Translations under genes and position numbers: made by a program | Notes under the pieces: generated by a model | Told to the model about the DNA's origin: nothing | The model's database searches: none | What the model saw: only the letters and a program-made list of their open reading frames with translations | From: Notolepis coatsorum | Lineage: Eukaryota; Chordata; Actinopteri; Aulopiformes; Paralepididae | DNA: 64,000 nucleotides | Assembly (NCBI GenBank): GCA_963971535.1 | Contig: OZ020589.1 | Coordinates: 49,891,192-49,955,191, forward strand | Direction: 5' to 3' | Part shown: piece after piece, positions 1 to 64,000 of the stretch | Position numbering within the stretch: position 1 is the stretch's first letter | Layout: every line of letters begins with the position of its first letter

Positions 1-104
1 ATAAAACAAAACTTTAATTCATTATATTGTTTAAAATATATTTATAAATCAGTACTACTGAGTAATAATGCTAATCAGATGTATGTAGTGTACAGAGTTG
101 TAGT

Positions 105-655
105 ATTATTATGTACAGTGATACAGGTATAAAGACACTATGGTAGTAAGTCATACTGGCCAGCAGTGTAACTAGTAAGAGATATGTACAGATATAGTTA
201 TAGTATTAATATGTACAGTGATACAGGTATAAAGACACTATGGTAGTGGTCATACTGGCCAGCAGCGTAACTAGTAAGAGTAGGTAAGAGATATGTACAG
301 ATATAGTTATAGTATTAATATGTACAGTGATACAGGTATAAAGACACTATGGTAGTAAGTCATACTGGCCAGCAGCGTAACTAGTAAGAGTAGGTAAGAG
401 ATATGTACAGATATAGATATAGTATTAATATGTACAGTGATACAGGTATAAAGACACTATGGTAGTAATTCATACTGACCAGCAGTGTAACTAGTAAGAG
501 TAGGTAAGAGATATGTACAGATATAGATATAGTATTAATATGTACAGTGATACAGGTATAAAGACACTATATGGTAGTAAGTCATACTGGCCAGCAGCGT
601 AACTAGTAAGAGTAGGTAAGGGATGTACAGATATAGATATAGTATCTACAGATAT
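105..655. repeat. ~110-bp tandem repeat, about 5 copies
   Basis: The phrase GTACAGTGATACAGGTATAA recurs at about 112, 210, 322, 432 and 542, giving spacings of about 98, 112, 110 and 110 bp. Each unit also carries a CATACTGGCCAGCAG segment and an ACTAGTAAGAG segment. It abuts a copy of short repeat X, so it may be the edge of that insertion or an older minisatellite. The antisense reading frame across it is a product of the repeat. Confidence 0.85.
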
Positions 656-785
656 GTAAATGTCATTAACAGATTGCAGAATGAGTACAATACAGTACAG
701 CTCAATACACACAATTGTTAAGGGGATGCACAGACCAGAGAAAGACTTTCGTCTTGTTTACATCAGGGTCCCCCATTTTCAATTC
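655..785 (-). repeat. Short interspersed repeat X, copy 1
   Basis: Antisense copy of a short repeat also present at about 41.3, 43.3, 46.0 and 46.1 kb. It reads inward from a segment around ACAGATTGCAGAATG and ends near TTTTCAATTCAT, as the other copies do. Position 718-721 holds an intact TTAA that is the empty counterpart of the site occupied by the 56-bp MITE at 41,385. It resembles a LINE 3' end or SINE; I do not recognise the family. Confidence 0.6.
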
Positions 786-1610
786 ATAGTGATATATATT
801 TTTGGGCATACACTTACAATATAAGCAGCTGGGAAACACATTATATGATGTATTCAGGGCCATTTCACGTTGATTAAACGTTACACATTACATCCTGCTA
901 AATGAACGTTAGCTAATATTACGCGGCCAGTGTTGAAAAGCCTTGAGGTCGCATTCAATTTTCGAGAGACCATAACGTTAACTTGACAGCAATGTGGATA
1001 CAGCTTTATTTGAGCAGTTGCTACTGTAACGTTACCTTAGTTGATTGTCATTCTGACATAACTGCAGTAAACAAACTAACGTTAAACCTAAGTTAACTTA
1101 CCAGTAAATTCAGTACAGCGACAGCTGAAATCCACAGGACAGCCTGATCACAATAATCGACGGGCCAGTTACATTTCCCCCAACCAGAGCCTAACTAGAG
1201 CCACATTCTGCGAATCAGAGGCAGAGTAGGGCGGGTCTTCGGTGCCAGCACGTTGGGTTGTCTCGTAAAGAATAATACTGCACTGTATCTGAGTATCTAG
1301 ATGATTATCCATAAAAAACGCACGTTAATCGAAAATACCACACCATTACTGTACCAATGACAGTCAAATAATCTACAGAAAAGCATTACATTGCAAAATA
1401 ATATGTCCAAGACTAGTGTTGCATGCACACACAATTGTAGAATAGCTCCCTCTCTCCACCGTGTAACTCGACTCCCCCTACTGGTTGAACCAGGCAGAGC
1501 AGCGTCAAAAGACGTCATCTTGCGTCAACCACCGGCATCTAGCTTGCTACCGGCGGGAGACGCCTCGTTTTCCAGTCCCACATCTGTAGGGTACATATTA
1601 TTTGTAGAGG
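786..1610. other. No recognisable gene
   Basis: AT-rich stretch with several AACGTTA-type words, consistent with degraded mobile DNA. The short frames on both strands around 1.3-1.6 kb have no family features. I see nothing supportable here. Confidence 0.5.
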
Positions 1611-1712
1611 TGTGTTTTTAGTAGATGGCGTAAACTTGGCCAGGTTTCAGCTGTCCTGACTGTGGTGGGGAGTTTGTTCCACTATTGTGGAGCGAGGACC
1701 GAGAATAGCCTG
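1611..1712 (-). pseudogene. L2-like LINE C-terminal remnant
   Basis: Read on the minus strand, the segment gives the familiar LINE tail pattern (LAPQ..WN.LP...VRTAET...LLKTHL) with stops and shifts. The same kind of segment occurs at about 10.5 kb and, better preserved, at about 15.15-15.27 kb. It is a short 5'-truncated relic. Confidence 0.5.
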
Positions 1713-2840
1713 TGTGGTATAATTAATGCTTAATAATACCAGTTTTTAGTAATCAGTGTTTATCTTCCAATATAACTCAATAGATTGTCTTCAAACCCAA
1801 TCACCAGGCTAACTTTGCCAAGAGTCATTACTGAAAGGTGTCTGTGTGCAGACAGGACGAACATTGGAATGTGTCAGCAGACACCAAATTTGCATACAGA
1901 ACTAGGCCAGGACAGCTGACTCCCTAGAGGACAAAGGGACTGGCTGATTGCATCAACATGTGAACAATTAGAACAAAGGGATGTAATTTAACCCCAGATC
2001 TCAGACAATGACCTGGCTGACTATCTAAGTCACATGGCCATGTGAAAATACAGCAGTAAATACAGCTGTTTAGGAGCAGGAAGCCTGCTCTTGAAAATCA
2101 TTTAGATTATCATGAGATACAAAATGGATTGGCTTTTGGGTTGAATTAAGGTTTCTTAGGAAATAAACTAAAGTTATCTATATTTAAGGTATTATGTGTT
2201 AATAACAATCTGGCTTAGTACAGTCCAAACAAAGAAGGAAAAGTGATTTCTAACTATATTCCAACTCTGAGATGAAAAAATGTAGTCTTAAATAAGGTGG
2301 TTTAAGTCAAAAACTGTATGCAAGTGTAATGTTTTGAAGTAACATGCATGTAGGAAGATCCTAATTTAAAATAATGAGTAAAACAAAGGGTTGGACCAAA
2401 ATGATTGCATATTGTGTTATATTATCGTAAGAATGTGATAAAGAATACTAGAACGTGCCTTAGAACCAGACCTACAATAATATGTAAGTATTCTGCCACA
2501 CAAAATAATGGTTTAAGCTGATTTGGACATAAAACTAATTTGGTATTAAGAAAGTTAAGCTGGAAACAGTTGGGCATTAGGACCGCCCCTGATTTCAAAT
2601 TCAAACATAGCAGGCCCCTGATTGGGGGAAACCCTTTTGTGATGTAATTTCCTGTGAGGTCACACAGGGACCGGGGCGCGTGTAACTGTTCCGCAACAGT
2701 AAGTGACTTCCGGGGTAGGCCTGATTGGCCCCGACAAGGCACGTGACGCGCAACTTTCTCTGCCGCGTGGCACGCTCCGCGGAGCCGAGCGGCAGAGCTT
2801 ACGGAATTACGTAACCGTCCAAATACGCCATGACTCTCAT

Positions 2841-2922
2841 TCGGCGCTATAGCTCACCTGGCAGAGCAGCGGTCCTGCGATCCTGCGGTCCGTTGTTGGT
2901 GAGTTCGAATCCCATCAAAACT
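2841..2922 (+). other. tRNA-like segment (degenerate tRNA or SINE head)
   Basis: GGCGCTATAGCTCACCTGG resembles a tRNA acceptor start plus A box, and GAGTTCGAATCC matches a B box about 55 bp downstream. The 3' side does not pair with GGCGCTA and the T-stem is poor, so I do not call a functional tRNA. A run of T follows. It sits inside the fold-back unit. Confidence 0.4.
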
Positions 2923-2964
2923 TTTTTTTTTAACGTTATATTTTTTTTTAACGTGTATTCTTTC

Positions 2965-3240
2965 GCCGGTTAAGGTTAGGCATGGTTAAGGTTAAGGTTA
3001 AGGTTAGGCATTGTTTCGGAGTTGGTTAAGGTTAGAACGGTTAAGTTTAGGCGCTGTTAAGGAGCTGGTTAAGGTTAGAGTTTGTCTTAGAGAATGGCAA
3101 TATTCTTTCTATGGTTAAGGTTAGGCATGGTTAAGGTTAAGGTTAAGGTTAGGCATTGTTTCGGAGTTGGTTAAGGTTAGAACGGTTAAGTTTAGGCGCT
3201 GTTAAGGAGCTGGTTAAGGTTAGAGTTTGTGTTAGAGAAT
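2965..3240 (+). repeat. GGTTAAGGTTAGG minisatellite, ~145-bp unit twice
   Basis: A block of about 145 bp (GGTTAAGGTTAGGCATGG ... TTAGAGAATGGCAATA) occurs twice, separated by TTCTTTCTATGG-like sequence. Inside each block a GGTTAAG-type hexamer repeats irregularly. Similar words occur at about 9.66-9.72 kb and, reversed, at 35.58-35.71 kb. It is not the vertebrate telomere repeat. Confidence 0.75.
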
Positions 3241-3963
3241 GGCAATAGACAGCCTATTTCCGCGCGACAGCTCTCAGCAGCCTCGTTGCGCGTCCTGAGT
3301 TTGCCGCGTCACGTGCCTGTCGGGGCCAATCAGGCCTACCCCGGAAGTCACTTACTGTTGCGGAACAGGTACACGCGACCGGGGCCCTGTTATAAAAAGG
3401 AGGGCCTCTGGAAACAGGTGGGAAGAAGAAGAGAAGAAACTGAGAATCAACGTGAGAAGACGTCTACAGCTTCCAGAGAAACCTCATCGGTGAAGGCAAA
3501 AATAATGACATTCTACTGCAACACAAAGGAACTTTAGAATATAGGATTGGACTTTGCTTGTTTAAGAATCTTTGTAACCAATCATTTGAGAAAGGTGGAC
3601 ACCAGTGCACCTTTGCTTACGTGTAAACTGGATCCACCTAATCTATAGTATACAGTATACAACTTTTTGAGAGTGAATTGGGGCCCATTTTGTGGTCAGC
3701 CAATAAATCTCCTTTTTGTTATAACTCTCACACCTGGTGGACGTTAATTGTTTACACACCACACCATTTTTGGGATATTAGAACAACAACGCAGAGCTTA
3801 GTATTAGTAGTTTCAGAGACGACACCTGCTTCGCTTTTATGACCCAAAGGAGCTTGGATAGGTGTGGGTCTGAGGCGCCCAGAAGATGTAGGGCCTAACA
3901 AAATTAATAGTTGGTTTCCGGTTGCCGACCGACCCTGCCGATTTAGGTGCGACCCAATATATT

Positions 3964-4290
3964 TTATGAGTATTTTACTTTGCCCAGGGGTATTGAGGGT
4001 CTGTAGTTAGAGACAATTGACCAGTGGTAGGAGGGAGCCGTTCTCCTCGCTGCACAGTATGCCAGGTCAAGGACCTTGAAGTGGATTTGTGCTGCAATGA
4101 GAAGCACTGCAGCTCTCTGAGAAGTGGGGTAAAGTGGGCTGACTTTGCTAGATTGGACATCAGGCGGGCCGCTGTGTTTTGTACGAGTTGAAGTGGCTTG
4201 GTGGCGGTAGCCAGTGAACCAGCTAGCAGTGCATTGCAGTAGTCGAGGCGAGACATGATGGAGGAGTTGGGTGGCATATAGTAGCATAGT
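3964..4290 (-). pseudogene. L2-type LINE C-terminal fragment
   Basis: The minus strand encodes SRLDYCNALLAG followed by TKPLQLVQN.AARL, the post-RT region of fish L2 LINEs. The same motif is preserved at residues around 270-300 of the L2 frame at 14,006-15,247. The end is frameshifted and no catalytic motifs remain. The sequence from here to about 4,497 carries no recognisable coding pattern. Confidence 0.75.
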
Positions 4291-4497
4291 ACATCTAACT
4301 ATAAAGGAAGGAATCTCTGCGTGTGTGTCTGTAGTTTGCACATCTCTGGAACGGTTCATCTGATTGGCTTCACATTCGGTGGGTGTATTGTTCAGGACCC
4401 CAGGGGTGCAGTGATTGGATAAACGGTTCTCGAGGAGAAGCACTTTCGGGAGCCAAGCAAACTGCCATAGTAGTAGTTAAGACGGTAAAATGTTATA

Positions 4498-5574
4498 TTT
4501 GCATATCGCCCCAACAGGTCCACGGAGGACGCCATAGCCCATGTGCTGCACACAGCAGCATCACACCTGGACAAGAGGCAGGGGAACTATGTGAGAATGC
4601 TGTTCATCGACTACAGCTCAGCATTCAATACCATAGTCCCCTCCAAACTCATAGCCAAGCTCAGGGACCTGGGCTTGAACTATGACTTCCAGTGGGTCTT
4701 GGACTATGACTTCCAGTGGGTCTTGGACTTCCTGATGGGCAGACCCCAGGTGGTAAGAGCAGGCAACTGCACCTCCTCATCCATCACGCTCAACATAGGG
4801 GCCCCCCAGGGCTGTGTTCTGAGCCCCCTCCTCTACTCCCTGTACACACATGACTGCGTAGCACAGCGGAACAACAACACCATCATCAAATTAGCTGATG
4901 ACACAGTAGTGGTGGGCCTGATCTCTGCCAACGACGAAAGGGCCTACCCGGAAGAGGTAGAGAACCTGTCACAGTGGTGTCAGGAGAACTGCCTCTCCCT
5001 GAACGTCAGCAAAACAAAAGAGATGATTGTGGACTTCAGGAGGTCGGGGGTCAAGGACTACAGCCCCCTCAGCATCGACGGGGCACCGGTTGAGAGAGTG
5101 AACAGTTTCAAGTACCTCGGAGCCCACATATCCGAGGATTTGACATGGACCACACACATTGACAGTGTTGTGAAGAAGGCACGACAACGCCTCTACTTCC
5201 TCAGGCGCCTAAGGAAGTTCCAAGTCAGTCAGAAGATCCTTAGGAACTTCTACTCATGTACAATAGAGAGCATCCTGACTGGCAACATCACCTCCTGGTT
5301 TTGGAATAGCACTGCACAAGACCGTAGCAGACTACAAAGAGTGACACGTTCAGCCGAACGCACAATTGGAGGGGGGCTTCCCACCCTCCAGAACATTTAC
5401 AACAAGCGGTGCAAGGGGAAGGCTAAGAGAATTATTAAGGACTCGAGCCACCCGAACAACTGCCTCTTTGAACTGCTGCGGTCAGGCAAGCGATACCGGA
5501 GTCTTAAGGCGAGCACAGAAAGACTCAGAAGAAGCTTCTATCCCCAAGCCATCAGGCTGCTAAACGAACAATAA
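4498..5574 (+). pseudogene. Rex1-type LINE reverse transcriptase (5'-truncated)
   Basis: A 343-residue frame (from 4543) encodes the RT half of a Rex1/CR1-group LINE polyprotein, which copies its own RNA at a nicked target. Motif A is [13 protein letters not shown], motif B is [16 protein letters not shown] and motif C is LADD. The copy at 25,072-26,142 has the canonical FADD, so a leucine replaces phenylalanine here. A 24-bp in-frame duplication (4681-4704 and 4705-4728) repeats DYDFQWVL. Similarity begins upstream of the first ATG, near 4498 ([11 protein letters not shown]). The endonuclease is absent, so this is a dead 5'-truncated copy. The 3' UTR follows and is split by a hAT. Confidence 0.88.
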
Positions 5575-5921
5575 ACACTATGCAACAACCATCAAATGCA
5601 CACAGCACACACACCCACACACTCACTTAAACAAACAACACACTGCAGCACCCACTCTCCACACTTTAGATCACACAAACACACTTTATATTTATTGATA
5701 AAGGATTTGCACTACAACTCGTACACCTACTGTAAATTGTACCTAAATTGCACCTCATCCTATTTCTGCCTTGCACTATATAGTATTGTATATTAGTACG
5801 CTACACAGTATTGTATATTATATGGTAACTCAGTTACGTCTACTCTGCATCGAACATTGTACATATGTCTATACTGAACACTGTGACCTCATTTTTTTTA
5901 CTTCTAATTTACATGCTATAC
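5575..5921 (+). mobile_element. Rex1 3' UTR, proximal part
   Basis: Continues from the Rex1 stop codon and matches, in reverse, the 3' UTR of the second Rex1 copy at 24.6-25.07 kb (GAACATTGTACATATGTCTA and neighbours). It breaks off at TGCTATAC (5914-5921), the TSD of the hAT that follows. It resumes at 10,327. Confidence 0.85.
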
Positions 5922-6354
5922 CAGTGGCGGCTCTACCACTAGGGGCGCTCGGGCGCCGCCCCCCCTCAGGCCCTACCCTGGTTATATGAGAGAAGAAGAA
6001 AAATAAGTTTTTAGTTTTTAGTTTTATAGCCCTATACATAATATAAACATGTTTAAAATTAATAATATTTACTCATTTTAAGTATGTTTGTGTTTCCAAT
6101 GCACAATATAACGTTATTATATATAAAAAAAAAATCGTTTTCTTGAACAGGAAGTGACTCACTTTTTTTTTTTTATTATTCTTTTTTTGTATTTCTCAGC
6201 CCGGGCTAGACGCGACAGCGCTCTGAGTGCGCGTCACGGTTTGATCGCTGTATCCGTCACAGCCAATCAGTGCGTAACGCGTTGTGCGTTGAAATATGAC
6301 TATTATGTTGGAATCCGGGCGCGATTTGAAGCGGTCTAGCCAGTAGCGTCAAGA

Positions 6355-6470
6355 ATTTCTGTAGCCGCATTTCGCGGAGACGCTCTCTGATTGGCCGACG
6401 CCAGTATTTTTTTCCGTAGCAGAATTTCACAGAGACGATCTCTGATTGGCCGAATCCAATTTCTAATGTT
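6355..6470 (+). repeat. Fold-back MITE fragment (left piece)
   Basis: GTAGCCGCATTTCGCGGAG followed by CGCTCTCTGATTGGCC matches the terminal arm of the fold-back MITE at 35.41-35.78 kb. A second, weaker copy of the arm follows about 60 bp later. A piece of the same MITE's interior lies beyond the nested hAT at 9.65-9.77 kb. Confidence 0.55.
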
Positions 6471-6865
6471 CCAATTCTAGCTTATTCCTAGGTTGGTCCG
6501 TTGGTGGTAGAGATAGTTGTGTTGTTGTGAGATGCATGCAGCTTAGGGTGCATCAAATTGCAATGCAAAAATTGTATCTCAACATATCAATCTATCTGGG
6601 GTTGCATTTTGTTCGGACAAACATAAAAATGATTTGTGCAAAGTTTGGGAAAGATTCGTTGAGATTTAGAGGTAGCACACAGCATGTGAAATATATGAAA
6701 ATGGGCCTTTTTGGGCGTTTTACTAGATAACATGACAAGGCAATTTCAAAAACGGCAAGAAATAGTTTTTCAGAACAACATTTATTAACCCTAACATTTA
6801 AGAACAAAATGTTTGATAACAACATTGAAATAGTCTTTCAAACATGTCTCAAGCATCCTAGAGTC

Positions 6866-9228
6866 CTAGACCTGGTCCAGCTTGCGCTTGCAGCAGCGAA
6901 GGTTTGACCGTGTTGAGCGGTCATGCTCAACTGCCTGTAGCACATTCTGCAGGTGCTCCTCGCTCCTGGCTGCTGCCACAAAGTCTGACGTCAGTTTGAC
7001 GCCACGCTCGGCACAGTCATTCACAACATTGATGGTACGTACATTCACTGCACCCATCTGAAATGTTGTACTGGTAACCCAATCCTCTACATCCAGTGAA
7101 AGAAACGCGGGATCGATGTGCAGCAGGTGCATGCCGAACCAGCAGTCTCGGTTGGCAAGGTCAGCCAAGCTGGTGGTCGGCGAGAGGGTTGGAAACTTTG
7201 GCTTGCCGAAGCCAGTGCCAAAGCGGAGCTGTGGGGCTTGCATGGATATATCAGCCGGCTTGTGCTCCAATATAGCATCTGCAAGTGCGCGCCGCTCGCC
7301 AACTGGCACCTTGGTGCTGAAGAGTGCCAGGGGCAGCATCTCGCCTGACAGGTACCAAAGGTGCCGCTCCAGCGCCTTAATCGCTGATGCTGCGATGCCC
7401 TCGTCAACAGACTTGTATGCGTACAGGTTGTGGTAGAGTGTAAGGTCATTTCATGCCGCATCTACGGCCGTGTCGCAGGTCAACCACCACGTTGCGTAGA
7501 TGTGCGTGATGAAGTTGGCAAACGCCAGAATCTTCAGCACCTGCTGCTGTGTAGTGATGGTCCCCTGAGGAAGCAAGGTAATGTGCTGCTCCATCAAGGC
7601 CAGCTTGAGAGTGTAGAGCAGCTTAGCCATCCACCGCGCCTTGTGCAGTGCTCCCGGTTGTTGGAAGTTAACTGGAGTGTGCTCTGCACTGTCTGCACTC
7701 AGATACACAAGACATAGCTGCACGAACTCGCGATAGTCGCCTCGCTTGTAGTCGAGCACTCCTGCAGCGCACACAATTAGTTCAGCACGCAACTTGCCCA
7801 GGAACGGTGGTTCGGCATCGCCAGGAATGTAGCGGGCCAATGGGCCGCTGTCCTTGTGTGGCAACAGGTTCCAGTTGTCACGCAGACGTGTAAACAATGT
7901 AACCTCTGGCGAGCGTGACGTCTCCACCTTGAGGTCAGTGAAGATGTGGCTGAGGAGCACCTCGCCGATGTGGTGCCGGCACCCGGACCAGAGCAGTGGT
8001 CGACCCAGTGAGAGCTGGATGGCAATGCAGGCTGCCGTGAGATGGCCAGTGTTTGACGCGGTGGTGTCAAATGCCATGTTGACAACCTGATCGGTGCAGC
8101 ACCAGTCCTGCAGCAGCTTGCATGTCAGCCGGGCAATGATTGTTCCACATGCCTCATCAGTCCCCTTCATGTATGCTGGCAGACCAAGCAGTTTGAGCCG
8201 CTCCGCGTCTCCGATCACCACTGTCAGACGCTCCTCCAACCGGCGCACATTGTTGAGCATTGGCGTCAACTTACTGTCCCAGTGCAAGGTGCACATGGGA
8301 GGTGGTGTCCACTGTTCTTGCTGGTCCTCACTGATGGCCTGCAACACGTGGCGGTGCGCTCGGTCTGCTGTTGCGTAGGATGTGGAGACCTTTGCCGAAT
8401 TGCCACCGGATTCCTCGATCAGACCGCGCGTGAAGGCAGCCTGCTGCGATCTTCAACCGTGTAGCCAGTGACACAAGACTCGGCCGGCTGAGAATGTCTG
8501 ATGGAATGAAGGCTGTGGTGCCAGTCTTCTTACGCTCACGGGTGGGTGTGTTCTCAGCCGGTGGAGCAGCTGTTTCATCTGCATTGCTGTCTTCATCACT
8601 TTCGCTTTCCAACACCACCGCCATGCTGGACCTCGCAGTCATCTCCTGCTGCTCCTTGGTAAAGCATGCCTGCTGCGCTGCTTCACGCTCCTGTTGCCGC
8701 TTCAACTTGGATTGCAGATTGGCATCCAATGCTCCAAATGTGGCCACTCTGTCGCCCTTCATGCTGGCCAGGAAAGCAATGTCCTCTGGATCACAGATCA
8801 GCTCCTCTGCATTTGGAGATCACAGCGGGAATGTGGCATCCAGCTTGTGCTCCATTGCGTCGAGCTGTAGCCTCACTGGAGCGCCTGGCCTTTGGAATGT
8901 GCCGCAGCTTGTTGCTAGCATCGACAAGCGCTACCATCTTGACGCATGCTCGACGATCACTCACCATTGGAATATTGGCCTTTCCATAAAATGGCCGCAC
9001 CTGCTCCAAAACGTCCTTAGCCGCATGGAACCGTGACAAGGCTCCGGTCAAACCTGGCCGCTTGGCATGCAGTTGCGTGTCGCAGTTGTACAGCATGCAC
9101 CGCAAGATCTGGCAACCACTTGGCAGTTTGGCACCAGTGATGACGGCATCTGCATTGGTTATGCTGGCGCCCAGACCTAAGACCAGGCTGCGGCTGCTCT
9201 GGCGGGAGCCTAAGGGCGGCGACGCCAT
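6866..9228 (-). pseudogene. Divergent hAT-like transposase, frameshifted
   Basis: The gene probably begins at the minus-strand ATG at 9228 (MASPPLG). It continues through GAKLPSGCQILRC and VSDRRACVKMVALVD, then MKGDRVATFGALDANL near 8762. The core frame (8347-7451) holds FDTTASNTG, which resembles the hAT TDNxSN acidic motif, and SGCRHHIGEVLL, which resembles the hAT CxxH motif. The C-terminal frame runs 7339-6866. There are frame changes near 8.77 kb and 8.34 kb and an in-frame TGA at 7451-7453, so no active protein is made. Assignment to hAT rests on the element's 8-bp TSD plus these weak motifs. The lineage is clearly unlike the BED-finger hAT at 13-17 kb. Confidence 0.7.
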
Positions 9229-9418
9229 CTTGTGAGAGCTGGATCCTGTGGTGGGTGATGGTGGCGTTGACTCCGTTGAGGGATTGAGTAAACTGATGAA
9301 TTGCTGACCAGAACTGACCAGAATTGAATAAACTGCTATGCAGAGCCACACAGGCAAAGCTATTTATAGGCCCATCCCCCCAAAAATTGCAGGTGCGAGA
9401 TGTAACAATGTTGCAACT

Positions 9419-9473
9419 CACACACACACACACACACACACACAGACTAACGCGCGCACACACACACAGACAC
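9419..9473. repeat. (CA)n microsatellite
   Basis: Interrupted CA repeat in the 5' flank of the nested transposase. Frames read across it are not genes. Confidence 0.9.
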
Positions 9474-9650
9474 TAACAGCAGGCCATGTTGGGGGAGGAC
9501 AGCATGTACTGATGTACCGTTCCACCTCTAAATCACCTCGTATTGCAAAAATATTTTGCATGTATTGTTTTTACATGGATGGTAACACTTTTAACACCCA
9601 GACAAATCAATACGCTGGAAATGTGTATTTTGATGCACCCTAATGCAGCT

Positions 9651-9770
9651 GTTTGTCTTAGCTTAGGCACTCTTTCAAAGTTGGTTAAGGTTAGAGTTTG
9701 TCTTAGAGCATGGCGATAGAACGCCAGGTAGTTTGCAGTCTGTTCGACGCGGAAATGGACAAAGGAATGA
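9651..9770 (-). repeat. Fold-back MITE fragment (right piece)
   Basis: Matches, in reverse complement, the interior of the fold-back MITE at about 35.53-35.61 kb: GGTTAAGGTTAGAGTTTGTC, then GGCGATAGAACGCCAGGTAG, then TTCGACGCGGAAATGG. The nested hAT at 6544-9642 lies between this piece and the matching terminal arm at 6355. This implies that the MITE was present in the outer hAT first. Confidence 0.5.
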
Positions 9771-9933
9771 AGTACTTGTGTTGTGTGGTGCTGCTAACAA
9801 GCTAACACTTGGCTAACAAGCTATATGGCGGATGCAGTCTGGACACAGTGGACAGTGGTCTGGAATACATCAACAGTGGATTATACACTTTATCAAGGCA
9901 AGCCCTCCTGCCCTGGACGTGTCAACTAAACAG

Positions 9934-9951
9934 TGAGTCTCTCTCTCTCGC

Positions 9952-10010
<59 letters not shown>

Positions 10011-10116
10011 AATTTCGCCGCGTGTGGGGCATAACCACTCAGACAATGAATGGTAACTTGTTTAAAATGAAGAGACATACAAATGTGTTTATTATTGAAT
10101 GGATCTGACATCATCT

Positions 10117-10156
<40 letters not shown>

Positions 10157-10160
10157 GAGC
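9934..10160. repeat. (CT)n and (GA)n microsatellites facing each other
   Basis: A CT-rich run at about 9937-10,008 is followed about 105 bp later by a GA run at about 10,113-10,160. On one strand they could form a long hairpin. The serine/leucine-rich and arginine/glutamate-rich frames here are low-complexity artefacts. Confidence 0.85.
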
Positions 10161-10326
10161 TGTGCGTGTTTGTGTTGGGCTATTGTAAACGTGGTTGCAT
10201 TTGACTGACTGATCATATATTGATCGATGGCAATGGTGATAATATTCGCCAATGCGTGCCTTTAACATGTTTGCAAAATGTTTGGTATAGCGCCCCTAGT
10301 GGCGAAGCATCCACGAGCCGCTACTG

Positions 10327-10461
10327 TGCTATACTATGTTATTTTATTTCATACTTATCTTGTCTTGCACAGTCTCTGGAGCGTAACAGTAAGAAGCATT
10401 TTGTATAAAAGTATTCTGTACTTCTGTATGACAACTATTAAAGAAACTTGAACTTGAAACT
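10327..10461 (+). mobile_element. Rex1 3' end
   Basis: Continues the Rex1 3' UTR from 5921 after the hAT: TGCTATACTATGTTATT, then CTCTGGAGCGTAACAG, ending in an ACTTGAACTTG-type tail. The other Rex1 copy (24.56 kb, minus strand) has the same tail as CAAGTTCAAGTT repeats. Confidence 0.85.
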
Positions 10462-10479
10462 TGTTCAGATATTGATTGA

Positions 10480-10750
10480 AAAGGTGTGTTTTTAATCGAC
10501 GGTGGAAGATTGGGCAGGTTTTGGATGTCCTGACTGAGGTGGGAAGTTTGTTCCACCACGTGGAGCCAGGACAGAGAATAACCTGCTTCATTTCAATGAC
10601 CCCCCAGGAGCCCAAAGATGAGTGGGTCAGAGGAGAGGCCGTTCACTCTTAATAAGTGAAGAGCCTCTGTGACTGCTATGAAGGCTGTCTCTGTGGAGTG
10701 ACCAGTCTTCCAGCCTAACTGATTGGGACCAGGAGATAATCAGAGAGCTG
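10480..10750 (-). pseudogene. L2-type LINE remnant, split by a solo LTR
   Basis: Minus-strand reading gives a LINE C-terminal tail near 10.5-10.6 kb. Near 10.62-10.75 kb it gives the L2 segment KTGHSTETAFIAVTEALHL, which matches RTGHSTETALIAVTEALHL in the L2 at 14.1 kb. The L2 continues at 12,432-12,500 beyond the solo LTR. Confidence 0.7.
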
Positions 10751-10884
10751 GTTGGTGTGAGGGCTGGAAAGGACTGCATGCTGCCCAACGAGGGGGCGTG
10801 TCGCTTTTCTACTTCACGCACCTGTGAGTGGTTGGTAATTAGCTCCTCGGGAGACTATTAATACAGCTGGTTACCTTCCACTCC

Positions 10885-11112
10885 TTGCCAGGTCGTCTCT
10901 GTACATCACCACCTATCGCTGTTTCCTGGAGTAGGACACCGTCTTCGCTCTCTAGACTTCCACAGGAGGATCCCAATGTTCCCACTCCAGATGTCGACTC
11001 CTTGCCAGGTCGTCTCTGTACATCACCACCTATCGCTGTTTCCTGGAGTAGGACACCGTCTTCGCTCTCTAGACTTCCACGGGAGGATCCCAATGTTCCC
11101 ACTCCAGATGTC
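10885..11112 (+). repeat. ~114-bp tandem duplication inside the solo LTR
   Basis: A block from CCTTGCCAGGTCGTCTCTG to CACTCCAGATGTCG occurs twice in succession with almost no differences (for example ACAGGAGG versus ACGGGAGG). The other LTR copy at 58 kb has its own, differently placed duplication. Confidence 0.85.
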
Positions 11113-11378
11113 GTGCCAGCTACTTCCCTACTCCCTCTTCATGGACCTCGTTCCTGGGGTGAGACCGCTTCATCGCTCTCTATTGTTCCACGGGAGGATG
11201 CCTGCCCGTGCTCTTACCCCATTCCCCTTGGACCCTCTGTTTGCTGCGTTGCCCGTCGGCTGCGCTCTGGTCGGGAAGATGCCCGTATTCAAGAGGATTC
11301 CTGTGTATGTTTTTGGTCGCCCTTTAAAGGCACAGTGCTGCTATTTTTGTGTTCCTGGACTTTAGTGTTTTTTCACCC

Positions 11379-12325
11379 TTAACACATTCCCTGCCATTGG
11401 TTATACCCATCAATATACCTAGTCTGCCACCACTGTAAGCCTATGGAGATGTTCACCTTCTTTGCAGGGCTATAACTTTTAAAATGTTATTGCTAAATTG
11501 ACATTACTATGGCCCATTCAACATCGATTATCTATTGTTCAGGATGTAGGAACGTTATACTTTTTCTTTCATACATTCATACAAAAATAGCTTCTAGAAT
11601 ATAAGTATGTTTTTATCATTTTCTGCAGTAATTCCTAGAACGTGTTATAGGCCTAAACGCATATATAGATTATCGATTGCCGTTTATTCCCTAGACACGC
11701 TATATTAAAAAATTCAACTGTATATGATCGTATACGTTATGCTTCATCATGTGTGGAGGAAAGGGGGGGGGTCGTTTATAATTCCCCGATCATCAGTAAC
11801 GGCTTTATGTAGTATGGGTGATCTATTGATCAGATGGTTTGCAGTGAAATGAATAAACAATTGGGCTGAAAATAACGTTAGTGTCCTCTTACCGTGCGTC
11901 AAAGAGACTGCCGGTGAAATATCCCAAGTATAGGACGTCGATCGCCTAGGTCCATTTCCGGTTTGTATGTCGCAATAAACGCTGAAATCATATTGATTAT
12001 TAAGTTTATAAAGTGATCCATTATGTACATTGTGTCTGTCGGGAGCCTTGCAACAATGTCTGACGGCCGGATTAATTTAATCGACTCACATCGGCCACTT
12101 CCTGTTCCGAGTGTAACTCTCCCGACCATCCACCAGGCGGCGGTATTGAGCCGTTGTTGTATGGAGCCGTAGGGTCCAGCTGCAGCGTCGAAGGTGTATA
12201 TATGAATTATGAATGCCATGGCGAATTTTTTTTATATTGATCTCTAACGCTGTACAGCGAGATCTGGCGGTCAAAGCATGGCGGGCAATAACGCTTTAAA
12301 GCTTGGATGGCGGTGGATGTGTTAA
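11379..12325. mobile_element. piggyBac-like TTAA element A
   Basis: TTAA at 11,379-11,382 and at 12,322-12,325 flank inverted ends CACATTCCCTGCCAT and (reversed) CACATCCACCGCCAT. The interior matches the element at 46.26-47.21 kb (CTTTGCAGGGCTATAACTTT) and 47.2-47.96 kb (GATCGCCTAGGTCCATTTCC). TTAA target duplication is the piggyBac hallmark. No transposase frame is present, so it is non-autonomous. Confidence 0.8.
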
Positions 12326-12431
12326 TGGGTCTGTTGCACATTTGTTGTATTAATAAATCATGCCCTTGTTTTTGGCTAACTTTGAATACCTGTCTGTGTT
12401 GTGCAATTGGGGTCGCATACAATCCCTAACA

Positions 12432-12500
12432 GTTGGATACGGCACGTTCAAGTGATTTAGAGAAAAAAGAGAGAAGAGAGAAAGTATGGGCCCTTGGAAT
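12432..12500 (-). pseudogene. L2 remnant, continuation beyond the solo LTR
   Basis: GTTGGATACGGCACGTTCAA matches, in reverse, the L2 at about 14.0 kb (TTGAACGTGCTGTATCCAAC). It directly continues the L2 broken at 10,755. The following CCCCAGCTACGCCCCTG (to 12,536) resembles a hAT terminus pointing left, but it has no partner that I can find. Confidence 0.65.
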
Positions 12501-12554
12501 CATCCTAAGCTACCCCCCCCCAGCTACGCCCCTGTATACACCTAACAAATGCAG

Positions 12555-13080
12555 GCTGAACTATTCAATTGTTTTTTATAAATGTCTTTCTATAAACATA
12601 CAATCAGTCTCTCTTTAACATGTAAATCTGGAAAATAAGAGCTTTTGCTCTGCCACCATCAAATATACATTAATCAAAAGGGAAAGCAACAATCTCTCCT
12701 GACTGTTGAGCAGCAACGAGTGGTTTCACAAAACAAAAACGGTGAATAACACCACATGTAGGCTAAAAATGTCTATGAACATTCAATCAGTCTCTCTTGT
12801 CTTTAACCTGTAAATGAACAGCATTTGGCAAATAAGAGCTTTTGCTCTGCCACCATCATTATACAGTATATGAATCAAAAGGGAAAGCAACAATCTTTCT
12901 GTTTAGCAGCACAGTCAATTTTGCAGAGTACATTTTACTCAAAGGGCAGGTAGGTCTATAGATTTCACAAAAGATAAATGGACAATAACACCACATGTAG
13001 GCTGATATGTACCCTACCTTTGAGGCCTATCCTATTCAGATATGGTTCTAATGTTCCTAGTGAAACAGGGGAGAGGGGTG
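12555..13080 (-). repeat. 3' region of the BED-hAT with a ~215-bp direct duplication
   Basis: Two successive copies share CAATCAGTCTCTCTT, AATAAGAGCTTTTGCTCTGC, GGGAAAGCAACAATCT and ACACCACATGTAGGCT. The interval lies downstream of the hAT transposase, which reads leftward, so it is probably that element's 3' UTR. I could not find the element's left terminus. Confidence 0.6.
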
Positions 13081-13940
13081 AGTAAACCAGTGATTATATC
13101 TCAGTAACAGAATCTTCTCAAACCTCTTGTCAGAAAGTCTGTTCCTTCTAGGCGTGAGCACCAACCCTCCCAGACTAAAAAGACGCTCCACAGGAGCACT
13201 CGATGGGGTTGGAGTGTTATACTTCCAAGAAAATGTTCTTTATGTTTGAAATAAATACCTATCCAGTATCTGAAGCTCATGCTCTGACCTTAGGTAGTCC
13301 ATCACCTCCTTTTCTGCCACGTAGGTCTCCTCCTCTGGCTCGGCCTCAAAGAAGAAAAAGTCCAGCTCACCTTCGCCGGCAGATGTGTTGGGGTTGGGGC
13401 CGCTGGCAGGCCTCTGTGCTCCAGCATTGTAGGAGCGACACTCTTCTGTCAGGAGCTCCTTCACTCGCTCCTTCCTACCTTCGTCTCTCAGCCACCGGAG
13501 TTTAAACTTTGGACAACTGACAGCTGCGAGAAGGGCATCTTTGTTGTCCAGCACTGGGGCAAAACGAGTCTGGATAGCCTGAAAAATATATTTTCATATT
13601 ATTATTTAGGGATGTGCGAGACTAGTTGACTAGTCTATTAAACGGTACTGCTCCTCCTATGCTATTATTATTTATTATTGTGTGCTACTGACAACCTACA
13701 TACTGCAGTATGGTGTTCCATGTTCATGAATAGTGCAATGCAAAAGATGTTTAACTCAAAGGTGGAACATACCTGCACTATGGCATCTGGAAGGCCTGCA
13801 GTCGTCTTGGAGAGGGTGTCCTTCAGAGCGAGGGTCTTCTGCATCAGCACTTCAAGTGTGGGTAGTAAAGTTCCATAAGGACAGTCACCTTGTAAAATGT
13901 CCAGTGCTACAGTCCGAGGCTTCATGGTGGTGCAGTACTC

Positions 13941-15478
13941 CCTGAACCCTACCGTCATAGGCAACTACCATCCTGTCTCTCTTCTCTCCTTCCTTTCTAA
14001 AACACTTGAACGTGCTGTATCCAACCAACTTACTGCTTATCTCTTACAGAATGACCTCCTACCTAGACCCTAATCAGTCAGGCTTCAGAACTGGTCACTC
14101 CACAGAGACAGCCCTCATTGCGGTCACAGAGGCACTTCACTTAGCAAAAGCGAAAGGCCTCTCCTCTGTCCTGATTCTCCTAGATCTATCTGCAGCCTTC
14201 GACACAGTCAACCACCAGATCCTCCTCGCGGCCCTCGCAGGAATGGGAGTGGCTGGCTCTGCGCTGACATGGTTGTCATCATACCTCAATGACCGCTCCT
14301 ACCAAGTGTCATGGAGAGAGACCCTCTCGGCCACCCGCCCCCTGCGGACGGGTGTCCCCCAGGGCTCGGTTTTAGGACCCCTTCTCTTCTCCCTCTACAC
14401 TATTATCACGTCTCATGGCTTCTCCTACCACTGTTATGCCGACGATACTCAACTCTTCCTCTCCTTCCCTCCCTCAGATATCCACGTCTCTGAGCGGATC
14501 TCGGCCTGTCTGTCCGACATCTCCGCCTGGATGACGACCAACCACCTCAAACTGAACCTAAGCAAAACAGAATTGCTCCACCTGCCGGCCAAATCCTCCC
14601 CCCTGACCGACCTTTCCATTACAGTCGAGAATGCAGCTGTGACCGTGTCCCCGACCGCCAAGAACCTTGGTGTTGTCCTTGACGACCAGTTGAACTTCTC
14701 TGCTCACATCGCAGCGACAACCAGAACCTGCCGATTCCTCCTGAGCAACGTCAGAAGGATCCGCCCCTTCCTGACAAAAGAATCCACCCAACTCCTCGTC
14801 CAATCAACAGTCATCTCCCGCCTCGACTACTGCAACGCACTGCTCGCTGGCCTCCCGGCCACTGCCACTAAGCCTCTTCAACTCATTCAGAACGCAGCGG
14901 CCCGCCTGATCTCAAACCTACCGAAGTCGGCCCATGTCACCCCACTTCTTAGGGACCTGCACTGGCTCCCCATTGCTGCACGAATCCGCTTCAAGGCCCT
15001 CGACCTAGCATACCGTGCGGCAAAGGGAACTGCTCCCGCCTACCTCCGGTCAATGGTCTCTAACTACACACCCTCAAGACCCCTACGCTCTGCTTCTTCT
15101 GGCCGCCTCAGACCTACTCCTATCCAAGCTCCGGGAGGGTCATCAAGAGAAGTCGCCTATTCTCAGTCCTTGCCCCACAATGGTGGAATGAACTACCCAC
15201 CCCAGTTAGGACAGCCGAAACACATCCAATCTTTCGCCGTCTACTAAAGACGCACTTCTTCAACCATTATCTGAATAAAAAAAAAAATATCTAACCCTAA
15301 CTAACCATACTGTCATGCACTTGTCCTAATAAACTAACCTACACTGTAGCACTCAACACTTTGACGAACATTGTTACTCAGCTGATAGAGTTGTGCCCTT
15401 CCTGATGGCTTGTCGTACAGAACTTGTAAGTCGCTTTGGATAAAAGCGTCAGCTAAATGACTAAATGTAAATGTAAAT
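13941..15478 (+). mobile_element. L2 LINE inserted in the BED-hAT gene
   Basis: The insertion is 5'-truncated and ends with the common fish L2 tail (GTCGCTTTGGATAAAAGCGT, then ACTAAATGTAAATGT repeats). GTACTC at 13,935-13,940 and 15,479-15,484 is a likely 6-bp TSD, although GT also belongs to the tail. Confidence 0.85.
14006..15247 (+). CDS. L2 LINE reverse transcriptase (partial polyprotein)
   Basis: A 413-residue open frame. Motif A is LLDLSAAFDTVNHQ (about residue 60), motif B is GVPQGSVLGPLLFSLY (about 115) and motif C is YADD (about 140). The post-RT region contains SRLDYCNALLAGL and KPLQLIQNAAARL. The N-terminal endonuclease is missing through 5' truncation. The natural C-terminus (WWNELPTPVRTAE...LLKTHFF) lies in another frame after about 15.15 kb, so one small indel has changed the end of the protein. 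The catalytic aspartates are intact, but without its endonuclease this copy cannot mobilise itself. Confidence 0.85.
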   Translation: MNVLYPTNLLLISYRMTSYLDPNQSGFRTGHSTETALIAVTEALHLAKAKGLSSVLILLDLSAAFDTVNHQILLAALAGMGVAGSALTWLSSYLNDRSYQVSWRETLSATRPLRTGVPQGSVLGPLLFSLYTIITSHGFSYHCYADDTQLFLSFPPSDIHVSERISACLSDISAWMTTNHLKLNLSKTELLHLPAKSSPLTDLSITVENAAVTVSPTAKNLGVVLDDQLNFSAHIAATTRTCRFLLSNVRRIRPFLTKESTQLLVQSTVISRLDYCNALLAGLPATATKPLQLIQNAAARLISNLPKSAHVTPLLRDLHWLPIAARIRFKALDLAYRAAKGTAPAYLRSMVSNYTPSRPLRSASSGRLRPTPIQAPGGSSREVAYSQSLPHNGGMNYPPQLGQPKHIQSFAVY

Positions 15479-16699
15479 GTACTCATGCAGGAACTGGTAT
15501 TCTGTATCTTTGAAGCAGGTGACTCCCACCTTGGTGCACAGAGTATTCAGCTCTTTCATGGGGATTTCTACGATTCTCTTTATGGCATCGTAAAAAGAAT
15601 TCCACCTAGTAGAGCTTCCTTTTATTTACTTCCTCCACTGTCTCTGAAGCAATCGTAGACCTACTTGCTTTGGTCCACAGGGATGTGCATTTAGCCGTGC
15701 TGCTCCTATACACAGCTTTGCTCTCTGTTTTGGATAACAAGTATTTCTCCACCTCATTTGTAGAAATTATGTTGATGGTATGAGAAGCACACCTGTAGTG
15801 CGGGGGGAGAGTCACCTCCTGGCCATCACTTTCATTCTCTGCTGAGAGGATTCCAGCCACGTCTAAAAAAGTGGCATCATCAGTGGGAATAGACTCCTCC
15901 GTCTCATCATCGGATTCTGTGACAGTGACAGGCTGATAGACTTTAAATGCCCTCACGAAATTGGAACCATTATCAGTCACTGTTGCTACAACTTTATTTT
16001 TGTTAGTCCATATGATGCATGGATGTTTTCAATTTCTGCACCAATAATATCAAAGGTGTGTCTACCACGGATTCTTTGACATGCCAATGCTGCCTTGTTG
16101 CGCTGTAGTGTTGTTCTGCTGATCCAGTGACAGGTCACCCCCATATAACTACGGTTATTAGCAGTCCAAATATCGGCTGTGGTTGATACATGGTCAACCT
16201 CGTCTAGCGCGGCCTTCAGGTTCTTCTCCATCTCCGCATATTCCGTATCCAAGTAAGAGGAGAATGCCGTTCTTTGGGGCAGCTCAGCACTAGCACTACA
16301 AGGGATCTTATCTATTATGGCACGGAAAGAGGGCGGGTCAACAGTGTTCAGAGGTAACATTTCTTCTACAACATATCTCCCAACCATTCTCTTTAGCTCT
16401 CGCTCACTTAAGGGTGGTTTTTTATTGAAATCCAGCTTTTGATGTTTGGCTGGTGGTGGACCTCCGACTTCGGCTTCGGTTTTTTTTTCTATCAGTTTGG
16501 TCGTGCTGTGCTGTGATTCCAGATGCTTTCTTAAATTGGATGTGCTGTTTTTAGCGGTAGACAGTATTTTGCTTCCTCCGCATAGGGTGCAACGCATGTG
16601 AATGTTTTTTTCACCCGGCTTAGCTGACAGTGACACACCTGAAGTAGTGACTGAACTTCCAGTGCAAGAAAGCGTTACCAGTGTGAGCATCTTCCTGCG

Positions 16700-17692
16700 C
16701 CATTGTAGCTCGCTATGTTTTGGTCAGCCTGATAATAATAACAGCCACCGGCACCACCCACCAGCATGGTACAACACGTGAGGTTGCGTGCTCAGACACG
16801 CTTTGAAAACGTGACATGTGACGTATCTCAATGGAAGAAAAACAGCTCAAAATGTATTTTTGACTGTCGAAAACGAAAGAAAATACTGCATTCCGCCTGC
16901 ATTATGATGAGATAGTAACGAAATAGTAACGCACAGCCACTTGGACAAGTAACGGCAATCAGATTACTGGCTTGTAAAGATTAACGCGTGTTAGGGATTA
17001 GCCTATCCCTGGTCGTGAGTTCTTAATTGATTTAGTTGTGGGCCAGTCGGCCGAAAGACGAAGCGGAAGACAGAGTATTTCTCAAACGGAGCTTTTATTC
17101 ATCAGAGAAGAAGACAGTCAGTCACCCCGCACGGGCACATCACCAGTAGACAAAAGAGGCAGAATGTCCATATTACATGTCATTTTATACACTCTTGAGA
17201 AAGGGGAGGGGGGTGTGTGTATGTCTCTGTGTGTGTATGTATGGGTGTTTGTGTGGTGTGTGCTTGTGTGTGTGTGTGTGCTTGGTCAGAAGAAGGGGGG
17301 CTAATTGCTTCCAGATGTAGAAGACCCCTATTCTTGAACAACATCTCCATAACTCAAAGGGGCGTGACAGCTTGTGCGCGTGTGTACGTGAGTGTGTGTG
17401 CACGTGAGTGTGCGTGCATGTGTGTGCATGTGCGCGTGTGTGCATGTGCGCGTGTGTGCATGTGCGCGTGCATGTGTGTGAGGAGGGAGCCTCAGGATGG
17501 ATGCAGATCGGGGTCATCAGGTCATATTCAGGGAGGAGGAGAGCACAGACACACAGAGCCACTGCTCCAGGCCCCATCAGGAATATTATACATTGGGGCC
17601 TTTAGATATAAGATATTACCAGACATCAATGAACAAATCTATCACGCGTTAGATTACTATTTTCGGGAAAAGTGAGTGAGTTACTGGCATCA
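16700..17692 (-). mobile_element. 5' terminal region of the BED-hAT, interrupted by a solo LTR
   Basis: The region upstream of the transposase carries AGTAACG-type words and ends GAGTTACTGGCATCACTG at 17,692. Reversed, this is CAGTGATGCCAGTAAC, a hAT-Ac-like terminus. The solo LTR at 16,989-17,644 interrupts it: AAGATTAACGCG is followed after the LTR by TTAGATTACT. A matching left terminus was not found. Confidence 0.6.
16989..17644 (-). mobile_element. Solo LTR, family 2
   Basis: It runs from TGTTAGGGATTAGCC to AATCTATCA and is flanked by CGCG (16,985-16,988 and 17,645-17,648). On the minus strand it has TG...CA ends, an AATAAA (reverse at about 17,092) and the terminal words ATCCCTAACA shared with LTR family 1. 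Two GT-rich microsatellites (about 17,205-17,285 and 17,373-17,480) lie inside and generate cysteine/valine-rich frames that are not genes. Confidence 0.75.
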
Positions 17693-18080
17693 CTGGTCAC
17701 CAGTGAGGCAGGTCTTTTTACACTTCTTCTCAGCAGCTCTCAGGCTCTGACTTTCTTCTTTAACTGCATCCGTCAGCCATGGTCTAGGTGACGGTTGGTA
17801 GGCTTCTTGGTGAGGGGACAGAGCTTGTCGAAGGAGGTTGAGAGGGCTGAAAGGAGGGTGGAGGTTGCCGTATCTGAGGGAAGATCAGATCGATCTCACA
17901 CAAAGGTAGAGCAGACAGGATATTAGAGGAGAGGGTGGAGAGGGACAGGGAGCGTAGGTTGCGTCTGAAAAGAGACAGTGTGAGTTGGAGTGGGTGTTTT
18001 GGGGTTTAGCATAAGAGTTAGTGAAATGGATACAAAGAAGTGGACTGATACATCATGGAGGGAAGTAGGGGTGTGCAGAG
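17693..18080 (-). pseudogene. L2 LINE fragment (between endonuclease and RT)
   Basis: The minus strand contains PLTDAVKEESQSLRAAEKK, a linker found in fish L2 polyproteins upstream of the RT. The rest is frameshifted. The fragment abuts the hAT end, so it was probably the hAT's target. Confidence 0.55.
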
Positions 18081-18150
18081 ACCTCATTCACTAACATTAT
18101 TGTGAATTATATGAAATGATCGCAACTGAATGAAGAACGTCACTCATTCT

Positions 18151-18313
18151 TTTTTTTGATCCACTTTTTCTCCCATTTTTCTATATTTTTCTCCCATCCC
18201 AATTTTCGTATCATCCAATTGAACCCTCCCCTGTCACGAACGCTGTTTCTTGCCTCCCACAAGCCGGCTGCAATGTGGACTAAGTCATACATAGCACAAG
18301 TCCCCTCCGGTAC
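18151..18313 (-). mobile_element. 5'-truncated tRNA-derived SINE (family S)
   Basis: Minus-strand copy of the 3' part of the SINE seen complete at 37.4 and 40.7 kb. It has an exact 17-bp TSD AGAACGTCACTCATTCT at 18,134-18,150 and 18,314-18,330. The T-run at 18,150-18,157 is its A-rich tail. Confidence 0.85.
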
Positions 18314-18330
18314 AGAACGTCACTCATTCT

Positions 18331-19212
18331 TAAACTGAAAGAGCGTTCTCGTACACCTGAATTTGCATACAGAAACGTCCCACCAGCTCCTTATAGGACA
18401 TGAAGGACCATGTCGTCGCTGGCGGAAGAAAACCTTGTAACTAAATGTTTTTAGTTTTTTTATATATATAAATGATCATCCTCTATATGTGTGTGAGGTT
18501 TTACAAAGTTTAACCAATGGGAAAGCATTAAACCGATCAACTGTCTAAACATCGTAACTCTATTCGCCCTTAAATCTGTGTCAACCTCATAACCGCCCCT
18601 TTCTGCACGCGCATCTCCAGTGTTTTGGCTGCCCGCTCGTGGAAGAATAGAACAGAATTTGCTGCGACTTCGTCTGAGTTAAATATATTAATATTATAAA
18701 CGGTTTTGAAATTACCCATAGCCTGCAAACTCATGTAAACTATGCAGTGTATTCCTACCGGTCAATATGTCTGATTGTCACGTTATGAATATAGATCGAA
18801 GTGGTTCTTTAGAACATTGAACGGTAGAACGTTGTGAAGTAAGTTGTTGAAAACATGTAAACATTACGTTCGCTAGTACAGCACCACTTACGTTAGCTAA
18901 GTACATTTTTGCTAGGGAAATGTGTGTGTGGTACCTCTGGAGTGTTGGTGCCCCTATTTTTAATTGCCCATATTGTTAATGCTGGCTTGGTTGTATTGTA
19001 GCCGATGATTTTTAGATCTTTATTGTCCCAATTGTTTAATTAATACGTTCTGTATTGATTGATTTATGGTGTGATATCAATCTCGTACCGGTACCGGACC
19101 GCTCAGTTTAACTCAATCTGTGCCGTCAACGTATATACGTGTTTGCTTGACAACCGTTGAAGGCCAATTACGTATATATACGTTATTTGGTCTGTTTTCC
19201 TTTTTTTCGATT
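18331..19212. other. No recognisable gene
   Basis: AT-rich sequence with ACGTTA-type words. It may include old MITE DNA, but I found no paired ends, TSD or coding pattern that I could support. Confidence 0.5.
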
Positions 19213-19621
19213 TTAACACTTTGATTGCCACTGGTTAACATGGTAAAATGTGGTTAAATGCCAGCACCCACTTCAATGATAGCGTTGTGAATGCATAATC
19301 TCTGTCTTAAATTATGGCTATGTGTCTAATCTGCCCGTCGCTTATCAATGACTTGTTTGCAGTCAACATTGTCGAAACGCATTGTTTTTTAATCGGTTAA
19401 TTTCCGTTTTATAGCATTTGGAAAAGCCCTCGTTTTTCAGGAAAATATATAGATTCCGTGATAAACAGCATTTACTGGAATATTCTGGCATACACAAAAA
19501 CGTTGTAATTTTTTGGCCTATTTATGAATCGTTTTCAAATAAACGCTAGATTATCGATAGTATATGTGTACTTATGCACGCTATAGAAGCGATCTGAAAA
19601 GTATATTCTCTCATTTCCTGA

Positions 19622-19673
<52 letters not shown>

Positions 19674-19726
19674 GGGACACGTTGAGATATCTGTGAAAAA
19701 AGCTCTGATTATTCCAAGACTGGTAA

Positions 19727-21316
19727 GTCAAGTCAATTTTATTTATATAGCACATTTCCAGGCAGCGGCAGCTGGCACCAAAGTGCTTCACAGGCAGGTT
19801 GATAAAAACTAAATAATGTGATGCAAGATATAAGATTAAAAACATAGTAAAGCAATTAAAGTAATAAAAACAGGTAGGGCACAGTAAAACAAAGAGGATA
19901 GAAGGGCCAGGGGTTTAGTAGTGATTAAGTGGGGGGGAAGGCCAAGGGGAACAGGTAGGTTTTTAAAAGTGATTTAAAAGCCTGCATGGTCTGGGCGGTC
20001 CGTACGCTGAGGGGGAGGCTGTTCCACAATCTAGGCGCTGCAGTGGAGAAAGCTCTGTCACCCCTAGTCTTGAGCCTAGTTCTAGGCACCACCAATAGCA
20101 GCTGGTCAGGTGATCTGAGGGATCGGTGGGGGGTGTGGCGGTGCAAGAGCTCAGACAGATAGGGAGGAGCCGTGCCATTTAGTGATTTAAAAACATTTAG
20201 GGCTAATTTAAAATCGATCCTAAAGCGAACAGGCAGCCAGTGGAGCGAGGCCAAAACTGGGCTGATGTGTTAATTTTTATTTTGTTTTGGTGAGGAGGCG
20301 CGCGGCTGCGTTCTGCACCAGTTGTAGGCGGCGAAGCAGGGATTTGTCGATGCCCGTGTAAAGGGCATTGCAGTAGTCGAGGCGAGTGGTGACAAAGGCA
20401 TGTATCACCGTCTCTAGGTTACTTTGGGAGAGGTATGCCTTTGTCTTCGCCAGGAGTCTAAGGTGGTAAAAACAGTTTTTAACACTTTGATTGCCACTCA
20501 CGAGTTTTCTCGGATTTATAATAGTTACGTTGAAAGCCACTCACGAGATTTCTCGGAATCTTTTTATTTTTAGCGATCTGAAATCATATTGCATCACGCG
20601 AGCCGCCGGCGATCAGATGTGGAAAAAAGCACCCCCTATCGTCTCCCAGATGACATCAGGGATTTTGGAATGGACTCAATGAAAATGGATGGGGGAAAAA
20701 AATCCTGTACTCCACATTTTCCAGTCCACTGATGCAGCCGGGGTTACCAGAGTTCATTATGGATCCTCTGAGCGCCGCGGATCATGAGTTCTACTGTATA
20801 CACGTTAGATCTATACACTTATCGATTTTTTCGAATGGTGATCAGGAATTGGAATATACCTTTTACGATTATCACAGAATGGCCCAGAATGGGATGTTTA
20901 CCTCAAAACGGGTGCTTTTCAAAATGCTCTCAAACGGAAATTAAGTGATAAAAAACCAATCTGCCTTGACAGCACTGACTGGAAAATGATTCTTTGATAA
21001 GCGACGCGCAGATTAGACACATAGCCATAATTTAAAACATAGATTAGGCGATATTAACGTTAACATTGAAGTGGATGGTGGCATTCAAGCACTAAGTCGT
21101 GCGCCCCCTGGTGGCACTGAAAGTGTTAACTACGGCGCTGACCTGTTTGTCAAATTTAAAATAGCTGTCGAAGATGACCCCGAGGTTCCTGACAGAGGTG
21201 GAGAGGTTTGGACCCAGGGGACCAAGTGCGTCAATGAGGGGGGCCGGGGGGGCACTATTAAAAACAATGACCTCAGTTTTCCCTTCGTTTAGTGTCAGGG
21301 AGTTTTCAGACATCCA
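19727..21316 (-). pseudogene. L2-group LINE inserted in element D
   Basis: Minus strand, with a 3' end of the TTTATTTATATAGCACATTT type. From the 5' side it encodes SENSLTLNEGKTEVIVF and VRNLGVIFDSYFKFDKQVSA. It continues on the far side of element E with KNCFYHLRLLAKTK and TTRLDYCNALYTG, then ASLHWLPVRFRIDFK and RLWNSLPLSVRTAQTM. GTAA (19,723-19,726 and 21,317-21,320) is a possible short TSD. The catalytic RT motifs lie upstream of the retained part, so this is a 5'-truncated copy of a subfamily different from the L2 at 14 kb. Confidence 0.8.
20479..21129. mobile_element. piggyBac-like TTAA element E, inside the L2
   Basis: TTAA plus CACTTTGATTGCCACTC on the left; GGCACTGAAAGTG plus TTAA on the right. 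Deleting the element and one TTAA rejoins the L2 frame across KQVSAVV and KNCFYHLRL, which confirms both boundaries. It is the youngest layer of this nest. Confidence 0.88.
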
Positions 21317-21754
21317 GTAAAATAGATTCCTTACCTCAGATCAGATGTTATCCAAAAAGATTATTCCAATTCCTGATCGCCATTCCAAATATCGATCGCG
21401 TTTATTGATTCAGCGTTGGGTGCTGGAAATACATAATCCACGCTGTTCTGATGGCCGGCGATCACTTGGTCTCTTCAGTTGGCTTGACGGAAAAGTAAAA
21501 TGAGGAAACTGGCCCCCCCCCCCCCCCCCCCCCCTTCATCAGTCTAAACTAATGGGAGAGACGATAGGGGGCGGTATCTTCCCAATTGAGCTCAGAGAGA
21601 CTCTGCAACACTAGCGTGAGGCTCGATTGATGAAATATGAATTCAAATCGCCAATAAAAAAAAATACGACAAACAAACGCTATATAGCGTTGCCGGCACT
21701 CAAATGGCGGCATGAACTAACGACAAAATGCGTCGCTGGCATCCAGAGTGTTAA

Positions 21755-22166
21755 TATTCATTATTCATCCACAGACATCGGTGTTACCATAGGAAATTAT
21801 TCTGATATCGCCAAAGTGCAATACTGGCCACATCCTGCTAGGTGGCAGTATCGCCCACCCTTTGAAACCTTATATTTCACCGTGTGTTACACTTAAACCC
21901 CTCCGGGCGCTGAATTTAGACGGAGCCAAGTAAATTGCTTCATCCGACCACTTCGAAATGCATCTAGCACACTCTATCCATAAATTGTGCCAAATTATGT
22001 CCAGTACAGATGGACACCAGATGGACACCAATACTGGAAATCACGAGCAGACAATTGGAATATTCTTTTTGGAATACCCCCGATCAAAGGTAAGGACTAT
22101 CTGTCAATTTCAGCTTGATCCAACAATGTTTTCATATCGATCCAGCTGATCAGCGTGTGTGGTGTT
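21755..22166. other. Possible TTAA element G, left part
   Basis: TTAAACCCCTCCGGGCGCTG near 21,893 loosely mirrors, in reverse, GCGCTGAATGAGGGTTAAGG near 30,305-30,325. The L1 at 22,183-29,896 lies between them. If real, the L1 target was an older TTAA-type MITE. The pairing is imperfect. Confidence 0.3.
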
Positions 22167-22291
22167 AAAAACGAATGCCGTTGACTTCCGGTATGAGAGC
22201 GGAAGGGTAGCACGCATGCGGTGAGGCTCCTGGTCAAAAGAGTGAAAAACGGAGAAATAAAGACCCGAAAAGTGACGAAAAGTGATCAAAA

Positions 22292-23407
22292 ATGAAGATG
22301 CAAACGAGAAGGAAGGAGGAGAAAACAATTATGAAGGAAAGAGAAATGGAGAACTCACAGGAAGAGGAGAGTTCGATGGAGCAGAACCCCCGAGGCGAGA
22401 CCGAGAAGGAGCAGGCGGAGGAAGGGGGAGTCTCGGCTGAGACGGACAAGGAAATGCCAGGATGGGCCGTGCTCATGCAGGCCGGGATATTGGCGACCAT
22501 AAAATTTAACTCGGACACGATGCAGGCGACCATACAACTGAACTCGGACACGATAAGAAATGGTATTGGGAAGTTACGGGAGGAATTGAGGAAGGAACAG
22601 GAGGACTTCAGAGGTGAAATGAATACAGAACTCAAAAGGGTAGATGAGAAGATGGCGGAACAGGACAGAAACGTAACAGAGGTACAGACTAGAATGGCGC
22701 AAACGGAGGAATGGAACACAGAGATACACGAGGTGTTAACGTGTGCGATTCAAAAACAAGAACAGATGGAGACAAAGATATCGGACATGGAGGGGAGGTC
22801 ACGGAGAAATAACATCAGAATATGGGGATTGAAAGAAGGAGTCGAAGGGGAATTGGTGATCCAATATGTGGAAAAGCTTATCAAGGAACAACTGAAGGAG
22901 ACGCGACTGGAAAAAATGGAGATACAGAGGGCCCACAGGGCGTTGGCTCCGAGACCGAAACCGGACAGACCTCCGAGGGCGGTGATTATTAACTTTCTGA
23001 GATTTGAGATTAAGGAATTGATACTCAGAACCGCGTGGACCAAGAAGATAGAAATCGAGGGGAAAAGACTGTCGTTTGATCACGATTACTCGACAGCGGT
23101 AGCAATAACACGCAGGTCCTACGCGGGACTGAAGAGAATTCTGAAAGAAAACGGAAAGAAATTCCAATCACCCATGACCTCGCTAAGGATTCACTGGAAG
23201 GAAGGGACGGTGACGTACGCGACGGCGCGGGAGGCGGCGGAGGAGATGAGGCGACGGGGGATGCAGATGGCGGAGGACGGAGAAGGAAGGGGACAGGAGG
23301 GCCAGACGCGGAGCCTGCAGCAGAGATTGGAGAAAGCACGCAGATGGACCAGAGTAGGAGATCGAAACCCGGGAGAGGAGGGAGGAGAGAGGAGAAGGCC
23401 GAGGTGA
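22292..23407 (+). CDS. L1-like ORF1 protein (RNA-binding chaperone)
   Basis: A 371-residue open frame. Known ORF1 proteins coat LINE RNA as trimers and chaperone its reverse transcription. The sequence fits: an acidic, charged N-terminus; a coiled-coil-like heptad region at about residues 85-165; then MEGRSRRNNIRIWGLKEG, the start of the RRM-like domain; then RAHRALAPRPKPDRPPRAVI, typical of the C-terminal domain; and a highly basic tail. It starts at the first ATG about 110 bp into the element. The frame is intact, although ORF2 is not. No other family fits as well. Confidence 0.88.
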   Translation: MKMQTRRKEEKTIMKEREMENSQEEESSMEQNPRGETEKEQAEEGGVSAETDKEMPGWAVLMQAGILATIKFNSDTMQATIQLNSDTIRNGIGKLREELRKEQEDFRGEMNTELKRVDEKMAEQDRNVTEVQTRMAQTEEWNTEIHEVLTCAIQKQEQMETKISDMEGRSRRNNIRIWGLKEGVEGELVIQYVEKLIKEQLKETRLEKMEIQRAHRALAPRPKPDRPPRAVIINFLRFEIKELILRTAWTKKIEIEGKRLSFDHDYSTAVAITRRSYAGLKRILKENGKKFQSPMTSLRIHWKEGTVTYATAREAAEEMRRRGMQMAEDGEGRGQEGQTRSLQQRLEKARRWTRVGDRNPGEEGGERRRPR

Positions 23408-24563
23408 GACGTGACAGACCGAAGGCGGAGATGGACGAGGAGGCCAGAGACGGAGAAGGAGAGGAGGCGGGAGGAGACGAACGGATGAGTACACGCACAA
23501 GAGATTGAAAAAACTATCCAAATAGAGACAAAATATAGAAACTGAAATAACATATACATACATAAACACACATTCCCAGGTAGAGGCAGGATATAGGAAC
23601 GAACATAACGTATACATGGACACATAATACACATGCTGATGGAGGAAATAAATGGAAATATAATTAGGTATGATAGACGGAACACAGAACATATTGAAAC
23701 AAATACATAGACACACGCTGCGAGTAACACAGTTGGAAGGGATTAAGGGGATAAATGGACATCACATAGAAAATAGAGAGGAGGAAAAGAAAGTAAAAAG
23801 GGGTACACAGAAGACACCACACACGGGTTTGGGAGGAAGGAGGGACAATGGAACATATGAGCCACATTGAGAGGGACCTAGGAAATGGGGGTCTTTGATC
23901 AGAATGAAGGACAGAGCGCTTTTGACCAGGAGCTCGACAGCAATAAAAACACTAAGAAAGCTGGACAAATATGACGAGCGGTTGGGGGTAAAGGTTTCAA
24001 ACCACCAAGCCGTCAGGAGGAGGCCTCTCACTAGGAGAGCAATTACTCCTCACCCACCAGCAGGGGACAGGGGGGGACACAGGGACCCCCCGAACGCCTT
24101 GGGAGCACTTTATGTAAAGTTTATGTTTTTTATTTATGTTAATCATTATATGTATTCGGTGAAGAGAGCGGAGGCTACAACCGGAGGGGGGAATGAATGT
24201 GACATGGGGGGGACTGACAGACGAAAGAAGAAGAAAGATGACAATGGTTAAAGGTATAAAAATGATGTCGTTAAACGTTAATGGAATGAATAATACGATA
24301 AAGAGGGGCAAAGTGATGTTGAAGTGTAAAAAAAAGTGAGATGGAAGTGATTTTTCTGCAGGAGACATTTGGTAGCACAGGATCATGAGAAACTGAAGCG
24401 ATTTGGATATGAAAATGCATACTATAGTTCCTTTAAACGGAACCTGAGGAGAGGAGTAATCACGTTAATCAAAAACACAGTCAAATTTGAATTGATCAAG
24501 GAAGTAAGAGACAAGGAGGGAAGGTTTGTTCTGGTGAAGGGAAAAATGGAGGGTCAAATGATT

Positions 24564-26184
24564 CAAGTTCAAGTTCAAGTTCTTTAATAGTTGTCATACA
24601 GAAGTACAGAATACTTTCATACAAAATGCTTCTTACTGTTACGCTCCAGAGACTGTGCTAGACAAGATAGTATCAAATAACATAATAACATAATATAGCA
24701 TGAATTTAGAAGAAGAAAAATGAGGTCACAGTGTTCGGTATAGACATATGTACAATGTTCTGAGTTACCATATAATATACAATACACAATACTATGCAGT
24801 GTACTAATGTACAGTACTATCTAGTGCAAAGCAGAAATGGGATGAGGTACAATTTTAGGTACAATTTACAGTAAGGTGTACGGGTTGTAGTGCAATCCTT
24901 CATCCATAAATATAAAGTGTGGGGAGTGGGTGCTACAGTGTGTTTGTTTAAAGTGGGTGTGTGCTATAAAGTGTGTGGAGTGGGTGCTACAGTGTGTTTG
25001 TTTAAAGTGAGTGTGTGCGTGTGGATGTGTGTGCTATGTGCGTTTGGTGGTTGTTGTTGTGTAGTGTTCATTCATTGTTCGTTTAGCAGCCTGATGGCCT
25101 GGGGATAGAAGCTTCTTCTGAGTCTTTCTGTGCTCGCCTTGAGACTCCGGTATCGCTTGCCTGACCGCAGCAGTTCAAAGAGGCAGTTGTTCGGGTGACT
25201 GGAGTCTTTAATGATTCTCTTAGCCTTGCCCGTGCAACGCTTGTTGTAAATGTTCTGGAGGGTGGGGAGCCCCCCTCCAATTGTGCGTTCGGCTGAACGT
25301 GTCACTCTTTGTAGTCTGCTTCGGTCTTGTGCAGTGCTATTCCCAAACCAGGAGGTGATGTTGCCGGTCAAGATGCTCTCTATTGTACATGAGTAGAAGT
25401 TCTTAAGGATCTTCTGGCTGACTTGGAACTTCCTTAGGCGCCTGAGGAAGTAGAGGCGTTGTCGTGCCTTCTTCACAACACTGTCAATGTGTGTGGTCCA
25501 TGTCAAGTCCTCGGATATGTAGGCTCCGAGGTACTTAAAGCTGTTGACTCTCTCAACCGGTGCCCCGTCGATGCTGAGGGGGCTGTAGTCCTTGACCCCC
25601 GACCTCCTGAAGTCCACAATCATCTCCTTTGTTTTGCTGACGTTCAGGGAGAGGCTGTTTTCCTGGCACCATCCCGCCAGGACCTTGACCTCTTCCAGGT
25701 AGGCCCTCTCGTCGTTGGCAGAGATCAGGCCCACCACCACTGTGTCGTCAGCAAATTTGATGATTGTATTGCTACTCCGCTGAGCCACACAGTCGTGTGT
25801 GTACAGGGAGTAGAGGAGGGGACTCAGAACACAGCCCTGGGGGGCCCCTATGTTGAGGGTGATGGATGAGGAGGTGCAGTTGCCTGCTCTCACCACCTGG
25901 GGTCTGCCAGTCAGGAAGTCCAAGACCCACTGGCAGAGGTCATAGCCCAAGCCCAGGTCCCTGAGCTTGGCTATGAGTATGGAGGGGACTATGGTATTGA
26001 ATGCCGAGCTGTAGTCGATGAATAGCATTCTCACATAGTTCCCCTGCCTCTTGTCCAGGTGTGATGCTGCTGTGTGCAGCACATGGGCTATGGCGTCTTC
26101 CGTGGACCTGTTGGGGCGGTATGCAAATTGCAGGGGGTCCATGTTGATGGGGAGGGAGGAGCAGATGTAGCCCTTTACTAGCTA
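24564..26184 (-). mobile_element. Rex1-type LINE inserted in L1 ORF2
   Basis: The 3' tail (repeated CAAGTT on the plus strand) begins right after GATT at 24,560-24,563. The truncated 5' end meets GATT at 26,185-26,188, giving a 4-bp TSD. Removing the insert plus one GATT rejoins the L1 endonuclease frame (QMI then TLVNVYAPP), which fixes the edges. It is in the opposite orientation to its host. Confidence 0.92.
25072..26142 (-). CDS. Rex1-type LINE reverse transcriptase (5'-truncated)
   Basis: A 356-residue uninterrupted frame. Motif A is [13 protein letters not shown], motif B is [16 protein letters not shown] and motif C is FADDTVVVG, followed by the C-terminal [16 protein letters not shown]. 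It is the better preserved of the two Rex1 copies here: it lacks the 24-bp duplication of the copy at 4.7 kb and keeps the canonical FADD. The endonuclease domain is lost to 5' truncation, so the copy cannot move alone. It reads through the ATG upstream to about 26,184. Its similarity to the first copy suggests a fairly recent family. Confidence 0.9.
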
Positions 26185-29100
26185 GATTACGTTAGTGAAT
26201 GTTTATGCACCCCCAGAGAGTGAGAGGGATTTATATGAGACCATTTTTTATATGATAGTGATGGAACTAGAAGGGATATTGATATGCGCGGGAGATTTTA
26301 ATGTAGTACTGAATCACGACCTAGACACCACGAGTACTAGAAAAGGACGGGCACCAATCAGTAGATATATGAATATTCAGATGACGGAAATGGGAATTAC
26401 AGATGTTTGGAGGGGGATGCACGCCATGGACAGGGAATACACACATTACTCACACCCGCACGTGACATATGCGAGAATAGACTACTTTTTGATGACGACG
26501 GGGGACAGTTACAGGGTACGGGAGAGCAGAATAGGAGTAGCGGACATATCGGATCACAGTGCCATATATCTGACAGTAGATCTAGAAGGGAGACGGAGGA
26601 ACACGATCTGGAGACTAAATGTAGGAATATTAAATAACAAGGGGGTGGTGAGTCAGATCAAGGAGGAGATAGCCAGGTATAAGGAAGAAAATGACAATGG
26701 GGCGGTAGATCCGAACATTCTATGGGACACACTGAAGGTGGTGATAAGGGGGAAATTGATGGAGAAGACAGCAATGCTGAAGAAGGCCAGAACGGAGACA
26801 TATCACAATCTGATAGGGAAGCTGAAGAAGCTAGAGGGGAGACACCAGATATCAAAAGAACAGGAAACGCTCGGAGAAATCAAAGAAGTAAAGGCCAGGA
26901 TAAATAGGGAATTATTGACGGAAATAGAAAAGAAAGCGAGGTTCATGAAACAAACGTACTATGAAGGGGGACCAAAAGCGACCAGACTGTTGGCTAGGAG
27001 AATTAGGACGCAACAGAAGTTGAACACGATATACACACAATAAGGGATACAAAGACTAATGAAATATTGAGAGACCCAGCTGAAATAGAGGGGACATTTA
27101 GAGAATACTATGAGAAACTATACACACAGCCAAAAGCAGCGGGAGAAGAGGAAATAGAAGCATATCTGGAGAAGCTAGAGTTACCATCGATAGGGAAAGA
27201 ACAGAATGAAGAATTAAATAAAATAATTACGGAACGAGAACTGGAAGAGGCAATTAGTAGAGCTAAAAACAACAAATCTCCGGGGAGCGACAGATTCCCA
27301 TCGGAATTCTACAAGACATTTAGAACGGAATTGGCACCCATGTTAGGGGCGGCGTTCAGACACACGATGGAGGAGGGCAAAATGCCCCCCTCGTGGAAGG
27401 AAGCCATAATCACCACGATACCGAAGGAAGGGAAGGATTGTGTAGTAGTTTCAGACCTGTGTCCATACTCAACGTGGATTACAAGATGTATACATCGATA
27501 ATATTTGAGATTTGAGACGTTTATGCCAGACATTATAGATGAAGATCAAACTGGATTTATTAAAGGGAGACAGACACAGGACAACGTGAGAAAGACATTA
27601 CACATAGTAGAGGAGATACAAAAACAAGGGGGTAGCGCGGTACTGATTAGCCTAGATGCAGAAAAAGCATTCGACAGTGTGAGCTGAAAATTTTTATATA
27701 AAACATTGATGAGGTTCGGACTGAACGAGAGGGCGATGAAGATGATCAAGGCGCTATATCAAGAACCGACAGCGAGGGTTAAGGTGAATGGCAGCCTGAC
27801 GGATAGAATCAGATTAGAGAGGGCTACCAGACAGGGATGTTGTCTCTCACTAACGTTCTTCGCCGTTTTCATAGAACCACTGGCACAACTGATCAGACAG
27901 ACCGAGGACATTAAGGGAGTAAGGATAAAGGGAACGGAATATAAACTAGGCCTATTTGCGGACGACGTGATAGTATACATGAGGCAACCAGACAAGAGCT
28001 TCCCGGCACTGATGGATCTACTGAAGGAATATGGCCACTACTCAGGATACAAACTAAACGTGACAAAGACACAGACCTTAGCATGGAACTATACCTCAAC
28101 GACGGAAATTAGGGAACAGTACGGGATAAGATGGGACATGGACAAGATTAAATACTTAGGGGTGAACATCACGAGAGGGGTGGGGAAACTGTTTGAGGCG
28201 AACTATACACAGATAAATCAGAACATCAAGAGAGACTTAGAGAGATGGACAGTAATGCCCTTGGACTTCAATTCAAGAATAGAGGTCATTAAAATGAACA
28301 TACTATCAAGGTTACTGTACCTATTCCAGTCACTACCGATACAAATACCACAGAATCAATTCAGGGAGTGGGACAGACTGATATCGAGGTTCATATGGGC
28401 GGGGAGAAGACCACGGGTCAGATATAAAACACTACAACTACCAAAGGAAGAGGGAGGGATGGCAGTACCCAGCCTACAAGATTATTACTATGCAGCACAA
28501 CTGAGAGCAGTGACGTGCTGGTGTAACGACAGATATGAGGCAAGATGGAAAGACATTGAAAAAGAAGGGGAGGGATACAAGGTACAAGCTCTGGTGGGAG
28601 ATAGGGAACTATTTAAAGAAAAAGAGGGACTATTAGATCCAATCACCAAATGCACCTTGACCATATGGAACAGAGTAGTAAAAACACACAAATTGAAGAA
28701 GCAGTCAGGGGTTCTAAGATGGGTAGCACATGACAAGAGATTCAAACCATGGAGGTTAGACCATGGATTCAGAAGGTGGGAGAGGGGGGGGGGGGGGGGA
28801 ACAGCGATATGCAAAATGATAGAGAAGGGGGAAATGCAGACACTACAAAAATTAAAGGAGAAATTTGGACTAGAAAACAGGGACCACTTCAGATATCTAC
28901 AGGTTAGAGACTACTACAACAAAGAAATAAGGGGGGCCAAAGACGAAGAACAGAATGGAATAATCAAGATGAAAGTACGGGCATACGAAGGGGGGCAAGG
29001 AAGAGTAATATCAGCAATATACCGAGCTATAATGAACAGCAAGGGACACACGACCGATTACATAAGGGAGACATGGGAGAGAGAACTAGAGATAGAAATA

Positions 29101-29912
29101 ACAGGGAAGGAATGGGGGAACATATGCGAGGTGCAACATTCAACAACAGGATCGAGGATATGGAAAGAGTTTGGATGGAAAAACATAATCAGATTCTTTA
29201 TAACCCCAGAGCTGAAGGGAAAATATGCACCAACACAAAGAGCATGCTGGAGGATGTGTGGGAAGGAGGGGGCAAATCACACGCACATATTCTGGGGATG
29301 TCAGAAGCTGAAGGGGTATTGGGAGGAGATAGGGGAGGCAATGATCTGAATAATAGGATACGGGTTACCACAAACAGGACTGGTGCTTTACTTAGGAGAC
29401 CTGACACACGAGGGAATACAAGGGGGGGACAAATATTTAATAAAGATAATGTTGATAGCGGCCAGAAAAGCAATAACAAGACTGTGGTACAAAGAAGACC
29501 CACCGACAATAGCACAATGGGTAGGAATAGTGGAAGAGATACAGGATATGGAGAGGATAACACACATGCTGAGGTTACAGGAAGAGAAATTTGGAGAAAG
29601 ATGGGGAAAGTGGGAGGATTACAAGGGGAATGAAAACGACATCACAGAGGAAGAACCAAATACATCACAAGAGGGCGAAGGGTAAAGGAGGAAAGAGGTT
29701 CAAAGAGGGTCTCTGAACCCATGTCACACACTTAATGTTTTACAATTGTTTTATGTTTTTTTAAGTCAGTATTTTTATTTTTCATCTTTTGGGCATTACA
29801 ATTTTTTCTTTATTATTTATGTCTGTTTAATAGTGTTGTTGAAGTTATTGTATATGTTGTATTGTTTGTCTCAATAAAAATGTAAGTTAAAAAAAAAAAA
29901 ACGAATGCCGTT

Positions 29913-30446
29913 ACTGGCCATCAAAGCATAACAAAACGCTTCCCCCCCTTTCATGCATTCATGATGAAACATAATACCTATTATATACATTTGATTTGGA
30001 AATAGTAGTGTGTCCAGGCAAGAAACGCCAACGCTTATAGCAGAATTCACGTAGCGCCCTATAACTCAGCTTTTCAGGAATTATCCCAGATCACTCCTAA
30101 ACTATACAATATTCACCACGGGATACCGCACGAACGTATACATTTTGCATGTTTGACGGAAGAAAGTCACTGTCAAATGACCATAGTATTGTCTCCATAG
30201 CTATAATATAGAATATAGATCTCCAAACATAGTGACGCACAGTGAATGTAGGCTATGGAAACCTGGTGCAGCCATTACAAGTATAAGGCTAATTGCTGGC
30301 GCTGAATGAGGGTTAAGGGGTTAAAATAAAAAGCAAAATACTATTATTTTGTGTCATGTTTCCAAATAAGATTGTTCACAATGAAATGATTTCTACCCTC
30401 AATTTGTTGGTTAGATGACTCTGTCAGCACTTACTGACAGATTATG
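29913..30446. other. L1 right flank, no gene
   Basis: AT-rich sequence. Its first 400 bp may be the right half of TTAA element G. I see no coding pattern. Confidence 0.4.
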
Positions 30447-31376
30447 TTAACACATTGGCAACCGCTGGGATGCGTCTAATATAGTGGTTGAGGACCAGCT
30501 TTTGTCAACAGACCGGTGTCTTTTTGTACAGCTAAATCTATATTTTATAGTATTGCTATCTGTCCATTCTCATTGTCAATTGAGTAGTTCATAAACCGTC
30601 CCTTATCATCAATAGGTTGTCATTTTATAGCGCCGTGAATATGAGCATTATAGCAGGTTTTGCCTCGTACATTTTCTGGAAGGCTAGTTATTGGGCTAAT
30701 AGCTGTTAACGTTATATTCAACGGCATTACCGTTTTACATATGCTAAAGAAATAACTCAAACTGCATATCATCGGTACTGTCCCAAAGCATGTATGCATC
30801 AAAGGTGGGGGGCGGGGGACGTCATTTAGTATTATTGATTACCAATAACAGTGTCCGTGTAACTAGCCACATACGCCGATCGGCTGGTTGCGTATCATAG
30901 CAAGCTCTGATCCGGCTGTAATTTATGTGAAACAGATCTTACCATACGCCGGTGGGATACCCCCGAGCATCTTCCCGTTATCGATCGCCATCTGGTAGAT
31001 CGATATGTCCATTGGCTGATGATAAATCCCCTTATTCCATGGTGAAATTTGCGATTCGAAACGTAATCCATTGTACATGCTGCAGATCCAGGATCCGGGT
31101 ACTAAAATACTCCATTGAAAGAAGAAAAAAAGTTTTCCATTCGCCCACAGGGCATACTGCAGTGGAGCGATGGAACCCCTAAGAGGATCTGGCCGGTATT
31201 GCACGTTCTCGATTTCACAAACTAGGGAATATATGCAGTGCCGATCCGCGACATTGACCCGGTTATTAAAATGGAATAAAAGCAATAACAACTTGCCACG
31301 GCTTTATACGTGATTCTGTCCACACCGCATGGATTCGAAACCCGTATTTATACGTGGTCGGGCGGCAAAGTGTTAA
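30447..31376. mobile_element. piggyBac-like TTAA element F
   Basis: TTAA plus CACATTGGCAACCGC on the left; GGGCGGCAAAGTG plus TTAA on the right (reverse CACTTTGCCGCCC). The ends resemble those of the other TTAA elements here; the interior differs. No transposase. Confidence 0.65.
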
Positions 31377-31384
31377 TGCTATTC

Positions 31385-31675
31385 GCTCAAGCCCATGTCC
31401 ATCCCACTGCCGTTGTGTCCTTGGGCAAGACACTTAACCTACTTGCCTCGTATGAATGTGTATGCATGTGAATGAATGTTGGTGGTGGTCGGAGGGGCCG
31501 TAGGCGATGATTATTTGCCACGCTTCCGTGAGTCTGCCTCAGGGCAGCTCTGGCTGCAATTGTAGCTTACCACCACCGGTATGACTGTATGAACGAATAA
31601 TGGACTCTGTGAAGCGCTCTGGGTGTCATGAAGAGCGCTATATAAATCCAAGTCATTATTATTATTATTATGTAA
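31385..31675 (+). repeat. LINE/SINE 3' end with (ATT)n tail
   Basis: GTCCTTGGGCAAGACACTTA, then AAGAGCGCTATATAAAT followed by ATT repeats: a common fish retroposon 3' structure. The 5' end abuts element F. Family not assigned. Confidence 0.6.
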
Positions 31676-32670
31676 GGAGTGGCTGGGCGGGTTGTAGTGG
31701 GCTATTGTTCACACCCAGTACAGACCTGCAGAGGTGTTCAATTCTAAACTATTTTTGAGAGCCATTGTCTCAGCTTGACGCACTAAGAAATAAAGAGGTT
31801 TTACAAGATTAAAATGAGCACATCTTCTTCAAATCTGGAAAATTACGATGGAGACATGTGGTCACAATCACTGGTCGCGGTCACATATCTGAAATGAAAG
31901 AAGATGGAAGAAAGATACATATATTTTGTCTTCAACTATCATACATTATTCCACTAATTAATCTTCCTTGTCTATTACCTACTAGGGCTGTCCCCGACTA
32001 AGGATTTGGATGGTCGACTATGATTGGCCAAAATTTGCCGTTAGTCGACTATTTGTAAAAAAAAAAAAAAAAGTATAATAAAAAGAATTAAATAAATGTA
32101 ATTTATTTTTATTTTTTATCATTCCATTTGGGCTGTGGGGGGTGCTTAATGTCTGAAGGAGTCGACTGAAGGCTTATTGTCCTCTGCAAAAAATGTCATT
32201 TAGTTAGATAGTTAAATTATATTGACCAAATTGTTTACACTGCTGTGTTGTTTTTACTACCTGTACCCCCCCCCTTCCCCCATGCTCAGTATATTTTTTA
32301 CTGTATTTATTTCTGTATATTTTATTTCATTTTTATTCTATTTTACTCTACTTATTATTCTAATTTGTGACCTGTCCTGTCTAAATGTTTAAATGTTGAG
32401 CGATTTGCAGTCTCAAATTTCCCACGGGATAATAAAAGTATTTCTATTCTATTCTAAAAAAATAAAAGCATGCAATTGGTCCACTGATGGATACATCTTG
32501 ATATTTGCCTAGTCTAGTGTTCATTAGATGGGTGAAATCCTCTTTCAGTGCCTCTGTGCCTGTTTTCGTAGGTAGTTAGCCTCTGGTATGCGTGCCAATA
32601 GCGTTAGCCACGCTTCTAGGCCTCTTTTCTTTTGGAAAGAATGATAAAAAAAATATATATATAAATGATA

Positions 32671-32672
32671 AA

Positions 32673-32762
<90 letters not shown>
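32671..32762. repeat. (TA)n microsatellite
   Basis: Nearly perfect TA repeat of about 90 bp inside the hAT; prone to cruciform formation and length change. Confidence 0.95.
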
Positions 32763-32766
<4 letters not shown>

Positions 32767-32799
32767 ATTAGACTAAGAGGTTGGCTAGTCGACTACGGC

Positions 32800-33460
32800 T
32801 CCTTTTAGTTTAGTTTAGTTTATTTGACAATTATTAAAATACATTACATGTTACAACAAGTCATGCATCCTAAAATTATCAAGGATAGCACAAAAAAGTC
32901 ACAGACCTATTTCCATTGTGGTCCTTGGTCTCAGCAGCACATGGTATTTACATAAATGTATTACACATATTACCATCAGCCTACAGTATATTGCTAAAAA
33001 TAGAATTAAAAAGTAAAATACAACATTATTAATAAAATATACAAATACAATATACAAAATTTAGACACACTAAAACTACACTACATTAAAAACTAGAACC
33101 TTCCTTAGTTACTCTGGGACATTTTCTAGGAGCCATTTCCTAACGTTCACCTTGAAACTATACAGGTTCACAATCTGTTTGGTGATCAAAGGCAACTCAT
33201 TCCACTCCTGTGCTCCTCTGTGAGCAAATGAGCACTGTCCCATCTTTGTTCTACACCTTGGAGGATGCAGGTTTGCTATGCTAGATCTCATTCTGTGGCT
33301 GTGTGATTCACTAACACTAGGAAAATAGTTACTAAAATATTTGGGGGCCCTATTATTTATTATTTTGTGTACCATGTTGAGCCTAAGCTGGGCTACTCTG
33401 GCCTCAACTGGTAGCCAGTTGAGCTCCTGAAAATGTCTCCTCCCAACATGATCACAAGGT
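32800..33460 (-). pseudogene. CR1/L2-like LINE C-terminal fragment
   Basis: The minus strand encodes MVHKIINNRAPKYFSNYF, then VSESHSHRMRSS and GAQEWNELPL. This is the HKI..N.AP.Y / WN.LP pattern of LINE C-termini. Similar motifs occur at 42.2-42.5 kb. The 3' UTR runs left to about 32.8 kb. 5'-truncated; no RT motifs. Confidence 0.65.
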
Positions 33461-33534
33461 CCTTTTGACCGATTAGTCGACTAATAGGGGTCATCCCTAC
33501 TACCTACTATACTAATATGTCAACAGTTTTATTA

Positions 33535-33640
33535 ACATTGTTACTCAGCAGAAAGAGTTGTACCCTGCTGGCTTGTCATACTATACAGAACTTGTAAGTC
33601 GCTACATTTAGCTAAATTACTAAATGTAAATGTTTAAGCA
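33535..33640 (+). repeat. L2 LINE 3' tail fragment
   Basis: ATTGTTACTCAGC, GAACTTGTAAGTCGCT and ACTAAATGTAAATG match the tail of the L2 at 15.36-15.48 kb. Confidence 0.75.
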
Positions 33641-33860
33641 TGATACTTCGGAAACCAATCTTAAAAAAATGCTCACGTTTACAAATTCAAATTGGCCCAT
33701 GTTCAAGATTTAGTTTCTAAAGTCTATCATCTAATTAATTATTCATACATAAGTATGATAAATAGCCTAAATATTAAATCTGTGGGCCGTTTTTTCCATA
33801 CATGAGGAAAGACAAGCGGATACCATCCCAGTTCCAATTACGTAGTTTTCCGTGTTACGT

Positions 33861-34341
33861 TTAACCTCTTAACGTTTGGCATACCGTATACCGTATAAGG
33901 TCATTTATAGGCCTGATATTCTATATTCATATTTCAAATTGCATGTTTCTGGATGGGAAAATTCAGTACTGTATCTACAAAACCCCTTGTAAATCATCTG
34001 CCCTTTATTCAGTTGCTTAGATTTTTTTTTACACTTTGTACACTGAATGTGCTCAGTGGCAATAGTTCACGTCTGGTCAATGTCATGGTGTTATTCACCG
34101 TCTAAGATGGAAACAAATTTTATAATAATAATAATTGACATTCTCCTTTGGTTCGTTATAATTTACTCAAGCATAGTAACAGAAACAATATTTCTGACAC
34201 TGGGAATACATTCCCTGAGGTCCATAGATGTCCCTAGATACCAAGAACATGACCTTGTAGAAGTGGAGCAATCTTCCATTTACTTAGGTATGTACTTTTA
34301 GGCAGATTTTCTGAAAATATGGCTAGGGCTTAACAGGTTAT
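33861..34341. mobile_element. TTAA-type element, second family, copy 1
   Basis: The left end is TTAACCTCTTAACG. The right end, reversed, is TAACCTGTTAAGCCC. The interior shares AATTCAGTACTGTATCTACA and CATGGTGTTATTCAC with the copy at 38.06 kb. The right TTAA is altered (TTAT). Piggybac-like by ends only. Confidence 0.45.
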
Positions 34342-34732
34342 GGGATATAGACAATTATGTGGGCAATATAGAACAGCCGACAGATTAGAAATATAATTTA
34401 TTGGTCAAAAGTTATGATAATTATAGTGATAGTAATAAAACAATTCCGTCTGAAAATTTACTTGAATGGGTTTATGATGAATGGGTTTATGATGAATATC
34501 TGTTTGTGGGTATGCTCAAAGTAATATATTATTCATATCTTTCATATTTTATACAGAAATTATTACAAAAATCTTGTCCGCTGTTCTATATTGCCCACAT
34601 AATTGTCTATATCCCATACCCTCGAAGTTTCCTGCTAGCTTGTCAGTAAAGTGGTTGAAAATTCAGTTTGTTGAAATGTGGTGGCCGGACAAGATTTTTG
34701 TAATAATTTCTGTATCAAATATGAAAGATATT
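34336..34732. repeat. Two interlocking inverted repeats
   Basis: The arm at about 34,337-34,382 (GGGATATAGACAATTATGTG) pairs with about 34,576-34,620. A second arm at about 34,524-34,572 (ATTATTACAAAAATCTTGTC) pairs with about 34,685-34,732. The pairs overlap rather than nest. A 15-bp direct repeat TGGGTTTATGATGAA lies between them. Confidence 0.75.
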
Positions 34733-35008
34733 AATAATAATAATAATCATGATAATCATACAGATATTTTATATCATTTGAAAGCCCTAGTTGTTATCTT
34801 CAAAATGGTACTATATATATTTACTTTGAGCATTAATTTTCATAATGGAATGTTGATGCCTAGGGCTAAAGATAATGTGCGATTTTGGCCACTGGTAGCG
34901 CTCATGAGCCGAACACACCTCGGGCCGTGTTCGGTAGCGCCGAAGAAGAAGAAGCTTCACACACGAATCCACACGGGGAAAACAGTGAAATATTTGTCTA
35001 AAAATTCT

Positions 35009-35123
35009 GTACGTAACTCCAAGCTGATCAAGCGTGTCCTTAGAATTCCGTACATAAATCTAAGCAGATCAAGCGTGTTTTTAGAATTCCGTACGTAAAT
35101 CTAAGCAGATCAAGCGTGTTTTA
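35009..35123 (+). repeat. ~45-bp tandem repeat, 3 copies
   Basis: Units of the form AATTCCGTACGTAAATCTAA followed by GCAGATCAAGCGTGTT are repeated three times, with small changes in the first. Confidence 0.85.
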
Positions 35124-35411
35124 TGATTTATGAAACACAAATTGAGAGGTGTGTGTGTGTGGATCGTTTTTTACGATTGTGGATTCTACTTTTGCGTTAT
35201 TTTTTATAGAAATCTACCCTCATAGGCTGGCAGGCTGGTTGGAGATGGAGAGGAGAGGCCACATGAGCTAGGGGAAGCCATCCATTAAACCTTAGGTCTG
35301 GCGGGTGGAACCAATCAGCTCCCTGGAAACCTACACATTCACAATCATTCACTCAAGCAGTCAGTCAACCGTGCTCACCTGCAGCCCATCACACATAGCC
35401 AGCACAGCAGC

Positions 35412-35782
35412 CTTATTTTTTTTCGTAGCCGCATTTCTGGCAGACGCTCTCTGATTGGCCACTGACTGACGCTCTCTGATTGGCCACTGACGCGTTTGCC
35501 CAATCGCGTGACGAGCTGTGTCTTTGCCCATTTCCGCGTCAAACAGCCTGCAAACTACCTGGCGTTCTATCGCCATGCTCTAAGACAAACTCTAACCTTA
35601 ACCAACTTCGAAAGAGTGCCTAAGCTTAACCGCCGAAAGAACTTGCCGTCACGCTCTAAGACAAACTCTAACCTTAACCAACTTTGAAAGAGTGCCTAAG
35701 CTTAACCAGTGTAGAAACAGGCGTCGGTCAATCGGAGAGCGTCTTGCCAGAAATGCGGCTACGAAAAAAAATAACGCAGCAC
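35412..35782. mobile_element. Fold-back MITE (long inverted ends)
   Basis: Arms TTTCGTAGCCGCATTTCTGG (left) and its near-perfect reverse complement (right, about 35,745-35,770) extend over about 50 bp. CAGCACAGCAG occurs just outside both ends, a 9-11 bp TSD as seen for Mutator-like elements. The interior has a ~70-bp duplication (CTCTAAGACAAACTCTAACC). Fragments of the same family lie at 6.36 and 9.65 kb. Confidence 0.7.
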
Positions 35783-35828
35783 AGCAGGCTCACCATGGAG
35801 AGAGAGGGGGGGGGGGGTATGTTTGTAT

Positions 35829-35895
35829 TGGTATGTATGTATGTATGTATGTATGTATGTATGCATGTATCTATGTATCTATGTATGTATGTATG
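35829..35895. repeat. (GTAT)n microsatellite, left block
   Basis: GTAT repeat with a few ATCT variants. It continues at 36,386 on the other side of the LTR-LTR element, which appears to have inserted into it. Confidence 0.9.
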
Positions 35896-36027
35896 TGTAA
35901 CGGAGGTACCGCATGTCTATCCACAGTCACGATGGACAGTGTAGTGAAGTGGCTGTGGACGTTAAGCGGTACTGCAAGTAAACTCACTCCCCAGAGACAT
36001 CCAGATCCATTACCAAGGAGGTGAGTT

Positions 36028-36090
36028 CACCTCTTGGTATAGTGGTCGGCGATGTCGCCCGCGGCGCGGGAGACCGGGGTTCAATCCCAC
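36028..36090 (+). other. tRNA-Asp-like segment in the first LTR
   Basis: TTGGTATAGTGGTCGG resembles the A-box region of tRNA-Asp (TATAGTGGT). CCCGC...GCGGGAGACCGGGG matches its anticodon stem and variable region, and GGTTCAATCC is a B box. The anticodon loop is reduced to about 3 nt, so it cannot act as a tRNA; a pol III promoter role is possible. Confidence 0.65.
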
Positions 36091-36292
36091 TCAGGGCATG
36101 TCAAATGAGACCGGTTACAGTGGTGCCCAGTGACCCGGATGCCCTGGGTGGAGTGAGTTTAGGGGGGTGAGTGTAACGGAGGTACCGCGTGTCTATCCAC
36201 AGTCACGATGGACAGTGTAGTGAAGTGGCTGTGGACGTTAAGCGGTACTGCAAGTAAACTCACTCCCCAGAGGCATCCAGACCCATTACCAA

Positions 36293-36357
36293 GACCTCTT
36301 GGTATAGTGGTCGGCGATGTCACCCGCGACGCGGGAGGCCGGGGTTCAACTCCCACT
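36293..36357 (+). other. tRNA-Asp-like segment in the second LTR
   Basis: Same as the segment at 36,028: TTGGTATAGTGGTCGG, then CCCGCGACGCGGGAGGCC and GGTTCAACTCC. The loop is again about 3 nt. It differs from the first by an upstream 11-bp gap and a few substitutions. Confidence 0.65.
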
Positions 36358-36384
36358 CAGGGCATGTCAAATGAGACCGGTTAC

Positions 36385-36385
<1 letters not shown>

Positions 36386-36440
<55 letters not shown>

Positions 36441-36447
36441 TGTTATG
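36386..36447. repeat. (TATG)n microsatellite, right block
   Basis: Continuation of the tetranucleotide array on the right of the LTR-LTR element. Confidence 0.9.
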
Positions 36448-37214
36448 TTATGTATGTATGTCCTTGTAGATGTGAGTGTTGTGTTCTGAAGCAACACTAG
36501 GTAACGCTGACGCTGAGTCTTAATTGTGCACAGGGAACAGTAGTACTTGTTCTGGTAGGGGAGATCAGAGAGAAGGAAAGACAATGTTGTATTCTCACTT
36601 TTTCTGTGTCTCCGGTGGTTCCATTACAGTCTTTGGAGAGGTTACCACAATGATGATTTATGATTATTTGTGTGTGTGGCACAAGGAGACACAAGGAGGA
36701 TTAAAGCACACACAAATACACATTATTCACAACACTGGCACAATCTGCATAGATTAATACAATACATACAACTTTCTCTTGGACATTTCCTGGTTAAACA
36801 AGGTAGGTAAGCCCACTATTGATGTAATTAAGAGAAACCTTTTAAATGCATAGGTTTATTCAAATAGGCTGAACTAAAGCCCAGGACGGGTTTTGTCAAC
36901 AAAGAAAATAAATAATGGAAGTACAACAGACTAGCCGCTGGTGGTGCAGCGTTGATTGAATAGGACACCATGACTGAGACATTTTGATGGCTCTTTAAAA
37001 ATAAAATAAAAAAGACTTAAAACACAAACAAAAGCACATATAGTAGAACATAAGATAGGGATACAGGGCACAATACAGTCATGGACACAAGGACAGAGCA
37101 CATCATGACATTAGAAGACCCAGGCATAGACAAACGCACAATATTGCACACACACACACACAATGCTGATTTTCAATGAGCCATTCCTTAACCCTGCACT
37201 TGAATGAGTGATAT
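36448..37214. other. No recognisable gene
   Basis: Mixed-composition sequence with a short CA run near 37.14 kb. It may be unique or very old repeat DNA. No coding or terminal-repeat pattern found. Confidence 0.45.
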
Positions 37215-37330
37215 GATGTAGACCAGGGGTGGCCAACCAGTTAGAGACTAAGAGCCACAAAAATTACTGTGGTACCACAAAGAGCCACACCATATACCAG
37301 CGTTTCTCAACCTTTTTTTTCAGTCACGGC
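37213..37330 (+). repeat. hAT-like terminal sequences, unpaired
   Basis: CAGGGGTGGCCAACCAGT followed by AAGAGCCACA is a known style of vertebrate hAT terminus. About 85 bp on, CAGCGTTTCTCAACC is another. I could not pair either with a second end, so they are fragments or one inside the other. Confidence 0.45.
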
Positions 37331-37435
37331 ACCCTTCATGTGTTTATAGGGCTCACCCTCTGGCCTCTGAAGTTGTGAGACCCACGGTTGCAAAATTACA
37401 AAATCACTTTTAGCCATTTAAAAAAATAATGTTTA

Positions 37436-37892
37436 TAGGGCGGTCAGGTGGCGTAGCGGAGATTGCGCTCGTCACCGACGCAGGAGATGCTGGGTTCGAG
37501 CCCAGCTCTCGGCATTGCTACCAGCTTGGTCGTTCATACTAATACAATTGGCAGTATTAGGGGGTGGGAAGCTGGTGGGTGGGAATCTGGCGTTGTGGAC
37601 AGATCAGGTCTCGGCGCTTGCTCAGCGGGGGCAGGACTTGGTGGAGATAGCGTGCCCTCCCACGCGTTACACTTCACCAATGAGAGTCCTCGCTGCCAAG
37701 TGAAAAGACGTCACTGGCAGTCGCCACACGTATCGGAGGAAGCGCGCGGTCGGCTTCGGGACGCCCATGTACCGACTCGTAGGAGAACGTGCATACAGCA
37801 GCCAGGTAGGGGAGGGGGGGAATTGGCACGGCGACTAAATTGGGACAGGGAGAAAAACAGAAAATTGGAGAAAGAGAAATAAAAAAATTAAA
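37436..37892 (+). mobile_element. tRNA-derived SINE, family S, full-length copy 1
   Basis: About 457 bp with an exact 20-bp TSD (37,416-37,435 and 37,893-37,912). The head has an A-box-like TGGCGTAGCGGAG and B box GGTTCGAGCCC about 40 bp apart; the tail is A-rich. It shares most of its length with the copy at 40.7 kb (ACTAATACAATTGGCAGTAT). The frame reading across it is not a gene. Confidence 0.92.
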
Positions 37893-38060
37893 ATTTAAAA
37901 AAATAATGTTTATTTAAAAATGTTTAAGCACATGTAGGCCTATAGTCAATTGGTCCTGTTGTTCAGCCTCACAATGCTATTTGATAGTAAATGTGTTTAT
38001 ATGTCCCACCCTCTGGCCTCTGAAGTTGCTAATGTCTTTTTAATTTGGGTTAAGGTTTGG

Positions 38061-38625
38061 TTAACCTCTTAAGCCCGAGATATACAGCAAAAGTGTATAT
38101 TTTCAGCATTACGTTTGTTTACCGATTATTTTAACTGTTATTAGTGAAATATAAGATTATAGAAATCTCAGGGCATTGAGTCGGAAACCGGCGCATATTG
38201 ACAGGAGGAAGTGGCACAGCCAAAAGTGAGTGTAGTCTTTTGAAGGAAGAGACTCAGGGCTTTCGAATTTCAAAAAACGACCCTACCCAGCTCACACCAG
38301 CCCCTGTCAATCATCTGACTTCTGGATTTACTTTTTTATTTCTCTTATTTTTTGGGATTATCTCCCACAAACCTGAACGTTATTGCCATAAAACAGAACG
38401 CAGTTAGTTTCTCTACCTTTCTGTGAATGTCTTGCAAAAAACGGTGTTGCAATACGATGAAAAATGGTGGAGAAATTTACATTATAAAAAAGATGGCAGA
38501 ATTCAGTACTGTATCTACAAAACCTTCTGTTTAATAATCTTCCCTTTATTTATTTGCTTAGATTTTTCAGGTCTGGTCAATTTGAGCATGGTGTTATTCA
38601 CAGTCAAAGATAAAAATTCCACCTC
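38061..38625 (+). mobile_element. TTAA-type element, second family, copy 2 (partial)
   Basis: Begins TTAACCTCTTAAGCCCGAG and shares AATTCAGTACTGTATCTACA with the copy at 33.86-34.34 kb. The right end is not seen; sequence changes near 38,625 at the start of a gag-like fragment. Confidence 0.45.
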
Positions 38626-38639
38626 ACCTAGGGGCCCCA

Positions 38640-38935
38640 TCTCCACCGGCACACCAGCCGCCATACCCTGCAACAACCCGACGAAGGGAACGCATGAACG
38701 ATGGTAAATGTTTCAACTGTAATAAGGCAGGCCACATAGCCTCTGAGTGCCAGGCCCCAAAGAGCGGACCCGCAAGTACGAGCAGTGGGTAAGGAGGAGG
38801 GCCAGGAACAACGATCGTAACAACGACCATGACAATGACATCCTCTTAAATGAGGAAATACCATTACTGCACCTCAATGCCAGCAACGATTCGGGCCACC
38901 CATGGACGACGTCCCAAACCCTTATGCATAAGTAG
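38640..38935 (+). pseudogene. Retrotransposon gag zinc-knuckle remnant
   Basis: One frame reads CFNCNKAGHIASEC near 38,705-38,750, a CX2CX4HX4C knuckle of LTR-retrotransposon gag proteins. A proline-rich stretch precedes it and stops follow. No protease or RT is nearby, so the family cannot be named. Confidence 0.5.
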
Positions 38936-39014
38936 GACCTACCCCACCACACCAACGACGACCCCGGCCTGTACAAACAACGCCCGCTACTTCATAGCTG
39001 TATTCAACTATGGG

Positions 39015-39340
39015 GACCTGACTGCTACTCTACTCAACGGCTTCCAGCCTCATTGCAACAGATATATCGTTCTGTGTGTGAAGGAGTGAGAAGACACCTG
39101 ACTGCTACTGTATTCAACGGCATCCGGCCTCCTTGCAACAGATATATCGTTCTGTGTGTGAAGGAGTGAGAAGACACCTGACTGCTACTCTACTCAACGG
39201 CTTCCAGCCTCATTGCAACAGATATATCGTTCTGTGTGTGAAGGAGTGAGAAGACACCTGACTGCTACTGTATTCAACGGCATCCAGCCTCTTTGCAACA
39301 GATATGTCGTTCTGTGTGTGAAGGAGAGAGAAGACGACTG
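39015..39340 (+). repeat. 81-bp tandem repeat, 4 copies in A-B-A-B order
   Basis: The units share CAACAGATATATCGTTCTGT and GTGTGTGAAGGAG. Odd copies read CTACTCAACGGCTTCCAG and even copies GTATTCAACGGCATCC, so the real period is about 162 bp. This indicates that a two-unit block was duplicated. Confidence 0.85.
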
Positions 39341-39789
39341 CTATTGTAGTCCACTGTGACTGCTACTGAGAACGACAACAAGGGAAGTTAAACAACACTG
39401 ATTGCACAGTGTGCATATTAAAAAGTCAAATTTCTGATTTAGATATGGGTACATATTCAGTGTTTGAAAATACTACTTATATTAAGACTGCCATTTTATT
39501 TTCTTTGTTCTTTGTTTCCTCTTAACTACTGTCGGCGCTTCGGGTCATTGAGAAGCGCTTTATAGATGTGATACCACGTTTTTATTTAAAAAAAAACCCA
39601 TTTCCTTTTCTGTTTATTGTTTTCCATTTGTTTTGAAAACTCTCATTTTCCACCTGCTTGCCTCTAATTGCAAAAGTAAACTATCGATAGAACGAGATTA
39701 TTTGTTCCTGAGCGTCTCTCTACGCCTCATTAGTTCCTCTGTACTTAATGGGTATGTTCACGCGCTAAAGTAAGGCGCCAGCAACTAAA

Positions 39790-40065
39790 CTGTCCCCAGC
39801 CTAGGACCCCCCCCCCCCCTTTTTCAATCTGTCCCCAGCCTAGGACCCCCCCCCCCTTATTATGGTTGTTTTCATTCTACCTAAGAATACAACATTTTGC
39901 AATTGCAATTACCTACTTAGCCAAGTATGACATTATGATGTATTGGTTTATTGTTCTACCTAGTGCTTATTATGTTTTTTTTTATTCTACCTAAGACTAC
40001 AACATTTTACAATTATTATCATGCTACTTTCTGCCAAGTATGAAATTGTGATGTATTGATGTTAA
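39790..40065. repeat. Two local duplications with C-runs
   Basis: CTGTCCCCAGCCTAGGACC plus a C-run occurs twice (about 39,800 and 39,831). Downstream, TTCTACCTAAGA.TACAACATTTT and CAAGTATGA.ATT.TGATGTATTG occur twice about 110 bp apart. Confidence 0.75.
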
Positions 40066-40349
40066 TTGATTTGATGTTCTGCATAGTGTCTTGAGACTGT
40101 GGTTTAGTGATATTGATGGTCGAAATTAACAGGATGTGTGCCAAAAATGGCACAAAGTGGGGTAATGTGAAGTGTAATTTCCTCCACCCCCCCATTTTTT
40201 CTTCTCCAATAAACCTGTGTTCATTTAACGTGAGTATTCCGGCTGTCTCTTTTAGCTCCTGTTTAATACCTGATTCGCAGTGTGACACTGTTTTAGGCTG
40301 CTTGATGCCCATGGAGAACCTGTCGTTGGAGACGTCAAAATCCACGACA

Positions 40350-40690
40350 ACTGTCGCCTCACAGCAAGAAGGTCCAGGGTTTGATTCCCGCTTGGGGACC
40401 AGGTTTCCATGATGCCAGGTACCCAGGTGGGGTATCTCCCAGGCCTTTCTGTGTGGAGTTTGCATGTTCTCCCCGTGCTCGCAAGGGTACCCCCCCCAGA
40501 TAAGATAAACCCAATGGAAAAACATGCACAACAACAGATCGCTAACGCTCTGGCGTCCTTGACGAAGACGGACAGGAGCACTTGGATTGGTCTCCGGGGT
40601 GCGGCTCACGTTGACGCCCTAGCTCCCGGCTGCCCATGGGGGGAAGGACGACAGGATGGGTCAAGTGCAGAGACTCAATCGCATCGGCGA
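40350..40690 (+). mobile_element. DANA-like tRNA-derived SINE fragment
   Basis: CTGTCGCCTCACAGCAAGAA, B-box-like GGTTTGATTCCCGC, then GTGTGGAGTTTGCATGTTCT and CCCCGTGCTCG match the core pattern of fish DANA-type SINEs. The 5' head before GTCGCC is missing or diverged. The minus-strand frame across it is not a gene. Confidence 0.65.
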
Positions 40691-40711
40691 CTGAGAAAAA
40701 GACAATGCATG

Positions 40712-41175
40712 GGCGGCTAAGTGGCGCAGTGGACAAGGCGCTCGCCACTAACGCAGGAGATGCTGGGTTCGAGGCCCAGCTCTCGGCGTTGCTTCCGGCT
40801 TGGCTGGTCGTTCATACTAATACAATTGGCAGTATTAGGGGGTGGGAAAGCCGGTGGGTGGGGATCGGACGTTGTGGACAGCGACTCCTAAAGGTCGGTT
40901 GGTGCGCCTGTACAGCAGAATCAGGAAGCAACGGGGGCAGCGTGAGCCTCCCACGTGTTACTCCTCGCCACTGAGAGATTGCGGTGTGCAGGTGAAAAGA
41001 TGCGACGGCTGCCTCCTCGTGTACCGGAAGAGACACGTGATGCAAGGCTTCATCCACATTGCAGCCGACCAGTGGGAGGCATGGTCTAACAACGTTCGAG
41101 ACCGGGGAGGGTAGAATTGGATAATACGAAATTGAGATGGGAGAAAATAGAAAATGGGGAGAAAAAGTAGATAAA
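40712..41175 (+). mobile_element. tRNA-derived SINE, family S, full-length copy 2
   Basis: About 464 bp with a 16-bp TSD AAAAAGACAATGCATG (40,696-40,711 and 41,176-41,191). A-box-like TGGCGCAGTGGAC and B box GGTTCGAGGCCC. It ends in an A-rich GATAAAAAAA tail. Same family as 37.4 kb and, truncated, 18.15 kb. Confidence 0.92.
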
Positions 41176-41294
41176 AAAAAGACAATGCATGTGTGTGTAT
41201 CCCGGTGTGTGTGTGCCACTCCAATTGCATGTCCAGTTCGTTGCATGCTGAATAAAGACCCCCTAAAAGAGGTCCTGCATTATTATTATTATGT

Positions 41295-41520
41295 TGTGTA
41301 TGTCATAAATGTTATGATGAATTGAAAATGGGGGACCCTGATGTAAACAAGATGAAAGTCTTTCTCTGGTCTGCATCCCCTTAACACTTTGAATGCCAGC
41401 CACGACAAAACACGTGTTAACAGCCCGCCCCCTGAAAGTGTTAACAATTGTGTGTATTGAGCCATACTGTATTGTACCCATTCTGCTATCTGTTAATAAA
41501 ATTTTCAATCAATCAATCAA
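41295..41520 (+). repeat. Short repeat X, copy 2 (carries the 56-bp MITE)
   Basis: From GAATTGAAAATGGGGGACCC through TGGTCTGCATCCCC to the TCAATCAATCAA tail. It is split at TTAA by the 56-bp element at 41,385-41,440. Copies at 43.3, 46.0, 46.1 and 0.7 kb have the uninterrupted site. Confidence 0.8.
41381..41444. mobile_element. 56-bp piggyBac-like MITE (element H) with TTAA TSD
   Basis: TTAA, then CACTTTGAATGCCAGCC ... CGCCCCCTGAAAGTG (56 bp), then TTAA. The left 51 bp follow the left end of element M at 58.7 kb. The right end is only GAAAGTG-like, matching M's right end GCACTGAAAGTG. Removing the insert and one TTAA restores repeat X exactly as in its other copies. Confidence 0.9.
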
Positions 41521-41779
41521 TCACCTATAAAGCACACCTGTTATCTGTTCATCTGTGTCAGTCATTACCCTGGAATCCAGGTTAATTTGCTACCGCAAAC
41601 TGAGCCAGGACTTATAGCCGCATTTCAGTGGGGGCGAAATGTGTGCCACCTTCCCCCACTCTCAGCGCTCGTCTGAGATCGCTTCCGGAGCAGACACTCC
41701 TTGGCTACAAAGGCGGTCAATCATTTTCATTGCCGGGGGTCATTGGTCCACTCAGGACAGGGGCACCCAGGACGTTCGG

Positions 41780-42487
41780 TTCAAATAACAAACTCAGCAA
41801 GACCGATGGCTTCTCAGTTACAGTGGGTGACAATATTGTCACAAGGAAAGATGAAATTACCTACCTGGGTTCCATCCTAGAGGCTAATCTTTCCTGTGAC
41901 AAAATGGCATCCAATGTAATAAAAAAAGTCAACCAACAAACTCGATTCTTGTACCGGATCTCCTCTCTGGTAAACAAGAATACCCTGAAGACTCTGGCAG
42001 GAGCACTCATTCAAGGGTACTACGACTATGCTTGCACCTCATGGTACCAAAGCACCTCAAAGGCGCTAAAAACAAAATTACAAACTTCTCAAAACAAACT
42101 GGTCAGACTACTGCTTGACTTACTCCTAGAACCCACCTCACCCCTGCCCACTTTGACAACCTAGGATGGCTTAGAGTAGACGACAGAGTACAGCAACTTG
42201 CAATGGGCCTGGTCTACAAAATACACTACACGACCAAGGTACCCATGTACATGTCAAAATACTTCCCAAAGGTCAGTGAATACCACGATCACAACACCAG
42301 AGGGAGCTCCACAAATCATGTTAAACCCAGATTCGGCTCAAACAAGGGATTAAACACGTTTTGCAATTATGCCACATCAATGTGGAACGTCCTACCCAAA
42401 GCTGTAAAGGAATGTGAATCACTACCCACTTTCAAAACCACTCTCAAAGAACACCTACGGGAGACTGCAATTCGAAACTGGCCCCTG
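41780..42487 (+). pseudogene. LINE post-RT and C-terminal region
   Basis: Frames at 41,628-42,164 and 42,203-42,490 form one product once a frame change near 42.13 kb is allowed. It contains YLGSILEANLSCDKMASNVI, RISSLVNKNTLKTLAGALI, YDYACTSWY, MGLVYKIHYTTKVPMYMSKY and MWNVLPKAVKECESLPTF. This is the pattern after the RT domain of CR1/L2-like LINEs. No YADD-type motif is left, so it is 5'-truncated. Related to the fragment at 33.1-33.4 kb, but a different family from the L2 at 14 kb. Confidence 0.7.
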
Positions 42488-43104
42488 TAAATGTCCTAAC
42501 CCAACCCCCTCCAATGTACAGTAAATTACCTAGTATGGTTGTCAATATTCCAATATACAGTTTTGCTTGTACAGTTGTACAGTGTTCCCCCCCCCCAACC
42601 CCTCCTACCCAACAACAGCTGTGGATCGAATATTAGATATTGAGGTAGAGGATGCAAGTCCATCATAAAAGAGGCTGCACGGTGGAGTGTATCATCTTGT
42701 CTCTCTCCACTGTGAGACTTTCTTCCAGTCTTGTTACTGTAGGTCATAGGTGTCAAACTCATGGCCCGCAGGCCAAATGTGGCCTGCCACGTCATTTGAT
42801 GTGGCCCCCCAAGAGCCCTGGTAATTTTTTTTTTTTTTTTTTTATTTTTTTTTTTAAACATTAATTTTGGGTTAAAAAATAGCGGCGTTAAAATAATTGT
42901 GGGTTAATGCGTTAATAAATCTTTAACTTTGACAGCCTTAGTTATTACACATTCTTACACATACATACATGTATGTTGAACATCTGAGGTATTGATGAAG
43001 TAACAAAGGAAAAAAGCCAAAAGCACTTACTCCTCAGACATTCTTTGACAATTTTACAGCCCAAAATACAAAAAAGATCCAGGCGGAATAAGTAACAAAG
43101 GGTT

Positions 43105-43205
43105 GAAGAAATATTGTCTGAACTGTCAGATGCAAACTGGCTGTGTGACATAACCGAGCATCTCGCTCAATTGAATAAGAAACTGTAGGGACGCAAACAA
43201 GTCCC
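43105..43205 (+). pseudogene. hAT (Charlie/SCAND-like) transposase fragment
   Basis: The plus strand reads SELSDANWLCDITEHLAQLN with KKL following, a segment typical of Charlie-type hAT transposases and of host proteins derived from them. Only about 30 codons survive, in the same orientation as the element. Confidence 0.6.
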
Positions 43206-43311
43206 ACCCAAAACTTGACCAATATAGTTGTGAACTGAGACAACCCTTATTTTGTTATTTGAGTACAGTTACAGTTGTGTGTTCATGCAGACACATAATA
43301 GCAATTGCATT

Positions 43312-43450
43312 ACGAATTGAAAATGGGGGACCCTGATGTAAACAAGTCGAAAGTCTTTCTTTGGTCTGCATCCCCTTAACAATTGTGTGTATTGAGCTGG
43401 ACTGTACTGTACCCATTCTGCAATCTGTTAATTAAAGTTAATTAAACTAT
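43312..43450 (+). repeat. Short repeat X, copy 3
   Basis: Begins GAATTGAAAATGGGGGACCC and includes the empty site CCCCTTAACAATTG (TTAA 43,376-43,379). Located inside the Charlie-like hAT. Confidence 0.8.
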
Positions 43451-43932
43451 CTTCCATTAGTTGGATGTATGGCCTCTGCAAGGTTGTGTGCAGCCATTTG
43501 TTTTTGTAACATCTGCTACATCTGTCCCACGTGTTCTTTGCAGCTCACAGTTGTTAGTTCTGCCCCTCTTGACTGTGACAAAAAGGTTTTGAACAAACTT
43601 AATGTCATAGCTTGTATTTGATGATATTCTTCTTTGTTATTTACTTGAATGGTTTGATCATTGATTGATGGAGTAATATGGGGTTCTGATAAACTAAAAT
43701 TATTTGTTAAAATAACATAAGCTAACATATATTTTTACATCTATGCAAATGCATATGCAATATGTATAACTTGAATAAGTAATACAGAAACAACATGTTT
43801 AACAATATGTAAATGAGTAGCTACATTTATTTTACATTACATTAACATTTATACGGTCTTTGGCCCTTTGAGGGCAACCATAATGCTGATGTGGCCCTCT
43901 GTGAAAATGAGTTTGACACCCCTGCTGTAGGT

Positions 43933-45300
43933 GCTTTGATCTTGGGCAGAGCATGGGAACAGGGGTCAGTAACATGGCCACGACACTCAAACTCCTTAAT
44001 CACAGAGTTCCTCCTGCTCACATTCTCCCTTTCCACCGCTCCATCCACCTTTTCATCCTTTCCTCAAGTATTTTTTTCTCTACTTCTTCTCCACTCTCTC
44101 CTTCCCATTGCCAATCTTCTCCCATGCCGTTGCTCTCTCTGTGTTTTCCTCTCTCTTTTTCTTTCTTTCTCTTCTTCCTCAGCTTTTCCAATCACGCACT
44201 ACAGTTCTCCTCCTTTCCTCCTCCTATTTATCCACTGCACCATCACTCTCATTCCATTTCTGCTGTTTTTCCATCCATCTATCCATCCCTCCACCCCTCT
44301 CCCTGATCTAGCTACCATCACTCCAAGACGACAATGTAATTAAATCTCCCAGCCGCCTCAGCTGTCCTAGAGACCTCTTAAGTGGGGCCGACACCTCTTC
44401 TCTATGGTTACGGTAATGACACCATTATGTCACGGGCTCCCCAGCTGGTTCATTAGTTGTTTTGGGGATTTTGTTTTCATTGTCTACAGACAGACACTGT
44501 AGATATGGTGCATGTTGTGTAGGTCAAACCACAACCTAATCTAACATAGTGTTTATAGGCTACTTATTGCCAGATTTTGATGTAGGAAAAGTCATTCTTG
44601 AAACCTTAAGTCTACAATTTTCTCAATGATAATGACCATTATTTCCATAAGCCCTATTCTCAGAATAGTTCATTATTTCCTCTCTCCACTGCTTTTGATG
44701 CTAACATGCCACTCTTAACAGAATCGTTCTGTTTTTGTTTGCAGAATCAAGGCCAGCTTGTTGTGTTGTCATGGCTAATATTATCTATTTGTCTGACAGC
44801 TATGACACAAGATGCATTTTCCAACAAAAATGTTGTAGATAATGAATGGATGACTGAATCAATCAATCAATGAAATCTTTATTTATTCTCAAAGACAATT
44901 GAGGTCACCCTCATTTTCAATGTCTTTGAGACTTTAGACATTTCAATGCATACATTTCTACATATTTACATTAATATAATAACAATAAATATGAATAACT
45001 ATCTATATCACACTTTTCACACATGGACCGCAGTCCAAAATGCCCCACAGCAATTAGTATACAATTAACATAGGCATAGAATCAGCACACAATTGACAGA
45101 ATAAAAAACAATGCATAAATTGCAGACATAATAATAGGTATAAAATACAATAAAAGTAGTGCAACGTAAACGTGCAGACATAAGAATAGGCATAAAATAA
45201 GTACAATAGTACAATGTAGCCCAAACACCCCACACATCAATCCCTACCACATCCCCATCCAAGACACCCCCCCCCCCCCCCCCCCTAAAAGCATGTCATG
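43933..45300. other. Mostly non-repetitive sequence, no gene
   Basis: A pyrimidine-rich tract at about 44.0-44.33 kb gives serine/proline/leucine-rich frames in all phases, which is a composition effect. A LINE-tail-like AATCAATCAATGAAATCTTT lies near 44.86 kb and a C-run at about 45,269-45,286. Otherwise this is one of the least repeat-like parts of the window. Confidence 0.5.
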
Positions 45301-45302
45301 AC

Positions 45303-45470
45303 CGGTGATGGGAATAACGGCGCTATAAGTAATGGCGTTACTAACGGCATTCGTTTTTTCAGTAACGAGTAATCTAACGGATTACTCTTCCAATCTTAAT
45401 AACGCCGTTAGCGTTACTGCAAAAAAATGCGGCGCGTTACTATGAATGAACCTGTTTCTTTCATCAGACA
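45303..45470 (+). mobile_element. hAT terminus, single end
   Basis: GTGATGGGAATAACGGCG, GTAATGGCGTTACTAACGGC and AACGCCGTTAGCGTTACTG are the usual start of a common fish hAT-Ac family. The right end was not found. It may continue to about 45.9 kb. Confidence 0.6.
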
Positions 45471-45957
45471 GATCTCTGCGCCGAGAGGCAATAATATGTT
45501 CTTCCTTGTTTAGTGGGCAGTGCGCGAGCCAAGCATACATGCTGACGATTGGCTGAGGTTGAATAAAATGTCATGGTAAGCCAATCAGAGGTGGAGGTGG
45601 GCGGGTGTCTAAAGCATCCAGAGTCTGACACAAGACAAGCGATCACTGATCAGTCAGCATGAGACCGCGGTCCGTGTAGTGTACGTTTTGAGCCCAAATA
45701 ATCCAAAACGAATCCAACAAACAACACAAGCGACTCAGTCAACATGAGACCGCGGGTCCATGAGCGTTTTGTGTTCACTCTTTGCAGCGCAGGGCACTGA
45801 GTGGCTCTACTGCAGTGCCGACAGCCTTATCAACAGTGCTGCACTTCCTGGTTTAATAGCACAGGCTTCAGGTGCTCTTGTATGTCATGCATGTCTTAAA
45901 TGTCATGATTAGATTAGTTTAGATGATTCGATTAGATTCTTATATCTGTATGTTGTG

Positions 45958-46072
45958 TATGTCATTGATTGATTGATTGAAAAGTTTATTAACAGATTGC
46001 AGAATGGGTACAGTACAGTACAGCTCAATACATACAATTGTTAAGGGAATGCAGACCAGAGAAAGACTTTCG
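45958..46072 (-). repeat. Short repeat X, copy 4 (antisense)
   Basis: Tail TGATTGATTGATTG at the left, then the antisense body to AGAAAGACTTTCG. It is inserted into copy 5: GTATGTCAT on the left resumes as TCATAAATGTC on the right (TCAT TSD). Confidence 0.75.
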
Positions 46073-46226
46073 TCATAAATGTCATGAATTGAAAATGGGG
46101 GACCCTGATGTAAACAAGACGAAACTCTTTCTCTGGTCTGCATCCCCTTAACAATTGTGTGTATTGAGCCGTACTGTATTGTACCCATTCTGCAATCTGT
46201 TAATTAAAATGTTCAATCAATCAGTA
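46073..46226 (+). repeat. Short repeat X, copy 5 (sense)
   Basis: From TCATAAATGTCATGAATTG through GGGGGACCCTGATG and CCCCTTAACAATTG (empty TTAA 46,148-46,151) to TTCAATCAATCA. Together with copy 4 it forms inverted arms of about 110 bp. Confidence 0.8.
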
Positions 46227-46256
46227 TATATTTGTTATTTATTTTTGGTATAGTGC

Positions 46257-47215
46257 TTAACACTTTGGCTGCCATGGGTTAAATTCATTATCAACCGTAG
46301 GTTGCCGGCTCTATTTGTCTATAGAGAAAGTCCCCTTCTTTGCAGGGCTATAACTTTTTAAATTATATTGCTACATTGCCATTATTAGGGCCCATTCAAA
46401 GTCCTATATGTATTGTTCATTGTGTAGCAACGTTAAACTTTTTCATTCACATATTCATAGTAAAGTATGGTCTAATGTATAAGTATGTTTTCATCTCTTT
46501 CTGCAGCTTTCTCCAGAACGTGATTTATAGCCCCAAATGCATTATATTGATGATGAAATACAGTTTGGTAGTAATCTGTGCGAGATCAAACATTTCAATT
46601 GGACGTACTTCTAGAAGTTTCTACGCATCATCTGATGATGACCGGATGGGCGGGGGATCGTTTATAATTCCGTGGGCAGCGTTATATCATTCATCTAGTG
46701 TGGGTGATATGATCATCAGAGCAGTTTATATCGAACACGTTCAAAAATAACGCTGAATCTTACCGTATCTTCCTCGCGCCGTTGGACGATGAGCGTGGAA
46801 CTGAAATATTCCTATTATGGGATGTAGAAATACGCGATCTATTTCCAGGTTGTATAATAGTATATACGTCCAAATCATGTTGTTTATCGAGTTATTGGCA
46901 ACAGATCGCTATGTATTGTGTCGAGATCGAGTCCCGGGACCTATAGAGAGTGCCCGGAAGTAATATGGACGATCAGCACTTCATCCACATGACTTCCTGT
47001 TTGGCGCTTCTGCCGATCGGCCACCAGATGGCGCTCTTGAACCGCTAGAGGTTTGAGAGGAGGCCAGCACTGTGTCTCAGGGCTGCGGAGGAAAAATATG
47101 ATTTCGATCACAGATTTTTGAAATATTGATATTAAAGACGAGTTACGGCGTCCTCGGCAACTTGAGCATGGCGGGGAAGGACGCCTAAACACGTTTTCGG
47201 CACTTAAAGTGTTAA
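46257..47215. mobile_element. piggyBac-like TTAA element B
   Basis: TTAA plus CACTTTGGCTGCCATGG on the left; GGCACTTAAAGTG plus TTAA (47,212-47,215) on the right. The interior matches element A at 11.4-12.3 kb for several hundred bp (CTTTGCAGGGCTATAACTTT). No transposase. Confidence 0.75.
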
Positions 47216-47962
47216 TACCTTCGAGAATATAAGTATGTTTTTAATCTTTTCTGCTGTAATTCCAAAAACGCTAGTTATAGGCCCAAACGCATATGATAGA
47301 TTATCAATTGGCGTTTCTTTCCCATACATGCTATATAAATTTTTTTAAATGTATATGATCGGTATACATTATGCTTCATCATGCGTGGAGGAAAGGGGGG
47401 GGGGGTGTTTATAATTCCTTGATCATCAGTAACGGCTTTATGTAGTATGGGTGATATATTGATCAGATGGTTTGCAGTGAAATTAATAAACAATCGGGCT
47501 GAAAATAATGTTACTGTTCTCTTACCGTGGGCCGATGAGACTGGCGGTGAAAGATCCCAATTATTCGACGCCGATCGCCTAGGTCCATTTCCGGTTTGTA
47601 TGGCGCAATAAACACCAAAATCATATCGATTATTAAGTTTAGAAAGCGATCCATATGTACTATAGTGTCTGTCAGGAGTCCCGTAGCGAGATGTGACTGC
47701 CGGAGGAATTGCCTTGATGCACCGATGACACTTCCGGTTTTTGCGAGAGTGTAACTCGCCTGACCATCCACCAGGCGGCGGTATTGAGCCGTTGCAGTCC
47801 CATCTAGTGTCCCGCTAGGGCATCAGGGGTTTGGTGGATGAATTATGAATGCCATGGCGAAAAAATTAAATATTGATCTCAAAAACGCTGTACAGCGATG
47901 TTGGCGGTCAACGCATGGCAGGCAATAACGCCGAAAAGCGATTTTGGCGACCAATGTGTTAA
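47216..47962. mobile_element. piggyBac-like element C, left part missing
   Basis: Starts within the family sequence (GAGAATATAAGTATGTTTTT) and ends GACCAATGTG plus TTAA (47,959-47,962). It parallels element A from about 11,593 to 12,325 (CGATCGCCTAGGTCCATTTC, CACCAGGCGGCGGTATTGAG). It directly follows element B, so B probably inserted at a TTAA in C and the left part of C was later lost. Confidence 0.7.
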
Positions 47963-48013
47963 CAGCACTCCCCCGAGACACTCCAGTGAGGTGACAAAAC
48001 AAACGGCGACAAC

Positions 48014-48727
48014 ATGGAAGATACAAGTTATCTCCACAACACACGAGAATACTCCACGGAAGATATTGAAAGAATCCTTCTAAAAGAGACGTTGTTTGAT
48101 GGCCAATTGGCGCAGGCGACAGAAACCAAACCACATCGATGGCACAAAAGACATTAAGGAAACGAGACTGTTCCTACATGCCGTGACACTCAGTGACTAT
48201 CTCAGACACAAACGTATCCCAAAAGGACTGAGATTGGAAAAGAGCCCTATGATCGGTAAGGAAAATGAAACGTTCTGCCAAAAATGGTGCGAAATCACCA
48301 ATAAATGTTCCTAACAACTCTGTTAACATATGTACGTGCCTCAATACAAGATGATATGAAAATCATTGCGAACATGGATATCCAGGCTATCACGGATATA
48401 AAAAATTAATTGGAGGAATACAAAAATAAAGTGGAGAAAGAAATAAAAGCAAGGAAAGTGTGGAAATCCCAAAGAGATGCAAAAGATTATGAAAAGAATG
48501 AAGTTTATATGTGGAGGATCCCAATCCCAAAGGACAAGAAAGAAGAATATATTCGCACTGCCAATGACGTGATTCACTCCTCCACTACAGATCTTGACAC
48601 AACTTCAGAGACCAGCGGACCCACGTCAAATAGGGCCGCTTTTTTAGACCGAGGCGCCGGCCAGAACCGAGGAGGCCAGACACGACGAGGACGAGGAAGA
48701 AATGCCGCAGAGGGCAGAGGACATACT
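48014..48727 (+). pseudogene. PLE upstream coding region (frameshifted)
   Basis: Starts with MEDTSYLHNTREY at 48,014. The following recognisable piece, in another frame, is ETRLFLHAVTLSDYLRHKRI then PKGLRL. After further shifts come IQDDMKIIANMD and a Gly/Arg-rich RGRGRNAAEGRG tail. It lies directly upstream of the PLE N-terminal domain, whose reading resumes after the LTR at 48,728. I infer that it belongs to the PLE polyprotein or a leading ORF. No enzymatic motif is visible. Confidence 0.5.
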
Positions 48728-49172
48728 TGTAACATTCGGGGTTCTTGTCTTAGGAACCCTACTGTCATTCTGGAGTTATTTCACCTGGTGGTTGGTATCT
48801 GCACGACTGCACTCACTGTTGGTCACGCCCTATTCCTGATGTGTCACTGATTGTTCTGTCACCACTGGTTGCTGTCACGAGCTGTCAATTACCTGTCACT
48901 GATTGATGCATTGGAATGTTTGGGTTTTGACTATTTATTTACTCGTTGTTTCTCTCTGCCCCTGTCGAGGCTTCAGACTGTGATCGTGTGGAAGGAGTTG
49001 GAGATATTGCTGACCTCGCTCTAGAATTATCTGCAGTATCCACTCTTCTCTCAAGTTGACGCTCTGCGTCTTTTCCTGGATTCTCTGTTGCTCTGTGTTC
49101 TTACATTAAAAGACACCTCAAAGAAAGAGCAACCATTCTCCGACTCACATTAGCTTACCTGCACTCGTAACA
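48728..49172 (+). mobile_element. Putative solo LTR, family 3
   Basis: Begins TGTAACATTCGGGG and ends CACTCGTAACA. ATTAAA near 49,108 could serve as a polyadenylation signal. It separates PLE blocks. The flanks (ATACT on the left, CGTAC on the right) are not an exact TSD, so the edges are tentative. Confidence 0.45.
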
Positions 49173-49189
49173 CGTACTACAACACCTGG

Positions 49190-49512
49190 AGCTCCATGAG
49201 ATAATTAACATAATGAACCTGAGTGACAAACCCCTCTCTACTGCATGTGAGTCAGCCCTTAAAAAAGGCCTATCCTTTGTGCCAACGACTGACTGTAATG
49301 AATTCAACACAATCATTGACTTTCACAAATTCTTTCGATCTATACGACTAAGAGAATTATTTAAGAGTAATAAGGATGATGGACCAACTGCAATGGATTC
49401 AACAATTAGTGAAAATAAAACACCAGAGAACTCTAGTAAATTTCGTGGAAAATCCACTTTTATTCCACCGAAACATAGAAATGCATCCGTTGACACGGTA
49501 TTTCTTTTATAA
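49190..49512 (+). pseudogene. PLE N-terminal domain
   Basis: MNLSDKPLSTACESALKKGL then SFVPT, FHKFFRSIRLRELF and FIPPKHRNASVDT match the conserved N-terminal part of fish Penelope-like polyproteins. The frame runs into foreign sequence at about 49,500. Short block of about 95 codons. Confidence 0.7.
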
Positions 49513-50388
49513 TCTATATCCATTCATAATTCAGCGGGGCACCTTGTGCATACAGTTCTGAGTGTGTCTAAGCTGGCAGACGGTATTATACCGCCCTCTA
49601 ACGCCTTCGGCCAGTAATGCACCCGGTTAGAAACGGGTTCGTTTATTTTCTATACCAAGCTGCGGCGTGGGGGCGGGTCCTAAACACTCCGGCAAAACAC
49701 ACGCTTATAGGGATGGCTTGGACAACTGACCCCGCCCGCCCGTTGAAGAGCAATGCCCAATAACATCGGAGGCACGATCGCTGTGGATACCTGGAATGGC
49801 AATGAGATTATTCGATTTTTTTTTTTTATTACTTCAGAGACCAGGTAAGGACACTATATATAAAAGCTTGCGTTATTCTGATATTTATTTCTACTGCGAT
49901 TGAAGCTATATGTGTTTGTGTCTGGCTGTTCTGCCGTTGGGATGCAGGGGGGGGGGGGGGGGCGCCGGTCTAAACCACATTGCATGCGTGCACCACAAAG
50001 GATAAATAGTGATGATCTAGCATTGATTTCAGGAAGATCCGATAATCAGGCAAATGACAACGTGTTTAGTGAATTACACAAAAACACTGTTTTCGTGTCT
50101 TTTCTGTGGAATTGCTCAGAAGCGGCCGGACTATGTTCATATTCAAAACGGTATCAAACGGAAATGCACGTTGACCAGAAGTAGCTCAATGAGACACGAG
50201 GGCGTTATTAGACCCATAGCGATACTATAAAATATAGGTTTAGTTCTACAAACTACAACTACGTTTACATGGGGTTAATGGGCGGCGCGGAAGTGGTCAC
50301 TTCCCGGAAGGGGCGTGGCACTCAATGTGTTAACGTGGTGGCATCCAATCGATAAATCGCCATATCCGGCTGGCAACCAATGTGTTAA
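49500..50388. mobile_element. Two TTAA elements, one inside the other (partial)
   Basis: The right ends are CACTCAATGTG plus TTAA at 50,330-50,333 and GGCAACCAATGTG plus TTAA at 50,385-50,388. The first appears inserted in the second, leaving 51 bp between the TTAA sites. Left ends were not found near 49.5 kb, so a deletion is likely. A G-run lies at about 49,946-49,962. Confidence 0.5.
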
Positions 50389-51598
50389 GAACAGAAAAGA
50401 ATATAAGGTGTACAACAACCTATCGAAGGAAGAACTTACTTACTTACCCCGTTTGGGGCATAGGCCGTCAACAAGGGTTCTCCAAGCATCCCGATCCTGA
50501 GCCAACCTCTCAAGCTGGCCCCAGGTGTGTCCCATTTTCTTGGCATCATCTTCCAAGTCTCGGCGCCAGGTGTTTCGTGGTCGGCCTCTCTTTCTTTTCC
50601 CTTGGGGGTTCCACCTGAGAGATTGTCTGTTCCACCGAAGGAAGAAAGGGAAGCATTAAACAAACTTTCTAAATATACCACTTTGATTGTGAAAAATGCA
50701 GACAAAGGAGGGGCTATTATTGTTCAAAATAGGAGTGATTATGAGAAGGAAGTGCACCGTCAGTTAGGAGATGCTAAGAATTACAGAAAACGTTCTGGAA
50801 ATCCAACAGATATTAAAAAAAAATGTGATTCATCATCAATTAAAGAATTGGTTGGACAATGGCCTCTTGACCAAAAGAGAATATGACTTTCTGAAGATAG
50901 ATCATCCAATGACTCCAGTGTTCTATTGCCTGCCAAAAGTCCATAAAGATCCGGTTCAACCTAAAGGTAGACCAATAGTGGCAGCAATTGGATCTCTCAC
51001 TGAAAACATCTCTTCCTATGTGGACTTCTTCCTACAACCAATTGTGAAATCTCTCCCATCCTTCACACAGGATTCAACAGACCTACTTAAGACCTACATG
51101 GCCTGCTTGGACATCGAATCCTTGTACACCTCAGTACCCCATACAGGGGCTCTAGAAGCTCTGACACTGTTCCTGAATCAACGTCCACCGGATTCAACAC
51201 CAGAAACACACGTTCTTATAGAACTGACAGAGACTCTACTCACGCATAACTACTTCATGTTCCAAGATGAGAACTATCTACAAATCAAAGGCGTGAGTAT
51301 GGGAAGCAAAACCAGCCCGTCCATAGCCAATGTTTATATGGGTCTTTTTGAGCAGAATTATGTATTCAACTCTTCAGAAAATGTGTTTTTACCATACATT
51401 AAGATGTGGAAAAGATATAAAGATGATATTTGCATACTGTGGACAGGGGATGAAATGACACTGATACAATTCTTTAATTTCCTCAATGCCAAAAATTAAC
51501 ATCTAAAGTTTACTATGGAGTATGACCTACACCAAGTACATTTCTTAGATATTATAATAAAAAAAGACAATGGAACATTCCAAACGGATGTATACAGA
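50389..51598 (+). pseudogene. PLE pre-RT and reverse transcriptase
   Basis: NRKEYKVYNNLSKEE is followed, after the LINE fragment, by REALNKLSKYTTLIVKNADKG. The main RT frame (50,771-51,499) has FYCLPKVHKDPVQPKGRPIV, motif A CLDIESLYTSVPH, motif B KGVSMGSKTSPSIANVYM and motif C YKDD. YCLPK.HK and GRPIV..IGSLTE are PLE-specific landmarks. Defects include a frame change near 50.8 kb and a stop at 51,497-51,499, after which HLKFTMEYDLHQVHFLDI continues. PLE RTs prime from DNA 3' ends and often reside near telomeres; no such location is shown here. Confidence 0.85.
50435..50635 (-). mobile_element. LINE 3' fragment in the PLE
   Basis: 11-bp TSD CGAAGGAAGAA (50,424-50,434 and 50,636-50,646). The minus strand reads RGRPRNTWRRDLEDDAKKMG and LERLAQDRDAW. 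The 3' tail is a (GTAA)n run. Removing 212 bp rejoins the PLE frame (LSKEE, then REALNKL). Same LINE type as 56.18 kb; clade not certain (possibly RTE-like). Confidence 0.85.
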
Positions 51599-53377
51599 CA
51601 GGGAACAAACTTAACTTTTTGACTTTTAAAAGTACCAGCCGGGCAGATTTTTTACCAGCCAAAAATTATAAATAGCTTTTTAGTATATCGCCATGTGTTA
51701 TTATTACATATAATACTCTCATATGCTATTTTCAATTAATATCATAAACAACAAGGAATATTAGCATAATTTTGAGTGGACTGAAGGAATGCGTCAGCGT
51801 TAATAGTTTTAAATGCAAATAATTTATTGAAACATAGAAGTGGGGTCGGGACACACACACACTCAGGGCACGGAATTAACGTTTTGACTCACCGGCCAGT
51901 GGCGGGTAGATGGGAAGAATCTACCCGCCAAGCATATTTCTTACCTGCCAATTTTTTTTTGATAATTTTTATTTTATATAATTTATTTTTAATAAAATAT
52001 ATATATTATATAATCATACTTGTAGTTGTATTATCTGCGAGACATCGCCACCACGCAACAAGTCAAAATGCTCGCTATCTGCAAACAGCTCCACTGTCTG
52101 TGTGTATACTCGAGTAGCCTCCAGCTCCAGTAAGGATTCTCCGGCGCTGCAGCTGGACCCTATACTCTACATTCAGCAGCATGCAAGGATTCTCCGGCGC
52201 TGCAGCTGGATGCATCTCCGTCTGAGTCGCGTAGTTGATGATGTCACACACAGACTAAGATGTCAACAGAACACACAGAGCCTGGTGGATGCATGAAGCT
52301 ATATAAATAAACCAATAGCGAAGTTACAGTATCTTTGAACGCCTGTTGTCAAGCCGCGTTAATATAACCCCTTTCCTTACTAATGGAACTGGTTTTGTGG
52401 ACTCGCTGACGGTGCTTTGAGCGTTTCCAGGATTAGCAGCTAACGCTAATTAGCTTAGCTCCCTACAGTGCAAGCAGGCGCCACGGGCAGTCAGGACAGA
52501 AAGAGTAGTGGATGTGACATCGGTAAACAAGCCACAAATTAGGCCTGTTGTAAGACCAAAACACACTGCCGTTTTAATTATTTTGGCGGGCTCTAGTTTC
52601 GGGCCCTGCACACACTGTTTCAACTCACCACCCCCGCATCATATTGTAGTCTGTCTTCAAACTTCCACTCCTCTCAAAACTTTTTTATATTTGAATATCA
52701 ACATTATCTGTCCATCCTCAGTAATCCTCAATTTACTATAATATACTCCTGTCCTGAGTCCTGACTAGTGACTCAGTCGTCTTTCCAAACGCACGCACAC
52801 ACACAGGGAAGGGGAGAGTGCCCCCCCCCCCCCATTTCCCTTTCCTCAGTGCTGTTCACTATGGCTCTGCCTCGTCTGATCATCAGGATTAGCTTGTTAG
52901 CTTACGTTAACGTTGTAGTGATTGGTACATAAACGTTAATTTCGGGCGATGTGGGCATAAAGGAATGGCGACGGTGCAAAGCATGTAGCTGCATTGGACT
53001 CGTTGTGAGAAGAAGAAAAAAACATCACAGACTTATTTTGAGTGTAGGCGCACTGCTGTGTTAACGCTGCTGTGTTTAACGCTGCTCTGTTTTCAAGAAA
53101 GTGAAACGGAGTGGGCGGATATCATATGACTCGCGGAGTTGCTACAGGGTTTTTCAAAATAAGAGTATCATATGAACCTGAACGTTGCTAGCTGCCGGAG
53201 CCCAGATATTATGACTGGAGCTGCGCTTGGGGCGGCAATGAAACCCGCACAGGATTTTCAAAATAAGAGTATCGATATGAACTACACGCCAGCTGGCAGG
53301 CAGAGCTATTATTTTTAGTCGCCAGACGGTAAATCTACACGCATTTGGTGAATGGCGTGTAGTTATTTTGTTCCCTG
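51599..53377. mobile_element. hAT element in the PLE RT-GIY linker
   Basis: Ends CAGGGAACAAA on both sides (right end reversed). Perfect 8-bp TSD TATACAGA (51,591-51,598 and 53,378-53,385). Removing element plus one TSD continues the PLE frame DVYR into TPCYKNSLLRSDSFHP. It contains a second hAT at 51,864-52,608. No transposase. Confidence 0.92.
51864..52608. mobile_element. hAT element nested in the 51.6-kb hAT
   Basis: Ends CAGGGCACGGAATTAACG and (reversed) CAGGGCCCGAAACTAG. 8-bp TSD CACACACT (51,856-51,863 and 52,609-52,616). 745 bp. A 26-bp segment starting AAGGATTCTCCGGCGCTG occurs twice inside (about 52,131 and 52,185). Confidence 0.85.
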
Positions 53378-53462
53378 TATACAGAACACCTTGTTATAAA
53401 AACTCTCTATTGAGAAGTGATTCATTTCATCCTACTCTGCTAAAAAACAGTGTACCTATCAG
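53378..53462 (+). pseudogene. PLE linker segment
   Basis: 85 bp of PLE between two hATs, reading TPCYKNSLLRSDSFHPTLLK and NSVPI. DSFHP..L is the conserved TSFHP-type motif just after the RT. Same frame as both neighbours once the insertions are removed. Confidence 0.75.
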
Positions 53463-54332
53463 CAGGGGTGTTAAAAAGTACCCAGAAATTATACTTAAGT
53501 GAAAGTATGGGTACCGTCTCAAAATCGGACTCAAGTAAAAGTCAAAATATCTGGCTAAAAACACACTTGAGTAAAAGTCAAAAAGTCCTACTTTTAAATG
53601 TACTTAAGTACTAAAAAGTTAAAGTACTTTTTTTTTAAAGGGATAGACCAGGGGTCTAACTCATTCCATCGTGGGCCAAGTTTACATGAGAGAACAGAGG
53701 ACACTTTTTTTTTTTCCATACAAATTATTTAATGCACTTCTCCATTGAAGGTAAACTAACATGGATGGCATTCACATCACAGCATGAATAATATCACAAT
53801 ATTAAAAACAGAATGGTGTATCCTGAATAATATCACAATTTTAACCACAGCATACTGGATTACCCTGAATAATATCACAATATTAAAGACAGAATACTGG
53901 AGTACCCTGAATAATATCACAATATTAACCACAGCATAATGCGGATCTGACTGTCTATTCTTCTGATAGCAGGTGTTTAATCAAAGATCCCCGCTTTCTA
54001 GTGTTGCACGAGGACCAATCAGCATGGGTATGGGCGGGTTCATTTTCCATTGATGGGGATTTGATTGGCTGTTTACCTGCGGTCGTTAACGTTAGTTCGG
54101 CCAGATAAACAATTAAAATATACTAATTAAAATGGTTGGACCTGTGAGATTTGTACTTTGTAGGTCTGCATTTTAAATGTAAGGAGTAAAAAGTATGTTT
54201 TTTTTCTCTGAAATGTAAGAGTAAAAGTACAAAGTATACAAACCTAATAATACTTGAGTAAAGTACAAATCCCCCAAAACAGTACTTAAGTATTGTAACA
54301 AAGTACAATTACTCAAGTACTTTACACCCCTG
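53463..54332. mobile_element. Non-autonomous hAT in the PLE
   Basis: Ends CAGGGGTGTTAAAAAGTAC and (reversed) CAGGGGTGTAAAGTACTTG. Perfect 8-bp TSD CCTATCAG (53,455-53,462 and 54,333-54,340). Near both ends lie AAGTACTTAAGT-type words. Four spaced AATAATATCACAAT repeats at about 53,785-53,930. Removal plus one TSD rejoins PLE frame PIS to QFYRIRRICS. Confidence 0.93.
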
Positions 54333-54573
54333 CCTATCAGCCAATTCTACAGGATCCGTAGAATCTGTAGTACAGATGAATGTTTTCAGGAACAGACAGA
54401 TACTTTAAAAACGATGTTTAAAACCAGAGGGTACACACAGGACATTGTAGAAAAAGCAGCTTTGAAAGTAGGTCATAAAACCCAAGAAGATTGCTTACAA
54501 TCTACAAGAAACAAAACTACCTCTGCACAACCTATACAGTGTGTTACACAATACTCGCCTCTAGGCAACCTTT
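54333..54573 (+). pseudogene. PLE linker before GIY-YIG
   Basis: Reads QFYRIRRICSTDECFQ, then FKTRGYTQDIVEKAALKV and TQYSPLGNLF. RGY....I..A is the conserved PLE linker. The frame is broken by TTAA element I and continues at 55,706 in the same phase. Confidence 0.78.
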
Positions 54574-55705
54574 TTAACACTTTCAGAGCCGGCCGTGTTT
54601 TCCTTTTTACCCCCTTGAATGCCCATCAACCACGTCAATGTTAGCGTTAATATCGCCTAATCTATGTTTTAAATTATGGCTATGTGTCTAATCTGCCCGT
54701 CGCTTATCAATGACTCATTTTCCAGTCAACATTGTCGAAGCGGATTTTTTTTTATCGGTTTATTTCCGTTTGATAGCATTTTGAAAAGCCCTCGTTTTCA
54801 CGGAAAATAAAAATAATCCGTGATAAACGCCCTGTACTGGAATATTCTAGAACGTTGTAATTTTTCGGCCTATTTATGAATCGTTTTCAAATAAACGCTA
54901 GATTATCGATAGTGTAGTGGGCACTTACATGGACACTTACCTGGACGAGACATAATCCACCTACACTGTCACTTTAAGGACACGGGGCATTGTGGGTAGC
55001 TAGAGCGGCCATATTAACGCTTGGCTTGGTTTGTTGTGGTATCCATGGCTATGCTAATAAATGATGCACACTGATGTGTGGTCAAAGAAACTTCATTCTC
55101 TTTGGTCGTGATTTCCCGTCTCCTACAATAGTATATGTGTACGTATGCACGCTGATGCCGCAAGCTGAAAATCGATTATCTTAGTTCCTGATCGCTCGCA
55201 CAGCCAAACAGCCATATCACACATAGGGGAAAAGCTTATATCTCCGTGAAAACATGTCTGACTGGTAAAATAGATTCCTTACCTGAGATCAGATGGTATC
55301 CAAAAAGATTATTCCAATTCCTGATCGCCATTCCAAAAATCTATCCTTTTATTGATCCAATGCTACGTACTGTAAAGACATATTACACGCTGTTCTGATG
55401 GTCCACAATGACTCCGAGCATCTCGGGGTACATGCGTGAGAAATAAAATGTGGATTCCGGAGTTTTTTTTTCTCATCCATTTTCATTGAGTCCATTCCAA
55501 AAGGGTGCATTACCATCTGGGAGACGATAGGGGGCGCTTTTTTCACATCTGAGCGCCTGGTGGGGCTGGTTTCCCAACGGTAGACTCGTTGATGAAATAT
55601 GAATTCAGATCGCTAATAAAAGAAATTCACGCTAATTGTCGTGGTGGGCATTCAGGGGCGGGCTGCTAACACGTGTTATGTCGTTTTGGGCATTCAAAGT
55701 GTTAA
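54574..55705. mobile_element. piggyBac-like TTAA element I (with a solo LTR)
   Basis: TTAA plus CACTTTCAGAGCC on the left; GGGCATTCAAAGTG plus TTAA (55,702-55,705) on the right. Removing 1,128 bp rejoins PLE GNLF to KQTIKKHWHLL in frame. A solo LTR at 54,913-55,127 interrupts it. The interior matches element D and, reversed, element M. Confidence 0.9.
54913..55127 (+). mobile_element. Short solo LTR (215 bp), family 4
   Basis: TGTAGTGGGCAC ... GTCTCCTACA with a 4-bp TSD ATAG (54,909-54,912 and 55,128-55,131). AATAAA lies near 55,060. Elements D and M lack this insert at the same place (GATTATCGATAGTATATGTG), which confirms the boundaries. Confidence 0.85.
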
Positions 55706-55971
55706 ACAAACTATTAAAAAACATTGGCATCTTCTCAGTTCTGATCCAACAGTGGATAAATCTTTTCAGATCCCCCCTAGACTAGTCTACAGGAGAGCAC
55801 ATAACATCAGAGACATTGTGGTTAAATTAGACCTGCCTCCTAATAAAAACAACATTTTTTAGATGACCTGCCAGGTGGAAACCGATGTGGTTTGTGTGCT
55901 CAGTGTCACTTTACAGAAATTTTTTTTCTATCACCCATCAACATGTAAAACTACCAATGTAATCTATATGC
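55706..55971 (+). pseudogene. PLE zinc motif and start of GIY-YIG nuclease
   Basis: KKHWHLLSSDP and PPRLVYRRAHNIRDIVVK are followed, after a frame change near 55.86 kb, by CGLCAQC and TTNVIYML. These are the PLE cysteine motif and the first strand of the GIY-YIG endonuclease that nicks target DNA. The domain is cut off by TTAA element J, and the remainder was not found to the right. Confidence 0.8.
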
Positions 55972-56395
55972 TTAACACTTTGAGTGCCAGCCACGAGAAA
56001 TCTTGTTATTTCATGCCATGCGTTGAGTGCCAACGACGAGAAATCTAGTTTTTTTAATCGTTATTTTTTTTATTAGCGATTTCCATAAATGTTTCATCAA
56101 TCTAGCCTCACGTTACCACTGGGACTCTCTCTGAGCTCAAACAGGGAAAATACCGCCCCCTATCGTCTCTCCGGCATCGGCATTAACCTGGAACCCACAA
56201 GGCAAGCGAGGCAGAGGAAGACCCCAAAACACCTGGAGAAGAGACACTGAGCAGGAACGATTGACGTGGAAACAGCTGGAGAGGATGGCGCAAGACAGAC
56301 AGGGGTGGAAACTTTTCATCAATGGCCTATGTTCTGAAAGGAATAAAAGGCCTAATTCATTAATTCATTCATCGTCTCTCCGGATGGTATTGTGT
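55972..56395. mobile_element. piggyBac-like TTAA element J, right end missing
   Basis: TTAA plus CACTTTGAGTGCCAGCCACG. The interior CGCCCCCTATCGTCTC matches elements D, I and M. It contains a LINE fragment (56,175-56,370) and stops matching the family about 10 bp after it. No right terminus was found. Confidence 0.7.
56175..56370 (+). mobile_element. LINE 3' fragment in element J
   Basis: 13-bp TSD ATCGTCTCTCCGG (56,162-56,174 and 56,371-56,383). Plus strand reads RGRGRPQNTWRRDTEQE and LERMAQDRQGWKLF, with an ATTC-repeat tail. Same LINE type as 50.4 kb. Confidence 0.87.
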
Positions 56396-57415
56396 AACCC
56401 ATGTTTCAGATTCATAACTATTTAGTTATAGGAACATAAATAGTTAATGCCATTGAATAAGAACATAAATAGTTAATACTATTGTGTAAGAACATAAATA
56501 GTTATGGTTATCGGGTCATATGTATATTCATATGAGATTAGCAACGTTTGACCAAATCCTTGAATTGCCTCACTGCCCTTTAAATTACCTCATGACGCGA
56601 GATAGGTTGGATACTGAAATGAACTAGCACCACGAAATAAGCTCAATTTGGTTAAATGAAAACTAGAAAGAAACCATTTCAGAAGTACTTATAATTGTAT
56701 TGATATGCTGTACGATAAGAACATGGTCTATACATTTTGACTGCTTTTGAGAGTTTAATATGGAATGTGAGGAATGTTCCCATATGCTAGCACACTTTAG
56801 CCTAACTTAGCATAAGACAGATGGATATTCCCACGTGCTGTGATAAGGTAGCCTACTTTAGCTTAGCATAGCTAAAAGTAGCCTGATTGATTATTCATTC
56901 TAAAAGCAATGAAAAGATGATGAAACGATAAAAGATGGTAAATTGCTTTTATTTTCTGAATGCCTGTATAACGCAGGCCAGGTTTTTCTAGCACCCCGTT
57001 CCACCCCCGGGAAGAAGTTCCCAGGAGTCCAGGCCGACCACCATTCACCACGTGTGCCTACGCGGGACGAGGCAGTGTGCCGGGCCGACACAAGATGGTG
57101 AGCCAACCCACTGAACCTCAGATCTAGATCAAGGTTATGCCGGCTTGATCTGATTACCCCTGTTGCCTCAACACCTGTTGCCTCAACAGCCTGGTAGGAT
57201 TGTGAAATTGCCTTCCTCATTCCCAGTGAGGAGGTGGATCAGGAATTAACTAACTAATTGAACTTGAGTCACAAGAACTTCCAAGGACCATCATATCCTT
57301 TTCTATGACACAAACTGATTGAACGAGAACACAAGGACTTCCAAGGGCTTCGACCCTGTTTCACCTTTTGTATTTTGATATTGTATTTTGTATTTGATTG
57401 ATGCACATTGTATAT
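56396..57415. other. No recognisable gene
   Basis: Begins TGTAACCCATG and has AACATAAATAGTTA repeated three times near 56.43-56.51 kb. Possibly LTR-derived, but I found no matching end. The antisense frame at 56.9-57.2 kb has no family features. Confidence 0.45.
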
Positions 57416-57870
57416 ATGGGTACTGATGTTTCTCCTATAAAAAGGGAGAGTTAAAGGGTAAATGCACCCAGTAAGATACTTGAGCCACTGATATGTCTCC
57501 TATAAGAAGGGAGAGTTAAAGGGTAAATGCACCCAGTAAGATACTTGAACCACTGATATTTCTCCTATAAGAGGGAGAGTTAAAGGGTAAATGCACCCAA
57601 TAAGATACCTGAACTACTGATGTTCTCCTGTAAAGAGGACGAGTTAAAGGGTCAATGTACCCAGTAAGATACTTGAATCTCACTGATAACATATTGATTA
57701 TAGTTGAATCACTGGTGGTTCTTCTGTAAAGAAAGATGGTTTAAAGGGTCATTCCACCTGAAAAGGTATTTGCATTCCTATAACCTTGAATATTTCTATT
57801 GGTACTTTGTTCGTATTACACCTGCAAAGGAAGAGTTTAAAGGGTCATTTCACCTAATAAGGTACTTGCA
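57416..57870 (+). repeat. ~70-bp tandem repeat, decaying to the right
   Basis: Units with TCTCCTATAA, GAGAGTTAAAGGGTAAATGC and ACCCAGTAAGATACTTGA occur about four times to 57,680. Two or three degenerate units (TTTAAAGGGTCATTYCACCT) follow to about 57,870. Confidence 0.85.
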
Positions 57871-58032
57871 TTCCCTGCACACTTAAAGGTTTAAATTAAT
57901 GTTTAAACACTTATCTATTGAAATGATAAACTGATATAGAGTTTACTGAACGATAAACTATTATAGTTTACTGATCTGCAATTGCAGAAGAAAGATAATG
58001 AGTTACTCACGAAAAAGGGATACATCTAATGT

Positions 58033-59696
58033 TGTGAGGGCTGGGTAAGGACTGCATGCTGTCCAACGAGGGGGTGTGCCGAACATTCTACTTCACGCAC
58101 CTGAGAGGAGTTTGCAATCAGCTCGTTGGGAGAGTACAAGTATTGCAGACTCCCTTCCACTCATTGCCAGGTCGTTGTGTATCCTACCATCAACCGCCGC
58201 GCTCCTGGTGAGACATCGTCTTCGCTCTCTATAATCCCATGGGAGGATTTCCTATGTTCTCACTGGGAGACGTTGTGCCTTCCATTGCTACCATCTACCG
58301 CCGCGTCTCTGGGTGAGACGTCGTGCCATCTACTGCCCTACTCTCTCTCCGTGGGCCTCGTTCCTGGTGTGAGACGTCGTGCCTTCCGTTGCTACCATCT
58401 ACCGCCGCGTCTCTGGGTGAGACGTTGTGCCATCTACTGCCCTACTCTCTCTCCGTGGGCCTCGTTCCTGGTGTGAGACATCGTCATCGCTCTCAATGTT
58501 TCCACGAGAGGATTCCTATGATCTCACTCCTTTTCCGTGGGTCCCGTTTGCCGAGTTGCACGTCGGCAGTGTTCTGTGGTGTGAGGCATTGACATTGCTC
58601 TCTAGGCTTCCACGGAGGATGCCTATGTTTCTCACTCCGTTTTCATGGACCCCATTTGCTGTGTTGCCTGTCGGCAAGTGTGGTCTCTAGAAGATTCACC
58701 TGTGTATTTTGAGTTCTCCCTTAACACTTTGAATGCCCATCACGAGATTACTCGTGTTATCAGCCCGCCCCCTGAATAGCGATCTGAATTCATATTTCAT
58801 CAACCGAGTCTACTGTTGGTAAACCAGCCCCACAGATGTGAAAAAGCGCCCCTATCGTCTCCCAGATGGTAATGCACCCTTTTGGATTGGACTCAATGAA
58901 AATGGATGAGAAAAAGAAAATCCGGAATTCACATTTTACTTCTCACGCATGTAACCGGAGCCGATCAGATTCATTGTGGACCCTCAGCACAGCGTGTAAT
59001 ATGTGTTTTACAGTATACGCGTTGGATCAATAAAAGGATAGATTTTTGGAATGGAATTGGAATAATCCATTTGGATACCATCTGATCTCAGGTAAGGAAT
59101 CTATTTGACCAGTCTTAGGATAATCAGACCCGTTTTCACGGAGATATAAGCTTTTCCCCTATATGTGATATGGTTGTTTGACTGTGCGAGCGATCAGGAA
59201 CTAAGAGAATCGATTTTCATCTTGCGGCACCAGCGTGCATACGTACACATATACTATCGATAATCTAGCGTTTATTTGAAAACTATTCATAAATAGGCCG
59301 AAAAATGACAACGTTCTAGAATATTACAGTACAGGGCGTTTATCACAGATTTTTTCCCCCTTGAAAACGAGGGCTTTTCAAAATGCTATAAAACGGAAAT
59401 GAACCGATAAAAAAACAATCCGCTTTGACAATGTTGACTGGAAGATTAGTCATTGATAAGCGACGGGCAGATTAGACACATAGCCATAATTTTAAACATA
59501 GATTAGGCGATATTAATGCTAACATTGAAGTGGATGGTGGGCATTCAAGCACTAAATGTGCGCCCCCTGCTGGGCACTGAAAGTGTTAAAGGGACAGTGC
59601 CGCTTTTTTTGTTGTGAATAAATTATGCCCTTGTTTTGGCTAACTCTGATTACCTGTCTGTGTCGTGCAATTGGGGTCGCATTACAATCCCTAACA
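58033..59696 (+). mobile_element. Solo LTR, family 1 copy B
   Basis: TGTGAGGGCTGG ... CAATCCCTAACA with exact 5-bp TSD AATGT (58,028-58,032 and 59,697-59,701). Shares ends and body with 10,756-12,431. Carries TTAA element M; about 795 bp without it. A GTGAGACGTCGTGCC-containing block of about 104 bp is duplicated at about 58.31-58.46 kb. The frames at 58.1-58.7 kb come from these repeats. Confidence 0.9.
58721..59589. mobile_element. piggyBac-like TTAA element M
   Basis: TTAA plus CACTTTGAATGCCCATCAC on the left; GGGCACTGAAAGTG plus TTAA (59,586-59,589) on the right. Opposite orientation to elements D and I. Its left end is nearly the whole of the 56-bp element H. Its position within the LTR differs from that of element A in the other LTR copy. 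Confidence 0.88.
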
Positions 59697-59925
59697 AATG
59701 TCCAACTTTAAATCTAGCTTTTAGCTAGTGTAACTGTGGCCATTATATGGTTTCATCATTTATATGTTATTTCAGTTTGTAAGTGTAATATTTGAGAATG
59801 TATTTATGTTTCATTTCTTATTTTCTTTATTATTTAATTTGCTACAATTTATAATATATTCATTTTGACGTCTGGTCATATATGGTGTCCCGTTAGGCTG
59901 CTGTCGCGTTTTTACCTTTGGGACT

Positions 59926-60019
59926 GATTAAGACACCTGCGAGCAAGCGGCAGGGATGGTCTGAGACTAGGACTGATTAAGACACCTGCGAGCAAGCGGC
60001 AGGAATGGTCCGAGACGAG
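59926..60019 (+). repeat. 47-bp direct duplication
   Basis: GACTGATTAAGACACCTGCG plus AGCAAGCGGCAGG occurs twice in tandem, ending GGTCTGAGAC and GGTCCGAGAC. Confidence 0.85.
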
Positions 60020-61990
60020 TTGTACAAGCTCTCTAAACTCTAAGAGTGTACCACTATGTGTAGTGTACCACTATCAAGACTGTTACCAAGAACAGAAGAA
60101 TAAGACCCCTTTTTATGTAGCATGCAGCCAACGAGGTATTTAATGTTTGTTTGTATTTTGCTTTTCTGATGTGTTGTTTTCATACCGTGTATATTATTGT
60201 TTGTGTTGACCTGACGCAACGTATGTTTCTGTTTAAGGTCAATAACACACATTTAGTTGTTTATTTTACATAATTTTGCCTTATTGCATCCATAAATGTG
60301 CATATATTTAATGGGGAAGTGCCTCATTTGCATATATAAACATACATTTCAGAAAACTTGCAATATATTTTTTCTTAGTTTATATGTACATAACAAATTG
60401 GGAAAGTTTCATAGTGATATCTATTCAAATAGTTTTTGCCTATTAGGGGGTACTACACTGTACTACACTGTTTGTAGCCTGTGTGTAGTTCTGTTCAGTT
60501 CAATAACATCATTATTATTATTATTCAGTTATCAGACATGTGTTTAGGTTGTCTATTACTAATGGTTTGATTAGGTATTGTGTTTGTAAATATCGGTTTA
60601 AAAAAAAAGTATGGCATTTTACAATACAGAACTTTGAATGCGTTTTCCCAAAAATGAGTTTTAAGAGTTTTTCCTCATACTCTGAGCCAGAAATCTCCAC
60701 TTCAGTAGCACTCACATACACCAAACCTTCCAGTTCTATTCATATCTATGTTCTGAAGGTATTTACAGAAGGGTTTGTTGATATCGCATTCATACCCTGA
60801 TTTATATCACATTTTATTTCTAAAAACATGGCGAAATATGGAATTTTACCATAAAAATGGACTGAATGGAGTATTTTCTGATTCATGGAGTGATAAAAAG
60901 AGATATCCAAAATCCCCTCTGTAATAACCTTTGGCTCTAATATGTCAACAAAATGAAACTATAATTTTGAAAATGGCTTTATCCAATGTTCAGATTTCTG
61001 TCCTGGAATTATATGCAAATTAGTGCATATTTAAGTAGATCATGCCTCATTTGCATATTCCAACATACAATTTCAGAAAACTTGCAATACAAAAAAGTCT
61101 TGTCTTAATATAAGTAATCAACTGGGGAAGTTTCATTGTGATATCTATTAGTAAAAATGTTTACCCTATTCACCTGCAGTGTCTCCCCTTAAGTTTTCAC
61201 GGTGGATTGGAGGACCAAGCCTTTAATAAACCCGTCGAAAGGAAACCACTTGTGTCTGCAGTGCTTGGAAGGAGTTATAGTGAAAACTCGACTGTTCATC
61301 GATGCAAGTGGGCGATGAAGCAAGTCCAAGTTTAAGGCCGGCGTCCAGCGGACCTTCCCCGACAATTGTTTGCTGCGCTGCCTGCGCGCCGACATCAAAG
61401 GACAGATGAGTCACAAACAATACGCACTACACGCATAAACACAAAGAAGTAAGAAGATGCACACAGTATAATGAGCAGCGTTTCAAGATAAAGCCATAAA
61501 GGACTTGGACATTATAAGTTAAGAGTGGTCAGGTCAAGAAGAGTGCTTTGTAAACGTTTCTATAATATATTTGACTGTGAATTCTAATTACTGTGGTGTG
61601 CGTGCTAAAACGTTTTGACTTATTTGCCTATATAATTTAACTGAAGCTAACCATTTGTACACACATTAAGGTGTCAACGTTAAAGTATAAATATGTTTTC
61701 TGATTGAACACCCATTTCTAATTTAAAGTGTGTTTTGGAAATTATAACCTATAAAAAGCATGTATAATTTATAGGTGAAGGCTATTATTGGCATTTAATA
61801 TTTATGTTCCTAAGTGTTCTGAAGTGCTTAATATATATGTGGAGGTTATTTTGAAAGCCAATTGAATTAAGCAATTTGATTTGTTCGGAGAGTACTGCAT
61901 TTAATTCAAATTTGAGTACAACACATATTAAAGGTTTAAAGGTGTATTTACTATTTTTTCTTTACAAATTTTGGTCAATTTAAAGTAGTG
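60020..61990. other. Non-coding; ~145-bp segment repeated 715 bp apart
   Basis: CCTCATTTGCATAT, TTCAGAAAACTTGCAATA and GTGATATCTATT occur at about 60,320-60,440 and again at 61,047-61,160. The stretch lies upstream of the BEL/Pao gag and may contain its 5' LTR and leader. I could not place an LTR edge or primer site. Confidence 0.45.
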
Positions 61991-62153
61991 ATTTACAAAG
62001 ACAGAGCCAATTAGGCCTGCAATTGAAGTAGGGGACAGTGTTAGGGATAGTGCAAATTCCCAAGACCGACCTGAAGAAGGTCATGTAGAAGCCCAGCAAG
62101 AGGTACCAAAACGATCTCAAAGAACCAGAACTCTAACAGAGAAGGGTAAAGCA

Positions 62154-64000
62154 ATGCAGGAGGATAAGATCAAAGCGCTGCAACAAAGATTTAATTACAT
62201 TTACAATAAATGGAGGACACAAGTTAAATCTTCTAAAGGTCCGTTATCACAATCAACAGAACATTTGTCTGATGAGCTGCTTACTGATATCATTACATAT
62301 GTCACAGGTCTTTCTAATGATGTGCAGCATATTTATGATGAACTACGTGACATCTCAACTCCAGACCAGGACACACGTCTAAGAGTGGATCTGTGTGCAG
62401 GGATTTCTGAGATAATTGTATCCAGAGCCACATTTAGACTGGGGGGAAGTGTGTTAGAAGAAGGAGAGAAAGAGTGGCCAGAAGCAGGCTCTCTCTTTGA
62501 CTCAAGCGCCTATAAATCTGGTTCTGCCACTTCTTCCAGGAAAAGCGCCTATAAATCTGGTTCTGCCACTTCTTCCAGGAAAGGCACCTCAGTGCATTCA
62601 AGCAGTTCTTCTGTAAAGCGACGAGATGCTGTCGCTGATGCTGCTGCAAGCCAAGCTGTTCTGGAAGTGTTAAAAGAACAATTGGAAATGCAGTGCCTAG
62701 AAGCAGAAGCTAAAAAGAAGATAGCTGAGCAAGAGGCAGCAGGCATAAAGCGTAGTTTAGAGCGTCGTTTAGAACAAGAGGAAGAGGAAGCTAAAATTAA
62801 AGCTCAACTGGAAGAAGAACATGGAGCTATACAAAGGACTCTGGAGGAAAAGCGGAGAAAGATACAGCATTTGGAGGCAGTGAAAGGTCTTAATGCAGCA
62901 CGAGCAAGAATTCTTGTGTACGATCAAGTGGAGGCCACAGAAGAAGAGCGGAAAGACGTACTAGAACATGAGAGGGTAGCAGACAACAAAGTGCCTGCTC
63001 CCACAAGTCCTCTGTCCCTGTATACGTCTCCCGTACCACAAGTTGTGACCACCTCCTCAAATGACAGTACAGCAGAGCTTGTTAAGATGCTGGCAGGTGC
63101 TTTGAGTGTCAACAGAATTCCAATCCCTGAACCTTCATTATTCAGTGGGGACCCATTGAAATACAATGACTGGAAACTTTCCTTTGAAATACTGATTGAT
63201 CAGAAGAGCATTGAAGACAAGGAGAAGATATACTACCTCCGTAGGTATGTAAGTGGACAAGCTAAGAAAGCACTTGATGGCTATTTCTTACTCGGAACCA
63301 AATCTGCCTATGTTGCAGCATGGAAGATTTTGGAGGAGAGATATGGAAATCCATTTACAATAGCAAAAGCATACAAAGACAAGCTCCAAGCATGGCCCAA
63401 GATGGGATCTAAGGACAGCTTTGAGCTCAGAGAGTTTGCAGACTTTCTCAGGAGTTGCGAGGCTGCCATGGTCAACATCAAGGCATTGGACATTTTAAAT
63501 TACTGTAATGAAAACAGGAAAATTCTTTTAAAGTTGCCTGATTGGCTAACAGCGAGATGGAACAGGATGGTTATCCAAGAAGAAGAAGAGCGTAACCAAT
63601 TCCCCTCCTTCAGCCAATTTGCAAAGTTTCTGACAAGAGAAGCGAAAATTGCCTGCAACCCTGTTACATCACTACAGTCACTGAAACAAGGTGAGACTGA
63701 AAAACCAAAAAGCCCAAGATATCAAAGCTTTGAAGCAAAGGCACTGACCACATGTTCCAATGAAAAGACTGTCATCATAACATGTATTTTCTGTGAGAAG
63801 TCAGGGCATACTTTGCATGAATGCAGGACGTTCATGGAGAAAACTGTTTCAGACAGAGTCAAGTTTGTTCAAACCGGAAAGCTATGTTTTGGTTGTCTCA
63901 AGTCTGGTCACTACTCAAAGAGCTGCAACAGTAGGAATGTGTGCGACGTGTGCCACAAGCAACATCCTACATGTCTGCATGAGGAGCGAGCCAAAGAAGG
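62154..64000 (+). CDS. BEL/Pao retrotransposon gag, open to window end
   Basis: Gag would form the particle that packages retrotransposon RNA. The frame is open from 61,992 to the last base; the first ATG is at 62,154. An acidic/coiled middle region at about 62.65-62.95 kb (EEEEAKIKAQLEEE) precedes a DUF1759-like region: IPEPSLFSGDPLKYNDWKLS and LREFADFLRSCEAAM. Two CX2CX4HX4C knuckles follow: CIFCEKSGHTLHEC and CFGCLKSGHYSKSC. A 39-bp duplication gives AYKSGSATSSRK twice near 62.51-62.58 kb. No stop or frameshift is visible over about 615 codons, so this may be a fairly young copy. Protease and RT would lie beyond the window. Confidence 0.88.
   Translation, partial: MQEDKIKALQQRFNYIYNKWRTQVKSSKGPLSQSTEHLSDELLTDIITYVTGLSNDVQHIYDELRDISTPDQDTRLRVDLCAGISEIIVSRATFRLGGSVLEEGEKEWPEAGSLFDSSAYKSGSATSSRKSAYKSGSATSSRKGTSVHSSSSSVKRRDAVADAAASQAVLEVLKEQLEMQCLEAEAKKKIAEQEAAGIKRSLERRLEQEEEEAKIKAQLEEEHGAIQRTLEEKRRKIQHLEAVKGLNAARARILVYDQVEATEEERKDVLEHERVADNKVPAPTSPLSLYTSPVPQVVTTSSNDSTAELVKMLAGALSVNRIPIPEPSLFSGDPLKYNDWKLSFEILIDQKSIEDKEKIYYLRRYVSGQAKKALDGYFLLGTKSAYVAAWKILEERYGNPFTIAKAYKDKLQAWPKMGSKDSFELREFADFLRSCEAAMVNIKALDILNYCNENRKILLKLPDWLTARWNRMVIQEEEERNQFPSFSQFAKFLTREAKIACNPVTSLQSLKQGETEKPKSPRYQSFEAKALTTCSNEKTVIITCIFCEKSGHTLHECRTFMEKTVSDRVKFVQTGKLCFGCLKSGHYSKSCNSRNVCDVCHKQHPTCLHEERAKE

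Follow-up and report, generated by a model that had tools for sequence, protein, structure and literature searches.

In the 64-kb window, that is, the whole stretch of DNA that was analysed, two direct repeats lie on the forward strand at positions 35896–36119 (LTR1, the 5′ LTR; 224 bp, TGTAAC...GTTACA) and 36172–36385 (LTR2, the 3′ LTR; 214 bp). They are separated by a 52-bp interior (36120–36171), so that the whole element comprises 490 bp; all of its features given below are on this strand. The span 35892–36389 described in the earlier note corresponds to this element plus a TATG on each side (35892–35895 and 36386–36389), which we take as the left and right copies of a probable 4-bp TSD lying in the phase of a (TATG)n microsatellite, by analogy with the 4-bp TSD at other loci. 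The repeat lengths, TG...CA ends and 52-bp spacing claimed there were borne out to the base, and so were the TGG after the first repeat and the purine-rich run before the second, which represent a primer-binding site (PBS) and a polypurine tract (PPT). The PPT, AGGGGGGTGAG (36161–36171), directly adjoins LTR2; according to the sequence and the family comparison, it is unchanged in 14 of the 16 interiors listed for the family, with one extra G in L017 and one G less in L040.

The two LTRs differ by six transitions over 213 aligned sites (K2P 0.029) and by two gaps, of 11 bp and of 1 bp. The LTR alignment places the 11-bp segment (36018–36028) in a palindrome directly upstream of the A box of LTR1; since this segment occurs in 50 of the 51 LTR copies compared, LTR2 most likely lost it. 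Neither AATAAA nor ATTAAA is present in the window's copy, and the LTR comparison revealed no further copies of the element within the 64 kb.

Both LTRs bear a tRNA-like region (36030–36088 in LTR1 and 36295–36354 in LTR2), within which motif matching identified an A-box-like site (36035–36045 and 36300–36310) and a B box (36078–36088 and 36343–36353). When the LTRs were compared with 21 human-type tRNAs, tRNA-Asp gave the top score in both of them (59 and 61), followed by tRNA-Glu, and none of 500 dinucleotide shuffles reached the tRNA-like score of either LTR, thus confirming the tRNA-Asp-like A and B boxes proposed earlier for both repeats. ARAGORN and Rfam reported no tRNA for the element, and in neither LTR did the tRNA-like stretch fold better than shuffles. 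On these grounds, the tRNA-like part is, judging from its sequence, best read as promoter-like and not as a tRNA gene. Pairs of an A box and a downstream B box at the tRNA-like spacing occur four times in the window, twice in this element and twice in SINE-like repeats, and not once in 100 shuffles. The SINE-like repeats (37438–37600 and 40711–40879) are 86% identical over 169 bp, contain both boxes each, and have tRNA-Thr as the best match among the tRNAs compared.

To place the element within its host genome, we searched the window's own assembly (3,421,551,600 bases in 4787 contigs, the window being part of contig C13) with the LTR as a query and obtained at least 60 matches on 17 contigs from the best 40 of 2787 first-look candidates. 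Because 60 matches came from only 40 scored candidates out of 2787, the family is large, the matches listed being a sample of it. Among the matches listed, 42 loci were examined, two of which duplicate others; the remaining 40 distinct loci comprise 17 with the LTR–interior–LTR arrangement, 22 solo LTRs and a broken copy (L015). The two-LTR loci include 11 with intact outer ends, five that are truncated or interrupted (L008, L017, L031, L034 and L040), and L042, where two records were joined by hand. The interiors measure 50–52 bp in the 16 listed. Both element ends are intact in 35 records, 33 of which start with TGTAAC, while 21 end with GTTACA and 11 with GTTTCA. Dispersed LTR–52-bp–LTR copies as well as solo LTRs, both flanked by matching TSDs, are what the earlier note had named as support for a mobile element (with TSDs of 4–6 bp there and 4 bp here); the tandem arrays, A-tailed SINEs or one-off duplication that it had named as evidence to the contrary were not what the loci examined showed. 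Two loci, L002 and L003, have flanks in common over 228 and 350 aligned bases and probably represent a single insertion, of which one copy has both LTRs and the other only a solo LTR, consistent with LTR–LTR recombination after a duplication. The element had no match in the collections viral_contigs (0), genome_contigs (0) and phages.

Among the 35 records whose two ends are intact, 20 have an exact 4-bp TSD (two of them, L001 and L019, sit in microsatellites), vs. 56 of 1190 cross-pairs combining the flanks of different records that match at 4 bp. The number rises to 28 of 35 when one mismatch at most is allowed. Exact matches at 3, 5, 6 or 7 bp were absent from all 35. An exact 4-bp TSD is lacking in 15 records, with two or more mismatches in seven; L042 counts here as two TSD-less records, and when it is joined its outer flanks are both CTGG. 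The 28 sites with no more than one TSD mismatch, one of which, from L042, is no genuine target site, show a palindromic target preference, T-G-C-N-N-G-C-A (T in 21, G in 17, C in 22, G in 18, C in 15 and A in 19 of the 28). The TSD of the window's own copy had been considered uninformative on account of its microsatellite flanks; it is not wholly so, as the (TATG)n phase on both sides limits the possible TSD length to 4 or 8 bp among the lengths of 2–8 bp tried.

In the window's copy, a TGG begins one base after LTR1 and opens a PBS of the tRNA-His type bearing a 2-nt CA insertion (36121–36140), equalled by one of 5000 shuffles. Only two of the 2088 TGG sites in the window score as high, namely this PBS and a site at 50603 with a slightly higher score against tRNA-Gln. 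The TGG is intact in 15 of the 16 interiors, and the CA insertion is present in 12 of them, at separate loci. The four interiors without CA (L004, L011, L017 and L024) match tRNA-His at 17, 16, 17 and 16 of 18 positions, respectively, which answers the suggestion of the earlier note to compare the bases after the LTR with tRNA 3′ ends. The shorter interior of L042 is also devoid of CA. With the CA in place, the window's own PBS matches tRNA-His at 9 of 18 positions when no gap is allowed.

The CA insertion changes the ungapped match of the first 12 PBS bases from 12 to 8 for tRNA-His and from 8 to 11 for elongator tRNA-Met. The match to the 3′ end of the element's own tRNA-like part is 10 of 12 whether CA is present or absent; for the LTR1 version of this end, it amounts to 14 of 18 and falls to 10 of 18 with CA. 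When gaps are allowed, tRNA-His is still the best for the CA-type PBS (26 vs. 19–20). CA occurs in these interiors although the use of tRNA-His as a primer would be expected to repair the PBS, as would follow from the PBS being copied off the primer. A primer switch caught within one family would be unusual, if true; we find it improbable that the family is switching its reverse-transcription primer, and we do not favour the 3′ end of its own tRNA-like part as the primer, since the best gapped score of tRNA-His for the CA type weakens both proposals. The PBS is nevertheless seen in two states inside one genome, and this raises the question of whether primer choice may shift inside a single family.

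The alignment of 47 LTRs showed a mean conservation of 0.976 for U3 (positions 1–115) and 0.947 for the tRNA-like part. Among 214 11-mers, the B box (0.988) ranks 42nd and the A box (0.930) 176th, the latter thus belonging to the less conserved stretches. U3 can fold into a hairpin of 19 pairs (35905–35973 in LTR1, z −3.2 vs. shuffles; 36181–36249 in LTR2, from folding and the family alignment), with 98.9% of 889 cells paired in the 47 LTRs. Two of its pairs bear double changes, a number reached in 6 of 500 shuffles and also by the same structure slid by three columns, so that the double changes are weak support for the hairpin. Whether constraint in the family is greater on the U3 hairpin than on the promoter boxes is a question that these data raise. 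A second A-box-like match, TAGTGAAGTGG, lies within the hairpin of each LTR (35942–35952 and 36218–36228).

Each whole LTR gives a better fold than shuffles do (z −3.5 and −2.2), and so does the transcript expected from the promoter (36029–36385, z −5.1). An interior stretch (36137–36161) shows complementarity to part of U3 in the LTRs (36255–36278 in LTR2), as revealed by the shuffle test; this complementarity was matched in none of 3000 shuffles for LTR2 and in one of 3000 for LTR1. In the family, 95.3% of the cells of this stem pair. We claim no function for it, since the family alignment showed no covariation in spite of the strong shuffle result. In the palindrome that precedes the A box, 89.1% of the cells are paired, and the family alignment showed no covariation there either. 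The Rfam scan of the window at the gathering score yielded no family, and weaker Rfam hits were set aside as microsatellite or near-chance matches.

The data allow us to conclude with near certainty that the element is, in its structural part, a Helenus-type TRIM, an LTR retrotransposon that is neither autonomous nor coding. This conclusion rests on the two LTRs, PBS, PPT, 4-bp TSDs, the palindromic target and the dispersed two-LTR and solo copies. The same features bear on other readings of the locus. The microsatellite setting, where slippage is common, might suggest that a one-off local duplication or a tandem array mimics two LTRs; this has next to no probability and was rejected, given that the copies are scattered over 17 contigs and have TSDs of their own, and that a PBS and PPT can be recognized in the 16 listed interiors, 15 of them with TGG. 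A tRNA-headed SINE mobilised by a LINE (SINE2, a single tRNA-headed unit without LTRs) would explain the tRNA-like A and B boxes, and SINE-like repeats do lie nearby at 37438 and 40711. We nevertheless rejected it as very improbable in view of the two-LTR and solo-LTR copies, the TG...CA ends, the 4-bp TSDs and the central position of the tRNA-like part within the repeat. Equally improbable is a tRNA gene of the host or a locus for a structural RNA, to which the tRNA-Asp likeness and the folding of the LTRs (z as above) could point: there is no cloverleaf and no tRNA hit in Rfam or ARAGORN, and similar copies are many and dispersed, so that a tRNA gene was rejected.

What remains to be weighed is how the element is transcribed. 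It may be an ordinary TRIM that depends on RNA polymerase II for transcription, with the tRNA-like part being a captured relic, e.g. of a SINE, that no longer acts as a promoter. The conservation of the A box below that of most of the LTR, the higher conservation of U3 than of the tRNA-like part, and the lack of a T4 terminator (TTTT) in 50 of 51 LTRs, only one having it, agree with this possibility. On the other side, both boxes are kept exact in 36 of the 51 LTRs, the B box is highly conserved, and the window's copy is devoid of AATAAA and ATTAAA, so that we regard the pol II reading as rather unlikely. Since pol III and pol II transcription are mutually exclusive here, our confidence in the whole explanation, a Helenus-type TRIM presumably transcribed by pol III, goes no further than likely. 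The rank of the A box and the 50 LTRs without T4 count against a pol III constraint; the absence of a tRNA in Rfam and ARAGORN output, the CA in the window's PBS and the 15 of 35 records without an exact TSD also speak against this explanation.

According to the Helenus-type model that we prefer, the tRNA-Asp-like boxes of the 5′ LTR would recruit RNA polymerase III, which would start directly upstream of the A box and continue across both the interior and the 3′ LTR. Minus-strand DNA would be primed at the PBS by the host tRNA-His and then jump to the identical R sequence in the 3′ LTR. Any read-through beyond the 3′ LTR would be lost at this step, and therefore no terminator would be required in the LTR. 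The plus strand would be primed by the PPT, while reverse transcriptase and integrase would be supplied in trans by a putative autonomous element, most likely of the Gypsy/Ty3 type, as proposed for animal Helenus. Subsequent LTR–LTR recombination would leave the solo LTRs.

TRIMs with tRNA-derived LTRs were named Helenus by Kojima 2024, who reported them in fungi, a plant and six animal phyla (PMC10886601). In that paper, animal Helenus elements have 4-bp TSDs and PBS regions resembling those of Gypsy elements, and vertebrate ones have tRNA-His, Leu or Lys as primers; Helenus lengths range over 311–1263 bp (PMC10886601). The present family is of the Helenus kind, as described already in 2024, and was set against Helenus by its described features. 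It resembles Helenus in being a TRIM (below 1000 bp, its LTRs of 224 and 214 bp flanking the 52-bp interior) that carries tRNA-derived sequence in both LTRs, with the likeness at the box level only, and in having a short interior with a tRNA-complementary PBS next to the 5′ LTR (tRNA-His, 16–17 of 18 in CA-less interiors) and a PPT directly before the 3′ LTR; the 4-bp TSDs as in animal families, His among the vertebrate primers, solo LTRs and box B GGTTC are also shared (PMC10886601). The best tRNA here is Asp, whereas the fish Helenus figure is aligned to tRNA-Val, and box A in the window's LTRs, TGGTATAGTGG, contains TGGTA, unlike the TRGCY (motif TRGCY...YGG) of most Helenus LTRs (PMC10886601). 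The conservation around the boxes reported between Helenus families has no counterpart for the A box within the present family, and primer changes were inferred there between lineages (PMC10886601). The pol III promoter function of Helenus is left unproven there as well (PMC10886601).

The earlier note compared the element with plant Cassandra, likewise a TRIM with a pol III-type promoter within the LTR, and the genome search supports an animal counterpart with a tRNA-like promoter, for which pol III use is suggested by the sequence. Unlike the present element, Cassandra has a 5S rRNA promoter, occurs in land plants and is 565–860 bp long (PMC10886601); no 5S rRNA-derived sequence was matched in our Rfam scans. 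Ajax of nemerteans is similarly short (421–434 bp) and its LTR likewise contains a small-RNA promoter, but this is 5S rRNA-derived and the TSDs are 5 bp (PMC10886601). Bivalve TRIMs are also animal TRIMs, with short inner domains holding inverted repeats, but the accessible part of their description names no unambiguous PBS and no tRNA-like promoter (PMC6934838). The expectation of a little-described system did not hold, since the description of Helenus covers such elements (PMC10886601); that paper is the sole mention of tRNA-like LTRs in the titles and abstract starts of the literature matches listed. The family described here provides an independent, control-backed example of an animal TRIM with a tRNA-like LTR, well-established TSDs of 4 bp and a preference for palindromic targets.

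Other parts of the window hold further repeats and reading frames. A foldback repeat at 35397–35790 has 46-nt arms that are 87% complementary and 302 nt apart, enclosing TTAACC-type repeats, and pieces related to it lie at 9660–9764 and within 2996–3249. The Pfam domain RVT_1 was found in five of the ten ORFs scanned (4489–5571, 13961–15244, 25075–26181, 27688–29346 and 50768–51496). The protein matches point to a fish-like host: fish proteins are among the best named relatives of the reverse-transcriptase ORFs at 25075 and 27688, and one reverse-transcriptase ORF in the window is 65–69% identical to its best named hits, which are from teleosts.
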